Shown: piece by piece, positions 1 to 44,651 of the stretch | Numbering within the stretch: position 1 is the first letter of the stretch | Layout: each line of letters starts with the position of its first letter | Origin: Fibrobacteria bacterium | Lineage (GTDB): Bacteria > Fibrobacterota > Fibrobacteria > UBA11236 | DNA length: 44,651 nt | Assembly: GCA_021155885.1 (NCBI GenBank) | Contig: JAJNBB010000015.1 | Span: forward strand, 1 to 44,651 | Reading direction: 5' to 3' | Program-made: the position numbers and the translations under genes | The notes under the pieces: model-generated | Databases searched by the model: none | Seen by the model: only the letters and a program-made list of their open reading frames with translations | Told to the model about the DNA's origin: nothing

Positions 1-192
1 GTCGACATTCAGGGCTTCCCCGCGGATCTTGATGTCCCAGTCATTCCGCAGATTGGTGTCCTTGGGATTGAACAGCTGAATCCAGACGGAATCGTTCGGA
101 CCGGCGACGGCGGAGACAGAAAGGAAGGCGGACGCCGCGAAGGCGATCAGGCCGGTGCGGATTTTGGCCGATTTGGAGAGAATAGCGGGCAT
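1..192 (-). CDS. Secreted DUF1080-like protein, N-terminal fragment
   Basis: Only the first 64 residues lie in the window; the gene runs off the left edge. The ATG at 192 is preceded by an AAAGGT ribosome site. Residues 1-30 form a signal peptide (basic start, hydrophobic LIAFAASAFLSVSAVA core), so the product is exported. The mature start reads WIQLFNPKDTN followed by DWDIKIRGEALN. This resembles the opening of DUF1080 (3-keto-disaccharide hydrolase / concanavalin-like) domains, which typically begin with LFNGKDL and a W-x-x-K-I-x-G segment. The family assignment rests on this short motif only. In the family the fold binds or cleaves sugars. The gene is divergent from homoserine dehydrogenase. 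Confidence 0.6.
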   Translation of the reverse strand, partial: MPAILSKSAKIRTGLIAFAASAFLSVSAVAGPNDSVWIQLFNPKDTNLRNDWDIKIRGEALNVD

Positions 193-222
193 GGTTGGAC
201 CTTTTGGAGAGGATACTGAAAG

Positions 223-228
223 AATATA
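223..228 (-). promoter_or_regulatory. Candidate -10 box for the DUF1080-like gene
   Basis: Read on the minus strand this is TATATT, about 31 bases upstream of the ATG at 192. A TTGTTG lies upstream with a short spacer, so the -35 is not convincing. The same box recurs before several other genes in the window. A TTGACA on the plus strand at 278-283, upstream of homoserine dehydrogenase, has no matching -10 box. Confidence 0.35.
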
Positions 229-381
229 GGGCGGGCAGGTTCCAACAAGGCATGGAAACTGGGGTTTTATGCGTATTTTGACAGAAAATCCTACAAATTG
301 CGGAAAAATTACCAGGTGTCCCGCGCGTCGGGTGCAAATCCCCAAAAGGTTCCAAAATCCCGATTTACCTTTCCCGATACT

Positions 382-1683
382 ATGGAAATTCGCTTGGGAA
401 TCGTGGGTCTGGGTACCGTCGGGCAGGGCGTTCTGGAATTGCTGGAGCGTCAAGGGGCGTTCTATTCGAAGTCCTTGGGACTTGATTTCCGTATTACGGC
501 CGTTTGCGCCCGCGGAGAAAAAGCGCTGGCGCGGGTCGCCGATCCCGCCTGTTTTAAAACGCAGGATCCCCTCGCGGTCGCCAATCACCCCGAAGTGGAT
601 GTGTTCGTGGAGTTGGCCGGAGGAGAGGACGCGCCCAAGGCGTGGGTCGAGGCGGCGCTGAAATCCGGAAAGCACGTCGTCACCGCCAACAAGGCGCTGC
701 TCGCGAAGCATGGCGCCGAGCTTTTTCCCCTCGCCGCCGCCCGGGGCCGGCAGCTGCTTTTCGAGGCCGCCGTGGGCGGCGGCATCCCCATCGTGCGGAC
801 CCTGCAGGAGAGCCTTATCGGCAACGACATCGAGGGGCTCGCCTGCATCATCAACGGGACCTGCAACTACATCCTGACGCAGATGGCGGTGAACAAGGAG
901 TCGTTCGCCGACGCCCTGGCCGACGCGCAGCGCCTGGGTTACGCCGAGGCCGATCCCACCTTCGACATCGACGGGTGGGACGCTCTGCACAAGGTCTCGC
1001 TGCTGGCCTCGCTGGCGCACGGGAAGTACGTGGACTACCGCCGCCTTACGGCGGAGGGCATCCGCAACGTGAGCGCGCTCGACATTCGCATGGCGGAGGA
1101 GCTCGGTTACGAGGTCAAGCTGCTCGGCGTGGTCGAGCGCGCGCCCTCCGGTGAAAGCGCGGGCCGCATCCTCGCGGCGGTCTATCCGGTGCTGCTCGAG
1201 CGCGCGCACCAGCTCGCCTCGGTGCAGGGCGTGCTGAACGCGGTGTACCTCAAGACTTCCGCCGCCGGCCCGCTGCTGCTGACCGGCGCGGGCGCGGGCA
1301 AGCTGCCGACCGCGAGCTCGGTGCTTTCGGACCTGATCGTGGCCGCGCGCTGCGACGCCTCGTCCTCCGCGGGAGCCAACGCCTTCTTCTCCGCCGGCAA
1401 CGCGGCCGACCTGCTTTCGATCGACGAGCTGGAGACCGAGTTTTACCTCCGCCTGACGGCGGTGGACAGGCCCGGCGTGCTGAGCAAGGTGACCGGTATT
1501 CTCGGGGACCACGGGATTTCCATTCGCGCGCTGAGCCAGAAACCGGAGCATGACGCCGAAAACGTGCCGGTGATCATTCTGACGCACACGGCGAAGAACC
1601 TGGACGTCATGCGCGCGCTGGCCGAAATCGACGCCCTGGACATCATCCGGGACCGCACCCGGGTCCTCCGCTTCTATAAATGA
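382..1683 (+). CDS. hom: Homoserine dehydrogenase
   Basis: NAD(P)-dependent reduction of aspartate-4-semialdehyde to homoserine, the branch step towards threonine and methionine. The 433-residue protein has the standard three parts. There is an N-terminal Rossmann fold with GLGTVGQG at residues 9-16, a catalytic domain with GKHVVTANKALLA and the ADPTFDIDGWDALHK segment that carries the family's catalytic Asp/Lys pair, and a C-terminal ACT domain (FYLRLTAVDRPGVLSKVTGIL) for amino-acid feedback. Length fits the family. The ATG at 382 is chosen because homology begins there at MEIRLGIVGLG; an upstream in-frame TTG at 298 would add an unrelated tail. No clear Shine-Dalgarno is visible. It is the first gene of a five-gene overlapping operon; its TGA overlaps the next ATG. 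Confidence 0.95.
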   Translation: MEIRLGIVGLGTVGQGVLELLERQGAFYSKSLGLDFRITAVCARGEKALARVADPACFKTQDPLAVANHPEVDVFVELAGGEDAPKAWVEAALKSGKHVVTANKALLAKHGAELFPLAAARGRQLLFEAAVGGGIPIVRTLQESLIGNDIEGLACIINGTCNYILTQMAVNKESFADALADAQRLGYAEADPTFDIDGWDALHKVSLLASLAHGKYVDYRRLTAEGIRNVSALDIRMAEELGYEVKLLGVVERAPSGESAGRILAAVYPVLLERAHQLASVQGVLNAVYLKTSAAGPLLLTGAGAGKLPTASSVLSDLIVAARCDASSSAGANAFFSAGNAADLLSIDELETEFYLRLTAVDRPGVLSKVTGILGDHGISIRALSQKPEHDAENVPVIILTHTAKNLDVMRALAEIDALDIIRDRTRVLRFYK

Positions 1684-2234
1684 GGACGGGCGCCCTTCCG
1701 GCCGCGGTGATCCACCGCAGGCTGCGCGTCCGCGGCTTCCGCAATCTCACCGAGGAGCAGGCGCGCTCGATCGAGACGTGGATGCGCCTCAACCCGGCGG
1801 TGCACGCGCTGCTTTTCATGGTCTGCGGCGTCACGGGTTCGGTCCCCGGCCTCATCACGCTCGCCGGATTCTTCCTGATCGGCATCCTGTCCTCCGTGCA
1901 TCCCTTCGAGCTGTTCTACACCGAGATCATCCGCCCGCTGGAGCATGCCCCCGAGATGCCCCCGAGCCCCCCGCTGCGCCGGGCGGTGTTCGGGATCGGG
2001 TTGGCCGGCTCGCTCGGGGCCGCGTGGGCCTTCTCCGCGGATTTCAAGACGCCGGGATATTTGATAACCGGGGTCATGACCGCCTCGACGGCCTTCCTCG
2101 CCCTCACCCATATTTGCGTTCCCTCCGCCCTTTTCAGATTGATGCGATTAGGTATCCTGGGGCTGCGCCGCTCTTCCCGGACCCCGGCCTTTCCAAAGCG
2201 GAAGAATAGTACGGAGGAATCATGCAAGAATTAA
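1680..2234 (+). CDS. DUF4395-like membrane protein (copy 1)
   Basis: A 184-residue protein starting at an ATG that overlaps the hom stop codon (ATGA). It has a cationic N-terminus (residues 1-30), a hydrophobic hairpin at about 38-76, a conserved loop with HPFELFYTEIIRPLE, a PPSPPLRR motif, and a second hydrophobic hairpin at about 100-145. The two-hairpin layout with an RR-x-V-F-G-I start to the second half resembles DUF4395. That family usually ends in a CxxC-like segment; here only THICVPSALF with one Cys is present. A clear paralogue lies at 2605-3102. The function of the family is unknown to me. The C-terminal 30 residues are basic and low-complexity and contain the ribosome site of the next gene. 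Confidence 0.6.
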   Translation: MRTGALPAAVIHRRLRVRGFRNLTEEQARSIETWMRLNPAVHALLFMVCGVTGSVPGLITLAGFFLIGILSSVHPFELFYTEIIRPLEHAPEMPPSPPLRRAVFGIGLAGSLGAAWAFSADFKTPGYLITGVMTASTAFLALTHICVPSALFRLMRLGILGLRRSSRTPAFPKRKNSTEESCKN

Positions 2235-2620
2235 ACCTTTGGGCTGTCCTGGTCGCCGCCCTGTCGAGCTTCGCTTCGGGCGGCCTGTGGTTTTCGCCCT
2301 TGGCCTTCGGCAGACTCCAGGCCCGGGAAATGCTCGCGCGAGGAAGCGCCCCGCCTCCCGCGACGCCCGCCGTGATCGCGGTAAGTTTCCTGCTTACCCT
2401 GGTGGAGGCGTTGGCCTTTGCATGGCTGGTGGGAGCCTCCGGCTTTCAGAAATCGATGACCCTTGGCCTGGTGGTGGGCGGATGCTTTGCGGCCACTTCC
2501 ACGGCCATCAATTACCTATACACCGGCCGCGGAGTGCGCCTCACGATGGTGGATGGGGGTTATCATCTTGTCCGGTTCCTTGTGTACGGATTGGTGTTGG
2601 GTCTATGGCGACCGACTTAA
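2222..2620 (+). CDS. DUF1761 family membrane protein
   Basis: A 132-residue, four-helix membrane protein. The N-terminus NLWAVLVAALSSFASGGLWFSPLAFG is the characteristic start of DUF1761 proteins (W-A-V-L-V-A-A, then G-x-L-W-[FY]-S-P). Further hydrophobic segments lie at about 50-70, 77-97 and 112-130. The ATG at 2222 has a strong GGAGG five bases upstream inside the tail of the previous gene, and the reading frames overlap by 13 bases. Its stop overlaps the start of the following gene by 16 bases. It is sandwiched between two paralogous DUF4395-like genes, which suggests the three small membrane proteins act together. No biochemical role is established for the family as far as I know. Confidence 0.8.
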   Translation: MQELNLWAVLVAALSSFASGGLWFSPLAFGRLQAREMLARGSAPPPATPAVIAVSFLLTLVEALAFAWLVGASGFQKSMTLGLVVGGCFAATSTAINYLYTGRGVRLTMVDGGYHLVRFLVYGLVLGLWRPT

Positions 2621-3102
2621 AAGCCTTCCCGGGCGCATTGCGGAGGCGCATCGAGGTCCAGGGTTTTACGGGGTTTTCCGACGAGGATCTCCTTGAACTG
2701 GACCCCTGGCTGCGCTTCACGCCGTTTTTGAGCGGGCTTATCTCCGTTCTCAGCACGTTCATGGGCGCCTATTATCTCCTTTTCGGCCTGGCCGTGTTTT
2801 TTCTTCTGGGCGCGGCGTTTCCCCGCCACCCTTTCGACGTTTTCTACAACGGGTTCATCCGTTCGCTGGAAAATTCTCCCCGACTTCCGGTTTCTCCGGT
2901 GCGTCGGAGGATCGTTTATGGGATCCTCGCGGTCCTTTCATTCATCGCGGCGCTTTGCTTCATCACGGGTCACCGGTCTTGGGGTACGTCGCTCGGCTGG
3001 CTGTTATCCGGTTACCTGGCCTTGATGGCGGCCCAACAGATTTGCATGATCTCCGAGGCCCTGCACAAAGTTTGCGGCGCCCGACGCGCGCATAATCCGT
3101 GA
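2605..3102 (+). CDS. DUF4395-like membrane protein (copy 2)
   Basis: A 165-residue paralogue of the protein at 1680-2234. Both share a basic leader with V-[QR]-G-F, a first hydrophobic hairpin, then HPF-[DE]-x-FY-x-x-x-IR-x-LE-x-x-P-x-x-P-x-SP-x-RR and a second hydrophobic hairpin. Here the conserved loop is HPFDVFYNGFIRSLENSP. The ATG at 2605 is chosen because the same frame upstream is only the shadow of the DUF1761 gene. The start overlaps the DUF1761 stop by 16 bases, and the TGA overlaps the GTG of the oxidoreductase downstream. Duplication of this gene around an unrelated membrane gene is unusual; the function is unknown. Confidence 0.6.
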   Translation: MATDLKAFPGALRRRIEVQGFTGFSDEDLLELDPWLRFTPFLSGLISVLSTFMGAYYLLFGLAVFFLLGAAFPRHPFDVFYNGFIRSLENSPRLPVSPVRRRIVYGILAVLSFIAALCFITGHRSWGTSLGWLLSGYLALMAAQQICMISEALHKVCGARRAHNP

Positions 3103-4178
3103 TCTCCTCTCGCGCTTCCCGTCCTGCGGGACCCGTTTCCGCCCTGCGCGTGGGCGTCGTCGGCACGGGCTTCGTGGCGCGGCGCGCGCATATTCCCGCC
3201 TGGAACGCGCTGCCCGGCGCGCGCGTCACGGCGCTGTGCGACATCGACGCCGCCGCCCTGGAGGCCGCGGGACGCGCGGTTCCCGGCGCGGCGCGCTTCG
3301 CCGACTACCGCGCCCTGCTCGACGCGGACCTGGACGCGGTTTCGATATGCGCCTCGAACGCCGCCCATTTTCCCGTGGCCCTCGCGGCGCTCCATGCGGG
3401 CAAGCATGTGTTGTGCGAAAAGCCCCTGGGGATCTCCGCGGCCGAGATCGTCTCGCTGGGAGAAGTCGCGGACGCGCGCGGCCTGGTGCTGATGGCGCAG
3501 CACCAGCTGCGCTTCGCCGGCCCCGCCCGGGCGGCGCGCGCCTGCGTGCTCGCGGGCAAGGTGGGAAGAGTTTACCACGCGCGCGCGCGCGCGTTGCGGC
3601 GCGACCGGGCGCCCACCTTGCCGGGCCTCATCGAGCGCGATCTCGCCGGCGGCGGGGCCATACTCGACCTCGGCGTACACGCCCTCGACATGGCCCTGTG
3701 GCTGATGGACTTTCCGCGCGCTGCGCGCGTTTCCGGCTCGGTCGGCGTGAATTTCGCCCGGGGCGGCCGCATCGCGGGCCATTGGGGCGAATGGGACCGG
3801 TCCCGCTTCTCGGTGGAGGATTTCGGGACCGGCCTCGTGCATTTCGAGAACGGGTCCACATTGATGCTGGAGTGCGCCTGGCTCGGCCACCATGGCGAGG
3901 AAGGCCTCGGCTGCGAACTGTTCGGCGAGGCGGGAAACCTGCGCTGGCCCTCGGGGGAACTCTTTTCCCAAGGCGCGTCCTTCACCCGGGAATCGCTCGG
4001 CGCGCCGGGCGTGGAGGAGCCCCACGCGGCGGCCGTGCGCGCGTTCCATCGGGCCGTGACCGAAGGCGGGGAATCACCGGTTCCCTGGCGCGAGGCCGCG
4101 GCCTCGCTCGCGATCCTCGAAGCCTTGTACGCGTCCGCTCGCGAGGGGCGTGAGATGCGGGTCGAATCAACCCCCTGA
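3099..4178 (+). CDS. Gfo/Idh/MocA family oxidoreductase
   Basis: A 359-residue NAD(P)-dependent sugar or polyol dehydrogenase-like protein. The N-terminal Rossmann domain has VGVVGTGFVARRAHIPAW (about residues 18-35) and HVLCEKPLGIS, the family's EKP motif whose Lys is catalytic. The C-terminal domain has GGGAILDLGVHALDMALWLM, carrying the conserved Asp/His. A GTG start at 3099 overlaps the upstream TGA (GTGA), so translation is probably coupled; a slightly later start is possible because the first 15 residues are unconserved. The substrate cannot be read from sequence. It is the last gene of the hom operon and is convergent with the MazG-like gene, 16 bases apart. The coding sequence contains an uninterrupted (CG)8 tract at 3578-3593. 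Confidence 0.85.
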   Translation: MISSRASRPAGPVSALRVGVVGTGFVARRAHIPAWNALPGARVTALCDIDAAALEAAGRAVPGAARFADYRALLDADLDAVSICASNAAHFPVALAALHAGKHVLCEKPLGISAAEIVSLGEVADARGLVLMAQHQLRFAGPARAARACVLAGKVGRVYHARARALRRDRAPTLPGLIERDLAGGGAILDLGVHALDMALWLMDFPRAARVSGSVGVNFARGGRIAGHWGEWDRSRFSVEDFGTGLVHFENGSTLMLECAWLGHHGEEGLGCELFGEAGNLRWPSGELFSQGASFTRESLGAPGVEEPHAAAVRAFHRAVTEGGESPVPWREAAASLAILEALYASAREGREMRVESTP

Positions 4179-4194
4179 AAATCCGTTCAGGCGG

Positions 4195-4524
4195 TCAGGG
4201 ATTCAGCTTCGGGTTTCCCTTGTGCCGGTCCGCGTCGCGGGCGGTTTTCTTCTCCAGGTTCCGCTCCACGGCGGTGGTGAGGTTCACGCCGGTCTGGTTG
4301 GCCAGGCAGATCAACACGAAAAGGATGTCGGCCATTTCATCGCCGAGATCGCGCCCTTCATCCGATTTCTTGAAGCTCTGGTCCCCGTACGTGCGCGCCA
4401 TCAGGCGCGCCAGCTCGCCGACCTCCTCCATCAGGATGGCCGTGTTGGTGAGCTCCGAAAAGTACCGGACGCCGTGCGTGCGAATCCAGGTGTCTACGGT
4501 TTGCTGGGCTTCTTCCAGGGTCAT
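4195..4524 (-). CDS. MazG-like nucleotide pyrophosphohydrolase
   Basis: A 109-residue all-alpha NTP pyrophosphatase. The metal-binding pattern EEVGE (in ILMEEVGELARLMART) followed by DLGDEMADIL matches the EExxE...ExxD signature of the MazG/dUTPase superfamily. Length fits the single-domain MazG-like branch, which hydrolyses non-canonical or excess nucleoside triphosphates to monophosphate and pyrophosphate. The ATG at 4524 gives the conserved start MTLEEAQQTVDTWI; upstream in-frame sequence has no similarity. A TATATT -10-like box lies at 4560-4565 on the same strand. It is monocistronic and divergent from the polysaccharide glycosyltransferase. Confidence 0.88.
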   Translation of the reverse strand: MTLEEAQQTVDTWIRTHGVRYFSELTNTAILMEEVGELARLMARTYGDQSFKKSDEGRDLGDEMADILFVLICLANQTGVNLTTAVERNLEKKTARDADRHKGNPKLNP

Positions 4525-4559
4525 GCGTCCGTCCGGGGTAGGGGGGATTATCCGCCCAG

Positions 4560-4565
4560 AATATA
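4560..4565 (-). promoter_or_regulatory. Candidate -10 box for the MazG-like gene
   Basis: TATATT on the minus strand, about 36 bases before the ATG at 4524. No TTGACA-like -35 is found at normal spacing. It belongs to the recurrent TATATT set in this window. Confidence 0.35.
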
Positions 4566-4626
4566 GCGATCGCGCGAAGTCCGGCCTCCGGGTCGCGCAG
4601 TCACAAGGAGCTAGTTTTCCGGGCCG

Positions 4627-5778
4627 ATGTACGACGTCGTCCTCACCTGCAATTATTCCCCCTGGTCCTCGTACCGTGGCGGGGGCCAGAAATCCACGCA
4701 CATGGTGGCGACGGCCCTCGCGGCCTTGGGCAAGCGGGTGTGCGTGGTCTACAGCAAGGGGCCGTTCGAACGCGTCCCGGTGCCCCCGGGACTTCCCTAC
4801 GACGTGGCCTGGGCGTTTTTCTTCGCGGCCAGGCCCGGCATCTCCTCGCCCCTGCGCTTTCTCAACGGGATCCCCTTTTACTTCAAGGCGCGCGCCCTGG
4901 TCCGCCAGGGCGGCGGGACGGCGCTCGTGCTGCACGGGAACGGCGACGAGGCCTCGCTGTTCGGCTACGTGCGCGGGAAAAGGAAATTCGTCTACAGCCA
5001 CCGTTACCCCGGCTTCGAGTCGTTCATGTTCCGGACGCAGTGGGGAACGTGGAAGACGCGTTTGGGGGTGTTCTTCCGCGAGCCCCGCTTCGCCGCGTTC
5101 GCCCTGGCGCTGCGCGGCGCCGACGTGGTGACCTGCACCAGCGCGTCGTCGGCGGGCCAGTTGCGCGCCTGCTTCCAGGTTCCGGACGAAAAGATCCGCG
5201 TGATCCCGAACGGCATCGACCCCGCGTTCCTGGAGGCCCCGCCTCCCGGCGCGGACGCGCGCGGCATCGTGTACTACGGGCGCCTGACGCGCGCCAAGGG
5301 CGTGGACACCCTGCTGAACGCCTATGCCGGCCTTCCCGGGGCGACCCAAAGGCTTCACCCGCTCACCGTGATCGGCGACGGGCCCTACGCCGCGGAGTTG
5401 CGCGCGCTCGCGGCGCGGCTAGGAGTCGAAGCACGCTGGATCCCCTGGCTCGACTCCGCGGAGCTGGCGCGCGCGATCACGGAGCACCGCCTCGCCGCGC
5501 TCCCCTCGCGCGAGGAGTCCTTCGGCAACACCATGCTGGAAACCCTCGCGACGGGGCAGGCGCTGGTGACCGCGCGCGCGGGGTCGATTCCGGAGGTCGT
5601 GGGGGACCAGGCCGAGCTCGTGCCCCCCGACGACCCGGAGGCGCTGCGCGCGGCGATCGCGCGCGCGCTCGCCGCGCCGCACGACCCGGAGCGGGCCGCC
5701 GCCCGGCGGGAGTACGTGCGCGCGCGCTTCTCCTGGGAGAGCACGGCGAGGGCGTTCCTGGAATTGTACGGGGGCTAA
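4627..5778 (+). CDS. GT4 family glycosyltransferase (1)
   Basis: A 383-residue retaining glycosyltransferase of the GT-B fold, predicted to transfer a sugar from a nucleotide-sugar donor during surface-polysaccharide assembly at the cytoplasmic membrane. The N-terminal domain opens with a glycine-rich SSYRGGGQKSTHMVATALAALG. The C-terminal Glycos_transf_1 domain has RVIPNGIDP, the VYYGRLTRAKGVDTLL strand/loop, and the EX7E motif in REESFGNTMLETLATGQALV. The start at 4627 gives the usual hydrophobic first strand (YDVVLTCNYSPW). An AAGGAG lies upstream but 16 bases away, so the ribosome site is poor. Its stop codon overlaps the stop of the convergent epimerase gene. Donor and acceptor are unknown. 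Confidence 0.88.
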   Translation: MYDVVLTCNYSPWSSYRGGGQKSTHMVATALAALGKRVCVVYSKGPFERVPVPPGLPYDVAWAFFFAARPGISSPLRFLNGIPFYFKARALVRQGGGTALVLHGNGDEASLFGYVRGKRKFVYSHRYPGFESFMFRTQWGTWKTRLGVFFREPRFAAFALALRGADVVTCTSASSAGQLRACFQVPDEKIRVIPNGIDPAFLEAPPPGADARGIVYYGRLTRAKGVDTLLNAYAGLPGATQRLHPLTVIGDGPYAAELRALAARLGVEARWIPWLDSAELARAITEHRLAALPSREESFGNTMLETLATGQALVTARAGSIPEVVGDQAELVPPDDPEALRAAIARALAAPHDPERAAARREYVRARFSWESTARAFLELYGG

Positions 5779-6896
5779 ACGCCCAGGACGCGGGCGACGT
5801 GCGCGACGATGCGCTCGCTCGCCTTGCCGTCGCCATAGGGATTTCCCGCCCGCCCCATGCGGGTTCTCTCGGCGGGATCGGCCAGCAGGCGCCGGGTTTC
5901 GCGCGCGATGTCCGCGGGGCCGGTTCCCACCAGCTTCACCACCCCGGTGAGGACGGCCTCGGGGCGCTCCGTCTCGTTGCGCAGCACCAGCACGGGAATG
6001 CCGAGCGTGGGCGCCTCTTCCTGCACGCCGCCCGAATCGGTGAGGATGAGGTAGGCGCGCTTCATCAATTGGGCGAACTCGAAGTAATCCATGGGCGCGA
6101 TGAGCCGGATGTTCGGGACGTCTCCCAGAATGCGGCGCGCGGGTTCCTGCACGTTCGGGTTCAAATGGACGGGGTACACCCATTCCGTGTCCGGATGCTC
6201 TTCGGCCAGCGCGCGGATGGCGTGGAACACGCCTTCCAAAGTGGCGCCGAAGCTTTCGCGGCGGTGCAGCGTCACGAGCACGAGTTTCTTCCCGCCTTCG
6301 GCCTTGCCGGAAACGGACGCGTCTTCTTCCCGGCCGACCGTGTGCAGCAAGGCGTCCACGCCCGTGTTGCCGGTCACCAGGATCTGGTCGGAGGAGGTTC
6401 CTTCCCGCAGCAGGTTTTCGCGGTTGGATGCCGTGGGACAAAAATGCCAGTCGGCGCACACCGAAATCATGCGCCGGTTGATTTCCTCGGGGAAGGGAAA
6501 GTATTTGTTGTCGGTGCGCAAACCGGCTTCGACGTGCCCCACGGGAATTTTCGCGTAGAACGCCGAGAGCGCTCCCAGAAAGGCCGTGGTGGTGTCGCCC
6601 TGCACGAGCAGGAAATCGGGGCGCCCCGTGCCCGTCAACGCCTGCTCGAAGGCCGCCAGGGCCTTGCTGCTGAGGCGAAAGAGGGACTGGTTGGGCTCCA
6701 TCAGGTCCATTTCGTGATCGACCTGGATCCGGAACCTTTCCAGGATGGGTTCCAGCATCTGGCGGTGCTGCCCGGTGGAAATCACCTGCACGTCGAGGCC
6801 GGGATGGCGCTTCAACTCCAGGACGACCGTCGCCATCTTGATGGCTTCGGGCCGGGTTCCGAACACGACGGCGACGACGGGTTTTTTCACGCTCAT
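5775..6896 (-). CDS. wecB: UDP-N-acetylglucosamine 2-epimerase, non-hydrolysing
   Basis: Interconverts UDP-GlcNAc and UDP-ManNAc, supplying ManNAc or ManNAcA units for a surface glycan. The 373-residue length is typical. Family motifs are present in order: FGTRPEAIKMATVV, LVQGDTTTAFLGALSAFY, VGHVEAGLRTDNKYFPFPEE, VTLHRRES, LTDSGGVQEEAPTLGIPVLV and RNETERPEAV. The ATG at 6896 overlaps the stop of the upstream glycosyltransferase gene (ATGA), so it is the last gene of a four-gene minus-strand operon: glycosyltransferase, flippase, glycosyltransferase, epimerase. Its TAG overlaps the TAA of the convergent glycosyltransferase at 4627-5778. No ManNAc dehydrogenase gene is next to it. Confidence 0.95.
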   Translation of the reverse strand: MSVKKPVVAVVFGTRPEAIKMATVVLELKRHPGLDVQVISTGQHRQMLEPILERFRIQVDHEMDLMEPNQSLFRLSSKALAAFEQALTGTGRPDFLLVQGDTTTAFLGALSAFYAKIPVGHVEAGLRTDNKYFPFPEEINRRMISVCADWHFCPTASNRENLLREGTSSDQILVTGNTGVDALLHTVGREEDASVSGKAEGGKKLVLVTLHRRESFGATLEGVFHAIRALAEEHPDTEWVYPVHLNPNVQEPARRILGDVPNIRLIAPMDYFEFAQLMKRAYLILTDSGGVQEEAPTLGIPVLVLRNETERPEAVLTGVVKLVGTGPADIARETRRLLADPAERTRMGRAGNPYGDGKASERIVAHVARVLGV

Positions 6897-8062
6897 GCGG
6901 TTTCCTTTTCCCGGCGCGCCCGGGCCAATGTCGATGCGTACGCCTCGAGGGTGCGGTCCGCGCAGCGCTTCCAGGAGAAGTTCTCCGTGACGCCCTGGCG
7001 CGCGTGGGCGCCCATTTTAGGAATGGACGCGGGATTCGAAAACACCTCCACCAGGATTTCCCCGAGGCGGCGGTGATCTTCCACCGGGAACAGCCGGCCG
7101 TTCACGCCCTCGAACACGAATTCCGGAATTCCGCCCACGCGGCTGCCGAGCACGGGCAGCCCGCAGGCCATCGCTTCGAGCCCGGCCAGCGATACGGCCT
7201 CGGCGCGCGAGGGCAGCGCCGCGACGTCGGCGAGGCGCAGGTGCGGGGTCATGGCGGCGCGCGGCTGGCTGCCGCAGAAAACCACGCGTCCCGTAACGTC
7301 CAAGTTACCCGCCAGCGCCTGCAGCTCCGGTCTTTGCTCGCCGTCGCCGACCAGCAGGACCTTCAGGCGCGGCAACGCCTCTTTCGCCTCCGCGACGGCG
7401 CGCACCAGGACGTCCACGCCGTTTTTCGGATCGAGGCGCCGGGGCACGACCACCACGTTGTCCCCGGGTTCCAGCCCGTAGGCCCGCATGAGGGCGGGAT
7501 CGCGGGGACCGGGCGAAAAGTCGTCGGTGTTGACCCCGTTCGGGATGTAATGCAGCCGCTCGCGGGGATAACGGGCTTCCACGGATTTTTCCAGAAGCTC
7601 CGTCGAGGGGGTCAGGATGGTGTCCGCGAGCCCCAGCATGAAGGGCATCTGGAACCTGCGGCGCCAGGACGTTTTCATGCGACGGAGGAAGCCGGAACTG
7701 TGGTTGGTGAAGACGCGCGGCAGGCCGCGCGCGGCGAGGCGAACTCCCCAGGGTTCCCAGGCCAGGTTGTGCCAGTGCACGAGGTCGTAGCGTTCGCGCG
7801 CGAGTTGGCGGCGGATGTCCAGGTAAACGCGCGCCGTGTTGACGAGGTAGCCCGGATGGTTTCGCCTGAAAGGGCGGTTCACCAGCAGGCGCGCGCCCGC
7901 GGGCAGGGGGGGCACGGGCTGGCCGGCCAGCAAGTGGGAGTGTCCCGCGATGAGATCCACCTGATGGCCGGCCAGGGCGAGTTCCCGCACCAGCTCATAC
8001 ACGTGCGCGGCGATGCCTCCGGGATTCGGCAGATAATCGTCGCTTACCATCAGGATTTTCAA
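6893..8062 (-). CDS. GT4 family glycosyltransferase (2)
   Basis: A 389-residue GT-B glycosyltransferase. The N-terminal domain begins KILMVSDDYLPNPGGIAAHVYEL, the usual donor-side glycine loop of GT4 enzymes. The C-terminal domain has YIPNGVNTDDF, VVPRRLDPKNGVDVLVRA, and EX7E in SRAEAVSLAGLEAMACGLPVLGS. The start is inferred to be TTG at 8062, because the conserved first strand KILMVSDDY begins directly after it and the codon overlaps the flippase stop as TTGA; the ATG four codons later would cut into this strand. It probably adds one sugar to the lipid-linked repeat unit that the neighbouring flippase exports. The specific sugar is unknown. Confidence 0.9.
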   Translation of the reverse strand: MKILMVSDDYLPNPGGIAAHVYELVRELALAGHQVDLIAGHSHLLAGQPVPPLPAGARLLVNRPFRRNHPGYLVNTARVYLDIRRQLARERYDLVHWHNLAWEPWGVRLAARGLPRVFTNHSSGFLRRMKTSWRRRFQMPFMLGLADTILTPSTELLEKSVEARYPRERLHYIPNGVNTDDFSPGPRDPALMRAYGLEPGDNVVVVPRRLDPKNGVDVLVRAVAEAKEALPRLKVLLVGDGEQRPELQALAGNLDVTGRVVFCGSQPRAAMTPHLRLADVAALPSRAEAVSLAGLEAMACGLPVLGSRVGGIPEFVFEGVNGRLFPVEDHRRLGEILVEVFSNPASIPKMGAHARQGVTENFSWKRCADRTLEAYASTLARARREKETA

Positions 8063-9609
8063 GTTCGCATCTCCGTTTCCCTTTTCAGAAACCCGCGCCA
8101 GGCGCGCCTAAAATACATCCAGTAGGTAATTCCCGCTCCCAGGAACAGCGCGAGGCTTCCGGCCAGCGGCGGCCGCCACAGCAAAAAAACCAGCGCGGGA
8201 GCCGCGAAGATAGCGGCTTCGATCGCCGTGGAGGCGAAGTACGGGCGCTGGAAGATCCAGGTCTTGAGCCGCCAGCGCAACACGGCCATGCAGAACAGCG
8301 CGCTCAGGAAGTACGAGAGCCCGGTCGCGACGGCGGCGCCTTCCATGCCGTACAGCGGGATCAACAACGTGTTGAACCCGAAGGTGGAGGCGAAGAACAG
8401 GGCTTGCGCCATGGGGATGGCCCAGGTCTTCCCGAGGCCCATGAGAAGCTGGGTGGAAAACCCGAAGGGGGCGATGAGCAGCAGGGAGCCGAGGCTGATC
8501 AGCAAGGTGTAATGCCCCGTGGCGTAGGCCGGCGAAATCAGCCCCAGCAGCTCGCGCCCGAAGAAAAGCGCGGCGAAGAAAACCGGGATCTGGGCCGAGA
8601 GCACGATCCAGGTCACGTGGTTGAATTTTTGCCCGCCCTCGGCCGTCAGCTTTCTCCCCCCGCGCGAGAACACCGACAGCATGATCCCGTCGAAGCTTTG
8701 GCGCACCGATTTCAGGGTGTTCGCGATCATCACGATCACCGAATAGATTTCGACCGCCTGGAGACCGACGAAGCGGCCCAACAGCAGGATGTCCACGCGG
8801 TACGCGAGGCTCATGGCGAAATCGGTGCTGGCGAGCGGCATCGAAAAGCGAACCATGTCCCGGGGAACCTTGGCGCTTCCCGTCCACTCGCGCGGGCTCA
8901 TGGGAAAGGCCCGCAGGAAGTAGAACAGCGAAAGCCCGAATCCCAGCAGGCTCCCGAAGAGATAGGGGACCGCGAGGCCGTAGGCCCGCAACGGGGTGAG
9001 GGAGAGCAGGGCCGCGGGGGCGAGGGTTCCCAGCGGCACGACGATGTTGCGCACGATGGCCTGCGGCAGCAGGCGGCGCTTGTTGAGCAGGGCCTGGAGC
9101 AGCAGCAAGGTGGCCGCCTGAAAGGGAACGGACGCGAGGTAGCAGGCGATGTTGAAGCCGGTGGCGCCCGGGGCGTCGTGGGCGAAGCCGCTCCAGCCGG
9201 GGAGCCATCCCAGCCAATGGGCTCCCGCGAGCAGCGCCAGCAAGATGCTGAGGAGCACCACGAAGTTCATGGCGCGCGAGAACACCCGTATGAAGGCGCC
9301 GTCGCCTTCGCGCTGCGCGTAAATCCACACGACGCCGCGGTCCATGCCCGCCGCGGCGAGCCGCGTCAGCAGCAGCAGGACGGATTCATAGTACTTGAAG
9401 AAGCCCCATTCTCCCCCCGCGTAGAGCTTGGCGCAGAGCAGCACCAGCAGCGGGCCCAGCACCTTGGAGGCGTTGTCCACCAGCATGAAGCGCGAGCCGG
9501 CGTGGATGAAGCTCCGGTCCGCGCGCAGCTGCTCCTGGACGCGCTCGCGCTCCAGGGCCGTTCCGCCGGCGGGGTCCTCCTCGAGGGAAAGGGGGGCCGG
9601 ATCCTTCAA
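8059..9609 (-). CDS. Wzx-like polysaccharide flippase (MOP/MATE superfamily)
   Basis: A roughly 516-residue polytopic membrane protein with about 12-14 hydrophobic segments, starting after a charged cytosolic leader of about 40 residues. The repeated hydrophobic helices with short charged loops, the KVLGPLLVLLCAKLYAGGEWGFFKYYES start and the late VATGLSYFLSALFCMAVL helix fit the polysaccharide-transport branch of the MOP superfamily, which moves undecaprenyl-linked glycan units across the inner membrane. Start choice: TTG at 9609 overlaps the upstream glycosyltransferase stop as TTGA, exactly as the next gene does; an ATG about 45 residues in (FMLVDNASK) is the alternative. The 828-codon open frame that extends further upstream is the shadow of the glycosyltransferase. 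No Wzy polymerase was recognised in the window. Confidence 0.85.
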   Translation of the reverse strand: MKDPAPLSLEEDPAGGTALERERVQEQLRADRSFIHAGSRFMLVDNASKVLGPLLVLLCAKLYAGGEWGFFKYYESVLLLLTRLAAAGMDRGVVWIYAQREGDGAFIRVFSRAMNFVVLLSILLALLAGAHWLGWLPGWSGFAHDAPGATGFNIACYLASVPFQAATLLLLQALLNKRRLLPQAIVRNIVVPLGTLAPAALLSLTPLRAYGLAVPYLFGSLLGFGLSLFYFLRAFPMSPREWTGSAKVPRDMVRFSMPLASTDFAMSLAYRVDILLLGRFVGLQAVEIYSVIVMIANTLKSVRQSFDGIMLSVFSRGGRKLTAEGGQKFNHVTWIVLSAQIPVFFAALFFGRELLGLISPAYATGHYTLLISLGSLLLIAPFGFSTQLLMGLGKTWAIPMAQALFFASTFGFNTLLIPLYGMEGAAVATGLSYFLSALFCMAVLRWRLKTWIFQRPYFASTAIEAAIFAAPALVFLLWRPPLAGSLALFLGAGITYWMYFRRAWRGFLKRETEMRT

Positions 9610-10754
9610 GCGGCGTTCCGTGCGTTCATCAAGGCCAGGTACTTGTCGCCCGTCGCTTCCCAGGTCAGGCCTTCCAGGATGCGCGCGCGCGCGCGGCGTC
9701 CCATGGCCTTCGCTTCTTCGGGATTCCGGAGGAGGCGCAGGAGCGCATCGGCGAGCGCGGGAACGTCCTCCTGCGGCACCAGCAGCCCGGTCTCGCCGTC
9801 GACCACCGCGTCGGCGATCCCGCCGGTGTTCGTCGCCACCGAGGGCACCTCGCAGCCGCCCGCCTCCAGGCACACGATGCCGAAGCCTTCCACGTCGCGG
9901 GGGCCTTGCCGGCTCGGCAGGGCGAAGAGGTCCGCCATGCGGTAGTGCTCCACCATTTCGTCGTCGGCGATCCGGCCCGCGAAGATCACGGCCCGTTCCA
10001 CCCCGAGCTCCAGGGCCAGCGCGCGCAGGGCCTGTTCCTCGGGCCCGCGCCCCCCCAGCAGCAGCCGCGCGTCGGGAAGGCTTTCCAGCACGCGGGACAG
10101 GGCGCGGATCAGCAGGTCGTGGCCCTTGCGGCGGACGAGGCGCGAGATGGCGAGGATGAGGGGAGCGCCGCCCACGCCATAACGGTCGCGCAACCCGCCC
10201 GAGGATCCCGGGCGAAAGCGCATCGGGTCGACGCCGGGATGGATCAGCGCGACGCGGCCGCGCGGCCTTCCGATCCGCCGCAGCATGGCTTCGACCGGCG
10301 TGCTGATCGGGACCGCGACGTCCACGTTCCGGAAGGCCGCGCGGCACAGCAGGCCGTGAAAGGGAATCAGCACGCTGGTGAGGAGTTCGCGGCCGTACGC
10401 GGGGCAAAGGCTGAGATAGCGCCGGGCCGCGCGGGGGACGAGCAGCTGGGGAAGCGAGGACTGCCATTGCGCGAACAGCACGACGTCGTAGCCGCCCCGG
10501 CGCAGGAGGCCCGGCAGCTTGAAGAGAAGCGGAAGGAAAAGCCACGAGGAGTGGATGTTCACGCGCGTGACCTCGACCTCCGGCGGAAGCGGCGAGGGCG
10601 TTCCGGGCGCTCCGGGGCAGAGGACGCGCACGGTGTGGCCGCGCTTGTGAAAATGGGCCGCGAGCTCGAAGATGAAGGACTGGATGCCCCCGGTCACGGG
10701 CGGGAAATCCTGCGTGACGATCAGGATGCGCGAGGCGGACGATGGGGCGGGCAT
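9606..10754 (-). CDS. GT4 family glycosyltransferase (3)
   Basis: A 382-residue GT-B enzyme and first gene of the minus-strand polysaccharide operon. Motifs: RILIVTQDFPPVTGGIQSF at the N-terminus, LIHPGVDPMRF, LAISRLVRRKGHDLLIRAL, and EX7E in DVEGFGIVCLEAGGCEVPS. It resembles the PimB/WcaL-like branch of GT4 in the QDFPPxxGGIQ start. Start is uncertain: ATG at 10754 (MPAPSSAS) or ATG at 10790 (MENNHFTT), the latter with a GAGG about ten bases upstream but overlapping the start of the divergent PAP2 gene by 15 bases. I report the shorter form. The coding sequence has a CG-dinucleotide run near 9675-9690. Confidence 0.88.
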   Translation of the reverse strand: MPAPSSASRILIVTQDFPPVTGGIQSFIFELAAHFHKRGHTVRVLCPGAPGTPSPLPPEVEVTRVNIHSSWLFLPLLFKLPGLLRRGGYDVVLFAQWQSSLPQLLVPRAARRYLSLCPAYGRELLTSVLIPFHGLLCRAAFRNVDVAVPISTPVEAMLRRIGRPRGRVALIHPGVDPMRFRPGSSGGLRDRYGVGGAPLILAISRLVRRKGHDLLIRALSRVLESLPDARLLLGGRGPEEQALRALALELGVERAVIFAGRIADDEMVEHYRMADLFALPSRQGPRDVEGFGIVCLEAGGCEVPSVATNTGGIADAVVDGETGLLVPQEDVPALADALLRLLRNPEEAKAMGRRARARILEGLTWEATGDKYLALMNARNAA

Positions 10755-10775
10755 ATTTACCGCAAAGGTAGTGAA

Positions 10776-11405
10776 ATGGTTATTTTCCATGCCTTGAAAT
10801 CCTCGAACCGGAACAACGCCGCAAGCGGCAAGGGGCGCGCCTCCGGGAAAAAGAAAAGCACTCCCCGACGCAATATTCTGGCGTGGGACCGCCATTGGAT
10901 GCGCCGCTCCGGCAGGATCCGGGTCCCCCTTTGGCTCCATCGCGTGCTGGTGGCTTACGTCCGGTCCGGAGACGGCTGGGGATGGATCGTGGTCGCGTCG
11001 GCCCTCCTGCTCCTTTACCCGGTGGAACGCGCGCTGTGGCTCGTGAGCCAGGCCCTGACCGCGCTGTTTTTCAGCCTGCCGCTTTATTGGGTATTGAAAT
11101 CCACCATTCGCCGCGCCCGGCCCTTCATGCTTTTCAAGTCGGTTCCGGCCCGGGTGCCCCCCCTGGACACTTACAGTTTTCCCTCGGGCCATACGATGAA
11201 CAACATGGCGGTCGCCGCCTGTCTTGCGTTCAACCTTCCCTGGTTTTGGCCTTTGGCCGTGGCGATGCCCCTGGCCCTGGGACTGCTGCGCGTGCTCTAC
11301 GGGGTCCATTTTCTGTCGGATATCGTGGGCGGGGCGGTATTGGGGTTGGCGGTGGCCTTCGCCTCCTACGCCCTGCACGCCTGGGTCACCGGCGTCTTTT
11401 TCTGA
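10776..11405 (+). CDS. PAP2 family phosphatase (lipid or polyprenyl phosphate type)
   Basis: A 209-residue integral membrane phosphatase. The three PAP2 motifs are complete: KSTIRRARP (KX6RP), YSFPSGHT (PSGH) and RVLYGVHFLSD ([SR]xxxxxHxxxD, with R and H in place). Five or six hydrophobic segments follow a basic cytosolic leader of about 50 residues. An AAAGG seven bases before the ATG at 10776 supports the start; residue 43 (MRRSGRIRV) is an alternative. Members dephosphorylate undecaprenyl pyrophosphate, phosphatidic acid or similar lipids. Being divergent from the flippase/glycosyltransferase operon, recycling of the polyprenyl carrier is a reasonable but unproven role. The start region overlaps the promoter region of the glycosyltransferase operon. 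Confidence 0.88.
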   Translation: MVIFHALKSSNRNNAASGKGRASGKKKSTPRRNILAWDRHWMRRSGRIRVPLWLHRVLVAYVRSGDGWGWIVVASALLLLYPVERALWLVSQALTALFFSLPLYWVLKSTIRRARPFMLFKSVPARVPPLDTYSFPSGHTMNNMAVAACLAFNLPWFWPLAVAMPLALGLLRVLYGVHFLSDIVGGAVLGLAVAFASYALHAWVTGVFF

Positions 11406-11447
11406 GAGTCGCGTTTTACCTTCGTTTACTGTATCTTAAAGCCACCC

Positions 11448-12968
11448 ATGAACGGACGTTTCTTGCATAGGGTCCCCATGGTCTTGCTGGCCCTGGGTGC
11501 CTTTCTCACCGTGGACGCGGCCGTCAAAAAAGCCTCTTCCCAGGGCGCGTCCACCAAAACCACCCGTCCGGCCCCGAAGAAGACGGCCCCCGTCAAACAG
11601 CCTCCCCCTCCGCCCCCCGACACGACCCTGTTCGGAAGGCCCATCGCCGACAGCGCCACGGTAGGCGTCCGCATCTACGAGTATATCGCCTACCCGACCC
11701 TTCAGCTCGTCACCTGGCCGGTCCAGAACATCCTGGCCCCCGGCGTCGAGTTGCTGACCTATCCCAGCCAGGAGCCCATCCGCTACTTCCTGGAAGAGAA
11801 CGTCATCGACCGTTCGCTCGAGCTTTTCAGCGCCGGCAAGAATGATCACATACGCCTTTACCCGACCATCAGCCTGGCGTCCGGCACCTCCTCGCGCGTG
11901 GGCGCCGTGCTGCGCGACCAGGCGGTATTCGGCAGGGACCGCGAGAGGCTGGTCTCCTACCTGAACTATTTCGTCAACGGCGATTACAGGTTTCGCGCCT
12001 ACCTGACGGCGAAGGAGCTCGGCGGGACGAATTTCGCCGGCAAGGTCGCTTTCTCCCTGAACCGGGTCAAGAACACCCCGGTGTACGAGCCCGACGTGAA
12101 CCGCCAGTACTTCTACCGGAACAGCTCGGAATCCTACGAGGCGCAGTTGGACCACCCCCTCTGGCTCGGATTTTCCGCGCGGGGAGGCTATGCCCTCACC
12201 AGCATCCGCAACGGCGAGTCGCCCGCGAACACCGGCGTTCTCACCAGCGATTTCTTCGCCGATGAAAACGGGGTCATCAGCGACTCCTCGCGCGGCCTGC
12301 GCGCGTCCTTCATCGACCAGACCTACAAGGCGGGGCTGCTGCGCGACACGCGCAATAACCCCAACATTCCCGTCGACGGCAGCCTGACCGAGCTCGGCGT
12401 GAACTACCACGAGGTGGGCGGGAACCAGGACTTCGTCGAGTGGCGGGCGCGCTACCTGAAATTCTTCAAGCTGGGCGGCGAGCGGTACGAAATCACCGCC
12501 GACGAGGAAAAGAAAAGCGGGGGCTTGAACATGGACGAGTTCATCCGCAAGCTCGAATACCAGAGGCTTCGCCAGCAGTTCTTCTCCCGCAAGGTGGTGG
12601 CGTTCCAGCTCTTCGCGGCGCGCAGCTACGAGCTTCCCGGCAACCGCATGCCCGTGCAGGGCCTCCAGGCCCTCGGCAACGGCACGCCGCTGCGCGCCTA
12701 CCCGGGCTCGCGTTTCCGCAACTACGGGGTCGTGGCGGGCACCATGGAGTACCGCTTCCCCATCCTGCGCATCATGGACGGCACGCTGTTCAACGAATAC
12801 GGCATGTTCGGCAAGGCGCTGGACGAGCCCGACATGGACAATCTCCGCAACTCGTGGGGTTTCGGCGTCCGGGTGCGGCGTCCCGACATGTTCCTGTTCC
12901 GCGTCGAGCTGGCCTTTCACGGGTTCAGCGGGATGGCCATCAACGCCACCGCCGACGCGCCTTTTTGA
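11448..12968 (+). CDS. Omp85/BamA-like outer-membrane barrel without visible POTRA domains
   Basis: A 506-residue exported protein. Residues 1-24 form a signal peptide (FLHRVPMVLLALGAFLTVDA), followed by a lysine/proline-rich linker (KKTAPVKQPPPPPPDTTLFG, about 45-65). From about residue 120 alternating amphipathic strands run to a terminal Phe. Barrel features of the bacterial surface antigen (Omp85) family appear near the C-terminus: GNGTPLRAYPGSRFRNYGVV, MEYRFPI, and NSWGFGVRVRRP before the last strand. The roughly 55 residues between linker and barrel are too short for POTRA repeats, unlike BamA, TamA or TpsB. It could be a noNterm-type Omp85 insertase, a lipase-associated barrel, or a porin. 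It is 42 bases after the PAP2 gene and ends at a bidirectional terminator. Confidence 0.7.
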   Translation: MNGRFLHRVPMVLLALGAFLTVDAAVKKASSQGASTKTTRPAPKKTAPVKQPPPPPPDTTLFGRPIADSATVGVRIYEYIAYPTLQLVTWPVQNILAPGVELLTYPSQEPIRYFLEENVIDRSLELFSAGKNDHIRLYPTISLASGTSSRVGAVLRDQAVFGRDRERLVSYLNYFVNGDYRFRAYLTAKELGGTNFAGKVAFSLNRVKNTPVYEPDVNRQYFYRNSSESYEAQLDHPLWLGFSARGGYALTSIRNGESPANTGVLTSDFFADENGVISDSSRGLRASFIDQTYKAGLLRDTRNNPNIPVDGSLTELGVNYHEVGGNQDFVEWRARYLKFFKLGGERYEITADEEKKSGGLNMDEFIRKLEYQRLRQQFFSRKVVAFQLFAARSYELPGNRMPVQGLQALGNGTPLRAYPGSRFRNYGVVAGTMEYRFPILRIMDGTLFNEYGMFGKALDEPDMDNLRNSWGFGVRVRRPDMFLFRVELAFHGFSGMAINATADAPF

Positions 12969-12986
12969 TTTGGGCGGATCGATGGT

Positions 12987-13013
12987 GTAGGGGCGGGGTC
13001 ACCCCGCCCCTAC
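12987..13013. repeat. Perfect GC-rich palindrome with TAGGGGC ends
   Basis: A 27-base element made of two perfectly complementary 13-base arms (GTAGGGGCGGGGT and its complement) around a single C. It follows the Omp85 gene. It shares its GTAGGGGC end with the elements at 13045-13068 and 21781-21839, suggesting a REP-like dispersed family rather than a terminator, as no T tract follows. Confidence 0.75.
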
Positions 13014-13044
13014 ATTCGCGATGAAATCAAAACGGCGCGTCGGT

Positions 13045-13068
13045 AGGGGCAAATAATTATTTGCCCCT
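13045..13068. repeat. Perfect AT-centred palindrome, TAGGGGCAAAT family
   Basis: A 24-base perfect palindrome with the half-site AGGGGCAAATAA. The same half-site ends reappear at 21781 and 21839 in an element with a longer centre. It lies 32 bases from the GC-rich palindrome with the same terminal GTAGGGGC. Confidence 0.75.
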
Positions 13069-13072
13069 GCAA

Positions 13073-13109
13073 ACAAAAACCCCGCCTGTTTTGCAGACGG
13101 GGTTTTTGT
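13073..13109. terminator. Bidirectional intrinsic terminator
   Basis: The stem pairs ACAAAAACCCCG (13073-13084) with its complement (13098-13109), plus an inner CTG/CAG across one mismatch and a TTTTG loop. A-rich and T-rich ends give a U tract on both strands, so it can end the Omp85 transcript and the convergent sigma-factor transcript. Confidence 0.85.
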
Positions 13110-13126
13110 TGCGGTGGCGTTCCGGA

Positions 13127-13939
13127 TCAGGTCCCGAGGGCCTGCAGATAGCCTTCGTATTTTTCGCGCAGGACGTCCTTGTTCTTGTTGCGGCGGATGC
13201 GGCGCAGAGCCTGGTCGCGCAGCTGGCGGACGCGCTCGTGGGAGATGTTCAGCGTCTCGCCCACCTCGCGCAGCGTCTGCGGCGCTTCGTGGTTGATGCC
13301 GAACAGGCCCTTGATGACCTGCGCCTCGCGCTCGGGCAGCTCGGAGAGCAGGTCCTTGGCGAGGTGCTCGACGGCCTGGATCTCGGCCTCGGACTCGGGA
13401 TTCACGGCCTTCTCGTCGGCGAGGACTTCCTGGTAGGTCGTCTTCGTGTCGGTCTTGAGCGGCGCGTCGAAGCTGATGCCGGCCTCGCCGAGCTGGATCA
13501 GCTCGCGGATGTCGTCCGACAGCTCCTTGCCCTTGGACTTTTCCTTGAGCGCCTTGCGCACGCGCAAGTGCTGGTTGGCCGGCAGGCGGATCAGCGAGCC
13601 CTGCTCGTTGATGGCGCGGGTGATGTAGGCCTTGATCCACCATACCGCGTAGGAGATGAACTTGAGGCCGCGCGAGTGGTCGAAGCTTTCGATGGCGCGG
13701 ATCAGGCCCATGGCCCCTTCGCTGACGAGGTCGGGCAGGGGGATGGGGCAGCCGCGATACTGGAGGGCGACTTTCAGCACGAAACGCATGTTCGCGGAAA
13801 CCAGCTTCTCGCGCGCGGCGCGATTCCCCTCGCGGCACAGCTGGAAAAGCCTGTGCTCGTCCTTCCGGTCGATGGGGCTGGTTTTGCGGATATCCTCGAG
13901 ATATCGCTTGAGTGTTTCGTCTGTGGTATCGAAGGTCAT
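13127..13939 (-). CDS. RNA polymerase sigma-70 factor, alternative type
   Basis: A 270-residue sigma factor with region 1.2 (ETLKRYLEDIRKTSPI), region 2 (LVSANMRFVLKVALQY, PLPDLVSEGAMGLIRAIESF, FISYAVWWIKAYITRAI), region 3 and region 4 (LPEREAQVIKGLFGI, TLREVGETLNISHERVRQLRDQALRRI). Region 2.4 reads WWIKAYITRAI rather than the WWIRQ of primary sigmas, closer to RpoH/RpoS-type factors, so I class it as an alternative sigma. The ATG at 13939 is preceded by GGAAAT; an upstream extension of 14 codons (MASKQASW) is possible but unconserved. It lies about 2.7 kb from a second, primary-like sigma. Its leader of about 100 bases begins near a TATATT box. It is convergent with the Omp85 gene through the shared terminator. 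Confidence 0.9.
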   Translation of the reverse strand: MTFDTTDETLKRYLEDIRKTSPIDRKDEHRLFQLCREGNRAAREKLVSANMRFVLKVALQYRGCPIPLPDLVSEGAMGLIRAIESFDHSRGLKFISYAVWWIKAYITRAINEQGSLIRLPANQHLRVRKALKEKSKGKELSDDIRELIQLGEAGISFDAPLKTDTKTTYQEVLADEKAVNPESEAEIQAVEHLAKDLLSELPEREAQVIKGLFGINHEAPQTLREVGETLNISHERVRQLRDQALRRIRRNKNKDVLREKYEGYLQALGT

Positions 13940-14036
13940 TTTTAGTATTTCCGCTTCCCAGGAGGCTTGCTTACTTGCCAAAACACTGGTAAAATCAGCA
14001 AGAAACGTACCCGAAGGTCAGCAACGGAGATACGGA

Positions 14037-14042
14037 AATATA
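14037..14042 (-). promoter_or_regulatory. Candidate -10 box for the sigma-factor gene
   Basis: TATATT on the minus strand within GGCTATATTTCCG, about 98 bases upstream of the sigma-factor ATG. The surrounding 13940-14186 gap is AT-rich by local standards and holds no gene. It also carries a small palindrome, CTAAATT...AATTTAG, at 14067-14086, just upstream of the presumed promoter and a possible operator. Confidence 0.4.
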
Positions 14043-14186
14043 GCCAATCCGGTCACGTAATTCCACCTAAATTGTCATTAATTTAGCGAGCGAATTAGGA
14101 GTGTTTTGACGTTATGTCCTGAAATGGGACAAAATGAACGCCGAGGGAGCCGCTTTGAAACGTGTCCCGGCCGCGGGGCTTCGGGT

Positions 14187-15134
14187 TCACGTCTCTTCTT
14201 CGAGCGATTCTCCATCCGGTTCGGTGTCCCCGGAGGCCTCTTCATCCTCCCCGGCGCGGGCGGGGGGTATCATGCCGGGTACGGGGCCCAGCCGGGCGAA
14301 CAGCGCGGCGAAGCTTTCTACCGACAGGTCCTCGGCGCGGCTGTCGGGGCGCAGCCCCAGGGCCTCGAGTTCGCCCATGGTCTTCTTTTTGCCGTAAAAC
14401 GACTCGAAGACATTCGACAGCATCTTGCGGCGCTGCGAAAAGGCGAGGTCGACGAAGGGCTTGAAGAGCGGGTCGGCGCAAATGGGCGCCTCGCGCGGCG
14501 TGAGGCGCAGCGTGGCGGAGGCCACCTTCGGCCGCGGGCGGAAGGCCTCGGGAGACACCTTGAGAAGCATCTCGGCCGTGGCCCAGTTCTGCGTCATCAC
14601 CGTGAGAAAGCTGAAGTCGCGGGAATGGGGGCTGGCGCACAGCCGCTTGGCGACCTCGAACTGCACCATGATCTGGAGCGAAAGCGCGTTGTGCAAATGC
14701 GGCAGCAGGCGCAGCAGAATGGGCGCGGCGCGATTATAGGGCAGGTTGCCCACGATCAGGGCCTTTTGGCCGGGCTCGGGAGCGCGCGCGGTGAAGATGT
14801 CGGCCCAGTCCGCCTGGGTGGCATCGCCCTCGATGACGTCCAGGTTTCCCCATTCGGGGTGATTGTTCAGGTGCTCCACCCACTTCGGGTCGATTTCGAG
14901 CGCGGTGAGCTTGCGGCAGCGCGGCGCCAGGCGGCGCGTCAGGGCCCCCTGCCCGGGGCCGATCTCGATGACCCAGTCCGACGGGTTCGACGGCACATCC
15001 TCGACGATGGCGCGGATCACGCTTTCGTCCACCAGAAAGTTCTGCCCGAATTTCCAGCGGGTCTGCCGGTCGTCGTCGGGACGGGGAGCGGAGGGGTTGC
15101 GGTGCGTGAACTTGTGCGGCTTGGGGCGTTTCAT
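14187..15134 (-). CDS. rsmA: 16S rRNA (adenine-1518/1519-N6) dimethyltransferase
   Basis: S-adenosylmethionine-dependent dimethylation of two adjacent adenines in the 3' hairpin of 16S rRNA during 30S maturation. The 315-residue protein has the KsgA signature set: WKFGQNFLVDESVI, the SAM motif IEIGPGQGALTRRLA, acidic post-motifs LTALEIDPKWV and VIEGDATQADW, and the catalytic NLPYN. The C-terminal domain has FRPRPKV and FSQRRKMLSNV. An unusual acidic tail of about 25 residues (GEDEEASGDTEPDGESLEEE) follows the conserved fold. The ATG at 15134 gives a basic leader MKRPKPHKF. The 5' leader contains a 54-base heptad repeat. It is divergent from mrp. Confidence 0.95.
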   Translation of the reverse strand: MKRPKPHKFTHRNPSAPRPDDDRQTRWKFGQNFLVDESVIRAIVEDVPSNPSDWVIEIGPGQGALTRRLAPRCRKLTALEIDPKWVEHLNNHPEWGNLDVIEGDATQADWADIFTARAPEPGQKALIVGNLPYNRAAPILLRLLPHLHNALSLQIMVQFEVAKRLCASPHSRDFSFLTVMTQNWATAEMLLKVSPEAFRPRPKVASATLRLTPREAPICADPLFKPFVDLAFSQRRKMLSNVFESFYGKKKTMGELEALGLRPDSRAEDLSVESFAALFARLGPVPGMIPPARAGEDEEASGDTEPDGESLEEET

Positions 15135-15142
15135 GGATGAAA

Positions 15143-15261
15143 GGTAACAGGTGACAGGGCACAGGGAACAGGTAGCGAACAGCGAACAGCGGACAGTCAA
15201 TGCGCTTCATGGTGGATTTGCGCGTTCTTTTTAAGCTGTTCGCTGTTCGCTGTCGGCTACC
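15143..15261. repeat. Heptad-periodic inverted repeat between rsmA and mrp
   Basis: The left arm (15143-15196) is seven consecutive 7-base words plus a partial one: GGTAACA, GGTGACA, GGGCACA, GGGAACA, GGTAGCG, AACAGCG, AACAGCG, GACAG. The right arm (15236-15261) reads CTGTTCG, CTGTTCG, CTGTCGG, CTACC, nearly the complement of the inner left arm. It occupies the rsmA leader and reaches the mrp -10 box. Related 7-base-period elements lie at 26330-26440, 27017-27050 and 32802-32886. Confidence 0.8.
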
Positions 15262-15267
15262 TATATT
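15262..15267 (+). promoter_or_regulatory. Candidate -10 box for mrp
   Basis: TATATT in CTATATTTTC, directly adjoining the right arm of the heptad repeat and 25 bases before the mrp ATG. No TTGACA-like -35; at that position the heptad repeat itself supplies TTCGC words. Confidence 0.4.
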
Positions 15268-15292
15268 TTCAACCTCCCAACCGCTGAGATCC

Positions 15293-16171
15293 ATGAACGC
15301 CTCCCCGCAGTCCCCCCAGCCGCCGAAGCCCAGCCGCAACGCCCTGCTTCAGGACGTCCGCCACATCGTGGCGGTGGCCTCGGGCAAGGGCGGCGTGGGC
15401 AAGAGCACGGCGACGGCGAACCTGGCGGTGGCGCTCGCCGAGGGCGGGGCGAAGGTGGGCGTGCTCGACGCCGACATCTACGGCCCGTCGATGAGCCTGA
15501 TGTTCGGGGTGATCAAGGCTCCCGAGATCAACGAGAACAAGAAGCTCGTCCCGGTCACCGTGCGCGGCATCAAGGTCGTATCGATGGCGATGTTCGACGA
15601 AGGCGAGAAGCCCGTCGTCTGGCGCGGGCCGATGGTGTCGCAGATGATACAGAATTTTGTCTTCAACGTGGTATGGGGCGAACTCGACTACCTGCTGATC
15701 GACATGCCGCCGGGGACCGGCGACGTGCAGCTCACCCTCACGCAAAGCGCCCCCCTTTCAGGCGCGGTGATCCTGACGACGCCCCAGGAAGTGAGCGCCC
15801 TGGACGCGAAAAAGGGCCTCAAGATGTTCCAGAAGGTGAACGTCCCGGTGCTGGGCATCGTCGAGAACATGAGCTATTTCATTTGTGATGAATGCTCCAA
15901 AAAACATTACATATTTCGCCAGGGCGGCGGCCGCCGCATTTCCGAGTCGCTCGGCGTGCCCTTTCTTGGCGAAATCCCCCTGGAGCCCGAGGTGGCCGAG
16001 GGCGGCGACGCCGGAACCCCCATCGTGGAGCGGCGCCCGGACTCGCCCGCGGCGCGGGCCTACAAGGCCGTGGCCGCGGCGATGGTCGCGGTCCTGAAGA
16101 TCCAGACCGAGGAGCGCGCCGGGTTGCTGGGAGAGTTCAGCCTCAAGTGGCAGGAGATTCCGGAAGCATGA
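15293..16171 (+). CDS. mrp: Mrp/ApbC-type P-loop ATPase, iron-sulfur cluster carrier
   Basis: A 292-residue MinD/Mrp-family ATPase that, in characterised relatives (ApbC, Ind1, Nbp35), binds and transfers [4Fe-4S] clusters to apoproteins in the cytosol. Motifs: deviant Walker A ASGKGGVGKSTATANLA, switch DADIYGPSMSL, DMPPGTGDVQLTL, and a CxxC (FICDECSKKH) that binds the bridging cluster. The last-domain GGGRRISE...PFLGEIPL is typical. The N-terminal MIP18/DUF59 domain found in many Mrp proteins is absent; the protein starts with about 20 proline-rich residues. The ATG at 15293 is selected because sequence upstream is repeat-derived. The stop overlaps the DUF971 start (ATGA), a pairing seen in many bacteria. 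Confidence 0.92.
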   Translation: MNASPQSPQPPKPSRNALLQDVRHIVAVASGKGGVGKSTATANLAVALAEGGAKVGVLDADIYGPSMSLMFGVIKAPEINENKKLVPVTVRGIKVVSMAMFDEGEKPVVWRGPMVSQMIQNFVFNVVWGELDYLLIDMPPGTGDVQLTLTQSAPLSGAVILTTPQEVSALDAKKGLKMFQKVNVPVLGIVENMSYFICDECSKKHYIFRQGGGRRISESLGVPFLGEIPLEPEVAEGGDAGTPIVERRPDSPAARAYKAVAAAMVAVLKIQTEERAGLLGEFSLKWQEIPEA

Positions 16172-16482
16172 TCGCCCCCATCGGATTCCAGAGAAAAGGC
16201 GACGCCGCCCTGATCGTGGTGTGGAGCGACCGCAAACGTTCCGAATACGACGTGCGCGCGTTGCGCCTGAGCTGCCCGTGCGCGGTATGCGTGAACGAAT
16301 GGACGGGCAAGAAAATGCTGCGCGAAGACGACGTCCCCCCGGGCGTGCGCCCCGTGCGGATTTTCTCGGTGGGGCGTTATGCGATGGGGGTGGAATGGAC
16401 CGACGGGCATTCCACGGGAATCTACGGTTACGATTACTTGCGGCGTTTGGATCTTCCCGCGGCCGCGCGTCCTGAAGGTTGA
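16168..16482 (+). CDS. DUF971 domain protein
   Basis: A 104-residue single-domain protein matching DUF971, also called the GBBH-like N-terminal domain: a two-layer zinc-binding-like fold with LRLSCPCAVCVNE and a C-terminal Y-D-Y-L-R-R-L. CPCAVC supplies the conserved cysteines. ATG at 16168 overlaps the mrp stop. The common mrp-DUF971 pairing suggests a role linked to iron-sulfur cluster transfer, but this is association only. No function has been shown for the stand-alone form to my knowledge. The C-terminus (AAARPEG) is unconserved. Confidence 0.88.
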   Translation: MIAPIGFQRKGDAALIVVWSDRKRSEYDVRALRLSCPCAVCVNEWTGKKMLREDDVPPGVRPVRIFSVGRYAMGVEWTDGHSTGIYGYDYLRRLDLPAAARPEG

Positions 16483-16572
16483 ATTTTCCCCAAATTCCCC
16501 ACCTACCGGTGGGCGCCCGCACGGCATTGGGCGGGAGGAACGGCGGAGTGTAGATTTCCGCTGAGGGAGAGG

Positions 16573-16594
16573 GACGCCGCGTTCCGCACGGCGT
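16573..16594 (+). promoter_or_regulatory. Hairpin just upstream of the primary-like sigma start
   Basis: ACGCCG (16574-16579) pairs perfectly with CGGCGT (16589-16594) around a 9-base loop, ending seven bases before the sigma-factor ATG. There is no Shine-Dalgarno between hairpin and ATG; the purine-rich GAGGGAGAGGG lies before the hairpin, about 25-30 bases from the start. Folding would bring that purine tract close to the ATG, so a translational role is possible. Confidence 0.35.
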
Positions 16595-16601
16595 TCGCTT
16601 T

Positions 16602-17435
16602 ATGGTCGATTTAAACGAGCAACTTTATTTCCGCGATCTCTATCGCTACCGCATCCTGACTCCCGAAGAGGAGAAGGACTTGGTGCATCGCATCAAGGCC
16701 GGCGATCCGACCGCGCTCAATCCCCTGATCCTGGGCAACCTGCGCTTCGTCGTCTCGATCGCGCGCCGTTACCAGGGCAAGGGCCTTTCGCTGCTGGAGC
16801 TGATCAACGAGGGCAACCTCGGCTTGTACAAGGCCGCTAAGCGCTACGACCCTTCGCGCGAGGTGAAGTTCATCTCCTACGCCGTGTGGTGGATCCGGCA
16901 GTCGATCCAGAAGGCCCTGTTCGAGCAGGTCGGCGCCGTGCGCATCCCGCCCAACAAGCTGGCGCTGGTCAACCGCTTCAAGCGCGCCCTGCTGCAGAAC
17001 GGCGGCAACTACGAGAAAACCGTGGCGCTTCCGGAGTTCGAAAGCCACGAAAAGGAAATCGCGGAGATCATGGAAAAGATCGCCGACGTTTCGCTCAACG
17101 CGCCCATCGGCGGCGAGGGGGACGGTCGCGACCCGATCACCACCTTGCTCGACGTTCTCGGCAACGACGGCGGCCAGGAGGTCGACACGGAAAAGGCCGA
17201 GCTTTCGCGTTCGCTGGATTCGGTGCTGGGCCAGATGTCCGAGCGCGAGGAAAAGGTGCTGCGGATGTACTACGGCATCAATTATGCGCGCGAGTTCACT
17301 TTGGACGAAATCGGCCGCGAATTGAAGCTGACGCGCGAGCGCGTGCGCCAGATCAAGAACCGGTCCCTGCGGAAGCTGCTGCGGTCCCGGGAGTCGAAGG
17401 AAAAGCTGCTGCCCTTCGTGACCGGCGACGATTAA
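16602..17435 (+). CDS. RNA polymerase sigma-70 factor, primary-like
   Basis: A 277-residue sigma factor resembling the short primary sigmas of Bacteroidota and relatives (region 1.1 absent). Region 1.2: YFRDLYRYRILTPEEEKDLV. Region 2: LGNLRFVVSIARRYQGKGLS, LLELINEGNLGLYKAAKRYD, VKFISYAVWWIRQSIQKAL, with the WWIRQSI of housekeeping sigmas. Region 3: RIPPNKLALVNRFKRAL. Region 4: MSEREEKVLRMYYGI and TLDEIGRELKLTRERVRQIK. Compared with true primary sigmas the linker after region 3 is longer and region 3.2 differs (LNAPIGGEGDGRDPITTLLD), so it may be a group 2 paralogue rather than the main sigma. No adjacent Shine-Dalgarno; a hairpin precedes the start. It is apparently monocistronic. Confidence 0.88.
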   Translation: MVDLNEQLYFRDLYRYRILTPEEEKDLVHRIKAGDPTALNPLILGNLRFVVSIARRYQGKGLSLLELINEGNLGLYKAAKRYDPSREVKFISYAVWWIRQSIQKALFEQVGAVRIPPNKLALVNRFKRALLQNGGNYEKTVALPEFESHEKEIAEIMEKIADVSLNAPIGGEGDGRDPITTLLDVLGNDGGQEVDTEKAELSRSLDSVLGQMSEREEKVLRMYYGINYAREFTLDEIGRELKLTRERVRQIKNRSLRKLLRSRESKEKLLPFVTGDD

Positions 17436-17596
17436 GCGGATTTTCGTCTCCGGCCCCCCTGTTTTTCGCTGAAAGCGATCCCGGGAACTTCCTTCTTTTT
17501 TACACCAATGGCGAAATGGGCCCGGTTTCGTTACCGGTCCGTTTCTCGGCGCCATTTTTCAGGAATACCGCGAATTTTTGAGGAAGTGAGGATAAA

Positions 17597-17612
17597 TTGT
17601 CCTCGAGGACAA
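17597..17612. promoter_or_regulatory. 16-base perfect palindrome, candidate operator
   Basis: TTGTCCTCGAGGACAA is a perfect palindrome about 100 bases upstream of the phosphatase start. Half-sites recur close by: GAGGA at 17580-17593 on the left and GTCCTCAATTT on the right (17616-17626), giving three phased GTCCTC/GAGGAC blocks. This looks like a dimeric regulator site. The rest of the 17436-17710 gap shows no gene; a C-rich stretch and a poly-T patch near 17493-17501 follow the sigma gene without a clear stem. Confidence 0.45.
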
Positions 17613-17710
17613 ATAGTCCTCAATTTAAGATTTCGTCCTGGAACTGCTTGACGCTGGTTCAGGGGCGGGGTCTCCTCGGAAATACAGCCGGCCATCCCGG
17701 GAGAAACGCC

Positions 17711-19255
17711 ATGAATCCGTCCTTGAAACACGCAGGGTTTGCCGCCCTTTTCGCGGCGGGGGTCCTCACCGCGCAAGCGCAAACCTTCACGCGCAGGCCT
17801 TATTTGCAAAAAGGGTCTTACAACAAGACCACGATATGCTGGCGCGTTTCTCCGGCCACCTCCCTGACCGTAAAATACGGAACGGATTCCACGAACCTCT
17901 CCATGACGAGCGCCGCCAGCGCCGCGACGGCGGATGCGTGCGTGGCGCTTGATTCGACGACGCTTCAGCCGGTGACCAAATACTATTACGAGCTCTACAA
18001 CGGCACCACGAAAGTGACGGGCTCCGCCCGGCAGAACTTCCGGACCGCTCCCCTGCACGGCGCGAAGAAGAAATCCACGTTCTGGATCCTGGGAGATCCG
18101 GGAGCTTCCCCGGGCGACGCGCCTGGCGCGCAAGTCAATGTGCGCAACGCGTTCCGCAGGGTGAACGGCGGTCCTCCGGACGGCATTCTCATGAACGGGG
18201 ACGTCGCCTACGAATCGGGAACGGACGCCGAATTCACGAACAATCTGTTTACGCCCTTCCAGGACGACTTCGCCACCGCCTACACCTGGTCTTCCATCGG
18301 CAACCACGAAGTCGTGGCCTCCTCCACCGGCGCCTCCTACCTGGCGGCCTTTAATTTCCCGACGGCCGGAGAAAGCGGCGGGGTTCCCTCGAATACCGAG
18401 CTGTATTACTCCTTCGACTACGGCAACGTTCACTTCATCATTCTGGACTCCCAGCTCAGCGGGCGCACGGCGACGGGCGCCCAGTACCTGTGGCTGCAGC
18501 AGGACCTGCAGGCGACCCGGCAGGACTGGATCGTCGCGGTCTGGCATCACCCGCCCTACTCCAAGAGCGGTCACGATTCGGACACCGAACAGCGGCTGGT
18601 CGACATGCGCACGAATTTTCTGCCGCTGCTGGAACAGTACGGCGTGGACCTGGTGTATTGCGGGCACAGCCACGATTACGAGCGCACCTACCTGATCGAC
18701 AGCGCCTACGGGAACTCGTCCAACAACAACGCCAACCGCCTCAAGGTGGTCAAGGACAGCACGTCGGGGAATCCGGCTACCACGGGACCCTACCGCAAGG
18801 CCTCGATGAAGGGGGCGCATCAAGGCGCGGTGTACGCGGTGGTCGGAAGCAGCGCCAAGCTCGACCCGGGAACCCGGCACCCGATGGTGCACACGCAATT
18901 CCTCAACGTGTTTGGTTCCGCCATCCTGACCATCGAGGATACGGTGGCCACCAGCCGGTTCATCGACAGCTCGGGAGTCGTGCGCGACCAGTTCCAGATC
19001 GTGAAAACCCGCGGAACCGTGGGCGCCCGGGGCCGGCTTGGATTGAAAGGCGACGATCAAAAATTCTCCCAGTCGGGACGCCACCTGACTTTCTCCAAAA
19101 CCAACCGGAACTCTTTCCGCATCTATACGCTGGGAGGGAAGCTGGTTACCGAGAAGGTTCCGCGCGGAAACTGGGACATTCCCAAAAAGACCGTGACCGC
19201 CGGGACGTACTACTACCGGTACGGCAGGCAGTTCGGTAAGCTGTATATTCCGTGA
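17711..19255 (+). CDS. Secreted purple-acid-phosphatase-like metallophosphoesterase
   Basis: A 514-residue exported phosphatase. Signal peptide residues 1-24 (ending LTAQAQ), then a fibronectin-like domain at about 25-112, then the binuclear-metal domain with all five purple acid phosphatase motifs: GDPGA (128-132), GDVAY (163-167), GNHE (197-200), WHHP (278-281) and GHSHDYER (318-325). The last roughly 60 residues (RIYTLGGKLVTEK...AGTYYYRYG...KLYIP) look like a type IX-style C-terminal sorting domain. That predicts surface or extracellular release of phosphate from organic esters. The ATG at 17711 has GGGAG eight bases upstream. Its stop overlaps the GTG of the next gene, so the enzyme is translationally coupled to two exported repeat proteins. 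Confidence 0.9.
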   Translation: MNPSLKHAGFAALFAAGVLTAQAQTFTRRPYLQKGSYNKTTICWRVSPATSLTVKYGTDSTNLSMTSAASAATADACVALDSTTLQPVTKYYYELYNGTTKVTGSARQNFRTAPLHGAKKKSTFWILGDPGASPGDAPGAQVNVRNAFRRVNGGPPDGILMNGDVAYESGTDAEFTNNLFTPFQDDFATAYTWSSIGNHEVVASSTGASYLAAFNFPTAGESGGVPSNTELYYSFDYGNVHFIILDSQLSGRTATGAQYLWLQQDLQATRQDWIVAVWHHPPYSKSGHDSDTEQRLVDMRTNFLPLLEQYGVDLVYCGHSHDYERTYLIDSAYGNSSNNNANRLKVVKDSTSGNPATTGPYRKASMKGAHQGAVYAVVGSSAKLDPGTRHPMVHTQFLNVFGSAILTIEDTVATSRFIDSSGVVRDQFQIVKTRGTVGARGRLGLKGDDQKFSQSGRHLTFSKTNRNSFRIYTLGGKLVTEKVPRGNWDIPKKTVTAGTYYYRYGRQFGKLYIP

Positions 19256-20082
19256 CGGGCCCGCGTTACACGCTGCGCGCGTTTTTTTCCTGCCTGATCC
19301 TGGGGTGGGGAGGGGTTACCCCCTCCTTTTCCGACGCCCCCTATGAAGTCCTGCTGGAGTACTTTAGCCGGGATATCGCGAAGAATCCCGGAGCCTACGG
19401 CAAGAGAGCCGAAAGGGCCGCCCTGCTTCTGGATGAAGGAGGGAACCAGGATAGCTTGCGGGCGGATATCGACACCTTGCTGTCCCATGCCGCATGGCGG
19501 GGCGAGGGTCAATGCCTGGCGGCAAGGCGCCTTTACCAACAAGGCCGGCTGGAAGAAGCCCGGACGTTGATCCAGATAAACATTCAAGGCCGGTACCGCG
19601 TCCTGGAGCAAGCACGGTTGCTGGCGGCCGTCGAACTGCGCGTCCGGGATACTCTGAAGGCCAGGGAGGCCTATCAGGTCGCGTGGAACCATGGCCGGGA
19701 AGAAAGCGATTATGTGGAATGGCTCCTGCTGCATGGAGATAAAAGCCCGCCCCGCGGTCTTTTGGAAACGGGCCTGCAACTGTATCCGCGATCCGCGGCG
19801 GTAACGCGGGCCGTGTTCGAGGCTTATTTCTTTGCCGGAGACCCCACCGGGCTGGAGCAGGCGCGCAAGATTGCCGCGCGGGCGGCCGATACGCTTTGGC
19901 CTTTGGGCGTCGATTGGAAAATCCGGCATGCCCGGACCCTCCTCGCCTTAAAAAAGCCGCACGAGGCGGAGTCCGTGCTGATGGCGGCCCTCGACATACT
20001 GGACGGGGACCTTCGCCTTCGTGGAAAGAACGGCGAGGCCTATCACCGGCAGATATTCAGCTTACTGGAAGAGGCACAATGA
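19252..20082 (+). CDS. Exported helical-repeat (TPR-like) protein, copy 1
   Basis: A 276-residue protein starting at a GTG that overlaps the phosphatase stop (GTGA). Residues 1-28 resemble a signal peptide (YTLRAFFSCLILGWGGVTPS). The mature part is a string of short helical pairs with TPR-like spacing of small and large residues, for example AARRLYQQGRLEEARTLIQ and HARTLLALKKPHEAESVL. It is a clear tandem paralogue of the next gene: both have D-I-x-K-N-P, ADID-[TS]-LL-[SA]-H, LLE-[TS]-GL near the middle and T-LWP-x-x-[VI]-DWK-[IV] near the end. I do not recognise a named family. Coupling to the phosphatase suggests it assists, binds or scaffolds that enzyme; this is inference. Confidence 0.7.
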   Translation: MTGPRYTLRAFFSCLILGWGGVTPSFSDAPYEVLLEYFSRDIAKNPGAYGKRAERAALLLDEGGNQDSLRADIDTLLSHAAWRGEGQCLAARRLYQQGRLEEARTLIQINIQGRYRVLEQARLLAAVELRVRDTLKAREAYQVAWNHGREESDYVEWLLLHGDKSPPRGLLETGLQLYPRSAAVTRAVFEAYFFAGDPTGLEQARKIAARAADTLWPLGVDWKIRHARTLLALKKPHEAESVLMAALDILDGDLRLRGKNGEAYHRQIFSLLEEAQ

Positions 20083-20948
20083 AAGCATTCTTGATCGGCT
20101 TCGCCATTTTCCCCGCCGCGGTATCGGCGGGACCCGTAGCTCCCGATACCGGAACGCACGATCGACCGGAAATTTCCGGCGAAGTCGTGCCCGAAACCTA
20201 TACGCCCGCCCTTCTCGAGAAATACAACGCGGACATCCGGAAAAACCCCTCGAACCGCAAGCGTCGCCAGAGCCGCGCCGCGATTCTCCTGAGCCATGGA
20301 GAATACCGGGAAACCACCGGCGCCGACATCGATAGCCTGCTGGCGCATCCCGTGTGGCGCACCCAGGGGGAACGGCTGAAGGCCATGCATCTTTATTTGC
20401 AGGGGCGCCCGGATGAAGCCGCGGTCCTGATGCGGCAAAATATCCGCAACGACGTGAACATCGTGGAACAATCCCGGTGGCTGGCGCGCATTGAATTGTC
20501 GCGCGGAGACACCAGCGCCGCCCTTGCCGTCTACCGCTATGCATGGAAGCAGCACCCCCGGGAAGAAACCTACCTGGAAATGCTGGAAAAACTCCGCCAG
20601 CATGGAAGAGTTCCCGAAAGGGCGTTGCTGGAAAGCGGTCTGCGCGAATTTCCCGTCCACCCCGCGGTGCTGTCCGCCGTTTTCGATGCCTATCTCGCCT
20701 CCGGACAAAAAGAGGATTTAAGGAAGGCGCTCGAATTGTCGGGCCGCGCTGAAAAAACCCTCTGGCCCCGCAGCATCGACTGGAAGGTAAAGCGGGCGCA
20801 GGCTTTTCTGGCCGTGAAGCAGCCGCGCGACGCCGAGCTTGTGCTGCTCGAGGCCGTCGACTTGATGGACGCGGACGCGCGCCTGGAAGGCGAAAACGCC
20901 GTCCTCCGCACGCAGGTTTTCCAGCTGCTGGAAACTTGCCGCGGTTAA
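20079..20948 (+). CDS. Exported helical-repeat (TPR-like) protein, copy 2
   Basis: A 289-residue paralogue of the preceding protein, with ATG at 20079 overlapping its stop (ATGA). Residues 1-17 are a signal peptide (MKAFLIGFAIFPAAVSA), followed by a linker of about 30 residues and the repeat region starting at LLEKYNADIRKNPSNRK. Conserved blocks shared with copy 1 are ADIDSLLAHPVWR, LLESGLREFPVHPAVLSAVF, AEKTLWPRSIDWKVKRAQ and DAELVLLEAVDLMD. Helical pairs such as KAMHLYLQGRPDEAAVLMRQ are TPR-like. The function is unknown. The three-gene coupling (phosphatase plus two paralogues) is the notable context. The SDR gene starts five bases after its stop. Confidence 0.7.
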   Translation: MKAFLIGFAIFPAAVSAGPVAPDTGTHDRPEISGEVVPETYTPALLEKYNADIRKNPSNRKRRQSRAAILLSHGEYRETTGADIDSLLAHPVWRTQGERLKAMHLYLQGRPDEAAVLMRQNIRNDVNIVEQSRWLARIELSRGDTSAALAVYRYAWKQHPREETYLEMLEKLRQHGRVPERALLESGLREFPVHPAVLSAVFDAYLASGQKEDLRKALELSGRAEKTLWPRSIDWKVKRAQAFLAVKQPRDAELVLLEAVDLMDADARLEGENAVLRTQVFQLLETCRG

Positions 20949-20952
20949 GGGC

Positions 20953-21771
20953 ATGAAAAATGTTTTGATCACCGGCGCCAGTTCCGGCATCGGCCTGGAG
21001 ACGGCGAGGCTGCTGGCTTCCCGTGGCTACGCTGTCGTCGGCGCCTGCCGCGATCCCGCGCGCGCCGGGGCGGCCGCCGCGGCCGCGGGCTTCTCCCTCG
21101 TGGCCATGGACCAGGCCGATCCGCTTTCGGTCGAGCGGGGCTTCGCCGAGGCGAAGGCGCGCCTCGGTTCCATCGACATCCTGATCAACAATGCGGGAAC
21201 GGGAGAGCTGGGGGCGGTGGAAGACACGCCCGACAGCGAGGCGCGCCGCCTGTTCGAGGTCAATTATTTCTCCGCGGCGCGGCTGACCCGCCTGTGCCTC
21301 CCCGAAATGCGGGCGAAGGGCTCGGGAGTGATCGTGCAGCTCGGGTCCATCGTGTTCTCGCTGCAGTTTCCGTTCAAGGCGCAGTACTGCGCCAGCAAGG
21401 CCGCGCTGTCGGGGTTCACGCTCTCGCTGCGCCATGAGGTGCGGCCCTTCGGCATTCGCGTGCATTTGCTCGAGCCCGGCTGGGTGCGCAGCGAGTTCCA
21501 TAACCGGCTGCGGCCGGTCTCGCCCCCGGGATCGCCGTACGCCGCGCGCCTGCGGCCCTTTTTGGACTACGCGCGCGACGGCGACCCGCGCGTTCCCGAC
21601 GGCGCGCACGTGGCCCGGGTGATCCTGGCGACGCTGGAAAACCCCGGGGCTCCGGTGCGCATCGCGGTAGGATCCGACGCGAAAAAATTCTTCCGCGTCA
21701 GGCGGTTTTTGTCCGCGAACATGCTGGACAGGATATTGGGGTGGAAATTGTCGCGCAAAACGGCATTGTGA
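20953..21771 (+). CDS. Short-chain dehydrogenase/reductase
   Basis: A 272-residue classical SDR. It has the cofactor motif TGASSGIG (residues 7-14), NNAGTGELG, and a catalytic Ser (LGSIVFSLQFPF) with YCASK (YxxxK). An R at the end of the second strand (GACRDPARA) favours NADPH. The C-terminal part, including EPGWVRSEFHNRL, resembles the 17-beta-hydroxysteroid-like branch often found acting on lipids or short acyl alcohols, but the substrate cannot be predicted. The ATG at 20953 lies four bases after the previous stop codon, so it may share the phosphatase transcript, although it has no obvious functional link. It is convergent with the superoxide dismutase gene through a repeat-rich spacer. 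Confidence 0.88.
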   Translation: MKNVLITGASSGIGLETARLLASRGYAVVGACRDPARAGAAAAAAGFSLVAMDQADPLSVERGFAEAKARLGSIDILINNAGTGELGAVEDTPDSEARRLFEVNYFSAARLTRLCLPEMRAKGSGVIVQLGSIVFSLQFPFKAQYCASKAALSGFTLSLRHEVRPFGIRVHLLEPGWVRSEFHNRLRPVSPPGSPYAARLRPFLDYARDGDPRVPDGAHVARVILATLENPGAPVRIAVGSDAKKFFRVRRFLSANMLDRILGWKLSRKTAL

Positions 21772-21780
21772 ATGCCGTTT

Positions 21781-21839
21781 TGTAGGGGCAAATAATAGGG
21801 CGAAATTTCAAATCGCCTAGATGGCAATTTGCCCCTACA
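21781..21839. repeat. TAGGGGCAAAT-family inverted repeat
   Basis: TGTAGGGGCAAAT (21781-21793) and its exact complement (21827-21839) enclose a 33-base centre that itself has short complementary arms GGCGA/TCGCC. The ends match the palindrome at 13045-13068. It lies nine bases after the SDR stop. Confidence 0.75.
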
Positions 21840-21869
21840 TGACCGCGCATTGAACATTGCGCGGTCATG
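21838..21869. other. Hairpin between convergent SDR and sod genes
   Basis: CATGACCGCGCA (21838-21849) pairs perfectly with its complement (21858-21869) across an 8-base loop. There is no T tract on either side, so it is a strong stem of uncertain role rather than a standard terminator. It abuts the sod stop codon. Confidence 0.6.
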
Positions 21870-21876
21870 CGCGCCG

Positions 21877-22479
21877 TTAACCCAGTCGCGCGTTCACCGC
21901 GTCCCAGTCGACCACGTTCCACCAGGCGTCCACCCATTCGGGCCGGCGGTTCTGGAACTTCAGGTAATAGGCGTGCTCCCAGAGGTCGATCGTAAGCAGC
22001 GCCTTGCGGTCGCGGCTCACGGGGCAATCCTGGTTGGCGTAGGTTTCGATTTCCAGATCGCCGTCGTCCGCGACGACGAGGTAGGCCCAACCGGAACCGA
22101 ACACGCCGAGGGCGGCCTCCTTGAACTTTTTCTGGAACCCGGCGAAGCTTCCGAACGCGGCGTCGACGGCCTTCGCGACTTTTCCGGCAGGCGCGCCGCC
22201 CTTGCCCGGCGCCATGCAATGCCAGAAGAAATCGTGGTTCCAGACGCCGCCCGCGTTGTTGGCCACCTTCCCGCGAATCGCGGCCGGGACCTGGTCGAGG
22301 CTCTTGAGCAATGGCTCCAGGCTCAGGGACGCCAGCCGCGGATGGTCCGCCAAGGCTTCATTGAGGGTATCCACGTACTTTTGATGGTGCTTGCCGTGGT
22401 GGATTCTCAGGGTGGCCTCGTCATAGTGCGGCTCGAGGGCGTCGTAGGCATAGGGGAGGGGGGAGAGTTGATGGGGCAT
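21877..22479 (-). CDS. Superoxide dismutase, Fe/Mn family
   Basis: A 200-residue cytosolic superoxide dismutase converting superoxide to oxygen and hydrogen peroxide. All four metal ligands are seen: His in LRIHHGKHHQKYV, His in NNAGGVWNHDFFWHCMAP, and Asp and His in DLWEHAYYLKFQ. Metal choice: the active-site glutamine position follows the Mn-type pattern (ANQDCPVS, with Gly in NNAGG), while VWNHDFFW is Fe-like, so Mn or cambialistic use is most likely. The ATG at 22479 has GGAGG five bases upstream. A TATACT box lies at 22558-22563. There is no signal peptide. It is divergent from the PuuD-like gene. Confidence 0.95.
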   Translation of the reverse strand: MPHQLSPLPYAYDALEPHYDEATLRIHHGKHHQKYVDTLNEALADHPRLASLSLEPLLKSLDQVPAAIRGKVANNAGGVWNHDFFWHCMAPGKGGAPAGKVAKAVDAAFGSFAGFQKKFKEAALGVFGSGWAYLVVADDGDLEIETYANQDCPVSRDRKALLTIDLWEHAYYLKFQNRRPEWVDAWWNVVDWDAVNARLG

Positions 22480-22557
22480 GGGATCCTCCGGGGGTGAAGA
22501 GGTCCGGCGGCCCGGACGGGGCCGGGCGAGCGGACTCGGGTAGCGGGGCGCGAAGAC

Positions 22558-22563
22558 AGTATA
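22558..22563 (-). promoter_or_regulatory. Candidate -10 box for the superoxide dismutase gene
   Basis: TATACT on the minus strand, about 78 bases before the ATG at 22479. The -35 position has no TTGACA. The intervening leader is very GC-rich. Confidence 0.35.
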
Positions 22564-22689
22564 CGAGGGTGCGGAGGCGATCGCTAGCGTTTTTGAAGCG
22601 ATTTCGCGGCCCCAAGGCCGGGCCAGTGACCCGAAAATTCTAAGATTTCCGTGTCGCGGCTCCGGCCGTACTTACCAAAGGAGTTACAC

Positions 22690-23388
22690 ATGGATTTTGC
22701 GCTTTTCACCTCCGAGGGACTTTTGTTCTTCCTCCGCTGGCTGCACATTCTCGGCGGCGTTTCCTGGATCGGCATCCTGTGGTACTTCAACTTCTCGCAG
22801 GGCCCCTTCATGAACGAAGCGGACCCGGCCGTCAAGTCGGCGATCAACGGGAAGCTGGCCCCGCGCACGATGTGGTATTTCCGCTGGGGCGCCATGCTGA
22901 CCTTCCTCAGCGGTTTCGCCCTCGTCTCCATCATGGCGAGCCAGGGCGGCGGTGCCTACATGACGTCTTCGCGCGGCGTCACCGTCATGACGGGCGGCCT
23001 GATGGGCACGCTGATGTGGTTCAACGTGTGGTTCGTGATCTGGCCCCGCACCAAGAAAATCATCGCCGCCGCCAACGGCGGCCCGGCCGTTGAAAACGCC
23101 GCCGCCGTCGCGCGCCGGGCTTTCCTGGCCTCGCGCACGAACACCTTGCTCTCCATTCCGCTGCTGTTCATGATGGCCACGGCGGGACATTTAACGCTGG
23201 CCGTGGACCCCGCCTGCGTCGGGATCTGGTTCGCGGTCCTTCTCGTGGTGCTGGCGCTGCTCGAGGCGAATGCGCTGCTGGCCACCAGCGGCCCCACGAC
23301 GAAGCCGATCGAGAAGCCGAAGGGCGTGATCCACATGGGCGTTCTGCTCACGGTGGTACTGTACGTCCTGATGGAAGTGCTGCTCTAA
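22690..23388 (+). CDS. PuuD-like (Urate_ox_N / DUF989) membrane protein, stand-alone
   Basis: A 232-residue membrane protein with about six or seven hydrophobic segments. The start FFLRWLHILGGVSWIGILWYFNF and the MWYFRWGAMLTFLSGFALV segment match the membrane domain of the PuuD urate oxidase family (RWLH...WIG...YF; W-[FY]-[RK]-W...LSGFAL). In characterised PuuD this domain is fused to a C-terminal cytochrome c; here the cytochrome is the next gene, three bases away. The ATG at 22690 has a perfect AAAGGAG seven bases upstream. No purine-degradation gene is nearby, so the substrate may not be urate. A respiratory-chain-linked oxidase role in the inner membrane is the inference. Confidence 0.72.
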   Translation: MDFALFTSEGLLFFLRWLHILGGVSWIGILWYFNFSQGPFMNEADPAVKSAINGKLAPRTMWYFRWGAMLTFLSGFALVSIMASQGGGAYMTSSRGVTVMTGGLMGTLMWFNVWFVIWPRTKKIIAAANGGPAVENAAAVARRAFLASRTNTLLSIPLLFMMATAGHLTLAVDPACVGIWFAVLLVVLALLEANALLATSGPTTKPIEKPKGVIHMGVLLTVVLYVLMEVLL

Positions 23389-23391
23389 GCC

Positions 23392-23754
23392 GTGAAGCGG
23401 GTGCTTCCTTTCGCGGCGCGCCTGAGAACCGTCCCGGCCGGGGCGGTTCTGGCGTCGCTTTTGATCCCGGGCCTGGTCGCATGCGGGCAAAAGGAAGACA
23501 CGCGCACGCCCGCCCAAAAGGGGCGGACGCTGTATTCCCTGCATTGCATCTCCTGCCATAACGCCGACCCTGCGAAGGACGGGGCCCTCGGCCCCGCGGT
23601 GGCCGGCTCCAGCCTGGACCTCCTTCTGGCGCGCGTCCTTCGGGAGGAATACCCTCCCGGTTACGCCCCCAAGCGTTCCACGCGCATCATGCGAAAGCTG
23701 CCGATGAGCGAAGCGGAAGTCCGGACGCTGCATGCCTACTTGAACGGCCTCTGA
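23392..23754 (+). CDS. Lipoprotein cytochrome c
   Basis: A 120-residue monohaem cytochrome. The N-terminal signal ends in a lipobox (GLVAC, Cys at about residue 31), so the protein is anchored to a membrane outside the cytoplasm. Haem attachment is CISCH in LYSLHCISCHNADP; the likely distal Met is in KLPMSEAEV, followed by the terminal helix VRTLHAYLNGL typical of class I cytochrome c. The GTG start at 23392 lies three bases after the PuuD-like stop. Together the two genes recreate, as separate products, the domain order of PuuD. It probably accepts electrons from the membrane partner. No gene lies between here and 23930. Confidence 0.85.
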   Translation: MKRVLPFAARLRTVPAGAVLASLLIPGLVACGQKEDTRTPAQKGRTLYSLHCISCHNADPAKDGALGPAVAGSSLDLLLARVLREEYPPGYAPKRSTRIMRKLPMSEAEVRTLHAYLNGL

Positions 23755-23812
23755 GTGTTGGAAAATGACGGCAAGGTTTGGTAGGTTTTCGGCGTTTTTG
23801 CGTATTTTGTCT

Positions 23813-23842
23813 TTGCAGCCGGAGGCGGTTGTAATCTATACT
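23813..23842 (+). promoter_or_regulatory. Promoter for the TIM-barrel / Gfo-Idh operon
   Basis: TTGCAG at 23813-23818 and TATACT at 23837-23842 with an 18-base spacer. This is the best two-box sigma-70 promoter in the window and predicts a leader of about 80 bases. The leader contains a GGTAC...GTACC inverted repeat near 23881-23899. Confidence 0.55.
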
Positions 23843-23929
23843 ATGCGTCCCCCCGAAGCATTCGCCCGGGGCCATTCTTAGGTACGATCCGCCTGTACCC
23901 GGGTCCCGATTGGAAAACAAGGAGAACGT

Positions 23930-25171
23930 ATGTCGGTGAAATTGTTCGAGCCCAAGCCGATGAAATTGAGCGTGCTGACGGCCGCCCTGCAGGAATTGAC
24001 GCCGCGCGCGAAGCGGGATCCGGATCCCGACCTGGCGATCGAGGATTGGCTCCAGTTCTCCAAGGACGTCGGGTCGCCCAACATCCAGTTGTCGGCGGCT
24101 CTGCACCCTTCCGAAAGCGACGTGCCCGCCGAGGCGATGCTCGATCCCGTGGCGAACACGCTGGACCTCCGCCAGGTTTTCACGAAGGAGCGCGCCTCGC
24201 GCGTCCACGCGGCCATGAAGGCCACGGGAGTCGGCCTCTCCGACATCGCCTACTTCGACAACTTTTTGCATCCCGACAAGGCGATCCGGCAGAAGAAGAT
24301 CGACTTCATGGTGCGCGTCATGGACGCGGCCGTGCTGCTGGGCACCGACGCGGTGTGCGGGTTCGTGGGCCGCAACTACGAGCTCGACATGGACGAGAAC
24401 CTCGTGATGTTCGAGGAGGTGTTCGTCCCCCTGCTGAAGGAGGCCAAGGCCCGCGGCCTGGTTTACCGCGTGGAACAGTGCCCCATGCCCGGCTGGAACA
24501 TCACCGACAAGTGGCATAACAACATCGCCTACGCGCCCGGTCCCTGGATCGCCCTGCACCGCCTCTGCGAGAAGCACGGCGTGGGCGACCAGTTCCGCAT
24601 CCACTACGACCCCTCCCACGCCATCCTCATGGGCCAGGACACGCGGTCGATCTTCCAGTACCTCAAGGACACGGGTTACAACTTCCTGATCGCCGGCTTC
24701 CACGTGAAGGGCCAGGTGACCGACTCGCGCGGCGTTTCGGCCTGGGGCTACGGCGGCCAGACGATGGAACGCGGCGACTGGATCAACGGCAAGCCGTCGC
24801 CCAACGCGGCCGATCACGTGAACGCCTGGAAGAAACAGGTGGCCCTGGCCGAGCACGAACTGCCCGGCACGGCGAAGCACGACCCGCTGGCATACCTGCA
24901 GAACCGCACCGTGGACTGGCTCGACCACCAGCTCGCGGCGCGCGAACTGCTCGACATCGACCCGGCGAACACCTATCTCGTCGTCGAGCACGAGTACCCC
25001 CGCGCGCGCATCCAGGACAAGGCCAAGCTCTCCCCGATCCTGAAGGGCTCGCTGGCGTTCACCAAGGCCATCGACGAGGCGGCCGCGGCGATGTACGCCC
25101 TGCAGAACGAGGTTCTGGCCGCCCAGGGAATTCCCGTCCAGGGCGTGGGCCGCGAGGCATACCGCTCATGA
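23930..25171 (+). CDS. Xylose-isomerase-like TIM-barrel protein (sugar isomerase/epimerase)
   Basis: A 413-residue protein of the xylose isomerase-like TIM-barrel superfamily. Putative metal-binding strands appear in order: [12 protein letters not shown] (Glu), [11 protein letters not shown] (Asp and His), [11 protein letters not shown] (His) and LVVEHEYPR (Glu). The barrel is longer than the roughly 280 residues of simple epimerases, with an insertion between GQVTD and the last strand (about residues 265-345), as in some inositol- or keto-sugar enzymes. The ATG at 23930 has AAGGAG six bases upstream. Its stop overlaps the Gfo/Idh start, so the pair is one operon. Likely action: isomerisation or epimerisation of an oxidised or uncommon sugar, paired with the dehydrogenase. 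The exact substrate is unknown. Confidence 0.82.
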
Positions 25172-26328
25172 TCCACGGAACCAATCTTCCCGAGGCGAGC
25201 AAGCGCCGGCTGCGCGCCGGCATCATCGGCGGCGGCGAGGGCGCCTTCATCGGCAGCGTGCACCGCATCGCCGCCGAACTGGACGGGCAGGCCCAGGTGG
25301 TCGCCGGCGCGATGTCCTCCGACCCGGCCAAGGCGCAGCGCAGCGCCGACGCCTGGTTCCTCGAGCGGTCTTACGGGTCGTTCCGCGAGATGGCCGAGGA
25401 GGAGGCCCGCCGCCAGGACGGGATCGACTTCGTCATCGTCGCGACGCCCAACCACATGCATTACCCGGTCGCTAAGGCCTTTCTCGAGGCCGGCATTCAC
25501 GTGGTGTGCGACAAGCCCATGACCTTCACCCTTGAGGAGTCCGAGAAGCTGGTCGAGCTGGTGGAGTCGAAGCACCTGGTGTTCGCGCTGACCCACAACT
25601 ACACCGGCTACCCCGCCGTGCGCCAGGCGCGCGCGATGGTGCAGCGCGGCCTCGTCGGCAGCGTGCGCAAGGTGCTCGTGGAGTACAACCAGGACTGGCT
25701 GATGGAGCCGCTGGAGAAGCAGGGCCACAAGCAGGCCATGTGGCGCACCGATCCGGCGAAGGCCGGCGCCTCCAATTGCGTGGGCGACATCGGCACCCAC
25801 GGCGAGAACCTGCTCGAGTTCATCACGGGCATCAAGATCAAATCCCTCTGCGCGGACTTCACCTCCTTCGTGGAGGGCCGCGTACTCGAGGACGACGCCA
25901 ACATCCTGCTGCGCCTCGAGAACGGCGGCAAGGGAACCTTGGTCTGCTCCCAGATCGCCTGCGGCGAGGAGAACAACCTCAACATCCGCGTCTACGGCAG
26001 CAAGGGCGGCCTCGAATGGCACCAGCAGGAACCCAACACGCTGATCTTCAAGCCCGCCGGCAAGCCGTGGGAACGGATGCGCGTGGGCCTGGACTACATG
26101 TCCGACGAGGCCAAGCTGTCGACGCGCACGCCCTCGGGCCATCCTGAAGGTTACCTCGAGGCCTTCGCGAACGTTTACCGGCGCGCCATCAACGACATCC
26201 GCCGCGTGAAGGGCGGCCTTCCGATGGAAGGCGGCTACCCGACGGTGTACGACGGGTTGCGCGGCCTCCAGTTCGTCGTGAAGACGGTCGAGTCCGCCAA
26301 GGCCGGCGCGGTGTGGGTGGATTTGTAG
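25168..26328 (+). CDS. Gfo/Idh/MocA family oxidoreductase, partner of the TIM-barrel protein
   Basis: A 386-residue NAD(P)-dependent dehydrogenase. The Rossmann domain has [18 protein letters not shown] (about residues 15-32) and [18 protein letters not shown], with DKP replacing the usual EKP. The C-terminal domain has [21 protein letters not shown] (Asp/His pair) and a later extension, [17 protein letters not shown]. The ATG at 25168 overlaps the upstream TGA (ATGA). Length and the [13 protein letters not shown] start fit the subgroup often found beside xylose-isomerase-like barrels in carbohydrate loci. Substrate is unknown. The transcript ends at the terminator at 26351-26394. Confidence 0.88.
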
Positions 26329-26329
26329 C

Positions 26330-26440
26330 GTACAGCTGACAGCTTACAGCAAAACAAAAGAGCCGTCGGGGAATCCCGGCGGCTCTTTTGTTTTGGCGGC
26401 TTTGGGTTTCGCCTTCAGCCGTTCGCTGTGCGCTGTCCGC
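26330..26440. repeat. Heptad-periodic repeat arms around a terminator
   Basis: Left arm (26330-26350): GTACAGC, TGACAGC, TTACAGC, beginning one base after the Gfo/Idh stop. Right arm (26420-26440): CGTTCGC, TGTGCGC, TGTCCGC, which is inverted relative to the left arm. The right arm lies inside the end of the RDD coding sequence. A terminator sits between the arms. It is the same 7-base-period class as at 15143-15261. Confidence 0.7.
26351..26394. terminator. Bidirectional intrinsic terminator
   Basis: A long stem of AAAACAAAAGAGCCG (then one mismatch and CGGG) with its complement around a GAAT loop, ending in CTCTTTTGTTTT. The A-rich left flank gives a U tract on the minus strand too. It ends the Gfo/Idh operon and the convergent RDD gene. 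Confidence 0.9.
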
Positions 26441-26981
26441 TCTTCACCACCAACGTCCCCGCGATCAGGTCGTGCAGCGCCCGGCGCTGGCGGTGGAAGA
26501 GGCAGGTGGCGATTTCGGAGAGGGTCCACACGCTTTCCAGGTTGCTGAGCGTCGCGTAGGTCCTGTTGGCCTGCAGGGCCTTGACGAGTTCCATCAGGCT
26601 GTCGACCGGCACGGGGCCCAGGGAGCGCAGGACCTGCACCGAGACCGTGGCCAGGCCCAGCCGGAACACCGCGTCGACGAAGCTGCGCTTGAGGGCGACG
26701 TTGAGGTCGATGGGGGAGAAGTCGGTGCGAACCACCCGAATGCGCAGGATCATCTTGCCGACGGTGGCCCCGAAGCGGGCGTGGAAGCCCACCTGGTACA
26801 CCACGAAAGAGACGAGCCCCGCCGGGAAGAGGACGATTCCCCAGGCCGGCGAGCGGCTGGCCGCGTAGGAAACCCCGAGGGCGACGGGCATCCAGAGCAG
26901 ACCGTCGAGAACGAGCGAGGCGAAGCGGGCCCATACCCCGGCGAGCGCGGGGGTGGTTTCAGGAACGGAGTCGTCGGTCAT
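26415..26981 (-). CDS. RDD family membrane protein
   Basis: A 188-residue membrane protein. The RDD domain is recognised from GVWARFASLVLDGLLWMPV (the A-R-x-x-[AS]-x-x-x-D of the name), a second hydrophobic segment at about 45-75, and the loop FGATVGKMILRIRVVRTD (GxTxGKxxxxxRVV). A final conserved RRALHDLIAGTLVV closes the domain. Such proteins are poorly understood and sometimes act in transport. The last seven or eight residues (SGQRTANG) are encoded by the heptad repeat at 26420-26440, so the C-terminus is repeat-derived. The ATG at 26981 is the only good start. A terminator lies 20 bases beyond the stop. Confidence 0.85.
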   Translation of the reverse strand: MTDDSVPETTPALAGVWARFASLVLDGLLWMPVALGVSYAASRSPAWGIVLFPAGLVSFVVYQVGFHARFGATVGKMILRIRVVRTDFSPIDLNVALKRSFVDAVFRLGLATVSVQVLRSLGPVPVDSLMELVKALQANRTYATLSNLESVWTLSEIATCLFHRQRRALHDLIAGTLVVKSGQRTANG

Positions 26982-27016
26982 GGGGGAATAATACTCTTTG
27001 CGGTCTATACCCTGCC

Positions 27017-27050
27017 GTTGGGAGTTGGTGGTTGGGGGTATGAAGTTAGG
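27017..27050. repeat. Heptad-periodic repeat, single arm
   Basis: GTTGGGA, GTTGGTG, GTTGGGG, GTATGAA, GTTAGG in a row in the RDD upstream region. The period is exactly seven, and words start with GTTGG as in the element at 32802. No complementary arm was found nearby. Confidence 0.6.
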
Positions 27051-27088
27051 CGGGCTGCCTGTCCCCGCGTAGGCGGGGAGTGCCCGCC
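27049..27088. repeat. Nested GC-rich inverted repeat
   Basis: GGCGGGC (27049-27055) and GCCCGCC (27082-27088) enclose an inner stem, CCCCGC (27063-27068) with GCGGGG (27073-27078) around GTAG. It looks like another REP-like palindrome in the 26982-27151 gap, which contains no gene. Confidence 0.65.
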
Positions 27089-27128
27089 GATAGAAAGAAT
27101 TGAACGCGCGGATTTAATCCGGCAGACG

Positions 27129-27156
27129 TTTGATCGCCGGATTTCCGGCGATCAAA
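27129..27156 (-). other. Hairpin overlapping the pterin dehydratase stop
   Basis: TTTGATCGCCGG (27129-27140) and its exact complement (27145-27156) form a 12-bp stem with a 4-base loop. The stem includes the TGA stop codon. No T tract follows on the minus strand, so termination is uncertain; it may protect the mRNA end. Confidence 0.5.
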
Positions 27157-27493
27157 TCTTCTCGATCTTGGCCGCGAGCACGAAGTCGCTCTCGGTGAGG
27201 CCGTCGATCTTGTGCGTCCAGATCACCACCCGGCATTTGCCCCACGCGAGGTGGATGTCCGGGTGGTGCCCCTCGCTCTCCGCGATCGCCCCGACCTTGT
27301 TGGTGAAGTCCAGCGCGGTTTGAAAATCGGGAAAGGCAAAGGTTTTCTCGAGGTGATGCTCCTTGACGATTTCCCATCCGTGCCCCAGCTGGGAAAGGAG
27401 ATCTTGCAGGGCCGCGCCCTTGAGCGGCGGCACGCCGCCCTTGCAGGGAACGCAATCCTTCTTCGCCAGCAGTTCGCAAGTATCGTCGGTCAT
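27152..27493 (-). CDS. Pterin-4a-carbinolamine dehydratase
   Basis: A 113-residue cytosolic enzyme that dehydrates 4a-hydroxytetrahydropterin, recycling the cofactor of aromatic amino-acid hydroxylases. The family core is present: ESEGHHPDIHLAWGKCRVVIWTHKIDGLTESDF, i.e. the HHPD motif followed by a TH and a downstream D. The N-terminal KKDCVPCKGGVPPL segment is common in bacterial members. The ATG at 27493 has GGAGG four bases upstream; an earlier in-frame start would add only five residues. No phenylalanine hydroxylase gene is in the window, so a moonlighting or molybdopterin-related role is also possible. It stands alone. Confidence 0.92.
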   Translation of the reverse strand: MTDDTCELLAKKDCVPCKGGVPPLKGAALQDLLSQLGHGWEIVKEHHLEKTFAFPDFQTALDFTNKVGAIAESEGHHPDIHLAWGKCRVVIWTHKIDGLTESDFVLAAKIEKI

Positions 27494-27675
27494 AAGGCCT
27501 CCGGGCATAACATACGAAGGGAGGGAGGCTGTAATATCAATTTAAAGTCTTATTACAAAAATTTTGGAAGATGTTCGTTTTTACGGGAGATATTCCCATA
27601 TTTCCGTAATAATACCCCGCCCCATACGTCTGGTTTTGTGTATTCTATCTCCTGAACTCAGAACAATCCCAGGCC

Positions 27676-28497
27676 ATGACACCCGACATTTACCAATTCG
27701 ATGATTTCAGGGCCTTCCTGAAGGAATGCTTCGAAGCCAAGGTGCGCGCGCAGGGAAAGTATTCCCAGCGTCAATTCGCGCGCGAGGCGGGATTCTCGAA
27801 CCCCGGGTATTACAACGACGTGTTGAAGGGCTTCAAGCCTCTCAGCGAAAACGCGGTGGAAAAGATGGCGCGCGTGTTCGGCCTGAAGCCGAACGAAACG
27901 GAATTCCTGAAGCTGCTGACCGCGTACGGCCAGGCGCGCACGGGCGAGGCCAAGAACCGCATCTACAAGCAAATCCTGTCGCGCCGCAATCGCAGCCGCT
28001 TCACCCGGCTGAACCCGGCCCTCAGCCGGTATTACCAGGACCATCGCTACGCGCTGGTGCGCGGGGCGATCGAGATCCTCGACTTCCGGGGCAATTACGA
28101 CGAGTTGGCGGCTTTTTTGGAGCCGCCGGTCCCGGTGGCCGTGGTGAAGTCGCTGGTGCGCGACCTCTGCGAATGGGGGCTTGTGGAGCAGGTGGAGGGG
28201 CGGTACCGCACCACCCGGTCGATCGTGGAACCGCCGGCAAGCCTGATGGGGGCGAGCCGGGCCATGAATTCGGAGTGGCTGACGCTGGCGCGCGAGGCGC
28301 TGAACCGCCTGCCGCGCGAAAAGCGCCACGTGTCCACCATGATCCTGAACATCAGCGAGTCGCTCCATGCGGAGATCCAGGAAATGATCGATCAATTCCG
28401 CGAGGACATTTTCCGCAAGGTGGAGACGGACTCGGGACCCACGCGCATTCAACAGCTGACGATGGCCTACGTGCCGCGTTCCCGGGGGCGGGAATGA
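27676..28497 (+). CDS. TIGR02147 family predicted transcription regulator
   Basis: A 273-residue protein of the TIGR02147 family, which I know mainly as a paralogous family in Fibrobacter. The N-terminus YQFDDFRAFLKECFEAKV is characteristic, followed by a helix-turn-helix-like region (YSQRQFAREAGFSNPGYYNDVLKG, about 29-52, to KMARVFGLKPNE, about 64-75). The C-terminal half (about 90-260) is an all-helical DUF4423-type region with ALNRLPREKRHVSTMIL. The upstream gap 27509-27675 is AT-rich compared with the genes around it, and several poorly defined -10-like boxes lie there. The stop overlaps the start of a large lipoprotein gene (ATGA). The close coupling suggests that the regulator controls or senses that lipoprotein; targets are unknown. 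Confidence 0.85.
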   Translation: MTPDIYQFDDFRAFLKECFEAKVRAQGKYSQRQFAREAGFSNPGYYNDVLKGFKPLSENAVEKMARVFGLKPNETEFLKLLTAYGQARTGEAKNRIYKQILSRRNRSRFTRLNPALSRYYQDHRYALVRGAIEILDFRGNYDELAAFLEPPVPVAVVKSLVRDLCEWGLVEQVEGRYRTTRSIVEPPASLMGASRAMNSEWLTLAREALNRLPREKRHVSTMILNISESLHAEIQEMIDQFREDIFRKVETDSGPTRIQQLTMAYVPRSRGRE

Positions 28498-29840
28498 AAC
28501 GCCTTTCCGGAATGAAGTTCCTGGCCGGCCTCGGCGCGGCCCTGGCCCTGCTTGCCTTCACCGGGTGCTTCCGCGACGACGGCGGGGACGACATCCCCAA
28601 CTCGGTGGAGCCGCTGGGCAAGCATGCCGCGAACGAGCGCGCGGACAGTTCGGAGTGGAACGCCTACGAGGACGCGCCCTCGGGGGCCTCGGGAATGTAC
28701 GACACGGCGCGCGTTCCCGAAGATCCCCCGTCGCAGACCGCGCCCAAGCGCGGCGCGCTGCAGGCGTTCCCATCGCTCGACATCGCCTTGGGGACGGAGA
28801 TCGCCGGCGCCGTGCGCGTGGTGCTGTCGGACACGGGTTCGGCTCCCGGCGTCACGCGGGCCGTGCGCACGCAGTCGCTCGGTTCCTTCTCGTCGACGGA
28901 CACGACCTGGTACAAGATCGACGGAAACGGGTTGCGCCTCGTGCGCGTCTCCGGAAAGGTGTCCTACGGCGGCGACACGCGCTACACGGTTTTCGAGGAT
29001 GGAGACGGCGATGGGTATCTGTCCCCCGCGGGAGCCGGCAGCGTGGTGGTGGTCCGCCATGTCACGGTATTCGCCTCGGGGCGCCGGGACGAGCACGCCG
29101 TGCGCATGGGCGCGGGCCCCGACGGCGACTTCAACAAGGCGGGGGACAACTCCCTGCATTCGCTGGGAAAGCTTTCCATGCACGCGCTGGACACCCTCCT
29201 GAGCCTGGTGGTGCGCGATGCGGACGGCGACGGGGTTCTCTATAACCCGCTTCGGGATTCCAACAAGATCGGGGTGGAAAGCAAGGTGGCCGGAGACGCC
29301 GGGCGCACCGACCTGTTCTACCACGCGAATGTCTTCACCGACTCGACGCGCAATTACGCCTACCGGTACCGCAAGGTGTTCACCGGCCCGCGGGGCGTCG
29401 AGGAAACGACCGCGCTGGGCCGCGATTCCCTTCCGGATTTCGTTCCGGGAGATTCCGGTTGGGTGCGCGTGCGCTTCACGTCCACGGTGGCGTCGGACAC
29501 GCTGGCATCTTCCTGGAGCCGCTATGCCGTGCGCCTCTCTTCCCAGCCGGGAAATGCGGCGGGACATCGCCTGATCCAGGTCGACCGTGAAAAAACCTTC
29601 CGTGCCGGCGTGGTGTCCGGTTTGCGCTTTAGCCTGAGGCCCGGAACCTCCGTCCCGGCCGGAAGCTTCGCGCGCACCGGCTCGCTGTTCGCGCGCATCG
29701 ACTTGCGCGCCGGCGGCTGGGCGCAGTTGGAAGGCGAAGCCGCCGCGGACATTTCGGGAACCGTCACCGACTCCGAGGGCCGCAGCGGGGTCGTCCGGAT
29801 CCGGCTCGACGGCACCGTGAAATCCGCTTCCGGATTCTGA
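28494..29840 (+). CDS. Large lipoprotein coupled to the TIGR02147 regulator
   Basis: A 448-residue predicted lipoprotein with ATG at 28494 overlapping the regulator stop (ATGA). The signal (FLAGLGAALALLAF) ends in a lipobox-like FTGC with Cys near residue 25. After a disordered linker (about 26-85), the mature part is beta-rich with repeated Thr/Ser/Val strands. Two Asp-rich loops, DGDGDGYL and DADGDGVL, look like calcium-binding turns. They are about 75 residues apart with no dockerin pairing, so this is not a dockerin. I recognise no named family. Together with the downstream lipoprotein it forms an envelope module linked to the regulator. Transcription probably ends at the weak hairpin at 29968-29991. 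Confidence 0.72.
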   Translation: MKRLSGMKFLAGLGAALALLAFTGCFRDDGGDDIPNSVEPLGKHAANERADSSEWNAYEDAPSGASGMYDTARVPEDPPSQTAPKRGALQAFPSLDIALGTEIAGAVRVVLSDTGSAPGVTRAVRTQSLGSFSSTDTTWYKIDGNGLRLVRVSGKVSYGGDTRYTVFEDGDGDGYLSPAGAGSVVVVRHVTVFASGRRDEHAVRMGAGPDGDFNKAGDNSLHSLGKLSMHALDTLLSLVVRDADGDGVLYNPLRDSNKIGVESKVAGDAGRTDLFYHANVFTDSTRNYAYRYRKVFTGPRGVEETTALGRDSLPDFVPGDSGWVRVRFTSTVASDTLASSWSRYAVRLSSQPGNAAGHRLIQVDREKTFRAGVVSGLRFSLRPGTSVPAGSFARTGSLFARIDLRAGGWAQLEGEAAADISGTVTDSEGRSGVVRIRLDGTVKSASGF

Positions 29841-29967
29841 TCATCCTTCCCTCCGTTCCTCGTGTTGCCAAGGGGTAATGGAGTGTAACGTGCATGTAAT
29901 GTTTTTCGTAATAACGTATCTGTAAATTCAAAAAAATAATCGATCAACTTTAATGGTTTTTGCCAGT

Positions 29968-29991
29968 AAAACCGTGAAATTCCGGTTTTTT
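29968..29991 (+). terminator. Weak intrinsic terminator after the lipoprotein gene
   Basis: AAAACCG (29968-29974) pairs with CGGTTTT (29983-29989) around TGAAATTC, followed by TT and then AC. The stem has only 3 GC pairs. The 29841-30099 gap is AT-rich and otherwise has no gene; a promoter for the next lipoprotein is expected here but I cannot place it with confidence. Confidence 0.45.
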
Positions 29992-30099
29992 ACGTAATAT
30001 CCATCCTGAATTTTGTGGCCCCAATTTCTGCGCGTTCGTAGACTGAATGCAGGACCGGCGCCGTCGCCGGATTTGAACAAAAACCCGCAGGAGAGCCCC

Positions 30100-31482
30100 A
30101 TGAAAACTTCAACCTTCCACAATCGCAAGATTCCCTTTCTACTGGCCATTGCAGGCGCGGCCTTGACGGGCTGCTTTTCCGAATCCGGAAACAATCCCCC
30201 GGACGGCGTTTCCGCGAGCATCCGCGGGACGATCCAGGGCGACGTGGAAGCCGGCGCGTCCGGTTCCTCGGGTTCCGGATGGGAAGGCGCCGTCGTGACC
30301 AGCCACTCCATCCTGGCCGACGGTTCGCTCGGCGCCGCCGAAGATTCCACCACGGCGAGCGCCAACGGCAGCTTCACCCTCGTCACGGAAGCGAGCGGGC
30401 ATCAGGAGCGCATCCTGCGCGCGCGCCGCGGCGCCACCGAATGGATGGCGCGCTTCGACGGAACCCTCGAGGAGGGCGAAACCGAAAACTGCCGCCCGCT
30501 GAATCTCGAGAGCACGTTGGAGTCGGCGGTCTACCTGGAATTGAAGAAGTCGGCCGAGGGACGCGAAGTCCATTCCTCCGAAGTGAACCTGGCCATCGAC
30601 GCCGAGGCCTCGGCCTCGGGCAGCGGCGCCTACCGCGGCACCGAAAGCCAGCGCGCCGTCCTGATCGCCAGCCTCGCGGCCTCGGTCAAGGCGGCTTCGC
30701 GCGCCCGCAACGGCTTCCTGGCCGCCTCCGACTCGCTGTACAACTCCTATAAGGCCGCCATCGAAACCGAACGCGCCCGCGCCGAGGCGGAGTTCAACGC
30801 GTCGCTGCACGCGGCCGCCGGCGACACCGCCGAGGCCCGGAAGGCGCAGCGCGCCTACGTGAACGCCGTCGTGAACGCCTACCTGAAGGCGAACGTGAAG
30901 CGCACCCACTACGCGCGCGCCGCGGAAGCCTCCTACCAGGCGGCCCTGCGCGCCTCGCTGCTGATCTCCGATTCGACGCGCACCCGCCTGGCCCGCAACT
31001 ACGCGCGCGTCCTGGTGATCGCTTCCGACACCGCGATGCAGCATGAGTTCCGCGAGGCGGGCTCGTCGCAGGCGCGCCTCGACCTGGTCGCGGCCGCGGG
31101 CCTGCGCTTCCGGACCGCCGTGGACACGGCGGGCACGCGCGCGCGCCTGGATTCCGCCGTGTCGCGCTTCCGCGCGGAAGTGCGCGCGGCCTTCAACGCC
31201 ACCACCACGGGGGCGGACACCGCGGGGTTCAACCTCTTCGGCGCCGTTTCCTCGACGACGGGAATGAACACCCTGTACAATTCGCTGACCACTTCGCTGC
31301 ACGCGGTGCTGGTGGGGTCCAGCTCCGACGGCGAGGATGTGGGCGAGGCCTATGCGACCGCGCAGGCGAGCGCCCAGGTTTCCCTGCAGACGGCCATCAC
31401 CGCGCAGAACCAGAACCAGGACAAGGCGCGCGCCGCCGCGAACCTGATCGCGTTCATCTCGGTGCATTCGAGTTCCAACTAG
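30100..31482 (+). CDS. Alanine-rich lipoprotein with a long helical domain
   Basis: A 460-residue predicted lipoprotein. The signal peptide ends in a lipobox (AALTGC, Cys about residue 25). Residues 38-125 look like a beta/carboxypeptidase-regulatory-like domain (ASIRGTIQGDVEAG...TLVTEASGHQERILRARRG). From about 170 to 430 the sequence is Ala/Arg-rich with continuous heptad-compatible helices (AAIETERARAEAEFNASLHA, NAVVNAYLKANVKRTHYARA), suggesting coiled coil. The tail is Gln/Asn/Ala rich. The ATG at 30100 has AGGAG eight bases upstream. It follows the TIGR02147-lipoprotein pair and ends before a strong terminator. I know no named family; a structural or cell-envelope role is an inference. 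Confidence 0.72.
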   Translation: MKTSTFHNRKIPFLLAIAGAALTGCFSESGNNPPDGVSASIRGTIQGDVEAGASGSSGSGWEGAVVTSHSILADGSLGAAEDSTTASANGSFTLVTEASGHQERILRARRGATEWMARFDGTLEEGETENCRPLNLESTLESAVYLELKKSAEGREVHSSEVNLAIDAEASASGSGAYRGTESQRAVLIASLAASVKAASRARNGFLAASDSLYNSYKAAIETERARAEAEFNASLHAAAGDTAEARKAQRAYVNAVVNAYLKANVKRTHYARAAEASYQAALRASLLISDSTRTRLARNYARVLVIASDTAMQHEFREAGSSQARLDLVAAAGLRFRTAVDTAGTRARLDSAVSRFRAEVRAAFNATTTGADTAGFNLFGAVSSTTGMNTLYNSLTTSLHAVLVGSSSDGEDVGEAYATAQASAQVSLQTAITAQNQNQDKARAAANLIAFISVHSSSN

Positions 31483-31531
31483 GGGACGGAGCGTGGGGCC
31501 GGGTCGCGCATGCATGCGCCTCCCGGGTGAG

Positions 31532-31559
31532 ACGGAGCGGGAAACCGCTCCGTTTTTTT
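31532..31559 (+). terminator. Strong intrinsic terminator
   Basis: ACGGAGCGG (31532-31540) pairs with its complement (31545-31553) across a GAAA tetraloop, followed by an uninterrupted T run to 31559. It ends the Ala-rich lipoprotein gene, 50 bases after its stop. Confidence 0.92.
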
Positions 31560-31603
31560 GTTACGGCAAATAGCTAGTTTTACCCTTTTTTCCGGGGAAA
31601 TCC

Positions 31604-32797
<1,194 letters not shown>

Positions 32798-32801
32798 GGA
32801 C

Positions 32802-32886
32802 AAGTTGTCGGTTGTTGGTTCTCGGTTGTTGGAGAACGCTAGACAATCCTTTTGGCCAACAACGAACAACCGACAACCAACAACTT
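32802..32886. repeat. Heptad-periodic inverted repeat inside the polyamine operon
   Basis: The left arm (32802-32832) contains GTTGTCG, GTTGTTG, GTTCTCG, GTTGTTG; the right arm (32856-32886) contains CCAACAA, CGAACAA, CCGACAA, CCAACAA. The 31-base arms match at 26 of 31 positions when inverted, around a 23-base centre. The transcribed spacer would fold into a long hairpin 16 bases before the decarboxylase ATG. Confidence 0.85.
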
Positions 32887-32902
32887 CGCAGGTTCGATTC
32901 AT

Positions 32903-34051
32903 ATGGTAGATCCCGTCCCCCTCGACATCTCGCTTGTCCCTTCGCCTTCCTACGTGCTGGAAGAAGCGAAGCTGCGCCACAACCTCGCGATCTTCGACCG
33001 GGTGCAGCGGGAGTCGGGCGGTAAGATCATCCTGGCGCTGAAGGGGTTCGCCTTCTGGAGCGCGTTCCCATGGATCCGCGAAACCCTCCACGGCGCGACG
33101 GCGAGTTCCCTGCACGAGGCCCGCCTGGCCCGCGAGGAATTCGGCCGGGAGACCCACGTGTATTCCGTGGCGTTTTCAGAAGGGGAGTTTCCCGAAATCC
33201 TGGAACTGGCCGACCACATCGTGTTCAACTCGTTCTCGCAATGGGCCCGCTTTCGCGGGCAGGTGAAATCCGCGGGGAAAAACATCGAATGCGGCATCCG
33301 CGTGAACCCCGGCTACAGCGAGATCAAGACCCCGCTTTACGATCCCTGCTACACGGGGTCCCGGCTCGGCGTATTGCGCTCGGAGTTTCGCCCCGGCGAA
33401 CTCGAGGGCGTGTCCGGCCTGCACTTTCACGCGCACTGCGGCAACAACAGCGACACGCTGGAACGCGTGGTGGAGTCCTTCGAGCGCCTGTACGGCGAGT
33501 TCATTCCGCGCATGAAGTGGGTCAACTTCGGCGGGGGCCATCATATCACCCGGGCCGACTACGACGTCGACCGGTTGATCCGCGTCGTGAAGGCCTTTCG
33601 GGAAAAGTGGGGCGTCGAGGTTTATCTCGAACCCGGAGAGGCCGTCGGGTGGCAAACGGGGCCGCTGGTGGCCTCGGTCCTGGACATTGTGCGCAACGGC
33701 GTCGAGATCGCCATTCTGGACGTGAGCGCCACGGCGCACATGCCCGATACCCTGGAGATGCCCTATCGTCCGGAAGTGCGCGGGGCCGCGGAACCGGGCG
33801 TGCTGCCTCACGCCTACCGGCTGGGCGGGAACACCTGCCTCGCGGGGGACGTCATCGGGGATTACAGTTTCGCGGAGCCCTTGAAGGTGGGGGACCGCAT
33901 CGTCTTCGAGGACATGATCCATTATACCATCGTCAAGAACAGCACCTTCAACGGCGTGCAGCTTCCCTCGCTGTGCATCTGGACGAAGGAGGGGGAGCTC
34001 CGCGAGGTCCGCCGCTTCGGCTACGAGGCCTACAAGTACCGTAATTCCTGA
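32903..34051 (+). CDS. nspC: Carboxynorspermidine decarboxylase
   Basis: A 382-residue PLP enzyme of the alanine-racemase-fold decarboxylases. It converts carboxy(nor)spermidine to (nor)spermidine, the final step of this route. Motifs: PLP lysine in IILALKGFAFW, the glycine loop WVNFGGGHHIT, EPGEAVGWQTG, GLHFHAHCGNNSD, and the C-terminal NTCLAGDVIGDYSF with the Cys that contacts substrate. Length fits. The ATG at 32903 is used because upstream in-frame codons are repeat DNA; no strong Shine-Dalgarno is seen, and the repeat hairpin in the spacer may influence translation. Its transcript ends at the terminator at 34079-34108. Confidence 0.93.
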   Translation: MVDPVPLDISLVPSPSYVLEEAKLRHNLAIFDRVQRESGGKIILALKGFAFWSAFPWIRETLHGATASSLHEARLAREEFGRETHVYSVAFSEGEFPEILELADHIVFNSFSQWARFRGQVKSAGKNIECGIRVNPGYSEIKTPLYDPCYTGSRLGVLRSEFRPGELEGVSGLHFHAHCGNNSDTLERVVESFERLYGEFIPRMKWVNFGGGHHITRADYDVDRLIRVVKAFREKWGVEVYLEPGEAVGWQTGPLVASVLDIVRNGVEIAILDVSATAHMPDTLEMPYRPEVRGAAEPGVLPHAYRLGGNTCLAGDVIGDYSFAEPLKVGDRIVFEDMIHYTIVKNSTFNGVQLPSLCIWTKEGELREVRRFGYEAYKYRNS

Positions 34052-34078
34052 ACCGCCGGCTCGGGTAACCCGCCGGGT

Positions 34079-34108
34079 ACGGGGGAACGATATTTGTTCC
34101 CCCGTTTT
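34079..34108 (+). terminator. Intrinsic terminator of the polyamine operon
   Basis: ACGGGGGAAC (34079-34088) pairs with GTTCCCCCGT (34096-34105) around GATATTT, followed by TTT. It starts 28 bases after the nspC stop. A second short GC stem, CCGCCGGCTCGGG..., lies just before it. Confidence 0.85.
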
Positions 34109-34122
34109 ATTACGGTTTGGCA

Positions 34123-34128
34123 TATATT
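34123..34128 (+). promoter_or_regulatory. TATATT box directly before the outer-membrane gene
   Basis: GGCATATATTTCG with TATATT ending nine bases before the ATG at 34138. If used as a -10, transcription would begin within about three bases of the start codon, giving an almost leaderless mRNA. Confidence 0.35.
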
Positions 34129-34137
34129 TCGTTCAGG

Positions 34138-34818
34138 ATGAAGCCGTTTTTTAAAAACCCCGCATTCTTTTTTTCCTCCCTTGCGACTTCGATTTTTTTC
34201 GCCGCCCCTGATTGCGGCGCCGCCGAGGCCTTCCCCTACCTTCCCGCTCCCACCCGATGGGCCATCGACGGCGGGTACGGATTGCGCCTCTGGGACGCCG
34301 ACGGCACCGACCCTGAAAACCAGGCGTATCGGGAAAAAGCCAGGCACGGCTGGATTTTGGGTGGCGATGTCGCCGTGTTCCCCCTGCGCAACTTCGGCGT
34401 CGGCATGGCCTACTACCGGTTTCTTTCCTCGACCACCGAAAAGGACTACGCATTTTTCGACGGCACCCGGGGAGAATCGAAGGACACCTACCTGATCGAA
34501 TACGTCGGTCCCTCCCTGTATTTCAAGCGGGATCTCTCCCGGGTCGTAGCCCTGGTTCAATTGGGCGCCGGCGTGATTTACTACGACAACCAGCACCAGG
34601 CGAAGGATTTTCCGGGGGTGTTTCAGGGGGCCGTGCCGGGATATTTCGGATCCGTTTCGGCCGACTACAAGGTGACGCGCTGGTTCGGCCTGGGTATGAC
34701 GGTGCGGGCGCTGCTGGGGCGGATCGAGGACCTGGCCTATAATGGAATCGACATCACCCTGGATCCGATTTCGCTGACGCGCATCGACCTTTCGGGCGGC
34801 ATCCGCTTCTATCCCTAG
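34138..34818 (+). CDS. Predicted small outer-membrane beta-barrel protein
   Basis: A 226-residue exported protein. Residues 1-28 form a signal peptide (FFFSSLATSIFFAAP...GAA). The mature protein is a series of amphipathic beta strands with aromatic girdles (GWILGGDVAVFPL, VGMAYYRFLS, DTYLIEYVGPSLYF, GYFGSVSADYKVTRWFGLGM), ending in RIDLSGGIRFYP. The size and pattern fit an 8-stranded outer-membrane barrel of the OmpW/OmpA-like type, but I cannot name a family. The only plausible start is the ATG at 34138, with AGG immediately before it and no spaced Shine-Dalgarno. The stop overlaps the convergent recD stop. Confidence 0.7.
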   Translation: MKPFFKNPAFFFSSLATSIFFAAPDCGAAEAFPYLPAPTRWAIDGGYGLRLWDADGTDPENQAYREKARHGWILGGDVAVFPLRNFGVGMAYYRFLSSTTEKDYAFFDGTRGESKDTYLIEYVGPSLYFKRDLSRVVALVQLGAGVIYYDNQHQAKDFPGVFQGAVPGYFGSVSADYKVTRWFGLGMTVRALLGRIEDLAYNGIDITLDPISLTRIDLSGGIRFYP

Positions 34819-36773
34819 TCCGCTCCGGTGAACCATTCCCGCAGTCCGCTGTCGCGGCGCAGGGGACGTTGCACGGCCTCGCGGAGCGCCGCGTCCGAAG
34901 CGTAAACCCGCACGCGCGTCTTCGCGCGCGTGATGCCGGTATACAGGATTTCGCGCACGAGCAGGCGGTTGCCCGCCTCGGGTAGCACCAACAGTACCTG
35001 TTCGTATTCGGAACCCTGGCTTTTGTGCACCGTCGAGGCGAATCCCGGTTCGAAGCCCGGCACCAGGGGGGCGGGCAGGCGCAGCCAGCCGTCGGGCCGG
35101 GGGAAGCAGGCCTGCAATCCCCGCGCGCCGCGCAACCACATCCCGCTTTCCCCGTTGGCGAGGCCCGTGCGCGCATCGTTGCGCGTAATCAACACGGGCG
35201 CACCATGGAAGGCCGTGCCCTGCGCCTCGGCCGCGAGGCCGGGCGAGAAAAGCGGGTGCAAGGCCGCGCCCAGCAGGCGGTTGAGTCGCTCCGCGCTGAG
35301 AGGGCCCCGGCGCGCGGGGGCCAGAATGCGCGCCGAGGCCAGGAACTTCCAAAGCAAGGGCAGCAGCGCTTCTTCCCCGGCCTCGGGCGCCGCGCGGAAA
35401 GCGTTGAGCCACTCGGGGTACGTCCTGCCTTGCACGCGGCGAGCCAGGAACACCGACGCCGCATAGGCCTGGGCCAGGGCGGGAAGGCCCTGCGCGAAAT
35501 CCTCGCCGGGGGCGCTCAGGCGCGCCACGCTTTTTTCCACCCCCGCATCGTCCGCGAATCCCTCGGGGAACGAAAGCGGTTCTCCCAATACCCGCAAGAC
35601 TTCCTCCGCGTCGCCCTGGTTCACCCGCGCGGCGAGCCGCAGGATGTCCCCGCCGGCGCGGCGGCTTTCATCCAGGGTTACCGAGGGCGGCAGACCCATG
35701 GGGCGGGGCCTTTCGGTCGCCGGGGGAACCTCGCCCGGAATCCATTTTTCGAGAGCGTCCCAGGTTTCATCCGGTAATTCCGCGGCGCCCCCTCGCGGTC
35801 CGGTGCGCGGCGGCAGCAATTCGCGCAGCGCGGATCCGGCTTCGACCGAGGGCAGCTGGTCCGCGTCGCCCACCAGCACGAGGCCCGCCTGCGGCGGCAG
35901 GGCCTTCACGAGCGCCGCCAGCAGAAAGGCATCGGCCATCGAGGCTTCGTCGAGCAACACCCAATCGGCGTCCAGCGGATCCCCCGCCGTGCGCGCGAAG
36001 TTCCCGTTGTAAGGCTGGTACCCGAGCAAGGTGTGCAGGGTTTCCACCCGGACGCGCGTCACGGCTTCGTCCGAGGAGGCGCGCAGGGACTCTTGCAGCC
36101 TCTGCGCCGCGCGCCCGGTGGGAGCGCACAGTCGCACGCGCGCCGGGTCCAGCGCGTGGAGCCGCAGCAGGGCGCCCAGCCACGAGGCGATCCAGGTGGT
36201 CTTGCCGGTGCCGGGGCCGCCCGACAGGAGGAACAGGCGCGTCCGCAAGGCGGCGCCCAACGCCCATTTCTGGCGGCGGGTCAACAGGGCCGGCGCCTCG
36301 CGCAGGATGGCGTCCAGCCGCGCGGGGTCGAAGCGCGGCGGCAGCTTCAGGCGCGCGCGCAAGTCGTCAGCCAAGGTTTTCTCGGCATGAAAGTGCCGGT
36401 GAAAGAACAGGCGTCCCGCATGCAGGATCAGAGGCTTGGGATCGCGCGCGGAACCCACGACGCCCGCGTACTCGCCGGCGGCCAGGCCGGCCAGGAACGC
36501 ACGTCCCACGGCTTCCGGATCTTCCTCCGACTCGCCTAAAATATCCCGCAGGCCCTCCGAGAGGCTCGCCGCATCCAGGGGGAGGCACAGGCTTCCGCTC
36601 GAACAGGCCTGGCACAGCGCGGCTGCCGCGCACGCCAGGGGAAAATCCTCGCGGAGGTTCCCGCGCGCGCAGAGCCAGGCGATCAGGCGCGCATCCGCCG
36701 CGTCGATGCGCTCGCGTTCCCGCGCGCGGGCCAGCAATGCCTCCGTGCGTCCGCCGGGTCCGGGCAGGCTCAT
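34815..36773 (-). CDS. recD: Exodeoxyribonuclease V subunit alpha (RecD)
   Basis: A 652-residue 5'-3' SF1B helicase, the fast subunit of RecBCD for double-strand break processing. N-terminal helical domain (1-150), then Walker A LLSGGPGTGKTTW (about 183-194), LLDEASMAD (Walker B), GDADQLPSVEAGSAL, and the C-terminal TVHKSQGSEYEQVLL and LYTGITRAKTRV motifs. Length is slightly longer than the E. coli subunit. The ATG at 36773 overlaps the recB stop (ATGA), so it is the last gene of the recC-recB-recD operon. The stop codon overlaps the convergent outer-membrane gene by 4 bases. Confidence 0.96.
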   Translation of the reverse strand: MSLPGPGGRTEALLARARERERIDAADARLIAWLCARGNLREDFPLACAAAALCQACSSGSLCLPLDAASLSEGLRDILGESEEDPEAVGRAFLAGLAAGEYAGVVGSARDPKPLILHAGRLFFHRHFHAEKTLADDLRARLKLPPRFDPARLDAILREAPALLTRRQKWALGAALRTRLFLLSGGPGTGKTTWIASWLGALLRLHALDPARVRLCAPTGRAAQRLQESLRASSDEAVTRVRVETLHTLLGYQPYNGNFARTAGDPLDADWVLLDEASMADAFLLAALVKALPPQAGLVLVGDADQLPSVEAGSALRELLPPRTGPRGGAAELPDETWDALEKWIPGEVPPATERPRPMGLPPSVTLDESRRAGGDILRLAARVNQGDAEEVLRVLGEPLSFPEGFADDAGVEKSVARLSAPGEDFAQGLPALAQAYAASVFLARRVQGRTYPEWLNAFRAAPEAGEEALLPLLWKFLASARILAPARRGPLSAERLNRLLGAALHPLFSPGLAAEAQGTAFHGAPVLITRNDARTGLANGESGMWLRGARGLQACFPRPDGWLRLPAPLVPGFEPGFASTVHKSQGSEYEQVLLVLPEAGNRLLVREILYTGITRAKTRVRVYASDAALREAVQRPLRRDSGLREWFTGAD

Positions 36774-39700
36774 GACCGTTCCTCCGCTCGCAATCCGAGC
36801 GCGGCTTCGAGCGCGGCCGGAAACTTCACGCGCAAATCCTCGGGCGAAGGCCGGTGCGCGTGCCCGCAGAAGCGGTCCGGCGAGGCGCCGCGCAGGTAGA
36901 GATAGTAGACGCCGCCGAAATGCCGGGCCGGGTCGTAATCCGGCACGCGCGCGGCGAGCCAGCGGTCGAGCGCGACCGCATAAATTTGCGCCTGCAGGTC
37001 GTACCGGTGGTGCCGCATGCTGGCGGCGATCCCGGCCTCGCCATAATCCTCCAGCAGGTTCGACTTCCAGTCGAGCAGGTAATAACGCCCCGCATGGCGA
37101 AAGACCAGATCGATGAATCCCTGCAAGAAGGCGGCGTTGTTTTTCTGCGGGGAGTAGGGAAAGAGAAATTCAAGTTCGGGGCGGCGGTCGGCGGTTTCAG
37201 CGAGCCGAAAGGCGGGTCCGCCCGCCGGATCGGGAAGAGGCATGCGCAGCGTGTTCCACACGGCCCGCGCCGCGGCGCCCGCGTGCGCGGTGTCCAGGCC
37301 TTCCGCGCGCAGGATGTCGTCCACGGAGGCGCGTCGTCCGGGTTGCTCCAGCCACGACTCCGGGGAATCCGGGGTCAGCACCGAGGCGAAGTCCAGATGC
37401 TCGAGAAGCTTGTGCAGGGCGTTTCCGGCCGCGGCTCCGGAGGGAAGGTCTTCGCGCCCTATCCGGGCCGGGTGGTTTTTTTCGGCGGGAACCCCTTCTC
37501 CCGCGCCTTCGGGCTCCTCCGTGGAATCCTCGCGCAGGAGGCGCGTCCCGTCTTCCGCCAGGAGCACGTCCGCCGGGGCCGCGGGTGCGGCCGCGCCGGC
37601 GCGCCGGGCGAGACCGGAAAACGATTCAAGCCGACGCCGCGCGGCGAAGGCCTCGCGCGCAAGGCGCAGCAAGTCTTCGCGGTCCGGAGCGTCCGATGCT
37701 TCCGTTCGGGCCGCGGTTTGCGCCGCCACGGGCCTGTCGTCCACCGGTTCTTCATCCGCGCGAGTCCAGAGGCGCTCCGCGTCGGGCCCCAGGGGGGCCA
37801 GGGCCTGCGCGGCGAAAGCGCCCAACGGGCCGGGCCGCGATCCCGAATAGCCCGCGGGGAGCAGCGGCACGTAGAGGCGCTCCATGGCGCGGGTGAACCC
37901 CACGTAAAACAGGCGCTTGTCTTCGTCGAGCGATTGCCGCGCGTGGGCGGCCGCGGCCTCCGGATTCTTTTTGTCCAAAACGTGGCGAAAGCCCTGGGAT
38001 CCGCGCAGGGTAAAGAAGTCCGGCTTCATCCCCTCGCCGGTCGCCGCCAGGAAAACCACGGGAAACTCCAGGCCCTTGCTCAGGTGCAAGGTCATCAAAG
38101 TCACCGCATCGGACCGGTCCTCGTCTCCGGATGCGGCGGCGCCTTCGTCGCCGCCCTCTCCGCGCCGCATGGCATCGAAGCGCTCGCCGAGCGCGCGCGC
38201 CGACATCCCGGGCGCGGAGCCCGCCTCGCCCAAAACCCGGGCCAGGATCTCCAGGCGCTCCGCCTCCGAGTCGGACAGGGCGCGCAATCTCCGCAGGTAG
38301 CCGCTCTCGCGCAGTACGGCGTTGAAAAACTCCGGCCACCGGCCCTCGCGGGCCAGCGCGGACCACGCCTCCAGCAAAGGCGGAAACGCGGCCGGGCGTC
38401 CCTGCGGCCAGTCGGCGCCCTCCCGGCGCAAGAAAGGAAGCAGAAGAATCCTGGACTGGGCCTCGGGGTTCGCGGCGTCGGGGATAAGGTCGAGCAGCAG
38501 GCGCAGCGCATCGGCGCCCGGCCCGTCGAACACGCCGCCCCGGCGCCGCACCCGGCAGGGAATGCCGCGCGCACGCAAGGCTTTCTCGAGCGCCTCGGCC
38601 TCGGCGTGCTTGCGCACGAGCACGGCGATGTGGCCGAAGCGCGGAGGGCGCGCCTCGGCGGCGCCTTTCTCGCGGATTCGGAAGCCGCCCGGCTCCTCCA
38701 CGAGGCCCCGGATGCGCGCGGCGATCCAGCGCCGCACCTCGCGCTCGACGTCGGGCTTGCGGCGGTTTTCCAGGCCGCGGAAATCGCGCAGCCACAGCGC
38801 GGGCTCTCCGGGGGCATCGGCCCGGCCCGGCAGGACCGGCGTGAACACCACGTCGTCCGAGCTTTCGGGAAGGTGCCAAGCGCCGCCCTCGGGAATTTCG
38901 GCCGCCGCCCGGAACCAGTCCTCGTGGGCGAAAACCGCGTTCAGGCCGTGCACGAGCTCCGGCCGCGACCGAAAATTCCGCATCAGGCCCGCGCCTTGCG
39001 CTTCCGGCGGAATCGCCTGCGCGCGCGCGCGCAACTCGCCCCGGGCTTTCAGGTACGTTCCCAAATCCCCGCCGCGAAATCCGTAGATGGCCTGCTTGGG
39101 ATCCCCCACGAGAAACAGGGGCAGCGCGGGAGCGCCGCCGGCTTCCTCCAGGCACAGCGCGTGCAGGATCTCCCACTGCAGCGAATCGGTGTCCTGGAAT
39201 TCATCCACGATGCAGGCCTTGTAGCGTCGCCGCAGTTTTACGGCGCGCGCCGGATTTTTCCGGAAGGCGATCGCGAGGTCCTTTTGCATGTCGTCGTAAC
39301 TGATCGCGCCGAGGCGCTGCTTTTCCCGTCCGAGCTCCTCGCGCAATTCCATCGCGGCCTCGGCCTGCAAGCCGAAGTTTTGCCGCAGCCGGGCCTCCTC
39401 CAGGGCGCCACCCAGATTCCGGAGCCGGGTGCAGGCATCGGCCAACCGCAGCCATTCCCCGAGCCCGGCCGCCTCCGGAGGAAGGCAGGATGCGAAACCG
39501 CTTTTCACGGCGACGGACGCCCTGGTGAAGCCTTTCGCGAAAAACCACAGGACTTCCACCGACAGGATTTCGGGCCCGAGCCCCGACCATTTTTCCTCCG
39601 CCTCGAACACTTTGTTGAAGGCGTGCTTCCGCAATTTTTCCAGCCCCGTTTTCTTTTCACCGAAGGCTTTGCGGTAGTCGGACTTCGTGTGCGTCCCTTG

Positions 39701-40393
39701 GTCTATCTCCCGCAGCGCCGACAGGAGCTCGATGCAAAGCCCCGCGGCTTCCCGCTCGAGCCGCTCCGCCTCTCCGGGCTCCGGCAAAGGCTCCAGCCGG
39801 TCCCCGCGCCACGGTTGATAAGCCAACGCCAAGGCGATCAGGCGGTCCCGCCATTTTTCCCCGGCGCCTATCCGCAGCGCCTCGCGTAGTTTTTCCAGGC
39901 GGCCGGGCGCGCGCGCCCAGGCGCCGCGCAACAGGTTTTCCAGGGCGTCGTTCGCGACCAAACGGTCGTTGACGACTTCGGGACGGATCAGGACCTCGTT
40001 CGCGACGGGGTCCCGCAGCAGGGCGGCGTGGCAAAACCCGTGGATCGTGTGCACGGCGAGATCATCGCAGTGCAGCCAAGCCTCCCGGATGCGCTTCGCC
40101 TCGCGGCCTTCCCATTCCCACAGCTTTTTCTTCCCGTGCAATTGTTCACGCAGCTTGTCCCGAATGCGCGTGCGCAGTTCCGCCGCGGTTTTTTCGGTGA
40201 AGGACAGCAGCAGGATTTCCTCGGGCTTCCAGTCGGGATTCTCGACCAGCAGCCGCAGCACGAGATGTTCGATCGCGAAGGTTTTTCCCGTGCCGGCCGA
40301 CGCTTCGATCAGGGCATGCCGGCGCGTGTCCAGCCCGGCTACTTCCGGGGGAAAATTCCGAAGCCAGGGCGTCTTGGCGTTCCCGGCGGTCAT
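36770..40393 (-). CDS. recB: Exodeoxyribonuclease V subunit beta (RecB)
   Basis: A 1207-residue UvrD/Rep-type 3'-5' helicase with a C-terminal nuclease. Walker A EASAGTGKTFA (about 30-40), LLLSFTEKTAAELRTRI (motif Ia), VDEFQDTDSLQWEIL (motif II), LVGDPKQAIYGFRGGDL, LMTLHLSKGLEF and FYVGFTRAMERLYVPLL follow in order. The last 150 residues hold the RecB nuclease: GFIDLVFRHAGRYYLLDWKSN with the active-site Asp and Lys, then QAQIYAVAL. The enzyme unwinds and degrades DNA ends and loads RecA after Chi recognition. The ATG at 40393 overlaps the recC stop (ATGA). A large opposite-strand open frame here (over 1000 codons) is a GC-rich shadow. Confidence 0.96.
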   Translation of the reverse strand: MTAGNAKTPWLRNFPPEVAGLDTRRHALIEASAGTGKTFAIEHLVLRLLVENPDWKPEEILLLSFTEKTAAELRTRIRDKLREQLHGKKKLWEWEGREAKRIREAWLHCDDLAVHTIHGFCHAALLRDPVANEVLIRPEVVNDRLVANDALENLLRGAWARAPGRLEKLREALRIGAGEKWRDRLIALALAYQPWRGDRLEPLPEPGEAERLEREAAGLCIELLSALREIDQGTHTKSDYRKAFGEKKTGLEKLRKHAFNKVFEAEEKWSGLGPEILSVEVLWFFAKGFTRASVAVKSGFASCLPPEAAGLGEWLRLADACTRLRNLGGALEEARLRQNFGLQAEAAMELREELGREKQRLGAISYDDMQKDLAIAFRKNPARAVKLRRRYKACIVDEFQDTDSLQWEILHALCLEEAGGAPALPLFLVGDPKQAIYGFRGGDLGTYLKARGELRARAQAIPPEAQGAGLMRNFRSRPELVHGLNAVFAHEDWFRAAAEIPEGGAWHLPESSDDVVFTPVLPGRADAPGEPALWLRDFRGLENRRKPDVEREVRRWIAARIRGLVEEPGGFRIREKGAAEARPPRFGHIAVLVRKHAEAEALEKALRARGIPCRVRRRGGVFDGPGADALRLLLDLIPDAANPEAQSRILLLPFLRREGADWPQGRPAAFPPLLEAWSALAREGRWPEFFNAVLRESGYLRRLRALSDSEAERLEILARVLGEAGSAPGMSARALGERFDAMRRGEGGDEGAAASGDEDRSDAVTLMTLHLSKGLEFPVVFLAATGEGMKPDFFTLRGSQGFRHVLDKKNPEAAAAHARQSLDEDKRLFYVGFTRAMERLYVPLLPAGYSGSRPGPLGAFAAQALAPLGPDAERLWTRADEEPVDDRPVAAQTAARTEASDAPDREDLLRLAREAFAARRRLESFSGLARRAGAAAPAAPADVLLAEDGTRLLREDSTEEPEGAGEGVPAEKNHPARIGREDLPSGAAAGNALHKLLEHLDFASVLTPDSPESWLEQPGRRASVDDILRAEGLDTAHAGAAARAVWNTLRMPLPDPAGGPAFRLAETADRRPELEFLFPYSPQKNNAAFLQGFIDLVFRHAGRYYLLDWKSNLLEDYGEAGIAASMRHHRYDLQAQIYAVALDRWLAARVPDYDPARHFGGVYYLYLRGASPDRFCGHAHRPSPEDLRVKFPAALEAALGLRAEERS

Positions 40394-43300
40394 GAGGCTT
40401 CCTCCTCGCCGGAACCGGCGTACGCGGCCTTCCAGGCGAGATAGGGTTCCAGGCGGCGCGCGATCTTGCGGGCCGCGTCTTCCGGAACCCCGGTGCGCAG
40501 GGCCCGCAGCAAGCGCACGGAAAAAGAAGGGCGCGCGTAGGGGTTCTCTTCCTCTTCCCGACGCTGGGATTCGATCTCGTCCCGCCAGTCGCGCACCGGG
40601 CGCGCGTTTTTGGCGGCCATGCGCGCAGACTTTTCGATCGCCTCGAAGCGCAGGTCGTCAAAGTCGGGGCCGCCCAGGAAGTCCTCCAACAAGGCGCGCA
40701 GGATGGTTCGCGCTTCTTCCGCCTCCAGAACGGGCAGGGCGTGCATCCGGATCTGCTGGTCTTTGTCGCGCGTGAACAAGTGCGCGGGGCCGCCCGAAAT
40801 TCGCGAGTATGCGCCTTGTCCGGGAAGGGCCGCGAGGCAAAGCTGCAGCAGGTACGCGGGGAATTCCCCGTCCTTTTCCACCAGCACCCCCCAGCCGCCC
40901 GTCTGCGCGTCTCCCTGGAAGAACCAGGGCAGGATGCCGCCGAGGCTTGCCGGGATTCCCAGCGGGGAAAGATCGAAAGCCGGGAGGTTGAGAACCGGGG
41001 GCTTCGCCGTCGCGGCGCCCTGAGGTCCGCATCGCAAGGCGCCCGCGAAGCGGAGGCCGGCCGCGTCCAGGTAGCCGCGCAGGAGCGCGGCGTTTTCCGC
41101 GAGCCGGCCCGTGACCACGGCCCGCACGCGCGCCTCTTCGATGTCGCGGAAGGGCGGCGGCGGGAGCCGGCCTCCCTGCAGCAAGGACCACCATAGGCGA
41201 TTGAAGGCTGCCTCGCCGGCTCCCGGTTCCCCCAATTCGGCGCGCAGGGCCTCGTCGAGAAATTCGGCGTCCTTCCAGCGGTCCACGAAGAGCGCCGCGG
41301 CGCGCGCCTCTTCCTCGGGATCGAGCGCGTCGTAGGCGCGGAGTTGAAAGTGCTCCGTCACCGCGTGGTCGGCGGGATTGCGAAGGTACCGGGCCAGGCC
41401 CTTCCACTCGACGAAGGGCGCCTCGCGCCGCGGCTCGGGGCTCCACCGGACCGAGCGGGTCCGGGGATCGAAAGGCGCCGGCTCCGGGCGCACGGGCGCG
41501 CCGTCGGCGGAGATGTTCAAGGCGGTTCCCATCGGAAGGATATCCGATTCGAGCCAGGCGGCGAGCCCGTTGAGGGCGCGCGACGAAGGGCGCTCCGCGT
41601 CGCGGGCCGGGTCGCGCCGCGGCCACGACAGCGTGACGCTCTCGGTGGCGGAGGCGATCACTTCGAGCAGGGCGTACAGGTCGCGCGCGGAAGGGTCGCT
41701 TTCGCCGGGCAGGCGCCGGTAGGCGCGCAGGTCCAGGGGCGCGGCGTCCCCCGAAGCGGGAAACGTGTCGGCCGCGAGACCGGTTACCCACACGTGGCGG
41801 AACGGGATGCCGCGCAGCGCCGACAGGCTCCCCACGCGCACGCCTCCGCGCAGAAAGCCCGCGCGCGCCGCGTCGGGTTCGCGAAAGCGGTCCTCGAACA
41901 GCATGCGGATCAGGGCACCGCCCACGCGATCGCCCTCTCCGGAGCGCTCCGGAGCTTCGTTCCATTCTTCCCACTGTCCCAGCTCCGCGCAGAAGCGGCG
42001 CAAGTCGATCTCGGCGCGCACGTCGGCGGGGTCATTCGGATCGGCCGCCAGGAAGCCGTCCTGGAGGGCGCGGGCGCGAAGGCTCCATTCCGCGAAGGAC
42101 AAGTCCGCGTTTTCCCGGAAGGGGCGCAGCGCCTCGCGCAAGGCGTCGAGCCACTCGAGCAGCGCGGCCAGGTCCGTGCGTTCCAGCACGCCGGCCGTGC
42201 CGCGCGCGGGCCACCACCCGGCGCTTTCCAGCGCCGGGTCGCCGGGGTCAAGCGCGAGGGCCATCACCGCGCGCGTCTCCGCGTCCCGCGCGGTCGACCC
42301 GCCGCCCGCCTCGTCTTCCGGCGTCGCGCTCTCCCACCCTTCCTGGAACCCGGCGGCTTCCAGGAAATTTCGCAAGGAGGCCGCGCGCGCCGATTCCAGC
42401 CGCGTCTTCCGCAGGACCGCCGGGTTTTCGAGCAGGGCCAGCAGGGCATTGCGATCGGCGGAGGCGATCCGGGGACCGAGCAGGTCGCGAAAGCCCCTCA
42501 ACACGGGACTTTCGGCGGAAGCTCCGGGCAAAAGCACGGGCACGTTGCCGGGCGCGTCCTTTCCGCCCGCGAACACGGCTCGCAGCAGCGGCAGAACGGC
42601 ATCGGGATCGGCGGCGATGACGGCCATTTCCTCCGGACGCAAGGAGGGGTCCTTGCGCAGAAGTTCGGCCGCCTCCGCGCGTACGAGCTCGATTTCCGAG
42701 CGGGCTTCCGGCGCCGAACGGATGCGCAGGGACCCGTCCTGGGAAACCCGCGCCTCGGGAGGCAGCGCCGGAGAACGCGACAATACGGACCTTTGCACGG
42801 CCGCCAGCAGCGTCGCGCGCGCGGGCTCGCGGAAATCCTCGTGAAAGTCATACTCGGTAAGCTGGCACCATAGCTTGATGGTTTCGCGGCCCGGCTTTCC
42901 AAGCAGCGTCAGCAGGCCGTTCTCGCCGGGCGCCTCGGCAATTTCGGCGTTGCGGATCTCGGCTTCATCCGGCCGCGCGGCCTCGATACGCGCGCGGGCG
43001 ATCGGCCCTGGCGCATGACTGCGCTTTTCGCGGGGGGTCAGGGCGTCCTCCCAGTACTCGGCGCAGGGATTGAGCGCATAAATCTCGAATCGCGCCGCGC
43101 CTTCCCCAAGTTTTTCGCCGTCGGCGAGGCGTCCGATCAGGTTGCGGTGGAAGGGCGAGATGTTCGACAGGCCGAACAGATGAAAGACGGCGGTATTATC
43201 CGCGGGCGCCACGGGATCCGCCAGCGCCTTTTCCGCATATTGCGGCAGGGTGTAGCGGTATATCCCGGAAGCCCGTCCCCATTGGTCTCGAAGGCCCTCT

Positions 43301-43911
43301 TCGTCCTGGAAGATTTTCCGGTAAACCTCCATTTGCCAGGCTTCGAGTCCGCGCACTTCCTGCAAATGCGCGGCGGCCGGATGCAACCGGTTCCCGCGGA
43401 GCAAGGCGGGTTCGAAACACGCCATCCCGCGGCTCCAGCTGTCGGCCAGGCCTTGGTACCCGCTCTCGGAGACGCGGCTGTATTCGTATTCGCGGAACAA
43501 GGAGGCCAAGCGCCCCGAGATCTGGCACAGGCGCCGGGCCGCGTCGGTGGCGTCTCCGGCCCGCAGGTACTCCCGGAGTTCCGCGGGCGGGCCGCGGCGC
43601 AGCTGGGCGAGAACGAGTCCCTGAAAGGAAAAAGTGTCGAGCAACCGCGCGGGCTGGCGGTCGGGCACGTCACGAAGCCGGTCCCGTTCGGCCAGGCGTT
43701 CCCACAGCAGGTTCTCGAGATGGGGGAAGGCGATGTTGGCGGCGATGCCCCATCTTTCAGCCAGATGGATTTTCAGCCAGTCGCGCAGGGAAGAGGCGGG
43801 CGTCGCCAGGGCGGGAGCGCGGAACGGATCGTTCCCCTCGCGGTCCAGGTTTTCGATGAGACGGTCCGCGAGGGCTTCGAGGGAATTACTGAAATAAAGG
43901 CGCGCGGACAT
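40390..43911 (-). CDS. recC: Exodeoxyribonuclease V subunit gamma (RecC)
   Basis: A 1173-residue subunit that holds the complex together and scans single-stranded DNA for Chi. The N-terminus LYFSNSLEALADRLIENL is the usual RecC start. Inactive-helicase-like regions follow, and the C-terminal half ends in a nuclease-like domain without catalytic residues (FGRPRKS-type motifs not seen). Length fits. Start choice: ATG at 43911 (MSARLYFS) fits homology; a GTG eight codons earlier (43935) is the alternative, and neither has a clear Shine-Dalgarno. It is first in the recC-recB-recD operon. Its C-terminus overlaps the recB start. Species-specific Chi sequence cannot be predicted from the protein here. 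Confidence 0.93.
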   Translation of the reverse strand: MSARLYFSNSLEALADRLIENLDREGNDPFRAPALATPASSLRDWLKIHLAERWGIAANIAFPHLENLLWERLAERDRLRDVPDRQPARLLDTFSFQGLVLAQLRRGPPAELREYLRAGDATDAARRLCQISGRLASLFREYEYSRVSESGYQGLADSWSRGMACFEPALLRGNRLHPAAAHLQEVRGLEAWQMEVYRKIFQDEEGLRDQWGRASGIYRYTLPQYAEKALADPVAPADNTAVFHLFGLSNISPFHRNLIGRLADGEKLGEGAARFEIYALNPCAEYWEDALTPREKRSHAPGPIARARIEAARPDEAEIRNAEIAEAPGENGLLTLLGKPGRETIKLWCQLTEYDFHEDFREPARATLLAAVQRSVLSRSPALPPEARVSQDGSLRIRSAPEARSEIELVRAEAAELLRKDPSLRPEEMAVIAADPDAVLPLLRAVFAGGKDAPGNVPVLLPGASAESPVLRGFRDLLGPRIASADRNALLALLENPAVLRKTRLESARAASLRNFLEAAGFQEGWESATPEDEAGGGSTARDAETRAVMALALDPGDPALESAGWWPARGTAGVLERTDLAALLEWLDALREALRPFRENADLSFAEWSLRARALQDGFLAADPNDPADVRAEIDLRRFCAELGQWEEWNEAPERSGEGDRVGGALIRMLFEDRFREPDAARAGFLRGGVRVGSLSALRGIPFRHVWVTGLAADTFPASGDAAPLDLRAYRRLPGESDPSARDLYALLEVIASATESVTLSWPRRDPARDAERPSSRALNGLAAWLESDILPMGTALNISADGAPVRPEPAPFDPRTRSVRWSPEPRREAPFVEWKGLARYLRNPADHAVTEHFQLRAYDALDPEEEARAAALFVDRWKDAEFLDEALRAELGEPGAGEAAFNRLWWSLLQGGRLPPPPFRDIEEARVRAVVTGRLAENAALLRGYLDAAGLRFAGALRCGPQGAATAKPPVLNLPAFDLSPLGIPASLGGILPWFFQGDAQTGGWGVLVEKDGEFPAYLLQLCLAALPGQGAYSRISGGPAHLFTRDKDQQIRMHALPVLEAEEARTILRALLEDFLGGPDFDDLRFEAIEKSARMAAKNARPVRDWRDEIESQRREEEENPYARPSFSVRLLRALRTGVPEDAARKIARRLEPYLAWKAAYAGSGEEEAS

Positions 43912-44144
43912 CGAAGAAGGACGGTAACAATCCACGCATCGTTCGCAAGATCTTCCTGGAGGAATGAATTCCGAAGGCTAAAAAAATACCATATAAACAA
44001 ATAATAATATTGTTTAAGATAATTAATTATAAAATCTCGTGCAAAAATCCCCCGCTTCATCCCAATTGCAACGCTAAGTTAGGCGGCAATGGGGTATTTC
44101 AAAATGTTTCAGCCGCCCCTCAACGTTTAACAATCGGGGAAATC
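43912..44144. promoter_or_regulatory. AT-rich divergent promoter region between recC and the DUF2341 gene
   Basis: A sharp drop in GC marks 43980-44035 (tracts such as AAATAATAATATTG and TTAATTATAAAA), plausibly a promoter zone for both genes; several weak -10-like boxes exist, none with a good -35. Near 44061-44093, CCCAATTGC and GCAATGGGG form an imperfect stem in the DUF2341 leader, a possible regulatory hairpin. No gene is present. Confidence 0.4.
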
Positions 44145-44651
44145 ATGAAGAAACTGCTTGTCCTCTCGGCCATGGCCGGCCTGTTCGCATGGCCCGTGGG
44201 CGCCCAGGAGAACTACGCCACCTGGTCCCAATCGCGAACCTACATCCTGAACACTACCGCCGGCGGAGCCAACGTAGCGGGCCAGGTCCTGAATTTCCCC
44301 GTGTTGGTTCGGCTCGGCGCCGCGGAGCCAACGTAGCGGGCCAGGTCCTGAATTTCCCCGTGTTGGTTCGGCTCGGCGCCGAGGACTCCGACATTTTCAC
44401 CGCGGCCAAGGCCGGCGGCGCCGACATACGCTTCGACAAGCTCAACGGAACGCATCTTCCCTATCAAATCGAAAGCTGGGACGCCGTGGGCAAATCCGCG
44501 GCGATATGGGTGCTCATGGATACTGTGAAGGGAAATAGCTCGGCGCAGAACGTGCGCATGCGCTGGGGTAACGCCGGCGCCTTCGACAGCTCCAGTGGAA
44601 CCGCGGTGTTCGACACCGCGAAGGGCTTCAAGGCCGTGTGGCATTTCAGCG
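44145..44651 (+). pseudogene. Secreted DUF2341 / LamG-like protein, frameshifted and truncated by the window end
   Basis: ATG at 44145 with GGGGA upstream. Residues 1-20 are a signal peptide (MKKLLVLSAMAGLFAWPVGA). The next part, GANVAGQVLNFPVLVRLGA, is the opening of a DUF2341 domain, a carbohydrate-binding-like module often paired with a LamG/concanavalin domain. A 59-base tandem duplication then shifts the frame and gives a stop at 44336. In the second frame the DUF2341 domain resumes without gap (EDSDIFTAAKAGGADIRF, SWDAVGKSAAIWVLMDTV, MRWGNAGA), followed by FKAVWHFS, the start of a LamG-like region. Removing one copy restores a single frame, so the break is recent, phase-variable or an assembly artefact. 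The gene continues past the window. Confidence 0.8.
44263..44381 (+). repeat. 59-base tandem direct duplication inside the DUF2341 gene
   Basis: Positions 44263-44321 are repeated exactly from 44322, with the match extending one base to 44381. Because 59 is not a multiple of three, the second copy shifts the reading frame and brings a TAG at 44334-44336 into frame. Confidence 0.95.

Follow-up and report, generated by a model that had tools for sequence, protein, structure and literature searches.

A 59-base exact tandem duplication probably inactivates one member of a secreted DUF2341-LamG family in a Fibrobacteria genome

The window, i.e., the whole stretch of DNA analysed here (44,651 nucleotides), is a complete contig (C68) of a draft Fibrobacteria genome (2.59 Mb, 101 contigs, 87.5% complete), and it carries an exact tandem duplication of 59 bases within a DUF2341 gene close to the contig end. 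We favor the reading, at a probability of roughly 0.6, that this is a recent and sporadic slipped-strand duplication in one member of a large secreted DUF2341-LamG family, and its effect, as far as the sequence allows it to be judged, is best read as a loss-of-function allele of one redundant paralogue. The array covers 119 bases (44263-44381) and consists of two units:

44263..44321, + strand, first 59-base unit
44322..44380, + strand, second 59-base unit, an exact copy of the first, with the match extending one base further, to 44381

Bases 44263-44322 are identical to 44322-44381, giving a 60-base exact match with a period of 59, so that the two abutting exact copies described in the first-pass annotation are exact to the base. 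The array is preceded by ACCGCCGGCGGAGCC, the two-copy junction reads GGCGCCGCGGAGCC, and the sequence directly 3' of the units, which would follow the single unit in a one-copy form, is GAGGACTCC. Outside the array, exact runs in the window at periods between 10 and 300 reach at most 13 bases, and 15 first-order Markov simulations produced longest exact runs of 11-14 bases, arguing that the 60-base match is not a product of chance. In a repeat scan of about 388 kb sampled from the genome, the window included, it is the sole exact tandem duplication with a unit of at least 22 bases.

In the assembled sequence, translation from the ATG at 44145 loses its frame at the unit junction, since 59 bases do not make up whole codons, and halts at a TAG (44334-44336) after 63 residues, leaving the gene in two parts:

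44145..44336, + strand, truncated frame of the DUF2341 gene as assembled, 63 residues comprising the signal peptide and the stretch ahead of the DUF2341 core
44382..44651, + strand, rest of the first DUF2341 domain in the original frame, which goes on in contig C75, bases 1-2735

The start of the product reads as a signal peptide, and the gene matches PF10102 at 44417-44632 with 51.9 bits (51.3 bits for the protein, P0001), above the curated cut-off of 23.4 bits; with the stop in place, no continuous frame runs from signal peptide to LamG. When the unit is counted once, a single continuous frame extends from ATG 44145 to the window end. The frame shift, the stop and the assignment to a secreted DUF2341-LamG protein had all been recognized in the first-pass annotation, and its proposal that removing one copy yields a continuous DUF2341-LamG frame agrees with the open frame up to the window end, the LamG portion itself lying outside the window on C75. 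A possible rescue start, ATG 44189, opens the downstream frame without a signal peptide, and a secreted product from it is therefore unlikely.

The last 99 bases of the window (44553-44651) are identical to the first 99 bases of C75 (L039 1-99), and across this overlap the frame stays open for 2,906 bases past the array, ending at C75:2735. The C75 part of the gene encodes the LamG, two Ig-like stretches, a second DUF2341, a second LamG and a weak FlgD-like end, and beyond it lie another four DUF2341-LamG genes, with a transglycosylase gene after them. Divergently from the broken gene lies a neighbor that is shared in synteny with a same-genus genome:

40390..43935, - strand, recC (Exonuc_V_gamma)

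In that genome (G001), recC is divergently flanked by two DUF2341-LamG genes, one of which shares 61% identity with a member of the C75 array, and then by the same transglycosylase (67% identical). Judged from sequence, the C68-C75 join is well supported, since the 99-base overlap is accompanied by the shared order recC, DUF2341 genes, transglycosylase. A recC protein search of genome contigs returned no match, and the same-genus recC was found by a wider genome search. The local array (L039 1-10342) comprises, between recC and the transglycosylase, five DUF2341-LamG genes with seven DUF2341 domains, the broken one included, as against two genes at the corresponding place in G001 (L236 431-3518); either the array grew here or it shrank in the relative, as a lineage-specific expansion or loss. 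Within the divergent spacer between recC and the DUF2341 gene, a stretch at 43980-44060 is AT-rich, unlike the GC-rich region around it, and each strand carries one weak promoter-like match.

The 2.6 Mb genome contains 28 DUF2341 domains, frequently two or three to a protein, and several of them lie near contig ends (C37, C61, C75 and C100). The remaining 27 all sit within open frames that span 425 to 1,480 codons, and the broken gene is the only member of the family seen interrupted. Six DUF2341 domains of C75 align with the window's domain and contain nothing resembling a second unit, nor does the wider motif listing; since the related domains examined are single-copy, the alignments indicate that one unit is the ancestral state. 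A search for a close-relative ortholog with either one or two copies found none, the relatives offering only diverged single-copy paralogues, with best matches about 70% identical. Similar arrays were likewise sought in the sampled 388 kb, in the same-genus loci and in 80 DUF2341 loci (567 kb), and none of this kind was found; apart from runs of N, the scans turned up nothing but one 22-base repeat, in a Gemmata record. One same-genus DUF2341 locus (G002:C10, L066 2507-2892) contains a 125-base exact direct repeat at a distance of 261, which is not tandem. The two copies of the window's array agree at 60 of 60 positions, which puts their divergence at no more than about 4.9% (95% upper bound), and together with the 2.9 kb frame still open downstream this points to a young lesion, the age of which is only bounded by that figure. 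The "very recent" origin proposed earlier thus stands as a young event, with "very recent" carrying no tighter limit than the same bound.

An assembly error near the contig end had been offered as an alternative, and the array does lie only 270 bases from the end of a contig in a fragmented, incomplete draft, where the outer 400 bases of contigs amount to only about 3% of the assembly. The assembly itself speaks against a pure assembler error. Among 77 contig ends sampled, eight overlapping pairs were found, and seven of the eight overlaps are exactly 99 bases long, which indicates a de Bruijn assembly with k=99; a public genome of the same genus bears a contig name beginning k99. The exact 99-base overlaps also allow several contigs of the genome to be ordered. 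At k=99, a 60-base repeat would be resolved, each 99-mer across the array being unique, and since the junction homology is one base only, such an assembler would need reads that hold the junction. The junction is not accounted for by an overlap of k-mer length, the repeat being 60 bases, the junction overlap 1 base and the inferred k 99. The contig runs through the array and ends only afterwards, and an abundant one-copy allele would be expected to fork the graph at the array, arguing that the assembled reads contained none. On this assembler logic the junction probably existed in the sequenced DNA, and we infer that the duplication was present in the DNA of the cell. A different form of artefact is that chimeric or PCR-slipped minority reads, or processing of the contig end, produced the second unit while the gene in the population is one-copy and intact. 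That all other family members are intact would fit such an origin, and the hairpin-prone unit ends described below could cause polymerase slippage in vitro too; we regard it as the chief competitor of our reading but nevertheless as rather unlikely, given the single base shared by unit end and start, the unforked contig and the absence of a second such array in the 388 kb.

For the duplication as a real event, slippage is likely to be the general cause. The nascent strand would slip back at a GC-rich, hairpin-prone spot, the slipped segment would be copied twice to give the two 59-base tandem units, and the resulting frame shift would halt translation after 63 residues. The junction reads CGCCG-CGGAGCC, and homology in the single-copy form amounts to 1 base, or to 5 bases if one base is skipped, the 5 bases being a possible mispairing site that is one base out of register:

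44258..44262, + strand, CGCCG, which recurs 60 bases on at 44318-44322 and again at 44377-44381

Pairing between the 12 bases at one end of the unit and the 12 at the other is stronger than in 99.4% of same-length segments in the window and 99.8% in the gene, in a test made post hoc, after the unit was known, whereas the whole fold of the unit is no better than shuffles (z -0.73); with end pairing in the top 0.2-0.6% and an ordinary whole fold, hairpin folding of the nascent strand is offered as a suggestion for the cause. Plain slippage between the CGCCG sites predicts 60 bases, in frame, with one G more than is observed. It is conceivable, if very improbable, that the real event was this in-frame 60-base duplication and that one junction G is missing through later deletion or sequence error: the sites at 44258 and 44318 are spaced by 60, and the observed CGCCG-CGGAGCC is one G short of CGCCG-GCGGAGCC, yet two events are then required, and short-read assemblies seldom lose single bases except in long homopolymers. 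If the missing G were a sequence error, the protein would be untruncated and carry a 20-residue repeat.

A sporadic slipped-strand duplication remains our preferred reading, and it differs from the slipped-strand phase variation that the first-pass annotation had proposed. Under phase variation, frequent gain and loss of the 59-base unit would turn the surface protein off and on in the population, on the model of the capsule genes in serotypes 3, 8 and 37 of pneumococcus. The array has features expected of such a switch: it is an exact tandem duplication that shifts the frame early in a surface-type gene, the remaining frame is open, and unit number decides the frame, one unit keeping it and two stopping it; moreover, PMC4243769 and PMC2995930, citing Waite 2001 and 2003, report such duplications in pneumococcal capsule genes as reversible. 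What argues against it is that the repeat that would make gain and loss frequent is hardly present beforehand (1 base, or 5 bases one out of register), that no third copy exists, that related arrays are absent from the paralogues, the same-genus loci and the 80 related loci, and that the unforked contig speaks against an abundant one-copy form among the reads assembled. Phase variation at this gene is therefore improbable, and the proposal is not supported. Like any tandem duplication, this one could physically revert by losing a unit, and a dedicated switch at the array is not supported, no sign of one being seen. Broader still, and with very little chance of being correct, is the idea that Fibrobacteria-related bacteria vary their expressed DUF2341-LamG members through hairpin-promoted reversible tandem duplications. 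If shown, phase variation would be a first hint of it in the DUF2341-LamG family; nothing here supports it. The significance of the array beyond this genome is small: a single allele is inactivated in a secreted lectin-like family that is large and has expanded locally, and annotation will list the gene as broken at the edge of a contig though the remainder sits intact on the next contig.

In simple-sequence-repeat contingency loci, as in the array, a change in the number of repeats close to the 5' end of a surface gene would shift the frame and so switch the gene; those loci, however, are tracts of short units, whereas the array consists of two copies of a 59-base unit and has no related loci. 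A nearer parallel is provided by pneumococcus, where tandem duplications within cap3A, cap8E and tts are reported to switch the capsule off reversibly (Waite 2001, 2003, cited in PMC4243769, PMC2995930 and PMC4022640). There, too, a tandem duplication in a coding frame inactivates a surface-structure gene, but the gene family and phylum are different, and reversion and mixed populations were reported there in culture, whereas the window's array is known from a single assembled sequence. In its own family, the gene has the common plan of the secreted DUF2341 (PF10102)-Laminin_G_3 (PF13385) proteins of Fibrobacterota, namely a signal peptide, DUF2341, LamG, He_PIG and a weak FlgD-like C-terminal stretch, a layout that the neighboring paralogues share, and it differs from other such proteins in being interrupted after 63 residues.
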